Source: a virus
Virus record (IMG/VR): IMGVR_UViG_3300008267_001520
Coordinates: 1-38,847 of that record
Reading direction: 5' to 3' (one strand)
Length of the DNA stretch: 38,847 nucleotides
Part shown: positions 1-38,847 of the stretch, piece after piece
Layout of the letters: each line of letters opens with the position of its first letter
Position numbering within the stretch: position 1 is the first letter of the stretch
Program-made: the position numbers and the translations under genes
The notes under the pieces: model-generated
The model's input: the letters and a program-made list of their open reading frames with translations, nothing else
What the model was told of the DNA's origin: nothing
Databases searched by the model: none

Positions 1-3000
1 AAAGACCGGAAGACCAGCGGAATTATTTACTGAAAGTAAAGAGTCGCTAAGATCGTCAACTACACTAAAAATAGTTCCATTAGTACCATCAGCTCTCATT
101 AACGTATCATTAGGCACGGAAGATACAACGTGTAAGATTCCCGAAGGGATTATTGTATTTATACCCAGTTTACCACTAATATAACCCGTAGCACTTGCAT
201 ATACAAAACCAGAATTAACAAGACCATTACTTCCTGTACCAGCATAAGTGATCACACCGTTCGTGGTATTTCCAGTCAAAGTTAGTAATCCAGAAGAACC
301 GCTGGTTCCACTGCTTCCAGAAGAACCGCTGGTTCCACTACTTCCAGAAGATCCGCTGGTTCCACTGCTTCCAGAAGAACCGCTGGTTCCACTACTTCCA
401 GAAGATCCGCTGGTTCCACTACTTCCAGAAGATCCGCTAGTTCCACTACTTCCAGAAGATCCGCTAGTTCCACTACTTCCAGAAGATCCGCTAGTTCCAG
501 AAGAACCTCCGCTTCCATTTATTCCAGAAGATCCGCTGGTTCCACTGCTTCCAGAAGATCCGCTAGTCCCACTGCTTCCAGAAGATCCGCTAGTTCCACT
601 ACTTCCAGAAGAACCGCTGGTTCCACTACTTCCAGAAGATCCGCTGGTTCCACTGCTTCCAGAAGAACCGCTGGTTCCACTGCTTCCAGAAGAACCGCTG
701 GTTCCACTACTTCCAGAAGAACCGCTGGTTCCACTACTTCCAGAAGAACCGCTGGTTCCACTACTTCCAGAAGATCCGCTGGTTCCACTGCTTCCAGAAG
801 AACCGCTAGTTCCACTACTTCCAGAAGATCCGCTAGTTCCACTACTTCCAGAAGATCCGCTGGTTCCACTGCTTCCAGAAGATCCGCTAGTTCCACTACT
901 TCCAGAAGATCCGCTGGTTCCACTGCTTCCAGAAGATCCGCTAGTCCCGCTGCTTCCAGATGAACCACTAGTTCCACTACTTCCAGATTCGACTGGTAAA
1001 GTAGTAACTAAATAAGAATAGTGATCGTTTCCTTCTGTATAAAATTTTACAACTTTTGAAGATGATTCGTTATTACTAACAAACACATTTAAAACAACTC
1101 TATCTCCAATTTCCCAAATTTGAGTTCCTACTAATGCATTAAATACACATTCGGCTGGATTAACACTAGTATTCCATCCAATTTCATCCTGACCAGATGT
1201 AAATACTATAGTAATATTTACAGCAGTCATTGTTTGACTAGTGTAAGAACCTCCAATTGATACTGTCCAACTATTACCAGATCCTCCTGTAATTACCCCT
1301 AAATTATCTCCAGAAGAAGAAAATATTGTTAAACCATTTGTAAGCGCTGGTGATCCAGTAGTTGTTAATGTTGTACCAGAACAAGACGCAGAACTTAATG
1401 TAATTATGTTACTAGTATTATAACGTTGAATCTGAAAATACGCTTGAATGTCATCAGTTATTGTTGGTTTTAAAAAATATAAATAAGCATGCCATAATCC
1501 ATTAGGTATAATTAAAACAGAAGGATCATTAACATCTGTTATAAAACTAGCAAAAAGAACGTTTTGCTCATTACTTGTTAATGTTTTAGTTACTATTTGC
1601 TCTGCTGCTACTGAAGTTGTTTTTGATAATTGTTTAAAATAACTAGGAGTTTGAGTAACGGAATAATTTAAAAAATAATTTTGACCGCCAGACACACCAT
1701 TTATTCCACTGCTTCCAGAGGTTCCAGAAGAACCGCTTGTTCCGCTACTACCGGAGGTTCCAGAAGATCCGCTAGTTCCGCTGCTTCCCGAAGTTCCAGA
1801 AGAACCACTTGTTCCACTACTTCCAGAAGTTCCACTACCTCCAGAACCAGTTTGTTTCTTTATTATATTATTTTCAATAACTAAATACTCAGTTGCAGTA
1901 GTAGTTGTTGTTGGTAATTCAGTAAATACTAAATTATTAGTTCCACTATAATATAATGTACCTGTTGTTAATGTGTCAAAATCAGAAAATTTTGGTATAT
2001 AATTAGCCGCGCCCGAACCATCTATAACATATTTATTTGGAAAAATACCTGTAACTACATTCTGAATCTGCCCAGAGTTAAAAGTTAAAGTTTCTGAAAA
2101 GTCTGAATAACTTCCATCTTGATATGAAGCTCTTACTTTTATTTCATAATTTTTATTTGGCTTGATTGAGAATTTTACTTTCGGTTCGAATTCCGAAAGA
2201 ATGAAATTACCATTTCCAGTTATTCTCTTTGCCAATAAAATACCTGTTTCATTAGACAGTAAATCAGGACTAACTCCGCTAGACCCAGATATGCCGGTAT
2301 TTGAACCATATCTTTGGCCTGTATAAGTTCCAGTATAAACACTTCCAGACCATTGACCGCCACTTGGTTTTATATTTAATGTATCTGATACATAATCATA
2401 ATAATATACAAAATATAATTCTGGATCATTTGAAATGCCAGAAGGAATTCTAACTTCTGTTACATATTTCAAGCTTTTATTTGTAGCATACAAATCCAAT
2501 GGCAAAGAATAATAATTATCTATAAACAATGTATGATCAGACCATTGAATTCCCGAAGATCCATAAGTTTTAAAAATTGGATCAGTTCCAGAATAATAAG
2601 ACGACTGATCTCTATTACGAATTAAATTTTCGCCAGTACCATAATTTATTTGACTAATAGATTCAACGCTAGAATTATTAGAAGCAAAAACATAATTAGC
2701 ATTATCAATACCATCCTCATAAACATATGTTTCGAAAGATAATGAGTTACTTGTTTTTATAGCATCCCATTTTACAACTGCTTGAGTATCTAAATTTTTG
2801 TCAAAAATATTTTGCGAACAACTTATATAACCAGTAATATTATTAATTGATACTGGTACAGAATCAGTATCATAATAAGAAGATTTAATTCCCGAAGATA
2901 AGAAATAAGCTCCAGTATATAAATAATCATTAGGAATAGCAACTATATTAAATGGCAACGCTATATTCAAATCACTGTCAACATAAGAAGGTGGAGATAT

Positions 3001-3690
3001 TGAAAAAGCCTGTTGATATCTATTAGTCTCGTAATTAAAAATAGAATTAAAAATACCACTATTTGCAAAATCATAAGTTCCAGATAAAGGAACTACATTT
3101 GGATTAGGAACTGCATAAACATCTATAAATTTTAAAAAACTAAAATCATCAACTAAAGGCGTAACTGAAATAGGGTTTAAATTTTTTATATCAAAACCAG
3201 TAATATTTACTTTAGGATAATTAGCTAAAAAATAATAAACATCTGAATTACCAGCTAAATCATAAGTGGTAAAATCTATAAAAAATGTTCTTAAATTGTT
3301 TAAATTATCAAAACCAGTATAACCCCCTATTAAATTAGAAAATGCAGTAGAATCTATTTGTATTTGAGTATTATTGGTATTCTGTATTAAATTACCGACA
3401 TAATCTCTATTTTGAGTATATAAATCTACCTTAATTCCAGAAAAAACATTAGACTGAATAATCGAATTACTGATTATTTTATCATTATAAGGATCAACAA
3501 TAGATAAAGAAAAATTTAAAGAACTTTGAGCAATATTTCCAGAAACCATTTTGGAATCAAAAGGAAGACCAAAGCTGTCTGGAGACAAAGAATAGTCTAA
3601 TGAAGTAAAATCGCTTTTATTATTTAATATCAAATCAGATATTAAAAAAGGCGCATAATCCGTTAAATTTTGACCAGTAATTACAGGCAT
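1..3690 (-). CDS. Large tail fibre protein with two collagen-like tracts (3' end beyond window)
   Basis: I read this frame from the ATG at 3690 to base 1 and found no stop, so at least 1230 residues are encoded and the C-terminus lies outside the window. The N-terminal ~600 residues are beta-rich, with alternating Tyr/Ser/Asp-rich segments resembling the fibronectin-like receptor-side part of J-type proteins. A short Gly-X-Y tract (1684-1848), a middle domain beginning NYFLNYSVTQTPSYFKQL, a long Gly-X-Y tract (289-984) and a fibre segment containing LGINTIIPSGILHV follow. The ATG lies 8 bases after the stop of the gpJ-like gene. It is probably a side or central fibre attached to the tip that contacts the host surface. 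The GSSGSSGTS tract is probably a trimeric stalk. Product class is fairly sure; receptor and exact attachment are unknown. Confidence 0.8.
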   Translation of the reverse strand, partial: MPVITGQNLTDYAPFLISDLILNNKSDFTSLDYSLSPDSFGLPFDSKMVSGNIAQSSLNFSLSIVDPYNDKIISNSIIQSNVFSGIKVDLYTQNRDYVGNLIQNTNNTQIQIDSTAFSNLIGGYTGFDNLNNLRTFFIDFTTYDLAGNSDVYYFLANYPKVNITGFDIKNLNPISVTPLVDDFSFLKFIDVYAVPNPNVVPLSGTYDFANSGIFNSIFNYETNRYQQAFSISPPSYVDSDLNIALPFNIVAIPNDYLYTGAYFLSSGIKSSYYDTDSVPVSINNITGYISCSQNIFDKNLDTQAVVKWDAIKTSNSLSFETYVYEDGIDNANYVFASNNSSVESISQINYGTGENLIRNRDQSSYYSGTDPIFKTYGSSGIQWSDHTLFIDNYYSLPLDLYATNKSLKYVTEVRIPSGISNDPELYFVYYYDYVSDTLNIKPSGGQWSGSVYTGTYTGQRYGSNTGISGSSGVSPDLLSNETGILLAKRITGNGNFILSEFEPKVKFSIKPNKNYEIKVRASYQDGSYSDFSETLTFNSGQIQNVVTGIFPNKYVIDGSGAANYIPKFSDFDTLTTGTLYYSGTNNLVFTELPTTTTTATEYLVIENNIIKKQTGSGGSGTSGSSGTSGSSGTSGSSGTSGSSGTSGSSGTSGSSGTSGSSGINGVSGGQNYFLNYSVTQTPSYFKQLSKTTSVAAEQIVTKTLTSNEQNVLFASFITDVNDPSVLIIPNGLWHAYLYFLKPTITDDIQAYFQIQRYNTSNIITLSSASCSGTTLTTTGSPALTNGLTIFSSSGDNLGVITGGSGNSWTVSIGGSYTSQTMTAVNITIVFTSGQDEIGWNTSVNPAECVFNALVGTQIWEIGDRVVLNVFVSNNESSSKVVKFYTEGNDHYSYLVTTLPVESGSSGTSGSSGSSGTSGSSGSSGTSGSSGSSGTSGSSGSSGTSGSSGSSGTSGSSGSSGTSGSSGSSGTSGSSGSSGTSGSSGSSGTSGSSGSSGTSGSSGSSGTSGSSGSSGTSGSSGSSGTSGSSGSSGTSGSSGSSGTSGSSGSSGTSGSSGINGSGGSSGTSGSSGSSGTSGSSGSSGTSGSSGSSGTSGSSGSSGTSGSSGSSGTSGSSGSSGTSGSSGSSGTSGSSGLLTLTGNTTNGVITYAGTGSNGLVNSGFVYASATGYISGKLGINTIIPSGILHVVSSVPNDTLMRADGTNGTIFSVVDDLSDSLLSVNNSAGLPVF
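289..984 (-). repeat. Long collagen-like Gly-X-Y tract, 27-bp DNA repeat
   Basis: In the fibre frame this is 232 residues of uninterrupted Gly-X-Y triplets, mostly the nonapeptide GSSGSSGTS, with one variant patch (ING, SGG) near 505-530. The DNA is a near-perfect 27-bp tandem repeat. Copies differ mainly by synonymous changes (GGT/GGA, AGC/ACT choices), so copy-number change by slippage is possible. It likely forms a trimeric stalk without Pro, stabilised differently from animal collagen. Confidence 0.92.
1684..1848 (-). repeat. Short collagen-like Gly-X-Y tract
   Basis: 55 residues of Gly-X-Y triplets (GSS, GTS, GSG, GIN, GVS) in the same gene as the longer tract. It separates the N-terminal beta-rich region from the NYFLNYSV domain, and its codons are more diverged from each other than those of the 289-984 tract. 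Confidence 0.9.
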
Positions 3691-3698
3691 ATATTATG

Positions 3699-3705
3699 TT
3701 ACACT
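3699..3705 (-). promoter_or_regulatory. AGTGTAA motif 8 nt before ATG at 3690
   Basis: Minus strand AGTGTAA followed by CATAATAT and ATG. Here the TAA of the motif is also the stop codon of the gpJ-like gene, which makes this copy less independent. Confidence 0.3.
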
Positions 3706-6700
3706 TCTATTATTTGGAAATTTTTATTATATAAATAAAATTTTATTGAAGACAAAGCTGATATCTGCCCCCCAAATGAGTAGTTTCCAAGAAAAATAAT
3801 TTTATCGGAAAAGGATGACGCTGGAGATAAGAATTTAATAGATTGATTTTTAAATATTACTTTACAAATGATACCTCCAGAATTATTTAAGATTTGAGTT
3901 ATTTTAGAGTTAGATTGCAAATATTCATATATCGTTGTAAACTTAATAGTCAAAGTAGCGAAGTTAGGATCAGCAGATATTGATGAAGCGTCATTTAAGT
4001 AGTAATCTATTTTAGACTGTCTAACATCATTATAAGTTAATTTTTGATTTAAAATATAATAACTATCGCATCCTGTTAAATCTATTTCTTGTAAATTATC
4101 ATAAGATGAAAAAACAATAGTATTGTTAACGCTATTTGAATTTGGATTTTCAAAAGAGTTTTGATCTAAAGCTTCATATTTTGAAGGATCATGTTTTATA
4201 CAAAAAAACGAATACTCATTATTATCAACTTCTGAAATCGTTACTACTTTATATAAATTTTTATTATTATTTAAAGTTTGATCTATAACTATAAAAGGAA
4301 CTGTCGGCAAAACTCTTGTTATTAAATTAAAATTATAATTTTCATCAAAATAAACTCTATTAGTAGAATTCTCTATTCTATCTATTTTTAACTCTACAAC
4401 ATCAGAAGCATTCAAAGAATCAACATCAGATAAAGAGACTGAAGTTAAAGAATCTAAATCATCAATAGATTTAGAAGCATTATCAAAAATAAATTTTATA
4501 ATTGATCCCGCTAAATTTAAATTTAATTTTCTATCAACTGTTATATATTTCGATGTGTAATTGACAGAAGTTACTCTTCCTTGTAAAAAAGAATTATTTT
4601 TATATTGATCTTGTATTTGAATCACATCGCTGGGTTTTAGATTTAAACCCTGCAAATCAGTTGAAAAAGTTATAGTTTGATTTTCAAATCTATTTGTAGT
4701 CAACATCCATGTCCCTATTCTTCTTGCTTGCCCTCTAGAAGAAATGCCAAAACCTAAAATTTCTTTCGTTATAATTCCATACTCGCGCATCATTTTTGTA
4801 TCTTCAACTATCTCAACCTGCTCATTAAAATTATTAAATTTGTCTTTATACATCACCTTAGCCACTGTGTATAAAGCTTCCAAACTACCGCTTGAATAAG
4901 TAAACAGTCCATCTTTTACATTAGTATTATTAAAAATGTAAGAAGTATTTTTATCAACGTCAATGGTAGCTGTTATGAAATTATTCTTATAATAAGTTAA
5001 CCCTCTAAAAATAGATGCCAAATCATTTAAAACTTTTAAGCAATCAGTTTCATTATCTATTAAAACATTTGCTGAAAATCTAGTTTCTAATGGATCTCTA
5101 AAATTTTTAACTCTAGGCAAACATTTGCCATTTACAATATCTCCATCTGATATATCATTGTTAAAGCAAGGTTTATTTATTATAGAATTTATATAATTGG
5201 AGTATTTTGAATTATTTATATTTGACGCATACCAATTCAATATTTGACTCTTAGCTTCAGATTCTGAATTCTTTAAAGATCTTTGTATTCTTGAATTTAA
5301 ATCTCCAGTTGTAGATCCAAAATCACAATATTTAATAAATGAAGACAACAAATCTCCAGTAGGTTCATTTTCAAAAGCTCTTCTAGGACCGAAATCATTT
5401 ATTAATTTTATTTTAAACGATGTTCCTAAGTCTTCAATCGACCAAATAATTTTTTTAAGTCCTACAGTTAATTTATTATTATTCGAATCTGTTATGTCGT
5501 ATAAAAAGATAACTGAATTGCAAAATCCTCCATTATAAGCAGGATCATTACGAACAGTGCTAGATACAACTACCACTGGAGGAAATTTTTTTATAAAATC
5601 TGACAGCGACATTCCATCTATTTTTTCAATAAATATACAATTTTGATCGTCACTGTTTTGTCTTGAAAACGCAAATTCAGGACATGTTGTTGGCTCATTT
5701 GATTTAACTAATTCATCACAATATTTAGAGATCTTATATAACTCCCACTTATTTAGATCTTTTTCAAAAATTTTACCATTACCAATTCCATATCTAGAAT
5801 TAGTACATAAATCATAATATATCCAAGCTGGATTATCAGTCCATCTTAGAAAGCCATCATAATTTCCATTCCAATTATCAACATATTCCCTAGCTTCTGG
5901 ATCATAATTTTGCGGAACTTTTATCTTCAACATTTTCATATCAAATGTTCTATTAGGATCAGATTGAAAATGTCTTGAACTAACTGAAGATTTTACTAAA
6001 GCTGAAAAAGGATAACTAAAAGATCCTCTTGTTGTAACTTTTTCTATTATAGATGAAACAGAAAATTCTTTAAACGTTCTAGGATCACTTGGCTGTATTT
6101 TTTTACTTAATGCATAAACTTTAACATAATAAGCATTTTGTTTTTGATTATTAAGGTTTAATTCAAAAAACACTTCATTAACATAACCAGATTTAGAAAC
6201 GCCAACTACAGAACAAATAGTAAAATATCTATCAGAAGAATTATCTTCGCTAAATTCTATAGCATAAACCAACGATGAAGGATTTGTGCTTCCATCTTTA
6301 TCGGTGGCAAATAATTGATCTATTTTAACTTGAACTGAAATTAAATCTGCATATTTGTTTTGTATTTTATGAGTAAATTCTTGACAATTTGTTTTAGCTT
6401 GATCTAAATAATTCTTTAATAAAGACAAATCACTACTGTTAACAGGCGTAGTTGTGGTAATTGATTTTGAATCATATTTTAAAACAGATGTGTTATCTAC
6501 GTCTTGAAAAGATATAACATTAGTTTTAATAGTAGAAATTAATGCGTTATTTGTGAAATCAGATTCGTTCAAATATACTTTTTGATTATATCTATAAATT
6601 GTTGAAGGAAATTCATTTAAAGGATTACTTACTTCTTCTCCATAAGATATATTAAATCCAAGATTTACAAAGTTTAATTTATTTAATTTACTATCAATTA

Positions 6701-6926
6701 AAGGAACATCATTGTAATAGACACCTTTTCCCAAGCATAAATCTGAATCAGCAGAAGAATTACTAACAGATACATATTTTAAAAGATTTCCATCTTTATC
6801 AACCAGACCTTCAACTGTTCCTTCACAGATTAAATCTGTAGTTATCAATCTCTCGTCCGTTTCTAATTTATTATTAGCTGGAGAGCTTAAAGTTATATCT
6901 GAAGGGATCGTTTTATTTATAAACAT
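3699..6926 (-). CDS. Tip attachment / host specificity protein, lambda gpJ-like
   Basis: This is the central tail hub protein that caps the tip and carries receptor specificity. Seen in the sequence: DLICEGTVEGLVD at residues 31-43, the usual first signature of J proteins; a block around 362-406 with NPAW, RYGIGNGK and YCDELV, as in the J core; a block around 610-660 (R...RFSANVLID...VLNDLASIFRG); and SSRGQARRIGTWMLTTNRFENQTITF around 722-755 followed by a GDVIQIQD-like turn (here PSDVIQIQD). At 1075 residues it is close to lambda J (about 1130) but lacks long C-terminal fibronectin repeats. Those may be moved to the adjacent fibre gene, which starts 8 bases downstream. It follows the gpI-like gene by 9 bases, as I and J do in lambda. 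No Shine-Dalgarno is seen before the ATG. Confidence 0.88.
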   Translation of the reverse strand: MFINKTIPSDITLSSPANNKLETDERLITTDLICEGTVEGLVDKDGNLLKYVSVSNSSADSDLCLGKGVYYNDVPLIDSKLNKLNFVNLGFNISYGEEVSNPLNEFPSTIYRYNQKVYLNESDFTNNALISTIKTNVISFQDVDNTSVLKYDSKSITTTTPVNSSDLSLLKNYLDQAKTNCQEFTHKIQNKYADLISVQVKIDQLFATDKDGSTNPSSLVYAIEFSEDNSSDRYFTICSVVGVSKSGYVNEVFFELNLNNQKQNAYYVKVYALSKKIQPSDPRTFKEFSVSSIIEKVTTRGSFSYPFSALVKSSVSSRHFQSDPNRTFDMKMLKIKVPQNYDPEAREYVDNWNGNYDGFLRWTDNPAWIYYDLCTNSRYGIGNGKIFEKDLNKWELYKISKYCDELVKSNEPTTCPEFAFSRQNSDDQNCIFIEKIDGMSLSDFIKKFPPVVVVSSTVRNDPAYNGGFCNSVIFLYDITDSNNNKLTVGLKKIIWSIEDLGTSFKIKLINDFGPRRAFENEPTGDLLSSFIKYCDFGSTTGDLNSRIQRSLKNSESEAKSQILNWYASNINNSKYSNYINSIINKPCFNNDISDGDIVNGKCLPRVKNFRDPLETRFSANVLIDNETDCLKVLNDLASIFRGLTYYKNNFITATIDVDKNTSYIFNNTNVKDGLFTYSSGSLEALYTVAKVMYKDKFNNFNEQVEIVEDTKMMREYGIITKEILGFGISSRGQARRIGTWMLTTNRFENQTITFSTDLQGLNLKPSDVIQIQDQYKNNSFLQGRVTSVNYTSKYITVDRKLNLNLAGSIIKFIFDNASKSIDDLDSLTSVSLSDVDSLNASDVVELKIDRIENSTNRVYFDENYNFNLITRVLPTVPFIVIDQTLNNNKNLYKVVTISEVDNNEYSFFCIKHDPSKYEALDQNSFENPNSNSVNNTIVFSSYDNLQEIDLTGCDSYYILNQKLTYNDVRQSKIDYYLNDASSISADPNFATLTIKFTTIYEYLQSNSKITQILNNSGGIICKVIFKNQSIKFLSPASSFSDKIIFLGNYSFGGQISALSSIKFYLYNKNFQIIEV

Positions 6927-6935
6927 AATATATTG

Positions 6936-7508
6936 TTAATTCAATTTTTTGAATATCTGAACATTACCACCAGCACCATAACCACCAAGAGAACTTCCTC
7001 CATTATAAGAATAAACAGTTCCTTCAGCATTAGAAATGCCAATATCATTAGAAATAACTGCACTTCCTATCCTTAATCTACCGTAACCAATAGGTACAGC
7101 TATATTTCTATTTAAAACATTCCTAATTCCACCAATTATTGTTGAATTTGTTTTTACATCTTTAGGTTGTTTTGGGCTTAAAACTACTGCTAAAACAAAT
7201 GATAAAGCTATTAAAGTTAATCCAATTATTATCATTGTTGTTGGTTCAGATCCCTGTATGATAGGAAGTATTTTAACAGTAGATCCAGAATTTAAAATTT
7301 TACTATTTAATAAATGAGGCGGCATAATTTTGTCATCTATATAAACAACAAAATGCGTCATTGTTTTTTCTAAATCCTTATAAAATTTTGTTATTCTATT
7401 CGTATTGGCCTCTATAGCTTCAAAAACTTCTAAAACAGAATTCACGTTCAAATTCCATGAATTTCCTAAAGTTTTTCCCAAAACGCCTTCTAAAATTATG
7501 TTTATCAT
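6936..7508 (-). CDS. Tail tip assembly protein, lambda gpI-like
   Basis: 190 residues, similar in length to lambda gpI (about 220). The N-terminal ~80 residues have the I-family layout: a GxLGKxLG-like start (EGVLGKTLG), then SVLEVFEAIEAN, then a ubiquitin-like strand pattern ending in GSTVKILPII. A hydrophobic segment at residues 91-110 (MIIIGLTLIALSFVLAVVL) and a Gly-rich C-terminus (GGSSLGGYGAGG) follow, both normal for the family. The first four bases overlap the stop of the JAMM gene (ATGA), indicating translational coupling. Family knowledge: gpI is needed for tip assembly but its biochemical role is unclear. Confidence 0.82.
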   Translation of the reverse strand: MINIILEGVLGKTLGNSWNLNVNSVLEVFEAIEANTNRITKFYKDLEKTMTHFVVYIDDKIMPPHLLNSKILNSGSTVKILPIIQGSEPTTMIIIGLTLIALSFVLAVVLSPKQPKDVKTNSTIIGGIRNVLNRNIAVPIGYGRLRIGSAVISNDIGISNAEGTVYSYNGGSSLGGYGAGGNVQIFKKLN

Positions 7509-7843
7509 ATATTTTTATAATAAAACTCATCATTGTTTACACTATATAAAAGCATAGGCAAGTAAAAATATTTTTGATTTTCTAAGTCCCATTCAGAAAA
7601 TCCCTTTTCTTTTACATGTTTTGGATGACTATGAAAAACTATACACCCATCAGAATAATCACTGTCTCTTGGAGATATAAGGAAAAAGCTTTTAGGATCT
7701 GGATGAACGTTTGTCATTTTTTTAAAACAATAAACATTATGTTTTTTTACTAAAAAACCACACACCTCTTCATCAGAAGAAATGCTTTCTTTTCTTAAAT
7801 TCTCTAAAAGATTTTTATCAAGATCCTGGTAATTTATAATCAT
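7505..7843 (-). CDS. JAMM/MPN+ metallopeptidase, tail tip (N-terminal half of lambda gpK)
   Basis: 112 residues with the full zinc-peptidase signature: Glu26 in DEEVCGFLV, His71 and His73 in FHSHP, then Ser83 and Asp86 in FSEWD. The H-to-D spacing is two residues longer than the common HxH-x10-D. Lambda K joins a JAMM domain to an NlpC/P60 domain; here only the JAMM part exists and no NlpC/P60 gene is visible nearby. Its place between gpL-like and gpI-like genes matches K. It could process a tip or tape measure protein, or cleave cell-wall or ubiquitin-like isopeptide links; the target is not shown by the sequence. The ATG overlaps the frame-shifted C-terminus of the gpL-like gene by 26 bases (7818-7843). 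Confidence 0.88.
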   Translation of the reverse strand: MIINYQDLDKNLLENLRKESISSDEEVCGFLVKKHNVYCFKKMTNVHPDPKSFFLISPRDSDYSDGCIVFHSHPKHVKEKGFSEWDLENQKYFYLPMLLYSVNNDEFYYKNI

Positions 7844-7890
7844 AACTTAAAGTTGCAGGAAACGAACCAAAAGGAATATTAGATGTATTA

Positions 7891-9567
7891 TTAAATCTTA
7901 AAGAACAATTGAATTACCGTTTCATTAAAGTCAAAATCAATTTCTTCATCTATTTTTATAAAGTCTCCTTGAGCATATATTGTATTACTATTATAATCTC
8001 CCTTATAAGTTAAACTAGTTAAACCATAAGATTCAAAATTAGAATATATGTTGTCTGGATATTTTAAAAATAATTTATTATTTTCATCAGCAATAGTAAC
8101 ACCCAAATTTCCTTCTTGACTGTAAGCTGATTGACTAAAAATTGCCGAACCTTTAACAGTTTCAATATTCTCAAAATAATTAGCTACTTCTATATTATAC
8201 TTAGTAGATAGATACGAAAAAACTGATTTTATAGCAGAATCGTTTAATATCTTATTAAAAATAATAACTTCATAAATAACGATATCACTAGTTTGACCAG
8301 CAATTTTATTAAAACTTAATTTCAAAGCGTCTAAATCTAAACTTCCAGTTCTTGAAAATAAAGTTGTACCATTTTTATAAAATATTTTATTTCCACCAGA
8401 CTGATTTGAATAGGCATATATTTTAGGAGATAAATCGTAATAGCCCCAAATTTTTTTATCATTAGCGAAACTACTTGAAGGATAAACTACGTCTGAATAA
8501 CCTTTGTCATAACCAAGTAAAAAATCTTTATTAGTTGCTGTATTTTCAGATGATAAACCTCTAGCTATATATCCACCATTTGGCGCACCGTTTCTAGCTA
8601 CATCAAATCTTTTATTTGTAGTTTCAGAAACATAAAAAATAGTCAAGTCATTACCAGATCCAAAAAATAAAGAATCAATTAACAATGAATCTTCAGATAA
8701 AAAGAATACTCCTTCTTGATTATTTAATCTTCCTGAATTTGTAAACTTTTTTATATTAGATGTCGGAGTTATAGTTTTAGCGGTTCCGCTGGTATTTATA
8801 ATAGTCGAACTATCTTGCCAAGCAGTCAATTTTTGAAATAAATATTTTTTTCCAGAAGATGATGCTACTTCTATAGTGGAACCGTATGTTTTTCCAGTTG
8901 TATTATTTAACCATAATGATAAATTTGTAGTAGATAAGGCGTTAGAAGATGCGCTTATTACAGAAGCTAAAGTATCAAATTTTGTTTTTTTAACTGGTAT
9001 TGTTGGGCCATCATAATTCGACAATTTTCCATAATTGCATCCATATCCTCTATATTGCCACTGACAAATATCATTATAAACTTTTCTTGATGGAACTGTT
9101 TGGCCATCCAAATCTAAAATATTAGCTAATTGAAATTCTACTTTATCTTTATTTTCAGAATTCTTCTTTTGAATAACAAACGTATCAACTGATATAAACG
9201 ATGAAAAAGACGAAGCTCCTAAAGTATTTTTATTAGATCCTCCAAAATTAATATCATCTAGATCTTTTGTTAATATTTTTTTTCTATAAAAACGTTTACC
9301 TATAAGATCTTTTCTATCTTTTATTAAATTGCTTATATAATTATTTACATTTGCAATAGATAAAGTAGGTCTATTTTGTTTTGCTTCTGAAGAATATTCT
9401 AAATTTGATATCTCACAAGGAATAAAAAGATACTCTTTTCCTTTAAAAACGATATTAGATTTTAGGTTTTTAGACCCATGAAATCTAAAATATCCATCAA
9501 AATCATTTAGTTTTATTTCAAAAAGATCTAAAACGCTTGTATTATCTAATAAAAATAGATTTGACAT
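7891..9567 (-). CDS. Minor tail protein, lambda gpL-like, with inserted LamG-like domain; C-terminus frameshifted
   Basis: 558 residues as written. Residues 1-185 match the L family: an early FxFHG segment, FIPCEISNLEYSS, and Cys168-x8-Cys177 (ICQWQYRGYGC). Family knowledge: lambda gpL uses four conserved cysteines for an iron-sulfur cluster. Residues ~197-458 look like a concanavalin/LamG fold (LSLWLNNTT, NDLTIFYVSE, VIIFNKILNDSAIKSVFSYLS), an insertion that doubles the protein. The ORF ends VIQLFFKI-stop, but the +1 frame directly there reads CSLRFN...IPFGSFPAT to a TGA at 7818-7820, the expected L family C-terminus including a third cysteine. The frame change must fall at about 7908-7916. 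Either one extra base is present or the gene is genuinely shifted. Upstream gap 37 bases, with an AGTGTAA motif at 9597. Confidence 0.82.
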   Translation of the reverse strand: MSNLFLLDNTSVLDLFEIKLNDFDGYFRFHGSKNLKSNIVFKGKEYLFIPCEISNLEYSSEAKQNRPTLSIANVNNYISNLIKDRKDLIGKRFYRKKILTKDLDDINFGGSNKNTLGASSFSSFISVDTFVIQKKNSENKDKVEFQLANILDLDGQTVPSRKVYNDICQWQYRGYGCNYGKLSNYDGPTIPVKKTKFDTLASVISASSNALSTTNLSLWLNNTTGKTYGSTIEVASSSGKKYLFQKLTAWQDSSTIINTSGTAKTITPTSNIKKFTNSGRLNNQEGVFFLSEDSLLIDSLFFGSGNDLTIFYVSETTNKRFDVARNGAPNGGYIARGLSSENTATNKDFLLGYDKGYSDVVYPSSSFANDKKIWGYYDLSPKIYAYSNQSGGNKIFYKNGTTLFSRTGSLDLDALKLSFNKIAGQTSDIVIYEVIIFNKILNDSAIKSVFSYLSTKYNIEVANYFENIETVKGSAIFSQSAYSQEGNLGVTIADENNKLFLKYPDNIYSNFESYGLTSLTYKGDYNSNTIYAQGDFIKIDEEIDFDFNETVIQLFFKI

Positions 9568-9604
9568 TTTAATATAATAAAGAATTAAAAATAAATTTAC
9601 ACTA

Positions 9605-11062
9605 TTAACTAAAATACATATTTAAGAAAGGGTGCGATAAATATGCTGGAAATCTTAAAGATGAAGTTGCATTTGTCATCTGCAAATCAGTTGAGCTTTT
9701 TAATAAAACTTTTCTATTATTATATCCTAAAGATTCTAAGATAAGATTTCTATCTTGATTCATTGAAGAAACATCTCTAGAAGTTCCATACAAATAATCA
9801 AATAAGAACATTCTTATTCCATCTGAACCTGGATTATTGCCAATCGAAATATCACAATTGATATTGTTAGAAAAATTTATGTCTGGTTTTATAAATATTC
9901 TTGTAGAGTAAGACGTAGAGCCATTTACTTTGGTTACGACGTTTAAAATATTGTAATCATTACTTTGTTGGTTAAAAGCTGGTAACTCTAAATAACTATA
10001 CATTTCTATAAAAAATAAAGAAAAAGTGCTTAAAGGAATATCCGAACCGCCTTGATTTATTATAAAAGGAGTATTAGTTGCTGTTGGCGACGATAAAGAA
10101 TTTGGCGTATTACATAAATTAAAAATCTTATTAGATGTAAAGTCAGGAGCGGAATTTGTTCTATTATTTGTTCCAGATTGAACTGTATTATATTGTTTCC
10201 ATTGAGAAAAATTATTAGCAAAAGTAGAGTTATTTATATTTACTGTGTTTAAACCGTTAACTTGTTGGTATGGAGAAATAAATTGCGAAGACAATAAAGG
10301 AGATAATGAAAAAACACTATGATTTTGCTCTGGACCACCTGAAAATTTATTACCACTAGCCGCAGTATAACTATTATTATATATAGGTGCTGCACCAATA
10401 TCTGAAGACGCTTGAAATTTATGAATTTGATTAGAACTTGAATATAAATTTGTTTTTACATTTGCATGAGCTAAAGCATAAACTAAAAAAGCATAAGTTG
10501 GAGCCTGTGGTAAACTAAAAGAAAAATTAGACTTGCTTATGCTTTTCGTAGAAATTAATTCATAAAATTTTTGACCATAAGCTTGTGTAACTTTCAAACA
10601 ACCAGCGTCTCCAGTTAACGACAATCCAGACAATAAACTGCTATCTGATGCCCAAGTATCTGTAGTTGTTCCTGCTGAACTGGCGATATCACTTGTTTTA
10701 AATCTAAAATATAAATTTTTACTATCAAAAGAATTTTCTCTTATGTTTAAATATATATTTGGTAAATTATTTGATGTAAGAGATGTTTTAACAGTTAATT
10801 TTCCAGAATCTCCATCAGATCCAATAGTTTCAATTTTTATTCCTTGAGAAAGGGGAGTTAAAGTTTGACCATTTTCACTAGTAGTTGTTGAATTAGCTTG
10901 TGGAACTTTAGTGCTTGTCGCTTGATTAGATGTAGAATTATTAGTTGATTGAGGCGGTTGGTCAATTTTATATATATCTATTGCAGTAGTTATATTTTCA
11001 TCAGATATAACGGCCTTATCTTCGGATAAATAATTTATGTTTCCTATTTTGTATTCTGGCAT
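9605..11062 (-). CDS. Beta-rich tail tip-associated structural protein, unrecognised
   Basis: 485 residues, no family recognised. Residues ~1-40 are charged, followed by a Ser/Thr/Asn/Gln linker (~35-75), then a beta-rich body with alternating hydrophobics and many Ser, Asn and Tyr. The C-terminal ~130 residues (LSTFSLFFIEMYSYLELPAF, RMFLFDYLYGTSRD, RKVLLKSSTDLQ) could be a jelly-roll or concanavalin-like fold. It sits between an FN3-type protein and the gpL-like gene, starts with TAATATG directly after the previous stop, and is therefore probably a tip or carbohydrate-binding accessory. Function not assigned. Confidence 0.75.
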   Translation of the reverse strand: MPEYKIGNINYLSEDKAVISDENITTAIDIYKIDQPPQSTNNSTSNQATSTKVPQANSTTTSENGQTLTPLSQGIKIETIGSDGDSGKLTVKTSLTSNNLPNIYLNIRENSFDSKNLYFRFKTSDIASSAGTTTDTWASDSSLLSGLSLTGDAGCLKVTQAYGQKFYELISTKSISKSNFSFSLPQAPTYAFLVYALAHANVKTNLYSSSNQIHKFQASSDIGAAPIYNNSYTAASGNKFSGGPEQNHSVFSLSPLLSSQFISPYQQVNGLNTVNINNSTFANNFSQWKQYNTVQSGTNNRTNSAPDFTSNKIFNLCNTPNSLSSPTATNTPFIINQGGSDIPLSTFSLFFIEMYSYLELPAFNQQSNDYNILNVVTKVNGSTSYSTRIFIKPDINFSNNINCDISIGNNPGSDGIRMFLFDYLYGTSRDVSSMNQDRNLILESLGYNNRKVLLKSSTDLQMTNATSSLRFPAYLSHPFLNMYFS

Positions 11063-11063
11063 A

Positions 11064-11552
11064 TTATGGATTTTTTAAGTTAATATAGTTTATTGTTTCT
11101 ATTTTTGTTCCATTAATTGGTATTGGAAAGCCCTTGTTAGTTTCATCAGTTAACAATAAACCTTTTCCTCCACCAATACCTGCATAAAATATACTATCTA
11201 AATCTTTATATATATAGTATTGTATAGTTCTTGTATTTGAACTATCAGAAGTATCATTGTATTTTACATCATCAAATTTAAATATAGGACCACCATTTGT
11301 TGCTGCCGAATAATCTGTTATATTTTTAACATTAACTCCTTGACCACCATAACCATATAATCCGACATTCTCAAATTCTAATTCTAATCTAAATATTCCG
11401 CCATCTCCTGTATTAAAAGCCATTTGTATATTATCTCTAGGTATAAAATTAATTACTCCTTTAGAAGTACTTGAAGCTTTATATGTTGCATTACCAATTG
11501 AATTATCAGTTTTCACCTGGGCTTGGATGATTTCCACTAAAAGTAGCATCAT
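11064..11552 (-). CDS. C-terminal part of a frameshift-split FN3 tail protein
   Basis: 162 codons, but the first ~14 (MMLLLVEIIQAQVK) are the alternative-frame reading of the end of the preceding ORF and do not look like a natural N-terminus. From TDNSIGNATYKASS onward the sequence is a beta-rich domain with a Gly-rich loop (GLYGYGGQGV, GIGGGKGLLL). The ATG directly follows a TAG in its own frame and has no Shine-Dalgarno. The overlap of 47 bases with the upstream ORF is in the +1 direction. I think this is the C-terminal domain of that protein, not a separate gene; a genuine independent start cannot be excluded. Confidence 0.55.
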   Translation of the reverse strand: MMLLLVEIIQAQVKTDNSIGNATYKASSTSKGVINFIPRDNIQMAFNTGDGGIFRLELEFENVGLYGYGGQGVNVKNITDYSAATNGGPIFKFDDVKYNDTSDSSNTRTIQYYIYKDLDSIFYAGIGGGKGLLLTDETNKGFPIPINGTKIETINYINLKNP

Positions 11553-12366
11553 CTAATATAGGATAATCATAATTATAACCTGTAGCATAAGTATATTCCC
11601 CCGTTCCACCTGTTACATTAACAGCCTGAATTCTAGCATAATAATCTTGATTAAAAGATAAATTAGTTTTTTTCAATGAATATGTTTCATTGTTAAAACC
11701 GTCATAACCTCCATATAAAGGAAATCCACCATCTGAATTTTCTTTTACATATAAATAATCTGTTGCTGGCGAAGTGAAAGATGAATCCGTGGACAATTCT
11801 AATTTAAACCCCGTAAAATAATCTAAATTATTAATACAAGACCAATAAAAAGTTAAACTAGGACTTTTTGTAGTTGATAAAGAATCTATATTAGAATAGT
11901 CTTTTACTGCATAAAATTCTCCAAGTTTTTTAGGAATAGGAAATCCTGTTATTCTATTTCCAGTAACATTAATGATTAAATCAGAGTCTGAATCGCCTAT
12001 ATTTGATTGAGAATTTATAGTTACAGCAGCGTATTCTGCGCCTTCTGATCTATCACTAGATAAATTAAAAGTTCTAAAAGGACTATGCAATATGTAAAAA
12101 GATCCTGACTCGTTACAGTTTATTACTTTTGTTATCTGCTTTTGATTTGTATCTAGATAATCTAAAGAATCAGATATAAATATAGTATCGTATAATAAAC
12201 CATCTGCTGCTTTTGTAGGAGTCACAGAAGCGTCGAAAGTAGTACTAGATATATTTATTGTATATTGAACTGGGAAATTGCCACTATTTTGAATCACAAC
12301 TCCAGTATATCCACCAAATCCAGTTGGAACTTGACTTAAACTTACACCTGTTAAATATGTACTCAT
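11506..12366 (-). CDS. Tail tip-associated protein with fibronectin III-like domain (N-terminal part)
   Basis: 286 residues. Residues ~1-140 are beta-rich, with an early segment VVIQNSGNFPVQYTINIS typical of immunoglobulin-like domains. Residues ~165-265 look like FN3: SLTFYWSCINNLDYFTGFKLELS, then NQDYYARIQAVNVTGG. The ORF stops at PSPGEN-TGA, while the +1 frame continues into the neighbouring ORF as DNSIGNATYK, so the true product is probably ~430 residues spanning 11064-12366. It overlaps the gpM-like gene stop by ATGA (coupled translation). Likely a decoration or adhesion module of the tip. Confidence 0.7.
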   Translation of the reverse strand: MSTYLTGVSLSQVPTGFGGYTGVVIQNSGNFPVQYTINISSTTFDASVTPTKAADGLLYDTIFISDSLDYLDTNQKQITKVINCNESGSFYILHSPFRTFNLSSDRSEGAEYAAVTINSQSNIGDSDSDLIINVTGNRITGFPIPKKLGEFYAVKDYSNIDSLSTTKSPSLTFYWSCINNLDYFTGFKLELSTDSSFTSPATDYLYVKENSDGGFPLYGGYDGFNNETYSLKKTNLSFNQDYYARIQAVNVTGGTGEYTYATGYNYDYPILDDATFSGNHPSPGEN

Positions 12367-14126
12367 GAAGTAAAAGTAATTAAAGAATTAAAAACTGTTG
12401 AGCTAGAAAATTTATTATTAAATTGAATAAATTTTGCACTTATGCTATTGTTATCATAAAATTGATAAGTATGATTCCATTCAGGACAGTAAACTTGAAT
12501 TGTTTTATTATATGGTTGAGGTAAAGTATAATTAAAAATTTTAAATCCCGCTTTATCATCTAAAAATTTTAAAATCGTAGAATTTTTAAAGTCTACCGTT
12601 CTAATTCTTATATTTTCTGAAATATCATACTCAATATCTTGTTTAAAGTAAAAATCTCTACTAAAATAAGTGTTTGCTCCAGTTGGGCTATTTTGAGGCA
12701 ACAATGGACCAGTAGAACCCTGTGCGACCCCTTTAGCTTGTCCTGTATAAAAATAATACCCTCTTTCAGAAAAATTATTTGATGGATAATAAAACACATC
12801 ATTATAAGCAAATTCAAATGTAGTGTCTGTATATGTTCTTATATTTTTTTCATCTAATAAAACATACATGCCTTTATAATTTAAACAGCTTTCATAAAGA
12901 GCTTCAGCTTCTATGTTTATTTTATTAATATCGTTGTAAGGAGTAGAATGATTTATGTTTAAAAAATAAGTTTCGCAATCTTGTTTGTAAGGAGTAAATA
13001 AATTTAAATCAACACCCTTGAAGCCTTCATAATCACTTTTACTTTGTGATTGTGGTGTATTTTCAAAATAAGCAATCAAGGCTTTTGCTTGTAAATCCGT
13101 TAAGCCATCATAAACAATATTAAACTTAGAATTTAATGTATTTATTCCATTAGTAACATTTGTTTTATATCCATCTCCAAATGTCAAAGGAGATAATTTT
13201 GCTGAAAAAGAAGCAGAGCTACCATAAGAAAGAAAAAATAAATCATTTATATTTCTAGTCCAATAATTCTTTCCCGTATATGTTATTGGTGAATATTCAG
13301 ACCCTTGCGGAACATTATTTTTGGCAAAATATAAGCCATCATTTTTGAAATATTTTTCAAACAAATATTTTTCATACTGATCTATCTGATCTGAATTTAA
13401 AGATCCAGTAAAATGAATTATTTCATGATACCTTATTCCAACATTACCTGGGTTTGATCCTAAAGTTAATTCTCCAGACTTCCAATAATCATTAAAAGAA
13501 GAATATGTGCCTAACTCATATCCATTTTGTCTTATTTTTAAACTGCTATTTGAAGAATTTTGTATTAAAGTAACGATATTTTTATCGTCATAAACGCTAG
13601 AGATAGCGTTAAATTCTTGATTATCTAATACAAATTTCGCCGAAAACAATTCATCCTTACCTTTTACTTTTAAAAATCCATTACTATCTCCAGTTCCAAA
13701 TTTGAAAATTGTTTGTTCATTAAAATTTGTTGGAGTTATAACTTCGAAAGCTAATAATAAAATTCTAGAATCTGAATTAAATCCAGAACCGCTTAAAACT
13801 TGTGAATCAGATAGTGTTATATAAGATTGATCAAAATCAATATTCCCTCTACTATTTACATCAGAATTTTCTGTAAATAAATTTCCACTTCCAGAAACAT
13901 TATTCAACCATCCTGTTACCCTAAAACTAGTATCTGTTAAAAAATTATTTAAACTATCATTACTAAACCAAGTTGTTAAACCTGTTATGCCAAAACCTGT
14001 ATAGTTAGGCATTACAGAAATACCTGTATTTAATTGATAATCAACAATATCATATGGAGAATATAAAAATGAACTATCATATTCAGATATGTTTTTTATA
14101 TTTAAACCTGATATTAAATAACTCAT
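12363..14126 (-). CDS. Minor tail protein, lambda gpM-like, with N-terminal concanavalin-like domain
   Basis: 587 residues. The segment at ~312-360 (SPLTFGDGYKTNVTNGINTLNSKF ... LTDLQAKALIAYFEN) carries the M-family pattern FGDGY (316-320) ... NGIN (326-329) followed by a helix ending in a Phe. The C-terminus has the family's Cys-x-x-Trp strand (YCPEWNHTYQ) and a final Ala-x-Phe-x-Gln-Phe strand. Lambda gpM is only about 109 residues. The extra length is an N-terminal domain (~48-262: TTWFSNDSLN, ILLLAFEVITP, HEIIHFTGSLNSDQIDQYEKYL) that resembles LamG/concanavalin lectin-like domains, plus inserted beta segments. The start follows TAAT directly after the previous gene. M helps form the tip ring joining tube to hub. 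Confidence 0.75.
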   Translation of the reverse strand: MSYLISGLNIKNISEYDSSFLYSPYDIVDYQLNTGISVMPNYTGFGITGLTTWFSNDSLNNFLTDTSFRVTGWLNNVSGSGNLFTENSDVNSRGNIDFDQSYITLSDSQVLSGSGFNSDSRILLLAFEVITPTNFNEQTIFKFGTGDSNGFLKVKGKDELFSAKFVLDNQEFNAISSVYDDKNIVTLIQNSSNSSLKIRQNGYELGTYSSFNDYWKSGELTLGSNPGNVGIRYHEIIHFTGSLNSDQIDQYEKYLFEKYFKNDGLYFAKNNVPQGSEYSPITYTGKNYWTRNINDLFFLSYGSSASFSAKLSPLTFGDGYKTNVTNGINTLNSKFNIVYDGLTDLQAKALIAYFENTPQSQSKSDYEGFKGVDLNLFTPYKQDCETYFLNINHSTPYNDINKINIEAEALYESCLNYKGMYVLLDEKNIRTYTDTTFEFAYNDVFYYPSNNFSERGYYFYTGQAKGVAQGSTGPLLPQNSPTGANTYFSRDFYFKQDIEYDISENIRIRTVDFKNSTILKFLDDKAGFKIFNYTLPQPYNKTIQVYCPEWNHTYQFYDNNSISAKFIQFNNKFSSSTVFNSLITFTS

Positions 14127-14127
14127 A

Positions 14128-14922
14128 TTATATTAAATATTTAGCTTCTGTAACTTGTTGGAAAATATTAGCGGAAGTCAATAAATAACCTCCTTCACTT
14201 ATATCATATTTCTGATTGTTCATTACTCCACTAACATAAAAAGCTTGTAAACTAGTATTATAAAGATCTTTTAAAGTTAAAGTTGTAGTTACCGTTTTCC
14301 CATCTATGTCTATAGAATCGCCCAAATCATTAGAAGATAAACTTATTTCAGCTTTTTTATTCAGCTTCGCAACTCTAAAAGGAACTATTTCATCAACTTT
14401 AAAAAATGCTGGTCTATCACAACTAGAATTGTAAGAAAAGTTTACGATGCTTTCAACACCATCTAAACCAACATTAGTCATAGATGATCTATAAGCATTA
14501 GCAATATATTGAGGAGATGCTTTATTATTTCTTTCTGATACTGTCTGTTCTTCTAAATTTTGTATTGATAATCGCCCATACCAATCAAATTCAACTGATA
14601 ATATAATTGGCTGAAATGGTTCTACTGAAAAACTCAAAGATTTAGCATATAAATTATCTATTTGAACACCGCCAAACAAACCCATTATTTTCTCAGAGTT
14701 TGTTCCAGTAATATCTAAAAAATTCGGTAAAGATCCAGTCAAATAAAAATCAGAAGACAAAGATCCCACCAATGATCCCTGCGGAGCATAATCAAGTAAA
14801 GTACCATCGCTTACCAATACAGGATCGACAGATGCATTTATTGATAAGCTTATTTTATTAGCATAAAAATTTTGAGAATTTAATTTGAAATCAAGATTTT
14901 GATAATTTATAAATTTAGCCAT
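14128..14922 (-). CDS. Tail tube-like structural protein (paralogue candidate)
   Basis: 264 residues, beta-rich, no membrane segment. The layout VESIVNFSYNSSCDRPAFFKVDEIVPFRVAKL... followed by an alternating strand resembles the core of the major tube protein at 28049 and the 303-aa protein at 16648. An early GSLVGSLSSDFYLTGSLP strand pair and SVEPFQPIILSVEFDWYG are also compatible with a tube-type barrel. It probably forms a distal ring between tube and tip. The assignment rests on pattern similarity by eye only. Starts with TAATATG, spacing 1 base from the upstream stop. Confidence 0.6.
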   Translation of the reverse strand: MAKFINYQNLDFKLNSQNFYANKISLSINASVDPVLVSDGTLLDYAPQGSLVGSLSSDFYLTGSLPNFLDITGTNSEKIMGLFGGVQIDNLYAKSLSFSVEPFQPIILSVEFDWYGRLSIQNLEEQTVSERNNKASPQYIANAYRSSMTNVGLDGVESIVNFSYNSSCDRPAFFKVDEIVPFRVAKLNKKAEISLSSNDLGDSIDIDGKTVTTTLTLKDLYNTSLQAFYVSGVMNNQKYDISEGGYLLTSANIFQQVTEAKYLI

Positions 14923-14923
14923 A

Positions 14924-16252
14924 TTATGTCACTGTGAAAGAAACTGTTGACATAATTGTATAATTATGAGCCGTGGTTAAACCGGGAGCAACAGCATCGC
15001 TATTTTGGCATATTCTATATTGTAATAGCTGCCCACTATTAAAAGCTGTTGTATTTGTAAATTGAGTTCTATTTAAAGTTATTAGTTGATTTCTATTTAT
15101 TGATGGAAAATCTAAATAACCTATTGCGCCACTTATTGTTGCGCTAGTAGAGCATGGTATGAAATCTGTTTGACCAGTAACACCCAAAGGTGAATTAGCT
15201 ACTGGAGTTATAGCAGCTATTTCAAATCTTCCTTCTTGATATGCCGCAAGATTATCTGAGCTTATTATTTGAATTTTTTCTATTCTACCTGCGTAAGGAG
15301 TTATTCCAAATGGACATAAAATGTCATTATGACCACTAGGACTTGGACTTGATGATTCAGAAAATGGATCGAAATATATATTATTGCCAGTTAATCTGGT
15401 TTTAAATGTTTGAACAAATTTGCCTTTGGTATAGTTACCACTTGTAGTAATTCCCCCCTTTATATCTAAATCACCATCTTGATCTAAATAAGCTTTTATA
15501 GCAGATGTGCTTGTGCCTCCACCTAATGAAAAAGCGAAAACACTATCCAAAGTTGGACCAGTAGTATTTAATAGACCAATTGACCATTTTATTGTTTGAC
15601 TACTTGCGGTTCCGGTGGCAAAAGCCTGAAATGCAGTTCTAACTGGACCGCTTGAATAACTATTTAAAATAGTACTTCTACAAGTATCTGTTGTTGAGCA
15701 TTCAAAAATATTAGATTCAGCAGTTGTAGAAACTACATGCATTTTTCCAATCGGCGATGTTGTTCCTATTCCTAATTTTCTATTAGCTAAATCATAAACT
15801 AAATTATTTGCGGATAAAGAATTTGTCGGTCCTATTTGAAAATTTGTGTTATATACTCCAACATATCCAGTTCTTGCAGTATTTTCAAAAGACAAACTAG
15901 TCGTTGCCGATGTAGTATTTCCATATCTTCCTAACTGTCCTGTGCCTTTAATATCTAAAGGATAACGTGGAATAATATTATTAATTCCTACAAAAGGTAT
16001 TAATGTATTATTATCTACATATAAAACGTTATTACCTAAAACAACATCATCATTGTTTGTTTTATTTATATAAAAGATATCATTTGCTGAAGAAGTTTTT
16101 ATTTCCGCTGTTGAAGGATCAAAAATAAAACCAGAAACTCCGCTTTCAAATTTTATCGTTCCTCCAGAAACATAAAATTTATTAGATAAAGCTGTCGAAC
16201 CATTAAATATTCCAACATTTCCACTTACGTCAATGTTAAAGAGAAGCTTCAA
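14924..16252 (-). CDS. Fibre-like structural protein, C-terminal part of a split gene (TTG start doubtful)
   Basis: 442 codons opened only by a TTG at 16252. The reading KLLFNIDVSGNVGIFNG begins inside the end of the upstream ORF. The body has two copies of a fibre motif common in phages and Bacteroidota, VGINNIIPRYPLDIKG and LGIGTTSPIGKMHV, then a C-terminal beta domain (GRFEIAAITPVANSP, LLQYRICQN). The upstream ORF ends EASL-TAA at 16236; shifting +1 at CTT-TAA-C gives EASLNIDVSGNVGI, which reads naturally. I conclude that 14924-16646 is one ~570-aa protein with a +1 frame change. Function: appendage or tip fibre. Confidence 0.65.
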   Translation of the reverse strand: MKLLFNIDVSGNVGIFNGSTALSNKFYVSGGTIKFESGVSGFIFDPSTAEIKTSSANDIFYINKTNNDDVVLGNNVLYVDNNTLIPFVGINNIIPRYPLDIKGTGQLGRYGNTTSATTSLSFENTARTGYVGVYNTNFQIGPTNSLSANNLVYDLANRKLGIGTTSPIGKMHVVSTTAESNIFECSTTDTCRSTILNSYSSGPVRTAFQAFATGTASSQTIKWSIGLLNTTGPTLDSVFAFSLGGGTSTSAIKAYLDQDGDLDIKGGITTSGNYTKGKFVQTFKTRLTGNNIYFDPFSESSSPSPSGHNDILCPFGITPYAGRIEKIQIISSDNLAAYQEGRFEIAAITPVANSPLGVTGQTDFIPCSTSATISGAIGYLDFPSINRNQLITLNRTQFTNTTAFNSGQLLQYRICQNSDAVAPGLTTAHNYTIMSTVSFTVT

Positions 16253-16646
16253 TATAAAAATCAGTATCGCTCGCTTTTTTACTTAATTTCCACAAAACAT
16301 TGCTATCTTTTAAAGAAAAAGACGCTTGTCTAGAAATTGCACCAGCAGTTACTCTAACTTGAGCTACATCTGAAGAAAAATAAGAATCACCTACTTCTAA
16401 AGCTACTGTTGGAGAATTATTGTCTACTCCCACTAAACCATTATCACTCACAAATATACCGCTTAGTTTAGTTTTACCTACTATTTTTATACCATTTGTG
16501 GTTCTAGCAGTCAAACCAGTAAATGATTTTTGTAGTTCATTTAAAGATAATTGATCTGTTTCTGTAGTAGTACCAACAGGAAACACATATGAATCTGTAA
16601 TAGTTGAACTTGTTATTACTGGTAAGTCTGTAAATTTTGTTCCCAT
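16236..16646 (-). CDS. Fibre-like structural protein, N-terminal part of a split gene
   Basis: 136 residues. The opening TKFTDLPVITSSTITDSYVFPVGTTTETDQLSLNELQKSFTGL is the kind of anchor domain seen at the N-terminus of marine phage fibre proteins, followed by GLVGVDNNSPTVALEV, another LGIGTxxPxxxLxV-type repeat. The ORF ends within a strand (FYIEASL) and the next ORF continues the pattern in the +1 frame after a 17-base overlap. Start TAATATGGG directly follows the upstream stop. Probably attaches the fibre to the tail. Confidence 0.68.
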   Translation of the reverse strand: MGTKFTDLPVITSSTITDSYVFPVGTTTETDQLSLNELQKSFTGLTARTTNGIKIVGKTKLSGIFVSDNGLVGVDNNSPTVALEVGDSYFSSDVAQVRVTAGAISRQASFSLKDSNVLWKLSKKASDTDFYIEASL

Positions 16647-16647
16647 A

Positions 16648-17559
16648 TTAGTTGTTTAAATACGCTTTATATGATAGTTTTACACTTAATAAATCATCTG
16701 ATGTTGAATTAATTTGTTCGCTTATTATTATAGCGTTATTAGTAGAGAAATTAAATATCGGTACTGAATCTTCTAATTTTCTATACACATCAAAAGGCTC
16801 ATTTGTATCGCTAGTGACCAACTCTAAACCATCAGCGGTAACTAAAAATTGATCTATCAAAACCGTTCCTCTGACATCTATAATAAAACTGCTTAAACTT
16901 TCAGAACTCAAAATATCAAAGATATTTTTGGTTTGATAATCATCAACTTCTAATGTAAAAGAGCCACCGACTTGTATTGGAAAAACATTTTGAACTTCAA
17001 TTGGATATTGAGCGTTTGACGCGCTTAATCCATATATAGCATCTTTCTTACAATCAAAATCTATACTAAAATCTTTTACTCTATTAGTGTTAGAATTATT
17101 ACATGTTATTGATATATTTTTAACTTGTGGAACAAATACCGCCGAAGAAATTCCGTTTCCAGATGGATTTATAGATGGACCCACATCTCCAAATATTTGA
17201 AAAGAAGATTTTATTTGAGGTATGTCGCCAACTCCGCAAGATATTCCAAAAGAAGATAAATAACCATTTGTAAATCCAAAGTTTTTACCTTCATAAACTA
17301 AACCTCCATTTGTGAATGAAGCTGTATAATTTTCTCTATCACCAGTCAAAGTAAAAACTGGATCATTATTAACAAGATATCTTGTTATAGACACTGAAGC
17401 CGATGGAACTTGCGCTACAACTTGTTTACAAAATCCTTTTCCTATAACATTAATAGGTTTAGTTTCAATATTATAAGATCCATCAAAAGATATAACTCCA
17501 GATAAAGCAACACTGTCCATGAACAGTGTATTTTCATAATTTGTAATTGCGCCTTTCAT
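16648..17559 (-). CDS. Tail tube-like structural protein directly downstream of the tape measure
   Basis: 303 residues, beta-rich. Visible blocks: ASVSITRYLVNNDPVFTLTG, GYLSSFGISCGVGDIPQIKSSFQIFG and KDAIYGLSASNAQYPIEVQNVFPIQV...TKNIFDIL. The second block aligns by eye with GFISEYSFDASVGAIPTASVTVEAF in the major tube protein (28049), and the third with its ILQRLGNTFGFARVINVPINM...TMNLFDKL. I infer a diverged tube paralogue forming a distal tail ring, as Dit-like proteins do right after the tape measure. Four cysteines are spread through the middle. The ATG is 7 bases after the tape measure stop. Confidence 0.62.
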   Translation of the reverse strand: MKGAITNYENTLFMDSVALSGVISFDGSYNIETKPINVIGKGFCKQVVAQVPSASVSITRYLVNNDPVFTLTGDRENYTASFTNGGLVYEGKNFGFTNGYLSSFGISCGVGDIPQIKSSFQIFGDVGPSINPSGNGISSAVFVPQVKNISITCNNSNTNRVKDFSIDFDCKKDAIYGLSASNAQYPIEVQNVFPIQVGGSFTLEVDDYQTKNIFDILSSESLSSFIIDVRGTVLIDQFLVTADGLELVTSDTNEPFDVYRKLEDSVPIFNFSTNNAIIISEQINSTSDDLLSVKLSYKAYLNN

Positions 17560-17566
17560 GTTTTAA

Positions 17567-20500
17567 TTATCTTTGATATATTTTACCACCGTATCTACTT
17601 TCATCTGAAATTACACCTTTAGCTATATCGGCAACACGTTTTGCCATTTGTTTAGAGAATGCAATATCATTCTTTTCGTAACTATTTGTATCAGAACCAT
17701 AAGTAGCTTTACCAGATCTATCAATATTGATAGAAATATTTGTAGCATTATTATTTGTATTATTATTTGTGCTTGTGCTATTATTATTTGTGCTATTAGA
17801 CATTGCGCCAGCATTCATAGCATTCATTGCGCCTAGTCCGTATTTTCGAACTGCGCTATTATTCATTACATATTCGCCACCAGTCAATAAAGCTGGAATA
17901 GTGTCTGATAACCTAGATCCATGAGGAACAAATCCACCTGAATTGAATCCTATCATTCCTCCTCTTTGACTTCCGATAGTTGTACTGAAGCTTGATACGT
18001 TTGAAGAACCCATGCCAGATCCTAAACTTGCTGGTTTAGCCTTTGCAGCACCACTACTTACAGCGCTTCCAGACGCACCTGCTTTAGCCAAACCACTCAT
18101 TCCAGCCGCCAAGAATAAAGATCCAGCAGTTCCAACCAAACTACTAATCAACTGAGCGTTCTTTTGTTTTTTAGCGAATGCGTCTTGAACACGTTTTTGT
18201 TCATTTGCAATAGCTTTTTCTCTCATTTTTTTGAAATAATCAGATTCAGAATATGCATAAGCTGTATAATCATTTTCATTTATAGCTCCAATATTTGATC
18301 TATTATATAATAGATTTTTTGTATAATCCATTTCTTGATCTTTATTCAAAGCCATTTCAGCTTCCATAGAAACATTTCCGCCAGACGCGAAACGAGGAGC
18401 CTGTTCAAAATTAAAAGTGTCTAAGGATTTTTTCCCACCCAATCTCTTTACGGCTTCTCTATTTAAAACATATTCACCATTTTCAAGCATAGCTGGATAT
18501 CTATCACCAGAACCCATACCGCTTACATATTGACCATTATTCGCTCTAATAACTCCTCCATGTTGATAGCCTATTCCTCTTGCAGAAACATTGCCCCCAG
18601 CTTGACCAAATAAAGCTCCAATACCAATTGAACCCAAAGCTTTTCCTATAGCCGCTCTTAAAACTTCTTGCATAAGAGTTTGACCAAAAGTAATAGCCAT
18701 ATCTTGAAAAGCATCTCCAATATCTTTAGTGCCTTTAGCTACATCCATCAAAGCATTAGTCATTCCATCTGCAAACATAGATGGAATTTCACGACCGAGT
18801 TTATATCCAATTCTATCAGCATCATCAATTAAAGAACTGAATCCTTCTTTGAACCCATATCTCATAGAAACGGATCTTCTTGCATTCCTTTCTTCTTCAT
18901 CATTTATTCTTTTTGCGATTTCTTCTTCCCTTATTTTACCTTGAATGATCTCTTGTTGAATATATTTTAGACTTTGTAATGTATTTTTTCTTTTTTTCTC
19001 TTCTTCTCCAGCAAATTTTAATTGCTCAACCTCAGAAATAGCTAGTTCTAAACTTTCAGAACTAGTTATATCTCTAACTCTTAAAGATCGAGCTTGCGCT
19101 CTTTGCAGAAATCCTCGGTTTTCAGTTGGAGATTCAGCATCAAGTCTATCAGCCTGAGCTATCAAATCTTTTCTTTGAATATCCATTATTTCTTTATATC
19201 CGGATTGAGCGGATCTTGCTTTTTCAATTGCTTGTTCTGAAATTCTTTTTTGAGAAGCATCCGCTCTTAATCTTGCTTTTTCAGTCGCTCTTCCTAATAC
19301 TCCCATTCCTAAAAAATTTCCTTCGTCAGCTAATCGACGCTCCATCGCATCTATTTCTAATTCAACTGTCGTTTTTCTTTCTAATTCTCGTCTTTGGCTT
19401 AAACCAGCCAATTCAATCTCTTGTTCCAATATATCAGATAAAATTAAATTATTTTTAGATTTAATTTCTTCTAGACCATATTGATTTCTTAATAAATTTT
19501 GATCATTTGTATATTTTTTACCCCTCTCTGACTCAGCAAGCGTAAAATTTCTTGTATTAGCGGTAAACATTTCATTAGCTTTAGGAGTTTCTGTGATTTG
19601 AGTTTTACCACTTAAAGTGGTAATCAAACCTTTCATATCACCTGTTTTTAAAAATTTATCAAAAGCTGGTTTTAATTGCTCTCTAATAAATGTTTCATCT
19701 TCAATTTCACTTGTCAAAGCTGCTAAATTTTTTGAATAAAAATCAAGAATCACTGAAGTGCTATTCGCTTTAAATTGAGCGGCTAATTTTTCAAGATTAA
19801 AGTCTCTTTTTATAGAAATAGCTTGCAACGCATCAATTGAAAAAGTTTCAATTCCTTGTTGAAAATCAAAAATAGCTGCTTTAATTTTTTCATCAAAATC
19901 GCTTTTTTCTAAATCTTCATTGATGTTATTTGTTTTTTTGGCTATGTCTTCTTCAACAGATAATCTAGCTTTTCTTAAATTACCTTGTTTTATTAATTTT
20001 TCTCTTAGAGCTTTTGCTTCGTCGGCATTCAGATTGCCAATTTCATTAAAAGCTGTAGCTATGTCTTTACCACTTGCACCAAAAAATAACGTTAAATACC
20101 TTTTTGTTCTTTCTTTGAATTGTTCGGAATCTTTTTTTAGATTTGGAGATTCTACTGATACTAATTTTTCTATATCAGCGCCAAGACTAGATATGATAGT
20201 AAGTCTATTTTTTTGAAACTGCATTGCTTCCGCTCTATTTGTTCCAGGATTTAATTCAAAATATTTTGTTACGCCTTCTTGAACTCTTTTTATTTCTTGT
20301 GGCGCTGAATCTGAAAAAGCTGCATATAGATTTGATGCGACTTCGCGAGGATCTTCAACACCTTTTTGTGCGCTTGATGTGAAGAAACTTCCTTCTCTAA
20401 GCGCTGAAAGAGCCGCTGAAGCAGATTGTCTTCTTCTTAAATCTGTATTAAAAGTTTGCAAAGCTTTTGACATGCTTTCAATATCACCTTTTGTTTTAGT

Positions 20501-23356
20501 AAAAGCTTCTGCTAATTTAGCATCTTTAATTTCAAGAAAACTATTTGATACTGCTTTTGATGCCGCTTTGATTTGAGATTCATTTGCGCCAGACGCTATT
20601 AAACGAGATAATTCTTGTTGTTTTTGTATATAATCAGAACCAGCCGATGAAGTTTTCTGCATTACTTCAATATTCTCTTGATCAATTTTTACCAACTCTT
20701 CTGTTGTTAACTGTGCAGCATTTAAAGCCGATGTTAGTCCAACAAGACTCCCGATTGTACCGCCAATTATAACCCCAGGAAGACCAAATGAAGCTCCGAT
20801 ACCTGCACCTGTGGTAGCAGCACTTAGACCCGTACTAAGCAATGACTGACCAACTCTTTCGCCAGATGTCATTTGAGTTCTCTGTCTATCGCCAAAAGCA
20901 AATTGTTCTGCAAATCCTGCTACTACAGGCCCTGCTAAAGATATTGCAGTACTAGCTTTCGAAAGACCTTTGGAAAATCTTGTTAATCTTGAATTACTAG
21001 CACCACCACCAGTACCGCCAGCACTACCACCAGCAGCAGCTACTTCTCTATTTAAAATCCTAGTTAAACTTGTTTGCGCTTTTGCAGATAAACCGGCTTG
21101 AGTATTTAAAGTGCTAAATGCAGTTGTGGCTTGTTGAGCATTCATTGCTCCATTTCTCAAAGCATTAATTATTCTATTAAATTCATCTCTAGCTCTTCTT
21201 TCTTGATCTGCTAAACTAAACCCTAAACCAGCAGAATATTGCGAAATACCACTACTAGGATCTACTACCGATCCTCTTCCAGAGTATCTATAAGATCTAG
21301 GAGCAAAATTTGGTACAAATCCTTTATTCATTAATCCAGCAGCTTTTTGACCTCTCATCGAATCACTCAAAGCATTACTTAAACCACCATGATCAGCAAT
21401 TGCGGAACTAAATGTTGGTTGACCGCTATTTCTGATGTGTGGAAAAGGTTTAGTATCAAAGATAGCTTTGTTACCACTCATGCTTTCTTCTAAGCCCATT
21501 ACTGCTTGTTTGTATGCAAAATTAGGTATAAAACCATCATATGTAGTATTTTTCTTAGCTTCGTATCTTCTTAATAAACCATCAGTAACTTTTGTGAGTT
21601 TTGCGCTTATTGATGGATCTACATTTGAATATTTATCTTTAACAATTGATGCAGCGGCCATTTCAAATTCGCTGAAATTTGCACCAGCATTTCTACCAGT
21701 AGGATCAGTAAATTTTGGTCTGTTCGAAACAGCAATCATTGAGCTAACTTTTTTAGCTAATACTGGATTTTCTTTTTCGAGATTCGCAAGTTTTTTATTC
21801 ATGAATCCAGTGACTGATCCAGAAATGTTTCTGAAATCTTGTTTCAACTCTAACATGCTGTATGAACCATCAGCTATTCTATATAATAAATCAAAATCAT
21901 TCTCATTTGCTATATCGCTTATAGGTTTGTCTCTAAATCCAACTTCTGATGGTCTTATTACTTGTTTAGATCCTAAAGCTATATTTAATGCAGATCTAAT
22001 AAAATCTTCATGCAAGTAAGAAAGCATGTTAGCATTTCCTTTTTTAGCGTATTCATGATCTGAACCTCTTCCATAAGTAGGAAAATCTCCCATCTTGAAA
22101 AGGTCTGCATCACCAGCAGCATTTTTATATTTACTAGAATATTTTTTAAACCAAGGAATACTTGCTGTAGTCATTGGAGTAGCAAAATTAGGAATAAAAC
22201 CGTCAAATAAAGGTATATTAGACGGATCAGTTGTTTTATTCTTTTTTTCTCTTTCGATGATCTTTTTAGATCTTGCGAAAAGATTAGCGTGTGTATATGG
22301 CGCTCTAAAAATATCAGCATTTTTATTTTGTTCTAATCTCTGGTCATAATCTGTACTCGCTGTTTTTGGAAGTATAAGACAACGGCCTTTTAATTTACCA
22401 TCACCAAAATTAGGATCATTATATGCAGCTTTTCCTGATAACTTAGCTTCTCTAATAGCGTATTTACCAATATCAACATCGGCTTTTACTTTATTTTCAG
22501 TCAATGATAAGTAAGATTCTCCACGAAGCAAAGATTCAAAAATTCTTCCTGCTAATATTTTATATTCTCCTTGCCCTTCCTTATCAAAATCTTTTGCCGC
22601 TAATCCAGTAATAGCAAAATTAGGAATAAATCCACTATTCATGTATGGATCAACACCTGTTCTACTTATAGCATTCTGTCTATGTGCGCGACCAGCTTTT
22701 GATCCAGCAGGAGGATTAATAAAAGGTTGAGCAAAACCAGGAATATATTTTACATCTTCAGCGGTATTCATTACTCCACCGACAGGAGAAGAAACAACTT
22801 TGCCGGGAGCGTATCCACCAGCTTGTGCGCCAACTACTTCAGCCATTCTTGTAGCAGCAGGAATATATCCTCCTGCGCGAGTGACTTGTAATCCACCAGA
22901 TCCTTTTACTCTTACTCCTTGAGTAGCTAATTGAGCAGCCAATTGTTTAGCAAGAGTTGACTGTGTTTGATATTCTGCTGTCTGCTGTCTAGCTATTTGA
23001 AGCAGCAATTGCGCTTGCGCTGCTTGATTACCCATCAGTCCCGCAAGAGCCTGAGAAGCTGGCCCTTGTTGCTGCATGATTTGCAAAATAGATTGTTCAA
23101 TATTTTTTCTATTCTGTGTTTCTGTAGTAATGCCAGCAATCTGAGGCAAAGCCTGAGCTAGATAAGTAAAAGAATTTTGTATTAATTTGAAAAGCGTAAA
23201 GAAAGCAGCAATAGCACCGGGACCAGCTATTACATTTCTAATACCTTTTAATAAACCATTTGCAAAAGTAGAACCAACTCCTTCTCCTTCAAGAATTTCA
23301 TTCATTGATTCAACGAATGATTTTAATTGTTCTGTCTCTTTGTAAAGCACCAGCAT
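17567..23356 (-). CDS. Tape measure protein, main body with FIPNFA-bounded nuclease-like modules
   Basis: 1929 codons; really the continuation of the TP901-type N-terminus at 23310-24260, entered by a +1 frame change. Layout: hydrophobic helices ~40-75; Gln/Ala-rich region 85-150; four heptads GF(I/V)PNFA at residues 242, 386, 608 and 679 bounding three modules; Gly/Ala-rich hydrophobic stretch ~820-870; long charged helical and coiled-coil region to ~1540; hydrophobic ITFGQTLMQEVLRAAIGKALGSIGIG; then two copies of the tape measure C-terminal motif GG...GD/SDxxPAxLxxGEYVxNxxAVxxxG (around residues 1600-1640 and 1800-1840). A tape measure sets tail length and passes into the host envelope at DNA ejection. 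Family rule of about 0.15 nm per residue would give roughly 270-335 nm of tail. The two modules at 249-607 are unusual. Confidence 0.88.
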   Translation of the reverse strand: MLVLYKETEQLKSFVESMNEILEGEGVGSTFANGLLKGIRNVIAGPGAIAAFFTLFKLIQNSFTYLAQALPQIAGITTETQNRKNIEQSILQIMQQQGPASQALAGLMGNQAAQAQLLLQIARQQTAEYQTQSTLAKQLAAQLATQGVRVKGSGGLQVTRAGGYIPAATRMAEVVGAQAGGYAPGKVVSSPVGGVMNTAEDVKYIPGFAQPFINPPAGSKAGRAHRQNAISRTGVDPYMNSGFIPNFAITGLAAKDFDKEGQGEYKILAGRIFESLLRGESYLSLTENKVKADVDIGKYAIREAKLSGKAAYNDPNFGDGKLKGRCLILPKTASTDYDQRLEQNKNADIFRAPYTHANLFARSKKIIEREKKNKTTDPSNIPLFDGFIPNFATPMTTASIPWFKKYSSKYKNAAGDADLFKMGDFPTYGRGSDHEYAKKGNANMLSYLHEDFIRSALNIALGSKQVIRPSEVGFRDKPISDIANENDFDLLYRIADGSYSMLELKQDFRNISGSVTGFMNKKLANLEKENPVLAKKVSSMIAVSNRPKFTDPTGRNAGANFSEFEMAAASIVKDKYSNVDPSISAKLTKVTDGLLRRYEAKKNTTYDGFIPNFAYKQAVMGLEESMSGNKAIFDTKPFPHIRNSGQPTFSSAIADHGGLSNALSDSMRGQKAAGLMNKGFVPNFAPRSYRYSGRGSVVDPSSGISQYSAGLGFSLADQERRARDEFNRIINALRNGAMNAQQATTAFSTLNTQAGLSAKAQTSLTRILNREVAAAGGSAGGTGGGASNSRLTRFSKGLSKASTAISLAGPVVAGFAEQFAFGDRQRTQMTSGERVGQSLLSTGLSAATTGAGIGASFGLPGVIIGGTIGSLVGLTSALNAAQLTTEELVKIDQENIEVMQKTSSAGSDYIQKQQELSRLIASGANESQIKAASKAVSNSFLEIKDAKLAEAFTKTKGDIESMSKALQTFNTDLRRRQSASAALSALREGSFFTSSAQKGVEDPREVASNLYAAFSDSAPQEIKRVQEGVTKYFELNPGTNRAEAMQFQKNRLTIISSLGADIEKLVSVESPNLKKDSEQFKERTKRYLTLFFGASGKDIATAFNEIGNLNADEAKALREKLIKQGNLRKARLSVEEDIAKKTNNINEDLEKSDFDEKIKAAIFDFQQGIETFSIDALQAISIKRDFNLEKLAAQFKANSTSVILDFYSKNLAALTSEIEDETFIREQLKPAFDKFLKTGDMKGLITTLSGKTQITETPKANEMFTANTRNFTLAESERGKKYTNDQNLLRNQYGLEEIKSKNNLILSDILEQEIELAGLSQRRELERKTTVELEIDAMERRLADEGNFLGMGVLGRATEKARLRADASQKRISEQAIEKARSAQSGYKEIMDIQRKDLIAQADRLDAESPTENRGFLQRAQARSLRVRDITSSESLELAISEVEQLKFAGEEEKKRKNTLQSLKYIQQEIIQGKIREEEIAKRINDEEERNARRSVSMRYGFKEGFSSLIDDADRIGYKLGREIPSMFADGMTNALMDVAKGTKDIGDAFQDMAITFGQTLMQEVLRAAIGKALGSIGIGALFGQAGGNVSARGIGYQHGGVIRANNGQYVSGMGSGDRYPAMLENGEYVLNREAVKRLGGKKSLDTFNFEQAPRFASGGNVSMEAEMALNKDQEMDYTKNLLYNRSNIGAINENDYTAYAYSESDYFKKMREKAIANEQKRVQDAFAKKQKNAQLISSLVGTAGSLFLAAGMSGLAKAGASGSAVSSGAAKAKPASLGSGMGSSNVSSFSTTIGSQRGGMIGFNSGGFVPHGSRLSDTIPALLTGGEYVMNNSAVRKYGLGAMNAMNAGAMSNSTNNNSTSTNNNTNNNATNISINIDRSGKATYGSDTNSYEKNDIAFSKQMAKRVADIAKGVISDESRYGGKIYQR
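21323..21514 (-). other. Tape measure module 3, unrecognised short domain
   Basis: Residues 615-678 between heptads 3 and 4. Contains AIFDTKPFPHIRNSGQP, then IADHGGLSNALSDSM and a short basic helix. No catalytic pattern recognised. Its His, Asp and Gly-Gly residues look conserved in type but I cannot name a family. Confidence 0.4.
21536..22180 (-). other. Tape measure module 2: PD-(D/E)XK nuclease-like
   Basis: Residues 393-607, between GFIPNFA heptads 2 and 3. YLHEDFIRSAL gives a helix Glu450; ENDFDLLY gives Asp487/Asp489; MLELKQDF gives Glu503-x-Lys505 on a following strand. The E...D...E-x-K order is the same as in module 1 but the surrounding sequence is different, so this is not a simple duplication. 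The C-terminal part is helical and basic. Confidence 0.5.
22202..22612 (-). other. Tape measure module 1: PD-(D/E)XK nuclease-like
   Basis: Residues 249-385 of the tape measure ORF, between two GFIPNFA heptads. It shows GRIFESLL (Glu274), then KADVDI (Asp293/Asp295) and, seven residues later, REAKLSG (Glu303-x-Lys305), the order and spacing of the PD-(D/E)XK active site (helix Glu, strand Asp, strand E-x-K). The remainder is basic. Whether it is an active nuclease is inference. Confidence 0.5.
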
Positions 23357-24260
23357 ACACGCCTTGTGATTTATTTAAATCTCCGACAATAGCTTTAAGA
23401 ATGTTAACCTGATAAACACCTGCAACTTGTTCAGATAATTGCGCTCTTTGAGCGTCAGCCAAATTTTTATACGCACCAGCAAAATTTTGAAGAATTGTAA
23501 CTGCTGGCAAAATGTTACCTTGAACATCTCTAACCGCAATATTAAAAGCTTCTAATTGGTCCAGTGTTTCGCTGCGCTGCAAACGTGTAAAAATTGTTTT
23601 TAATGCGTTACCAATAACTGCACCACCTCTTGCAGTACTTTGTTGAGCGGCTGTAACCAACGCATTCAACTGATCTAAGCTTACTCCCGCTTCTTGTGCT
23701 GCTTGACCTGTACGAGATAACGCTTCTGCCAAATCTCCTGCTCCAACAGCGTAATCTTGCTCAACCGCAACTAGCTTATTTAATATTTGAGTTGTTGTTA
23801 CCCCAGTTGCAGCAAAACCGTTTACAGTCGAAGTTAAAGCATCTACAGCATTTGCAGTTCCTATTCCTGCTAATCTTGTTAAAGTCAAAGCGTCTTTTGT
23901 TCTTGTTAAAACGTCTTCAGCTTTTAAACCTTGACGAGAGAATTCAAGAGCGGCTTTAGAAGCGTCATCAAATGTAGAAGCCGTTTGCTTACCAACATTA
24001 AATAATTCAGTACTAAACTTTTGCAATTGACTAGTGCTTAAACCGAATACACGATTAATATCTGCAAGATTTTTTTCTACATCTATAGTGACACTAGCTA
24101 ATTCTTTAAAACTACGAATAACACCGCCAAGAACAGCAGTAGAAGCACCGAAATTAAGCTGATTATTCTGAGCGAATCTTTGATTGTACGCTTGAACACC
24201 AGCCTGAATAGAAGCGGTTAATGCTGCTTGATTGGCGGCGACATTAATTTGAACTGCCAT
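23310..24260 (-). CDS. Tape measure protein, N-terminal TP901-type domain
   Basis: 316 residues. Strong match by pattern to the TP901/PhageMin_Tail core: VEKNLADINRVFG, FDDASKAALEFSRQGL, AVDALTSTVNGFAATGV, LNKLVAVEQDYAVGAGDLAEALSRTGQAAQEAGV, and TARGGAVIGNALKTIFTRLQR. The ORF ends QRDRTIKIIR-TGA, while the +1 frame continues as ETEQLKSFVESMNEILEG into the 1929-aa ORF. Removing one A from the CAAAGAG stretch gives ALQETEQLKSF, a natural helix. So 17567-24260 is most likely one protein of ~2230 residues. The start has AAGGA seven to eight bases upstream (AAGGAATATG), one of the few clear Shine-Dalgarno sites here, preceded by a CGTGTAA motif. Confidence 0.88.
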   Translation of the reverse strand: MAVQINVAANQAALTASIQAGVQAYNQRFAQNNQLNFGASTAVLGGVIRSFKELASVTIDVEKNLADINRVFGLSTSQLQKFSTELFNVGKQTASTFDDASKAALEFSRQGLKAEDVLTRTKDALTLTRLAGIGTANAVDALTSTVNGFAATGVTTTQILNKLVAVEQDYAVGAGDLAEALSRTGQAAQEAGVSLDQLNALVTAAQQSTARGGAVIGNALKTIFTRLQRSETLDQLEAFNIAVRDVQGNILPAVTILQNFAGAYKNLADAQRAQLSEQVAGVYQVNILKAIVGDLNKSQGVYAGALQRDRTIKIIR

Positions 24261-24288
24261 ATTCCTTATTTACACGTTAAATTATTAA

Positions 24289-25284
24289 TTATCCGAATAT
24301 TTTCATCATATCTTCCATACTCAAAGAACCGCCCTTCTTCTTAGCTTCATCAGCTAAAGAAAGAGTTTTTTGACCTTTCGCCTTCAATCCTACATATTCA
24401 AGATCTTCGGATGTTGCGCCAACTATTGAAGTAGCTTGATTTTCTTTGTTATTCTTATTTTCTATCACCTTCTTAGCATTTTCATTAGCATTTACATAAT
24501 CAATAATTTTATCAGGATCATTGCGTATTTCTTGAGGCATTTTATCATTCTGTTGAAATACATTCTTAAAAAAACGAGCGTAAATAAGTAATTTTACTTG
24601 ATTGTATGTTAATTCACAAACTGATTTACCAAAAAATTCAGTAGGATTTTCAGCAAATGGCATATATAAATTAAAAAAATCTTGCAATACTAAATACTGA
24701 ATTGTGTTATCATTTATATTTTTATATACTTCTGAGTATTGTTTTATAATACAAGTTAGCGTTTCTGAATCTATATTATCAAATTGATCTTCTTCAAAAG
24801 CTGATTTTGATAGACTTTTATCTTTATAAAGACATTTTAAAATATAAAAATCATTTACTCTTTCTTCAGCATAACTTTCAGCAGTTCTATTAAAGAAAGC
24901 GGCTTTAGTATTTTTAAGATCGTATAATCTTTTTTGTCCCGACTCTATATCTGCATTTATTCTTTGTATTTCTGATTTTAAATATAATGATTTCTTCTGT
25001 TTATTGAGATTGTCAATAAAATCTTCTTCTTGTTTTATTAAGGACTCTTGTCTTGTAGACCATTGTTTTTCTTCGATAAGTTGTTTTAAAATTTCATCAT
25101 TAGTAGGAACACCGCGACTTTTCGCTTCATCAAAATAATGATCGTAGATCTGATCTATATCGACCTGATCTTCTAAAGACAAATGCTTTAAATAAAAAAG
25201 ATTCTCTAAAACTTTTATTTCAGAGAATCCATTTTTAATATCCCGAAAAGCTTTCTTATATTTATTCTGTTGGGACTGTTCCAT
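24289..25284 (-). CDS. Tail assembly chaperone candidate (gpT position)
   Basis: 331 residues, mostly charged alpha-helix with a likely coiled coil at ~95-150 (EEDFIDNLNKQKKSLYLKSEIQRINADIESGQKRLYDL). C-terminus ends in a Lys/Gly/Met tail (KKKGGSLSMEDMMKIFG). It lies directly before the tape measure and overlaps the preceding ORF by 23 bases in the +1 frame, the position of the lambda G/G-T pair. GGAG six bases before the ATG supports an independent start. A +1 fusion product is possible (frame-0 stop context GAA-TAA-A, or GTC-CCA). Chaperone role is inferred from position and composition only. Confidence 0.65.
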   Translation of the reverse strand: MEQSQQNKYKKAFRDIKNGFSEIKVLENLFYLKHLSLEDQVDIDQIYDHYFDEAKSRGVPTNDEILKQLIEEKQWSTRQESLIKQEEDFIDNLNKQKKSLYLKSEIQRINADIESGQKRLYDLKNTKAAFFNRTAESYAEERVNDFYILKCLYKDKSLSKSAFEEDQFDNIDSETLTCIIKQYSEVYKNINDNTIQYLVLQDFFNLYMPFAENPTEFFGKSVCELTYNQVKLLIYARFFKNVFQQNDKMPQEIRNDPDKIIDYVNANENAKKVIENKNNKENQATSIVGATSEDLEYVGLKAKGQKTLSLADEAKKKGGSLSMEDMMKIFG

Positions 25285-26041
25285 CTATTTCTCCAATGAT
25301 TCTATCGAATTCTTCCTTTTCGGTATTGCTCGTAAAGAACCAATAACTAATTATACTAGCTAGTTTACTGTAGCACTTTTCATAAATTTCATTCTTGTTT
25401 TCCTCATAATCAAACATGGCGGCTTCTTTAATTTCAAAAGTCTTACCAGGAAACAACCATTCAAATTCAGCATTTTTCTTACTGTTGTCTTTAAATTGAG
25501 TAAGATTTAGAACATACCATAGAATTGCTCTATTCTGAGCTTTGATATCTGCTGTATGATTAAACAAAGTCATATAACTAGTTTCTTTTTCAATCAATGT
25601 CTTACGACGCTGAAGAATTTCTGAAGTTACCTTTTCAATCTTTTGCTTATAGTCTTCATCACGTTCCGACTCTGGTTTTAGATTAAGAATAGTTAATCTG
25701 CTTTGCAGATCTCCAATTTCTCCAGCGGCAGAAACCATGATCTTAGCATCGCTATCGCTAATCAAACCACCAGTGTCGCTATATTTATTTAGCAACATCG
25801 CCTTCGTCAAAATACCATTTCGGATGCATCGGCTCATTTCAATACTAAATTCCATGTCAGCCTCCTGCATTTGTTTACGATTTGGCTGAAGAATATTAAT
25901 TTCAACAGGAATCTGCTTCTTTACTTTTTCTTTATAAGTTCTTGTGACCTGTTCTCCTTGCTCATTTGTTACCGTTTCAGTCTTATCTTCTTCGACCTCG
26001 GCATTTTTAAAAATATTGAAACTATACAGAGACTTTGACAT
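25262..26041 (-). CDS. Tail assembly chaperone candidate (gpG position)
   Basis: 259 residues. N-terminus SLYSFNIFKNAEVEEDKTETV, then a conserved-looking block EADMEFSIEMSRCIRNGILTKAMLLNKYSDTGGLISDSD, which I associate with a chaperone-like family before tape measure genes in environmental phages (from memory, not verified). The rest is helical, with ILWYVLNLTQFKD and a FEWLFPG turn. It is the first gene of the long leftward unit and shares a 55-bp divergent spacer with the 151-aa gene. There is no Shine-Dalgarno; TATAAATAAATT lies just before the ATG. Expected to bind the tape measure during tail assembly. Confidence 0.65.
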   Translation of the reverse strand: MSKSLYSFNIFKNAEVEEDKTETVTNEQGEQVTRTYKEKVKKQIPVEINILQPNRKQMQEADMEFSIEMSRCIRNGILTKAMLLNKYSDTGGLISDSDAKIMVSAAGEIGDLQSRLTILNLKPESERDEDYKQKIEKVTSEILQRRKTLIEKETSYMTLFNHTADIKAQNRAILWYVLNLTQFKDNSKKNAEFEWLFPGKTFEIKEAAMFDYEENKNEIYEKCYSKLASIISYWFFTSNTEKEEFDRIIGEIDGTVPTE

Positions 26042-26096
26042 AATTTATTTATATTAATATATATTCTATAGTTTTTCAACCAGTGTAAAGTTATAT
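26042..26096. promoter_or_regulatory. Divergent intergenic control region
   Basis: 55 bp of nearly pure A/T between the leftward chaperone/tape measure unit and the rightward tube unit. Since both units start here it must hold promoters or be crossed by read-through. Minus strand carries TATAAATA (26046-26053) 4 bases before the ATG. Plus strand carries TATTCTATAG and AGTGTAA (26082-26088). No classical -35/-10 pair is convincing. Confidence 0.5.
26082..26088 (+). promoter_or_regulatory. AGTGTAA motif 8 nt before ATG at 26097
   Basis: AGTGTAA then 8 bases then ATG. The same motif at the same distance precedes the minus-strand genes starting at 29858 and 3690. It could be a promoter element or a translation-initiation element; the fixed distance to the ATG favours the second. 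Confidence 0.35.
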
Positions 26097-26552
26097 ATGG
26101 CTACGAATCTTATATCTGCTTCACAAAGAGTCGCACTCAATGCGACTATGGAGGATATTCATGAGACATTTGCTCGCGAAATTACTGTTTTTAAAGAAGC
26201 TTCTCAGATTGTGATTATAACTGATCCTAATTTTAATCCATTATATAATACCGCTGGTCAAACCACTTCATATGTAAATACACCTGTTTACAAGACATTT
26301 AAAGTTAGAATACAATATAACGACGATATTGGTAAAAAATATTGGAGTGAATCTGGTTTGGCTTCACAAATCAAACTAGAAGCTGTCGTCGGCTCTGTTA
26401 GAATTAAGATAAGAGCAGAAGATTATGAATATATAAAAGATGGTCGTCGCTTTGATGTAGATGGAAAAAGATTTGTTTTAAATTCTACTTTTAGACCACA
26501 CGGCTTATTCGACAATCAATTTTATACTCTTTATCTCAAACCTGATCCATAA
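26097..26552 (+). CDS. Head-tail completion (head closure-like) protein candidate
   Basis: 151 residues, beta-rich. The C-terminal half (VRIKIRAEDYEYIKDGRRFDVDGKRF, HGLFDNQFYTLYLKPDP) has the pattern of head-closure/stopper proteins, where an I/V-x-D-G strand is followed by a surface loop and a final Y-x-L strand. It is first in a rightward unit of four ending in the tube protein, the normal order closure, gp10-like, terminator, tube. The AGTGTAA motif precedes the ATG. Alternative: a minor neck protein of unknown type. Confidence 0.62.
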   Translation: MATNLISASQRVALNATMEDIHETFAREITVFKEASQIVIITDPNFNPLYNTAGQTTSYVNTPVYKTFKVRIQYNDDIGKKYWSESGLASQIKLEAVVGSVRIKIRAEDYEYIKDGRRFDVDGKRFVLNSTFRPHGLFDNQFYTLYLKPDP

Positions 26553-26555
26553 GAT

Positions 26556-27137
26556 ATGAACCCCGAATGGATAAAAATGTTTCAAGATTTGCAAGCTGAC
26601 AAAGAATATCGAAAAGAAATAAATAGAGTAATTGATCAAGAATTTAATAAAATAAAAAATGAATTCATTGACGAATTCATGAATCATCCTATTACTCAGG
26701 AAATTAAAGGCGGAATAAGCGCCACAAACTCATCAAATACACTTGGCGGGATTACTAATTTATATTCTTTTATTGGATTTGATGAAGGAACTGATCCTAT
26801 TAGACCAATAGAAGAACTATTAAAAAAATCAAATTATAGAATATTATTTAATAACAGATCTGTTGAAGCTACAGTAATTTTTGATATACCAACTGCTGCT
26901 CAGATATTTGAAATAACTCCTATGCCTTGGGCAGTTGGAAGAAGTTGGGCTAGAGGCATAGAAACAGGAATTTCTGGTCTTGGATATTATCTCAAAAAAA
27001 CTAAGAACAGTCGTTCAGGTTTAGGCGTACAAACCACAAATCAACAAATCAGATCTGGAGTTATGTTTAAAAATTCTAAATACATATCTGATTTAATAAA
27101 TAGATTCAATAAAGAATTAAAACAGTTAAATAAATAA
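26556..27137 (+). CDS. Neck / tail completion protein candidate (HK97 gp10-like position)
   Basis: 193 residues. N-terminal ~50 residues are a charged amphipathic helix (DKEYRKEINRVIDQEFNKIK). The middle has LYSFIGFDEGTDPIRPIEELLKK followed by a strand-rich part (YRILFNNRSVEATVIFDIP) and a basic GLGYYLKKTKNSRSGLGVQ loop. I connect this with gp10-like tail completion proteins because of its place and the helix-plus-beta layout, but the similarity is weak. Starts 3 bases after the preceding stop. Confidence 0.58.
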   Translation: MNPEWIKMFQDLQADKEYRKEINRVIDQEFNKIKNEFIDEFMNHPITQEIKGGISATNSSNTLGGITNLYSFIGFDEGTDPIRPIEELLKKSNYRILFNNRSVEATVIFDIPTAAQIFEITPMPWAVGRSWARGIETGISGLGYYLKKTKNSRSGLGVQTTNQQIRSGVMFKNSKYISDLINRFNKELKQLNK

Positions 27138-27142
27138 AACAC

Positions 27143-28003
27143 ATGAAACCCACTTTTTCACATAATGTAGTAAACAGTTTCTTTTTATGGTTCGATAATT
27201 TTTTAATGACCAAAGGGGATGCCTATAAAACATATACAACAAAATTATATAGTAATCCTGATTTCAGATTAGGAAATGATAAAGTTGCTTATAGTTCTCC
27301 ATATAAACAATGGGTATATGACAAAAGCATAACAGGGGCCACAATTCCTAGTGGATTCACTGTCAATGGAACTTTCTTACCAACTGGAACTAGCGGAATG
27401 AAAATTGATTTTGATAATGGACGTATAATATTCAATAGTGGAGTTCCAACTAACTTAAATATTTCTGGAACATATTCTGTAAAAGAAATAAATAGTTATG
27501 TAACTGATCAACCTGAAGATAATTTAATCATCGAAGGAAAATACATTAATAACAGCAGATTCACTGTTGTTGAAACTGGTATTGCTCCTTATAATCCGGT
27601 AACTCCCTGCATATTTGCTTCATTAGAAACTGCTCACAATACAGCTTTTGCATTTGGCGGCGAAGATGAGAGTAAATGTATTTTTAAAGTTGTAGCCTTT
27701 TGCGAAAATTTATATCAATTAGATGGAGTATTAAGTATTTTTGGTGATTCTTATAATGAAATTTTTAGCATTATTCCAATGACCGCACATCCTCTTGGAG
27801 AATTCAATGAAATAAAAACAGGTCTATATCCTACTGGATATGATTATAATTCTGTAAAAAAAACCTATGGTTCAGAAACTCTTTTTATATCTCACGTTGA
27901 AACATCAAAAATACGAGATAGCGTTTTAAAAGAATTGAACCCTATATTACACATAGGATTTTTAGATTTTGAAATCAAAACTTATAGATATCCTAGATTA
28001 TAA
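27143..28003 (+). CDS. Neck/tail terminator-position structural protein, unrecognised
   Basis: 286 residues, mixed alpha/beta, with a helix SHNVVNSFFLWFDNFLMTKGDAYKTY and central beta segments (GTYSVKEINSYVT, TRFTVVETGIAP-like strands) and a C-terminal FLDFEIKTYRYPRL. No family recognised. Placed directly before the tube gene, where a tail terminator or neck protein is expected, though it is roughly twice the length of lambda gpU. Gap to the next gene is 45 bases. Confidence 0.55.
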   Translation: MKPTFSHNVVNSFFLWFDNFLMTKGDAYKTYTTKLYSNPDFRLGNDKVAYSSPYKQWVYDKSITGATIPSGFTVNGTFLPTGTSGMKIDFDNGRIIFNSGVPTNLNISGTYSVKEINSYVTDQPEDNLIIEGKYINNSRFTVVETGIAPYNPVTPCIFASLETAHNTAFAFGGEDESKCIFKVVAFCENLYQLDGVLSIFGDSYNEIFSIIPMTAHPLGEFNEIKTGLYPTGYDYNSVKKTYGSETLFISHVETSKIRDSVLKELNPILHIGFLDFEIKTYRYPRL

Positions 28004-28048
28004 AAATTTCACAACAATAAACTAATAACATTTTAAATAAATAAAAAT

Positions 28049-29287
28049 ATGGCAAGAAATCGTGTAATTTACCAAAGTCAAGCGCTTTTTATCGCTCCTA
28101 GCTCAACTGGATGTCAAGTATCTGGTGCTTCATCCGCTCCATTCGGACCAACTACCCCTGCTCAATTGACAGGTGGTTTAAGTTTAATAAAAAAGCTAGA
28201 TCGCGTTCAAAATTGTAATTTTAATTTTACAATTAATCGTCAAGATATCAACGAGTTCGGTAAACTAGCTCGTATTGATTCTATCGTTATGGAATCTCCA
28301 ACAGTTGGTTTGGACTTCAGTTATTATGTAACTGATGGTCTAAATGAAAGATTGATGGGATTCAATATGTTTAGCACAAATGATACCGCTAATACTATTT
28401 TAGCCGCACAATCTATTTCTGGACTTCTTGGAGATCTACAAGGAAATAACTATTATATTCTAACTGTACAAGAAGGTGAAGACGTAGTTGGAACTCCTTC
28501 ATCTACAACTCCAGCCGATTCAAACACAATTGTTGGAATTGGTAATGGATTTATCAGTGAATATAGTTTTGATGCTTCAGTTGGCGCTATTCCAACAGCA
28601 AGTGTTACTGTTGAAGCTTTTAATATTAAAGCTGATGCTTTAACAGGAAGAGCAGATGGCATTATAACTGGAACTTCTCCAGCTATTGATATTCTTTCAA
28701 GTCCAGCAGTTAAATTTACTGGTACTGGTAAATCATATGCAATTTCTGGTGCATTTACAACTGGAGTTTCTAACGTAACAGCATTGAGACCAGGAGATAT
28801 TGTTCTATCATTAAGTAATCCTGATGGTATGATTGATGTAAGTGGCGGCAATTCAGCCCATATTCAATCATTCCAATTCACAATTCCATTGAGCAGAACA
28901 ATTTTACAACGTCTTGGAAATACATTCGGTTTCGCAAGAGTTATCAATGTTCCAATTAACATGGATATAACTATAAGTGCTATTGTTTCTGAATTGAAGA
29001 CGATGAATCTTTTTGACAAACTCACAACAGGAACAAAGAGCAACTTCTCAATTACCTTGAACGATTATAGTAATGCTCCAAAAGTTAGATATGGAATTTC
29101 TGGCGCACTCTTGTCTTCAGAAACTTATTCTGAAAATCTTGGAGATAATCAAACCGTTGATTTAACATTCAACGTTCAACTTGGTGGCGCAAACGATATA
29201 GAAAATGGCGTATTTATGTCTGGATCATATCCTGCTGACGCTATCGTCAAAGAATTCTATAAACTTGGTACTGGTAAACTAGATTAA
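28049..29287 (+). CDS. Major tail tube protein
   Basis: 412 residues, no membrane segments, regular beta pattern. Key blocks: NCNFNFTINRQDINEFGKLARIDSIVMESPTVGLDFSYYVTDGLNE, which resembles tail tube proteins (strand-loop-strand with a tube-inner FGK loop); GFISEYSFDASVGAIPT; HIQSFQFTIPLSRTILQRLG; NLFDKLTTG; and a C-terminal LGDNQTVDLTFNVQLGG. The gene is last in the rightward unit and followed by a strong terminator, as expected for an abundant structural protein. An Ig-like insertion around residues 150-245 is possible. Start ATG is preceded by TTTAAATAAATAAAAAT, no Shine-Dalgarno. Confidence 0.8.
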   Translation: MARNRVIYQSQALFIAPSSTGCQVSGASSAPFGPTTPAQLTGGLSLIKKLDRVQNCNFNFTINRQDINEFGKLARIDSIVMESPTVGLDFSYYVTDGLNERLMGFNMFSTNDTANTILAAQSISGLLGDLQGNNYYILTVQEGEDVVGTPSSTTPADSNTIVGIGNGFISEYSFDASVGAIPTASVTVEAFNIKADALTGRADGIITGTSPAIDILSSPAVKFTGTGKSYAISGAFTTGVSNVTALRPGDIVLSLSNPDGMIDVSGGNSAHIQSFQFTIPLSRTILQRLGNTFGFARVINVPINMDITISAIVSELKTMNLFDKLTTGTKSNFSITLNDYSNAPKVRYGISGALLSSETYSENLGDNQTVDLTFNVQLGGANDIENGVFMSGSYPADAIVKEFYKLGTGKLD

Positions 29288-29302
29288 TTATAGATTAAAA
29301 AC

Positions 29303-29333
29303 AAAAACCCCAGTCGAAAGACTGGGGTTTTTT
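29303..29333. terminator. Bidirectional intrinsic terminator
   Basis: Perfect 13-bp inverted repeat with a GAAA tetraloop (29316-29319). The core CCCCAGTC/GACTGGGG is flanked by A5 on the left and T6 on the right, so an RNA from either strand forms a GC-rich hairpin with a U tract. It separates the rightward tube unit from the leftward unit ending at 29340. Confidence 0.95.
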
Positions 29334-29339
29334 ATTTAA

Positions 29340-29858
29340 TTAAACTATATAGTTTCCATATCCATATGGATAATAATACCAACCAGAACCAGTAAAGATT
29401 GGAGATCCATCTTCGCCAGCAACTTGTTTTGGAGAAGCCATATAAATATTATAAGCTGATACTAATTTCTCCATTTCAGTTTTAGCGTCATTAGCTAAAG
29501 TACGATAAGTTTTAGCAATTTCATTTTTATTAGTACGAGTAATCATTGTATCGCCTTCGCGCAAAGTAATGAAATCAACGCTTGAATCAATACCTCTTAA
29601 TACTTGGCGAGTCTTCTTGGTATAAAATTCATACAAGTACATTTGTTTATATATAGCTCTTTCTTCTTGTTTAAAATATCCAGTTGGATGAACAAGACCA
29701 TCATTAACACGAAAATCTGTAAAGATTTTTGTATTCAACATGCCTATATTGCTATTTATCCATCCTGAGATGTAATAAAACTGTGCATAGCCAGTATCGT
29801 AATCAAACTCATTAGCAAAAATTTCATCAGCTATATCATGAACACTATATTCTACCAT
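29340..29858 (-). CDS. Conserved phage protein, possibly head-tail adaptor-type; function unknown
   Basis: 172 residues. Sequence blocks: VHDIADEIFANEFDYDTGYAQFYYISGWINSNIGMLNTKIFTDF, then helices (YKQMYLYEFYTKKTRQVLRG) and a Tyr/Gly C-terminus (GWYYYPYGYGNY). The IxxWINSNIGxLN pattern reminds me of small virion connector proteins of other phages, but this is recollection only. It is last in the leftward unit, 7 bases before the terminator. It has its own AGTGTAA motif 8 bases before the ATG and a 39-base gap upstream, so it may be separately controlled. Confidence 0.6.
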   Translation of the reverse strand: MVEYSVHDIADEIFANEFDYDTGYAQFYYISGWINSNIGMLNTKIFTDFRVNDGLVHPTGYFKQEERAIYKQMYLYEFYTKKTRQVLRGIDSSVDFITLREGDTMITRTNKNEIAKTYRTLANDAKTEMEKLVSAYNIYMASPKQVAGEDGSPIFTGSGWYYYPYGYGNYIV

Positions 29859-29866
29859 ATACTATA

Positions 29867-29873
29867 TTACACT
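29867..29873 (-). promoter_or_regulatory. AGTGTAA motif 8 nt before ATG at 29858
   Basis: Minus strand AGTGTAA followed by TATAGTAT and ATG. Aligns without gaps with the site before 26097. The gene upstream ends at 29898, so the motif is fully intergenic. Confidence 0.35.
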
Positions 29874-29897
29874 TTTTATAAATAATAAGAACTAAAA

Positions 29898-30434
29898 TTA
29901 ACCATTAAAGCTCGGCATTGGAGGAAATGGAGGAACAATTACATTTGGAGCAGATGTTGGAATAGTTGGCCAAACAGCTTTAGTTATATCTGAAATATCC
30001 AACAACGTGCGCAATTGATGTCTGAAATTTTTAAAATCTAATTTTGCAGTATCAGATATTGGCGCATCAGAGAATTGAGTGAAATCAGTTATTAATAAAT
30101 ATTGATTGCGGATCATTCTTATATCAGATTTTATTCTATTCTTTCTTATTTCTTCTTCAGAAGGTGTGACGTTGACAACTGTATAAGTTTGATGGCAAGT
30201 TTTATTTTGAAGATTTAATGAGTAAGTTGTTTCGATCTTTTGTTCGATTGTTATCGTGGGAAGTGGATCACTAGTCACCAACCAAAAACCCTCGTTGTTA
30301 CCAGACCAAGATAAATCCACCAATTGGTCATCAGGCAAAGCAAAAAAATTAGATATATTTTTATAATTAGCTGGCAACGGTGCTGGCGTTGAAACTATTT
30401 CATTATTGATTACTATAACGTATTGTTTTTCCAT
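29898..30434 (-). CDS. Tail fibre assembly / tail assembly chaperone-type protein
   Basis: 178 residues. N-terminal ~90 residues are a small beta domain (YVIVINNEIVSTPAPLPANY, NEGFWLVTSDPLP). The C-terminal part has RNQYLLITDFTQFSDAP (109-125), then KNFRHQLRTLLDI and VWPTIP, which is the pattern R-N-x-L-x-x-[ST]-D-[WF]-T-Q ... WxxYRxxLRD ... WP of phage tail assembly chaperones found next to fibre genes. Location just after the fibre cluster agrees with a role in folding or attaching those fibres. Confidence 0.75.
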   Translation of the reverse strand: MEKQYVIVINNEIVSTPAPLPANYKNISNFFALPDDQLVDLSWSGNNEGFWLVTSDPLPTITIEQKIETTYSLNLQNKTCHQTYTVVNVTPSEEEIRKNRIKSDIRMIRNQYLLITDFTQFSDAPISDTAKLDFKNFRHQLRTLLDISDITKAVWPTIPTSAPNVIVPPFPPMPSFNG

Positions 30435-30435
30435 G

Positions 30436-31035
30436 TTAGTTTATAAAAGTTATTGAAGGATTGATAAAGTTTGTTAACATCTTATTCTTAAGATCTAAGA
30501 AGTTTGGAGCCATAGTTGTTCCAGCTTGAATGTTTGCGCGAACATTGCCTTGATTGATACCTGTCTGAGCAGAAACCATGTCTTCAAAAGCTTGACGAGT
30601 TAAACGGTGTTCCCAATAAACAGATTCGGCGGCTTCAATTTCATCGTATGTATAAATTTTTGGTAAACTATTTATTAATCTAACAATAGTTTTGATTTCG
30701 CGTTCTCTGAAGATCATATTTTCTTCGCATTGGCGCAAAATGTATTGTTTCTTACAAGCTTCTAAATTATCTATTTCATCGTTTGTCGATAGTAGGCGTT
30801 TAATTTCTATTTTTAGTTTTTCTATTTCAAAACAGTCGCCAATAAATCCATCACGCATAGATTTAAGTTCCATCATCAATTGCAAAAACTTGCGCTCTGG
30901 CAAATCATGCTCTTGCATAACGAATCTTTCTAATTGAAAAGAAGTGCGGCCAGCAGTGTATTTAGAAAAATCGATTGCACCCAAATCGAACTTACTTGAG
31001 AACTCTTTTAACTTATTATCTAGTAAATTGTCCAT
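30436..31035 (-). CDS. Conserved phage protein of unknown function, helical
   Basis: 199 residues, mainly alpha-helix with a coiled-coil-like section (EKLKIEIKRLLSTNDEIDNLEACKKQ). The block AAESVYWEHRLTRQAFEDMVSAQTGINQGNV looks like a segment I remember in proteins of T4-like cyanophages (YW-xx-RL-xRQA ... G-x-GN), not verified. No signal peptide. Lies between a kelch-like fibre and a chaperone-type gene, one base before the next start. Possibly a fibre- or neck-associated virion protein. Confidence 0.65.
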   Translation of the reverse strand: MDNLLDNKLKEFSSKFDLGAIDFSKYTAGRTSFQLERFVMQEHDLPERKFLQLMMELKSMRDGFIGDCFEIEKLKIEIKRLLSTNDEIDNLEACKKQYILRQCEENMIFREREIKTIVRLINSLPKIYTYDEIEAAESVYWEHRLTRQAFEDMVSAQTGINQGNVRANIQAGTTMAPNFLDLKNKMLTNFINPSITFIN

Positions 31036-31040
31036 ATATA

Positions 31041-32000
31041 TTATGCGCCGCTGCCGCTAGTTATCCACCCAGAATTTGTGTCACCTGTTGTATAACTATT
31101 ATTTGTCCAAGTTTCTGTAGAAAAAGTTAGTTTATGATATGCGCGATTTAAAGTGAAATTTCTATATCCTGTCCAAACATATCCAACAGTAGAAGTTGCG
31201 GTGGCTACGCCTTGAAATAATTGCAAACTGCCTTCAGGACTATTGCTTGCTGTGGATTTTGTTTCTGTTGAAAAAGTTAATTTAATATTGCTTGCGTTAG
31301 TTACTGTAGCACCATTCGCTCGATAGCCCCAAGAAGCGTTGCTAAAAGCATAACCTTGAGCCATGTTACTGCTTTCTGTTATGCTTGTATTTGATGCAGT
31401 ATCTGTATTCATTGCATATTTATAAATAGCATTTGTGCTACCATTACCAGTAGTATAACCACCTAAAATATATGCATTATTATTTTCATACATTCCAACA
31501 CTAACGTGGAGCGCGGCACTAATTGATGTTGTATTTGTCGCTGTATCTGAAGCGGTAGTTATATATGTTGTATCACTTCGATATTGACCAAGACTATCAC
31601 TATAACCACCCATAAAATATATGCGTGATTTTGTTAAATGTGGTAAATTATTTGTCGCTCCTCTTCTTTCAACGGTAAAAGAAACAACCGCAGTACCTTG
31701 TGAATCACTAGCAGCAAGTATTTTGTTTTTAACTGTGACTAAACCTCCTTGATAACCATTTATATGATAAATATTTGTAGAACTGAAACCACCTGCACCT
31801 TGAGAAATTCTTGGTCCAGTATTTGCAGTTCTTGTAGATTCACTATCAGTAGAAAAAGATATTGTTCTATTATAGCCAACACCACTATTACTGCCAGTTG
31901 GATCACCGAATAAAAAATATCCTGATCCGAAACCAGTCACCTGCGTACCCGCGCCTATGACTGGCGTTTGAGTTCTATTAGGACCAAAAAGTTTAATCAT
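31041..32000 (-). CDS. Kelch-like beta-propeller tail fibre protein
   Basis: 319 residues with about six diverged repeats of roughly 50 residues. Each ends in a strand like I-x-F-S-T-(E/D)-(T/S) followed by a Ser/Thr/Asn turn: ISFSTDSESTRTANT, VSFTVERRGATNN, TTYITTASDTATNT, YKYAMNTDTASNT, IKLTFSTETKSTAS, HKLTFSTETWTNNS. Gly-Gly or Gly-Tyr turns (YILGGYTTG, YFMGGYSD) before each strand fit kelch blades. Such propeller fibres occur in aquatic phages and probably bind surface sugars. Starts with AATATATG, 6 bases after the previous stop. Confidence 0.72.
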   Translation of the reverse strand: MIKLFGPNRTQTPVIGAGTQVTGFGSGYFLFGDPTGSNSGVGYNRTISFSTDSESTRTANTGPRISQGAGGFSSTNIYHINGYQGGLVTVKNKILAASDSQGTAVVSFTVERRGATNNLPHLTKSRIYFMGGYSDSLGQYRSDTTYITTASDTATNTTSISAALHVSVGMYENNNAYILGGYTTGNGSTNAIYKYAMNTDTASNTSITESSNMAQGYAFSNASWGYRANGATVTNASNIKLTFSTETKSTASNSPEGSLQLFQGVATATSTVGYVWTGYRNFTLNRAYHKLTFSTETWTNNSYTTGDTNSGWITSGSGA

Positions 32001-32006
32001 ATATTA

Positions 32007-35000
32007 TTATAGATTTTGACCTACGATGATTGCATAAATATTTGTACCGCCATCATAAGTAACGAATTGATAAATATCTCGTTTACCACTCGTAGTTGTT
32101 AGTGTTGGCGCTGTGCCTCCAGGCCATTTAACAGCGGCTGGCCATGTTATTGTATAAACAGTAGCATTTCCTACCGTAACAAGTGTCCACATATGAACAA
32201 TACCTGAAGCTTGAATATTTGAAAATGTCAAAGTCGATATGCTTGAAGTCAATGTTAATTCAGTAACGTTGTATTGAGTATTTATTGTTTGTGGAGAAGC
32301 GGAATTAAGAGCTACTCTTTCACCATAGACGTTTAAGAATTTAGGAGTATTAGCTGTTCCAACGTTTTGATTAATCGTGTAAGCCGTTATATTTGAGGAA
32401 GTGCCAGTAGTATTTTGGTTACCAGCGGTATTTACACCGGGAAGATTAATGTTAGCCGAACCATTGAAGCTAACGCCACCTATAGTTCTTGCTGTTTGTA
32501 AAACAGTAGCAGTAGCGGCGTTACCACTACAAGAAGCGGAGCTTCCACCAGCATTTCCTGTGATACTTCCAGTTATTGTATTAGCAACAGTTAAACCAAC
32601 TAAATTTGATGTACTTGCAGCATCAATATAATACGCTGTATTATTACTATCATAAAATATCGGTGATCTCAAATCTACAGAATTAGTCGCAGAAGCATCA
32701 GATCTCAAAAAGCTTGCTGAATTGATACCGTCTAGTAAATCAGCATCTAATCCACTACCAGCACCATCATTATTATTATTCCAGAATCTATTCCAAGTTC
32801 CAGCAGTTCCATTTGTTGTTGTTCTTGTATAAATATCACCAAGATTTGAACCTGTCATTTTGACAGCAAGTGTATTGCTATAATAAGTAACAGGGTCACC
32901 ATGACCCATACGAATTGCATTATACCACTCTGTATCTGGGTTTAAAGTTGTATTACCAGAAACTTGCCAATATTGTAATCTACTACCACCAACATTTCCT
33001 GTATCTGAATTTACACATCCAGATGATGTAGCAGTTGTTGCTGTTGCTGAATTTCCAGTACATGAACCAGAACTGCCAGATACGCTTCCTGTAATTGTAT
33101 TAGCTACAGTTAAACCGACCAAATTACTTGTACTTGCAGGATCAACATAATAAGTAGTATTATTGCTGTCATAAAATATCGGCGCTCTAAAAGAACTAGC
33201 TACCCAATTATTTCCAGACATATCTAATTCCCAACGATTTGCTGCTGCACTCCATCCACCAATACGCAATACGTTGTCAGAATCAAGACCCATATTGACA
33301 GCATAGCTTCCTCCACGATGAAAACTCATGAACGCAGCATTTGTACCTGTAGCGTAAGCTTGCAATGCAGGACCACTTAAACTACCAGATGTCGTTCCTA
33401 AATTACTTTGAAAAAGATTAGTTCCAGTTAAAGTATTACCAGTATTAGTATACACTCCATTTGTAACAGTAGCAGCATTACCAGTACAAGAAGCGGAGCT
33501 TCCAGTAACACTGATAGCCCAAGAACCATTTGCTCCAGATCCCGCTCTTGTTGGAACATCCAATACAGTTCTAAAATTTGCTGGAGTATAATATCTAATG
33601 TAACCATCATAAGAGGCATATACTCTATCAATTGCTGTTGTACCTTCATTTCCTGATGTTGTATTTATCCAACCAGCTTGTATATAACCATTACTATCTG
33701 TTCTGACTATTTTATTAGCATTATCATTTCTTCCTGTATGGACTTCTAAACCATCAACTAAATCAGCATCAAGACCAGATCCAGATCCATCATTATTTTG
33801 ATTCCAGAAGAAGCCAGCCGCAGTTGGACCATTTGTTACAGTATCAAAAGCGGTTACTCTGGAAACAACCCATCCTTTCATCCATGAATTATTTATAGAA
33901 CTGTATCCATTTTGAAAATCTGTAATAAATACGTTTGGATAAGACCAACCAGTATTTGTTTCACCAATCCAAACACAAAGAAAATTCCCTTCAAAACCCC
34001 ATCTTACATTTAAATTACCACCGCTTTCACTTAAGCAATAAGCAAAAGGATTGAACCAAGACGAACTTGAAAAATGACCGCCAATCTTAAATGTTCTAGA
34101 AGTACCAGTACTATAATTATAAATATGACAAGTAAAACTCAACATTGGGAACAGAGTTTTACTATTCGCTGGAAGTCTGATTTTTATTGCTCCAGTTACA
34201 GCGCCACCTTCATAAAAATATCCACCGCCTGGAGCAAATTGACGAGTATAATCAGCAGAAGATAAACCATTAAATATAGAATAATCTAAATAACTTGTAC
34301 CTGCTGGATCACAATAATAAGCTGTATCATTACTATCATAGAATAATGGCGCTCTTATTGATGAACCACTGAATAATGTATAATCTCCACCAACAACTCT
34401 TACTCTCCAGTTACCATCTTGATTCAAAAGCCCTACGTCATTAGCAGTATCTGCATAAAAATATCCACGAACAGTTCCTGCATGACCTCCAGTTCTTAAT
34501 CTTATTCCTTGTGCGCTTGCAGAGCTTGCAACATTCCAATAATTAGTGCTATCAGAATAAAAATGCTGAGTAGTAGATTCATTATATAAACCATTACCAT
34601 TAGTACTATTTCTAAACCAACCACCAGTATAATATTGCGCTGCTGTTATATTACCGGCTGCGGTAATGGCGTTCAAGTTGCTTGTGCTTGCTGGATCGCA
34701 ATAATAAGCAGTATTGTCCCAATCATAAAAAAGTGTTCCGCGAACATCACCTGGAGTCCTAAGACTTCCTCCTCCCCACGCGCCTTTGAACACACCATTT
34801 TGTAGTATTAATAATCCGTGATCTGCTAAATTTGCAGCGACACCACCAAAATTCGGATGCGACCAAGCTAGTCCATATAAAGTGCCAACCCCTGTTCCGT
34901 CTGCGGTTAATTTGTAAGAGTTGCCCATTGCAAATACACCTTGCAATCTAGTTGCAGAATATAAACCAACTACAGTATTTCCATAATTATCATCAATAAA

Positions 35001-36944
35001 GAAATCACCATTTGCTCTTGTGGCTTTTGTGGCTAATGTTGTTGTTGCTGAATTACCTGTACAGGAAGCAGAGCTTCCATCAATACTTATTCCAGTAAGT
35101 GTCTGACTTGCCGATGCTCTATTGATAGCAACAGAGGTTGTACCAATGAACATGGTTTGATTCGTTGCGGCTGCACCAAGTTCAGCCAAGCTCCACGAAA
35201 CGTTCGCGCTTCCATCAACAGATTTTCCTGTTGAACCAATAGTAATTGTTCTTGCTGTTCCCCAAGTTGCGGTAGTGATTGCGGCAGAACCATTGAATGA
35301 TGTGCCATTTATATTTCTAGCTGTTTGTAGTATTGTGGCTGTACCTGCATTGCCACTTACACTTCCAGTGATTGTGTTGGCTACAGTTAATCCAGTGAAA
35401 TTTGATGTTCCTGTCGGATCACAATAAAAAGCTGTATTATTTGTATCATAAAATATTTGTGATCTTAAATCTACAGCATTAGTTGCAGAAACATCAGCCC
35501 TCATAAATGTTTGCAATGTAACTGTAACTTTTTTAGTACCTGTTGGTTCTACTACGTCTGTAATATTTGTTACTCTGTTATAATTTGTTTTTGCTGTATC
35601 ATAAGATCTAACGCTTACTTCGAAAGCGTTCCAGTAACTTACTCTAGCCCACCAGAAGCATAAGAAGCCACCGTTTTCAAATATTTTAATTGTGCTTAAT
35701 CCACTAGAATCCAAACGCAAACCAGAAAAATTAATTATTGTATTATCATACAAGTAACCTTGAACGCTAAAATTAAATGGCGAAGTAGTTGTATTATAAC
35801 TCTTTCCAATAACATTCATTACGAAAGACAAACCATTTGCCGCTGTTGCTGGAATATCTGTAGTCACTAATGTTCCGTTAACGAAATCACTTAATGATTG
35901 AAAATAATTATTAGCATAGTTACCGCCATCAATTGTTAATCTATTTAATACGCTTGTGCTTGCAGGATCAGTATAAAAAGCGGTATTATTGCTATCGTAA
36001 AATATTGGTGAACGAACAGATCCGTTTGAGAAAAGATTTGAAGAAGAATCTATATAAGCTTTAACAGCATTAGCTATAACAAAATCAATTTGTGTTTCAG
36101 CACCAACAGTTATTGAACTGCCATTATAAATACCAGGTCGATTCCATGCACATCCAAGTCTTACATTTGAACTAACTCCTTCAGCGTTTGTAACTATTAT
36201 TCCACTATCGCCGCTATTAAATGTAACACGATTACTATTTCCACCTCTTAAATTAAATCCGCCATTCGCAGGATCAATATAATATGTTGTATCGTTACTA
36301 TCGTAAAAGATTGGAGATCTTACACTACCAGTTGAAAAGATATTTCCAGAAGTATCTATTCCACCAACCGTAGCTCCTGCCGCTTCAGAATAAAAATGAA
36401 AACTTTCTGTACCAACTAATTGTGAAGTTATTCTTTTTCCTACATACCAACCACTGCCAGAACCACCATTATATCTGACCATTGCTTCATAACCATTACC
36501 GGGATTTATATATAAATAAGTATGTTTGGCTCCAATTAAAGTTAAATCATATAAAGCGCTTGTACTTACTGTATTTAAATAATATGTCGTACTATCGTTT
36601 AAATATAAATTTCCATCGATAGTTTTTCTTAAGTCCCAAGCCGCCCAAAGCCCATCTAAGAATCCATAATTACTAGCTTCTCCATATAATTGAACTCTAA
36701 AATTATCAGAACTATCATATAAAGCAATACCAACTCCGGGATTAGAACCAGTGGCTTTAATTTTTAAGTTTCTTTCAGCAGCAGTTGATGCATTATTAAT
36801 AATAACTCCACTTGCGCCAACATTTATTGTATTTAATCTACTTGTTGAAGCAGGATCAAGATAATATCCAGTATCATTACTATCATAAAAGATTGGTGAT
36901 CTTATATCTGCGCCGCCCAATATTTGGTTTAAACGTAAAGACAT
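32007..36944 (-). CDS. Very large repeat tail fibre
   Basis: 1645 residues. Eight copies of a ~25-residue motif FR(S/A)PIFYDSN(N/D)T-x-[YF]Y-x-DPASTSxLN, several followed by a shared block GLTVANTITGS(V/I)SG. It also has two GLDADL(L/V)DG segments before linker repeats and a region with YDGYIRYYTPANFR. The C-terminus VKWPGGTAPTLTTTSGKRDIYQFVTYDGGTNIYAIIVGQNL-like (WPGGT...YDGG...VGQNL) is a common fibre ending. The repeats probably make a modular trimeric shaft, with receptor-binding inserts between them (for example the beta domains at ~360-470 and ~900-1010). Starts 16 bases after the preceding fibre gene, no Shine-Dalgarno. Confidence 0.85.
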   Translation of the reverse strand: MSLRLNQILGGADIRSPIFYDSNDTGYYLDPASTSRLNTINVGASGVIINNASTAAERNLKIKATGSNPGVGIALYDSSDNFRVQLYGEASNYGFLDGLWAAWDLRKTIDGNLYLNDSTTYYLNTVSTSALYDLTLIGAKHTYLYINPGNGYEAMVRYNGGSGSGWYVGKRITSQLVGTESFHFYSEAAGATVGGIDTSGNIFSTGSVRSPIFYDSNDTTYYIDPANGGFNLRGGNSNRVTFNSGDSGIIVTNAEGVSSNVRLGCAWNRPGIYNGSSITVGAETQIDFVIANAVKAYIDSSSNLFSNGSVRSPIFYDSNNTAFYTDPASTSVLNRLTIDGGNYANNYFQSLSDFVNGTLVTTDIPATAANGLSFVMNVIGKSYNTTTSPFNFSVQGYLYDNTIINFSGLRLDSSGLSTIKIFENGGFLCFWWARVSYWNAFEVSVRSYDTAKTNYNRVTNITDVVEPTGTKKVTVTLQTFMRADVSATNAVDLRSQIFYDTNNTAFYCDPTGTSNFTGLTVANTITGSVSGNAGTATILQTARNINGTSFNGSAAITTATWGTARTITIGSTGKSVDGSANVSWSLAELGAAATNQTMFIGTTSVAINRASASQTLTGISIDGSSASCTGNSATTTLATKATRANGDFFIDDNYGNTVVGLYSATRLQGVFAMGNSYKLTADGTGVGTLYGLAWSHPNFGGVAANLADHGLLILQNGVFKGAWGGGSLRTPGDVRGTLFYDWDNTAYYCDPASTSNLNAITAAGNITAAQYYTGGWFRNSTNGNGLYNESTTQHFYSDSTNYWNVASSASAQGIRLRTGGHAGTVRGYFYADTANDVGLLNQDGNWRVRVVGGDYTLFSGSSIRAPLFYDSNDTAYYCDPAGTSYLDYSIFNGLSSADYTRQFAPGGGYFYEGGAVTGAIKIRLPANSKTLFPMLSFTCHIYNYSTGTSRTFKIGGHFSSSSWFNPFAYCLSESGGNLNVRWGFEGNFLCVWIGETNTGWSYPNVFITDFQNGYSSINNSWMKGWVVSRVTAFDTVTNGPTAAGFFWNQNNDGSGSGLDADLVDGLEVHTGRNDNANKIVRTDSNGYIQAGWINTTSGNEGTTAIDRVYASYDGYIRYYTPANFRTVLDVPTRAGSGANGSWAISVTGSSASCTGNAATVTNGVYTNTGNTLTGTNLFQSNLGTTSGSLSGPALQAYATGTNAAFMSFHRGGSYAVNMGLDSDNVLRIGGWSAAANRWELDMSGNNWVASSFRAPIFYDSNNTTYYVDPASTSNLVGLTVANTITGSVSGSSGSCTGNSATATTATSSGCVNSDTGNVGGSRLQYWQVSGNTTLNPDTEWYNAIRMGHGDPVTYYSNTLAVKMTGSNLGDIYTRTTTNGTAGTWNRFWNNNNDGAGSGLDADLLDGINSASFLRSDASATNSVDLRSPIFYDSNNTAYYIDAASTSNLVGLTVANTITGSITGNAGGSSASCSGNAATATVLQTARTIGGVSFNGSANINLPGVNTAGNQNTTGTSSNITAYTINQNVGTANTPKFLNVYGERVALNSASPQTINTQYNVTELTLTSSISTLTFSNIQASGIVHMWTLVTVGNATVYTITWPAAVKWPGGTAPTLTTTSGKRDIYQFVTYDGGTNIYAIIVGQNL

Positions 36945-36960
36945 ATGTTATAAATTATTA

Positions 36961-38847
36961 TTAAATTAATCTTCTGAATTTAAATACGTAGCTTGATGCG
37001 CCATTTGTGCTTACACTGGATATAATTTGTAATTTTAAATTAGTACCACCAGAAAGTTGTCTTATTGTTCTAAGATTTATATAAGCTCCATTTGGGGCAT
37101 GACCAGATTTATGTAATACAATTTCATCATAATCTGTTGCATTTGTTCCTGTACTAAACCAACTCATTATACCTGTATAAGTTTCTTGATAGTGTCCACC
37201 GTTGACTGCATAATTATCAACATAAAGACTTATCATATAACAACCTGTTGCTAAATTTGCGCCAATAATACCAGTATCTAACCAACTAGTAGTTATTGTT
37301 AATGATTTTGTAATAGTAGTTAATCTAAATAATGCTGTAGAATCCGTACCATCAACATCATTGCGAACATAACTTGCAGCAGCAACGCCACCGAGTTGAG
37401 AGGAATTTGTTGCTGTCGCGGCATTACCTGAAATACTTCCCGTAATAGTATTTGCTACAGTTAGTCCTACTAAATTGCTGGTGCTTGCTGCGTCAATATA
37501 ATAAGCAGTATTATTACTGTCATAAAATATTGGTGCGCGAAAATCCGAATTACTTGATACAGCGTTTGTACCAACAAAACTAACTGTTACAGTTGGAGGT
37601 GTTGCATTTGCAGTAAATACAGTTGTTGCTGCTGGCCCACCTAAATAAATTGTTGTGGCACTTGCGTCATATTTTAATCCAGCCCAAGCATTCCAATCCC
37701 AACTTGTCGATGTACTAAATCTTAATTGAGTTAAATTTCTTAAAACTATTTCTGAACTGCTGACATTTGAAACAGTTACGCTACCGGGAAGAGTTAAATA
37801 ACCATCACTACCACTTCTATTCAAAATTGCAGCATTTAAATTACTTACCGACGCTGGATCAACATAAAACGCAGTATTATTAGAATCATAAAATATAGGA
37901 GCGCGAAAATCTGTATCAGAAAAAGCTATTCCTGAAACATGAAACTTCTGAGTAGGAATTGTTCCAATACCAACAAGACCAGCTTTTGTTATTCTAATGT
38001 TATTATTTATTTGAGTTCCACCATTATTAGAACCAAATACTAAATCATCTGTTGAATCTAAACCAGTATAACCTACATAATGATTACCATCAGCATTTGC
38101 AACTTCGCGTCTCCAACGTAAACCTCCCCATGTTGAAGTTGTTGGCATCGTAAATGACAAACCTTCAGCCCATGCTGATGATACTGGAGCAACTACTATA
38201 TTCCCAGCTACAGATAATTTTTGACTTGGACTAGCATTTGATATTCCTACATTAGTTCCATTATCAAAAACAATACTATTACCAACTGTAGAAGATGAAT
38301 TAAATTTAACTAAATAATTTGTTGTGCCTGAAACTGAAACGCTGGTTCCAGAAGATCCGCTGGTTCCGCTGCTTCCAGAAGATCCGCTGGTTCCGCTGCT
38401 TCCAGAAGATCCGCTAGTTCCACTACTTCCAGAAGATCCGCTAGTTCCGCTGCTTCCAGATGAACCGCTAGTTCCACTACTTCCAGAAGATCCGCTAGTT
38501 CCGCTGCTTCCAGATGAACCGCTAGTTCCAGAAGAACCGTTAGTTCCAGATGAACCGCTAGTTCCATTTTTTCCAGAAGATCCGCTGGTTCCACTACTTC
38601 CAGAAGATCCGCTGGTTCCACTACTTCCAGAAGATCCGCTAGTTCCACTACTTCCAGAAGATCCGCTAGTTCCGCTGCTCCCAGAAGATCCGCTAGTTCC
38701 ACTACTTCCAGAAGAACCGCTAGTTCCAGAAGAACCGTTAGTTCCAGAAGATCCGCTAGTTCCACTACTTCCAGAAGAACCGCTGGTTCCAGAAGAACCG
38801 TTAGTTCCAGAAGATCCGCTAGTTCCACTACTTCCAGAAGAACCGCT
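36961..38847 (-). CDS. Tail fibre protein with collagen-like tract (5' end beyond window)
   Basis: The frame is open from 38847 to a stop at 36961 (629 codons visible); an apparent TTG start at 38160 is internal, because the same frame continues upstream into the Gly-X-Y tract. Order: Gly-X-Y tract; VSVSGTTNYLVKFN; VGISNASPSQKLSVAGN; VGIGTIPTQKFHVSG; two copies of FRAPIFYDSNNT-x-[YF]Y-x-D-x-AS; and a C-terminal domain with WLDTGIIGANL, TYTGIMSWFSTG, YDEIVLHKSGHA, LRTIR and a final FKFRRLI. That C-terminal domain is a frequent receptor-binding end of phage fibres. It probably forms a side fibre or works with the adjacent 1645-aa fibre. Confidence 0.82.
   Translation of the reverse strand, partial: SGSSGSSGTSGSSGTNGSSGTSGSSGSSGTSGSSGTNGSSGTSGSSGSSGTSGSSGSSGTSGSSGSSGTSGSSGSSGTSGSSGSSGTSGSSGKNGTSGSSGTNGSSGTSGSSGSSGTSGSSGSSGTSGSSGSSGTSGSSGSSGTSGSSGSSGTSGSSGSSGTSGSSGTSVSVSGTTNYLVKFNSSSTVGNSIVFDNGTNVGISNASPSQKLSVAGNIVVAPVSSAWAEGLSFTMPTTSTWGGLRWRREVANADGNHYVGYTGLDSTDDLVFGSNNGGTQINNNIRITKAGLVGIGTIPTQKFHVSGIAFSDTDFRAPIFYDSNNTAFYVDPASVSNLNAAILNRSGSDGYLTLPGSVTVSNVSSSEIVLRNLTQLRFSTSTSWDWNAWAGLKYDASATTIYLGGPAATTVFTANATPPTVTVSFVGTNAVSSNSDFRAPIFYDSNNTAYYIDAASTSNLVGLTVANTITGSISGNAATATNSSQLGGVAAASYVRNDVDGTDSTALFRLTTITKSLTITTSWLDTGIIGANLATGCYMISLYVDNYAVNGGHYQETYTGIMSWFSTGTNATDYDEIVLHKSGHAPNGAYINLRTIRQLSGGTNLKLQIISSVSTNGASSYVFKFRRLI
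38341..38847 (-). repeat. Collagen-like Gly-X-Y tract (runs off the window edge)
   Basis: 169 Gly-X-Y residues in the frame of the fibre gene, units GSS, GTS, plus GTN and one GKN. DNA copies are nearly identical to those in the 289-984 tract, and the last 27 bases of the window match units there. The window therefore ends inside a repeat, where assemblies often break or collapse. Confidence 0.9.

Follow-up and report, generated by a model that had tools for sequence, protein, structure and literature searches.

Analysis of a 38,847-nucleotide stretch of viral DNA (IMG/VR record IMGVR_UViG_3300008267_001520, positions 1 to 38,847; hereafter the window) showed that it encodes a phage tape measure protein in which 2 discrete, exchangeable cassettes, modules 1 and 2, are housed between copies of a conserved heptad. 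We consider it probable that this region serves as a cargo bay of heptad-bounded exchangeable cassettes, that modules 1 and 2 are nucleases and that they are delivered at infection. A bolder reading, to which we would give slightly less than an even chance, is that the protein represents a widespread, undescribed class of tape measure, a reloadable effector magazine whose constant frame of tail ruler and membrane-insertion parts is filled mostly with PD-(D/E)XK nucleases that are injected into the host cytoplasm at the onset of infection.

The window protein is a phage tape measure. A Pfam profile search matched it to PF10145 with 97 bits against a cut-off of 33.2 (E = 1.6e-27), annotated phage tape measures match both its N- and C-terminal parts, and it sits among tail genes, with tail-tip genes after it: the same run includes genes resembling lambda L (PF05100) and lambda J (PF13550/PF24801). 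The tape measure starts upstream of the main open frame (P0001), in the ORF at 23310-24260, a point absent from the original prediction made on this DNA. Compared with relatives that have one intact ORF, 105 nt are missing from the window in frame and a further 146 nt with a frameshift, at about 24152/24153 and 23335/23336, respectively. The residue numbers of the original prediction are those of the 1929-aa minus-strand ORF at 17567-23356, on which window positions 22612-21536 correspond to residues 249-607 (Table 1).

Table 1. Positions in the window of the tape measure reading frames, heptads, cassettes and candidate catalytic residues.
Feature	Position	Strand	Basis
Main open frame of the tape measure (P0001), 1929 aa	17567..23356	-	C-terminal part matches annotated mycobacteriophage tape measures and PHROG tape measure families
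N-terminal tape measure part, 316 aa, separated by frameshift	23310..24260	-	PF10145 PhageMin_Tail, E = 1.6e-27; single ORF in L002-L011
Hydrophobic segment ahead of cassettes, residues 38-56 of P0001	23189..23245	-	
Heptad 1, GFIPNFA, residues 242-248	22613..22633	-	sequence
Module 1 (residues 249-385), PD-(D/E)XK-like cassette, Glu274, Asp293, Glu303-x-Lys305	22202..22612	-	homologues L134, L135/L107, L136/L071; unrelated same-slot cassettes in near relatives
Glu274 codon, invariant	22535..22537	-	
Asp293 codon, invariant	22478..22480	-	
Glu303-Ala304-Lys305 codons, Glu and Lys invariant	22442..22450	-	
Heptad 2, GFIPNFA, residues 386-392	22181..22201	-	sequence
Module 2 (residues 393-607), PD-(D/E)XK-like cassette, Glu450, Asp489, Glu503-x-Lys505	21536..22180	-	diverged homologues; dN/dS
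Glu450 codon, invariant	22007..22009	-	
Asp489 codon, invariant	21890..21892	-	
Glu503-Leu504-Lys505 codons, 503 Glu or Asp, Lys505 invariant	21842..21850	-	
Heptad 3, GFIPNFA, residues 608-614	21515..21535	-	sequence
Constant linker, 64 aa (YKQAVMGLEESMSGNKAIFDTK...), separating the last two heptads	21323..21514	-	found in module 2 relatives
Heptad 4, GFVPNFA, residues 679-685	21302..21322	-	sequence
Hydrophobic, glycine-zipper-like segment behind cassettes, residues 846-875	20732..20821	-	

The placing of 2 different modules between GFIPNFA heptads of a tape measure, as predicted, was borne out, with heptads beginning at residues 242, 386 and 608; the series runs on downstream to residue 679, which the prediction had missed. 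In all 20 related tape measures having a full N-terminus (20/20), the first heptad occupies amino acids 628-634. With regard to the constant linker, 37 of the 114 heptad tape measures have a YKQ stretch. The 4 window heptads differ from one another at synonymous sites, indicating conservation that is stronger at the protein than at the DNA level. An intein reading was dropped, as the splice-junction residues are absent and the heptad is a conserved protein sequence; the open-access literature yielded no paper containing GFIPNFA. The cassettes are internal, with about 1200 aa of tape measure downstream of them, and are flanked by hydrophobic segments: the related tape measures listed also have one about 200 aa ahead of the first heptad, and one follows within 350 aa of the last heptad in 80 of 89 tape measures, such a segment falling inside the cassette region in 11 of 106.

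Comparison with close relatives established that the modules are discrete and exchangeable. Between the window protein and L002, identity is 96% in the 240 aa leading up to heptad 1 and 95% in module 2, yet the cassette that separates these parts is unrelated; L002 and L004 are likewise 93% identical before the cassette, 26% within it and 97% after it. Behind module 2, the next slot is filled by a GNAT-like module in L002 and by a different one (ART-like by eye) in L006, and is empty in L007. Heptad-delimited cassettes were collected from 114 non-identical tape measures and fall into 116 module types, whose classes by Pfam include staphylococcal nuclease (PF00565, E = 1.9e-9), GNAT and P-loop-like; the kinase-, HAD- and ART-like labels of some cassettes were given by eye only, and the ART label was not confirmed by Pfam. 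Across the group a single polypeptide carries several different effector domains, and the 2 window cassettes belong to one class. No match and no relative was found among cultured phages, and a scan of bacterial genomes located heptad tape measures only in 2 metagenome bins (L182 and L194), which are probably co-binned phage, so that a prophage origin was rejected.

All the residues named in the original prediction (Glu274, Asp293/295, Glu303 and Lys305 in module 1; Glu450, Asp487/489, Glu503 and Lys505 in module 2) are at their positions, and the expectation that homologues would keep them holds for the E / D / [E,D]-x-K set, with Asp295 and Asp487 dropping out. In module 1, aligned over 6 sequences of 4 lineages with 33-64% identity, Glu274, Asp293, Glu303 and Lys305 are invariant, unlike Asp295. 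In module 2, aligned over 21 sequences, the diverged members of which are 25-28% identical to it, Glu450, Asp489 and Lys505 never change, Glu or Asp stands at position 503, and Asp487 varies. Both modules are under purifying selection, with dN/dS of about 0.2-0.3 for module 1, where synonymous sites are near-saturated, and 0.11-0.19 for module 2, the values together spanning 0.11-0.31. The 2 modules lie in unrelated flanking sequence, as had been proposed: neither matches the other significantly, and in hhalign comparisons with other module families each scored significantly only with its own family.

From these residue sets, which follow the order helix-Glu, Asp, [Glu/Asp]-x-Lys, we infer for modules 1 and 2 both the fold and the catalysis of nucleases, as divergent domains of the PD-(D/E)XK type; they share with the UPF0102/YraN and Mrr_cat families the order Glu, Asp, [ED/Q]-x-Lys. 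The main alternative, which we regard as unlikely, is that the pattern arose by chance on a different fold, with the modules serving for binding or structure or as enzymes of some other class. It draws on the outcome of the direct comparisons, in which the predicted restriction endonuclease-like fold, an alpha-beta-beta-beta-alpha-beta core with its catalytic residues clustered, was not confirmed while the tape measure, the exchangeable cassettes and the conserved residues of the same prediction stood. AlphaFold modelled module 1 with middling confidence (pLDDT 65.5, pTM 0.58), Foldseek and VIA-align gave no significant fold match for this model, and the module 2 model was unusable (pLDDT 41.7). 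The fold ranking of module 1 placed unrelated PLP enzymes at Z of about 2.5 and EndoMS (5gkj) at Z 2.4 among unrelated rows, and EndoMS was not counted as support. Searches with modules 1 and 2 by HMMER against Pfam and PDB and by hhalign against known nuclease families, UPF0102 and Mrr_cat included, returned no significant match, and NCBIfam, PHROGs and Pfam gave no meaningful match to the modules or their families. The hhalign scores of module 1 to nuclease families are no better than controls, a response-regulator control ranking level with them; the best alignments of module 2 to VRR_NUC, UPF0102 and Mrr_cat do place its Asp and Glu-x-Lys on catalytic residues, none being significant alone.

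Against a coincidence on another fold, it is exactly the E/D/ExK residues that are invariant across diverged homologues, and 3 further lines of evidence point to nucleases. A signature of the form G-x-x-[FY]-E-x(18-70)-[ED]-x-K occurs in 45 of the 116 module types, which are partly interrelated and therefore not 45 independent cases, compared with 1.7 +/- 1.3 in shuffled modules (maximum 6 in 500) and with 6 of 544 (1.1%) non-cargo tape measure pieces of equal length. When hhalign register was scored, the module Glu fell on the catalytic Glu of Mrr_cat or UPF0102 in 21 of 90 comparisons (random Glu 2.0, maximum 7), the module Lys on the catalytic Lys in 13 of 135 (random Lys 0.7, maximum 4), and both did so in 9 comparisons. 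Finally, the cassette that takes the slot of module 1 beside module 2 in another contig (L008:5329-5979) matches the PD-(D/E)XK family UPF0102 (hhalign 90%, E = 1.9e-6). This UPF0102-like module in the same slot, together with the staphylococcal nuclease cassette, makes nuclease cargo in the heptad tape measures credible. A match of a 47-sequence core profile to plant hemopexin-type lectins in PDB (whole-sequence E of about 1e-5) was rejected as chance, since single stretches reached only 0.17 and 2.1 and covered just the G-x-x-F-E half.

If the modules are nucleases, they could still be selfish. In a homing-like process they would cut the cassette-free tape measure genes of co-infecting phages, and repair at the heptads would copy the cassette in, so that cassettes would be kept by their own spread and not by acting on the host. 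The quick like-for-like turnover of nuclease-like cassettes within one slot, the short conserved motif at each junction and the nuclease-like signature in many modules would all fit such behaviour. Yet other cassettes belong to the non-nuclease classes listed above, the heptads are conserved more as protein than as DNA, and the nucleases are translated within a structural protein, which together make this explanation quite improbable.

The cassettes could also be dead spacers of nuclease origin whose one contribution is extra length, by which the tail length is adjusted or the tube filled. Tail length is set by the length of the tape measure, and the related proteins, which differ in cassette content, have lengths between 2309 and 3135 aa; spacers, however, would need neither an invariant Glu/Asp/Glu-x-Lys set nor a mixture of enzyme families, and we judge this possibility very unlikely. 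A misjoining of the modules in metagenome assembly, for which the N-terminal frameshift and the in-frame gap, as blemishes of the record, might speak, is scarcely tenable: independent contigs already contradict it, as module 2 recurs along with its heptads in 11 others at 85-96% identity and module 1 in the same slot type of L134, and the frames are open with low dN/dS.

In the proposed cargo bay, the soluble stretch from about residue 629, between the 2 hydrophobic segments, would accommodate several enzyme-like cassettes in a row, with a GF[I/V]PNFA heptad at the boundary of each. Recombination between phages would take place at the heptad boundaries, with the result that the content of a slot would turn over fast while the tape measure frame persists. 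The cassettes would lie extended inside the tail tube along with the remaining tape measure; given the geometry of the lumen, folded domains are unlikely there, so refolding after ejection must be assumed. Tape measures are normally ejected at infection, and it is on tape measure biology that the case for delivery into the host draws: the hydrophobic segments may insert into the host envelope, the loop between them would reach the cytoplasmic side, and the nucleases, once refolded, could act there on nucleic acid at an early stage; candidate substrates are DNA or RNA from the host, a plasmid or a rival phage. For lambda, work that included proximity labelling during infection showed the tape measure acting at the inner membrane as the genome enters (PMC13190303). 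The heptad itself might serve for docking or packing inside the tube, or as a processing site at which cassettes are released; a JAMM-type protein encoded at 7505-7843 is a candidate for cleaving it. Speaking against the proposal, the producing cell would have to tolerate many nuclease copies with no immunity gene seen beside the tape measure, a difficulty unless toxicity is moot late in lysis.

Should this cargo bay operate as suggested, the tape measure would be, besides a ruler and a pore, a general carrier of proteins whose action precedes all phage gene expression, at the stage where host defences settle the outcome. The cassettes would then constitute a large untapped store of nucleases, other effectors and modules able to counter defence systems. 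A survey of phage protein mosaicism reported tape measure mosaicism by sequence with no recent case that could be confirmed (PMC10684548); the heptad cassettes provide recent, clear module exchange in tape measures, and the heptad is a simple handle both for finding more of them and for experiments on how enzymes are carried in, and released from, a tail.

We found no description of heptad-cassette tape measures in the open-access literature. Among virion-delivered effector proteins, we rate the heptad cassettes as polyvalent-like cassettes housed in a tape measure. Polyvalent proteins (Iyer et al. 2017, PMC5512222) likewise carry many effector domains per polypeptide, nuclease, ART and GNAT domains included, and are proposed to be injected with the genome, but their description makes no link to tape measures (the word 'tape' is absent from that paper), and the separation of their domains is ascribed to peptidase domains within the polypeptide, in place of a fixed heptad between cassettes. 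In MuF polymorphic toxins (PMC5576092) a phage structural protein also carries variable toxin domains with proposed delivery at infection; there the carrier is head/portal-associated, the toxin is C-terminal and the phages are mostly temperate phages of Firmicutes, whereas here the carrier is a tape measure, and the cassettes lie internally and are nearly absent from bacterial genomes. No MuF family was detected in a Pfam scan of P0001. Polymorphic toxin systems in general combine a C-terminal variable toxin with an adjacent immunity gene, and the window tape measure has neither feature: no small unassigned gene adjoins it in the window or in relatives, where the neighbours, judged by gene layout only, are further tail-type genes.

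Precedents for an internal enzyme domain acting at genome entry are tape measures that carry motifs of cell-wall hydrolases, for instance those of mycobacteriophage TM4 and of enterococcal phages (PMC10194240). They target peptidoglycan, in contrast to the nuclease-like and other non-wall classes described here, and lack the several cassettes per protein that are exchangeable at the heptad. Sle1 and Tme of contractile injection systems (PMC13277306) share the evolutionary tie between tape measures and injected effectors; they are effectors of host-encoded nanomachines, and the parts of that source consulted do not mention heptad-bounded internal cassettes. The T6SS DNase Tde1 (PMC10240207) combines an Ntox15 domain with an immunity protein and has no heptads or cassette series, but its nuclease sits beside a glycine zipper, a feature shared with tape measures, that is required for translocation, and the window protein similarly has a glycine-zipper-like segment after its cassettes.

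By sequence comparison, the window protein carrying modules 1 and 2 (residues 249-385 and 393-607) is a tape measure, as originally predicted, because its N-terminal piece matches PF10145 and its N- and C-terminal parts match tape measures annotated in cultured phages. Tail genes of the lambda L and J type follow further along the same strand. The tape measure is a single ORF of 2309-3135 aa in related loci (L numbers) and is split by a frameshift in the window. Compared with L002 and L007, two stretches are missing from the window: 105 nt at about 24152/24153, in frame, and 146 nt at about 23335/23336, the gap that breaks the frame; both lie in the N-terminal part and leave the modules unaffected. 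These gaps are real in the record and may reflect biology or assembly.

Features of the window discussed in the text
Feature	Position	Strand	Details
Main tape measure ORF, 1929 aa	17567-23356	minus	modules at residues 249-607
N-terminal tape measure piece	23310-24260	minus	PF10145 PhageMin_Tail, E=1.6e-27
GFIPNFA heptads	residues 242, 386, 608	minus	in the 1929-aa ORF
GFVPNFA heptad	residue 679	minus	in the 1929-aa ORF
JAB/JAMM-type stand-alone protein	7505-7843		HSHP motif; PF14464, 3.7e-5, 24 bits, just below cut-off 25
Connector- and tail-tube-like genes	26097-29287	plus	divergent from minus-strand tape measure run
27-nt tandem repeat, both record ends	289-987; 38346-38847		26 copies; 18 copies

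Every acidic and lysine residue named in the original prediction was present at its position in both modules. Direct search of viral contigs found no close relative of module 1; homologues occurred inside other heptad tape measures (L134, 65%; L135/L107, 49%; L136/L071, 28%), with Glu274, Asp293, Glu303 and Lys305 invariant and Asp295 variable. Module 2 was found at full length and 85-96% identity in 11 contigs, partially in a twelfth, and at 25-29% identity in many further relatives, with Glu450, Asp489 and Lys505 invariant, Glu or Asp at position 503 and Asp487 lost. This invariance and the low dN/dS (0.11-0.19 for module 2; 0.22-0.31 for module 1, with synonymous sites near-saturated) indicate that it is the motif residues that selection preserves.

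Among modules from the heptad tape measure matches listed, the signature G-x-x-[FY]-E-x(18-70)-[ED]-x-K was present in 45 of 116 types, many of these related to one another, compared with 1.7 ± 1.3 (maximum 6) in 500 shuffles and 6/544 non-cargo tape measure pieces; the exact pattern was composed after the modules were seen, its elements having already been stated from the two window modules. Aligned cores share a hydrophobic-Asp-hydrophobic step between its two halves. As an independent test, we assembled three known PD-(D/E)XK families (UPF0102, Mrr_cat and VRR_NUC) and two unrelated ones from bacterial genomes and compared the modules with them; the known nuclease families recognised one another under these conditions (UPF0102 with Mrr_cat at 72-87%). 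The top match of all modules was that of an L008 cassette to UPF0102 (90%, E=1.9e-6), and this cassette occupies module 1's slot, immediately ahead of module 2. Of 90 comparisons with Mrr_cat or UPF0102, 21 aligned the motif Glu exactly with the catalytic Glu (against 2.0 for random Glu, 7 at most). The motif Lys fell on the catalytic Lys in 13 of 135 comparisons (against 0.7 for random Lys, 4 at most), and nine aligned both residues. This agreement in register is support for the nuclease reading, not proof, because the common G-x-x-F-E motif itself attracts alignment. The best alignments of module 2 to VRR_NUC, UPF0102 and Mrr_cat placed Asp489 and Glu503-x-Lys505 on catalytic residues, at probabilities of just 0.06-2%. 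One heptad cassette, that of L112, clearly belongs to the staphylococcal nucleases (PF00565, E=1.9e-9), and therefore nucleases as such occur in heptad slots. The PD-(D/E)XK fold originally proposed for modules 1 and 2 is only probable, because AlphaFold confidence was middling for module 1 (pLDDT 65.5, pTM 0.58) and low for module 2 (pLDDT 41.7), fold searches with the module 1 model gave no significant match and HMMER against Pfam and PDB sequences matched neither module.

A degenerate DNA pattern for GFIPNFA matched at least 120 stretches in viral contigs, and these matches with other fetched loci comprised at least 114 non-identical heptad tape measures, some incomplete, and at least 116 types of heptad-bounded module at 38% identity. 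The first heptad lies at residue 628-634 in 20/20 tape measures with a complete N-terminus among the matches listed. Between the window and L002, the 240 aa preceding heptad 1 are 96% and module 2 is 95% identical, with unrelated cassettes in between; L002 and L004 share 93%, then 26% in the cassette, then 97%. Since near-identical flanks enclose unrelated cassettes, cassette exchange is, on these alignments, recent, and the swaps look like the genuine recent tape measure mosaicism that a survey of phage proteins could not confirm (PMC10684548). The slot after module 2 holds a GNAT-like cassette in L002 (PF00583, 23.4 bits, cut-off 20.7), a different one, ART-like by eye, in L006 and none in L007. 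Other cassettes resemble, by eye, protein kinases (L067, L033, L050), HAD phosphatases (L030, L105) and a GHKL/HSP90-type ATPase (L036:3194-12820, minus frame, residues about 954-1759; RESLQNAVAHG...DVGTGM...GLSGFGMGK).

Heptad tape measures were nearly absent from bacterial genomes, where only two were found (L182 and L194, in bins named Proteobacteria and Flavobacteriales; they may hint at hosts or be co-binned phage), and cultured phage records gave no match. This scarcity may explain why they were overlooked, and is the chief obstacle to a quick test.

Tape measure ejection is established for studied phages. Among the matches listed, 80 of 89 sufficiently complete tape measures have a hydrophobic segment within 350 aa after the last heptad (median 121), and just 11 of 106 have one within the cassette region; in those listed individually, another lies about 200 aa ahead of the first heptad. 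The segment after the cassettes is glycine-zipper-like. A T6SS DNase effector translocates by a glycine zipper that it shares with some tape measures (PMC10240207), and as lambda DNA enters the cell the phage's tape measure is located at proteins of the inner membrane (PMC13190303). In our preferred reading, the cassettes would be a soluble loop, flanked by segments that insert into the membrane, and would leave the virion with the ejected tape measure, refold and then act in the cytoplasm; for heptad tape measures we infer ejection, cytoplasmic delivery and the cassettes' substrates. The heptad, preceded by an Ala/Ser-rich context, may serve for docking or may be where processing occurs, in which case the JAMM-type protein is, speculatively, a candidate protease. 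That protein, from the tail-tip region, lacks the NlpC/P60 part found in lambda K.

Polyvalent proteins (PMC5512222) and MuF toxins (PMC5576092) likewise carry varied effectors in the virion, whereas here a tape measure serves as carrier and its cassettes lie internally, bounded by heptads. A polymorphic toxin system was rejected by the tests made, the cassettes not being C-terminal and having, by gene layout, no adjacent immunity gene. In the open-access published papers searched, we found neither the heptad string nor any account of tape measures that carry nuclease cassettes.

The split of the siphovirus tail module between plus and minus strands is unusual. On the minus strand, the 27-nt repeat encodes part of a fibre-type protein, a stretch of (GSSGTSGSSG)n that is collagen-like, and the assembly probably broke within this repeat.
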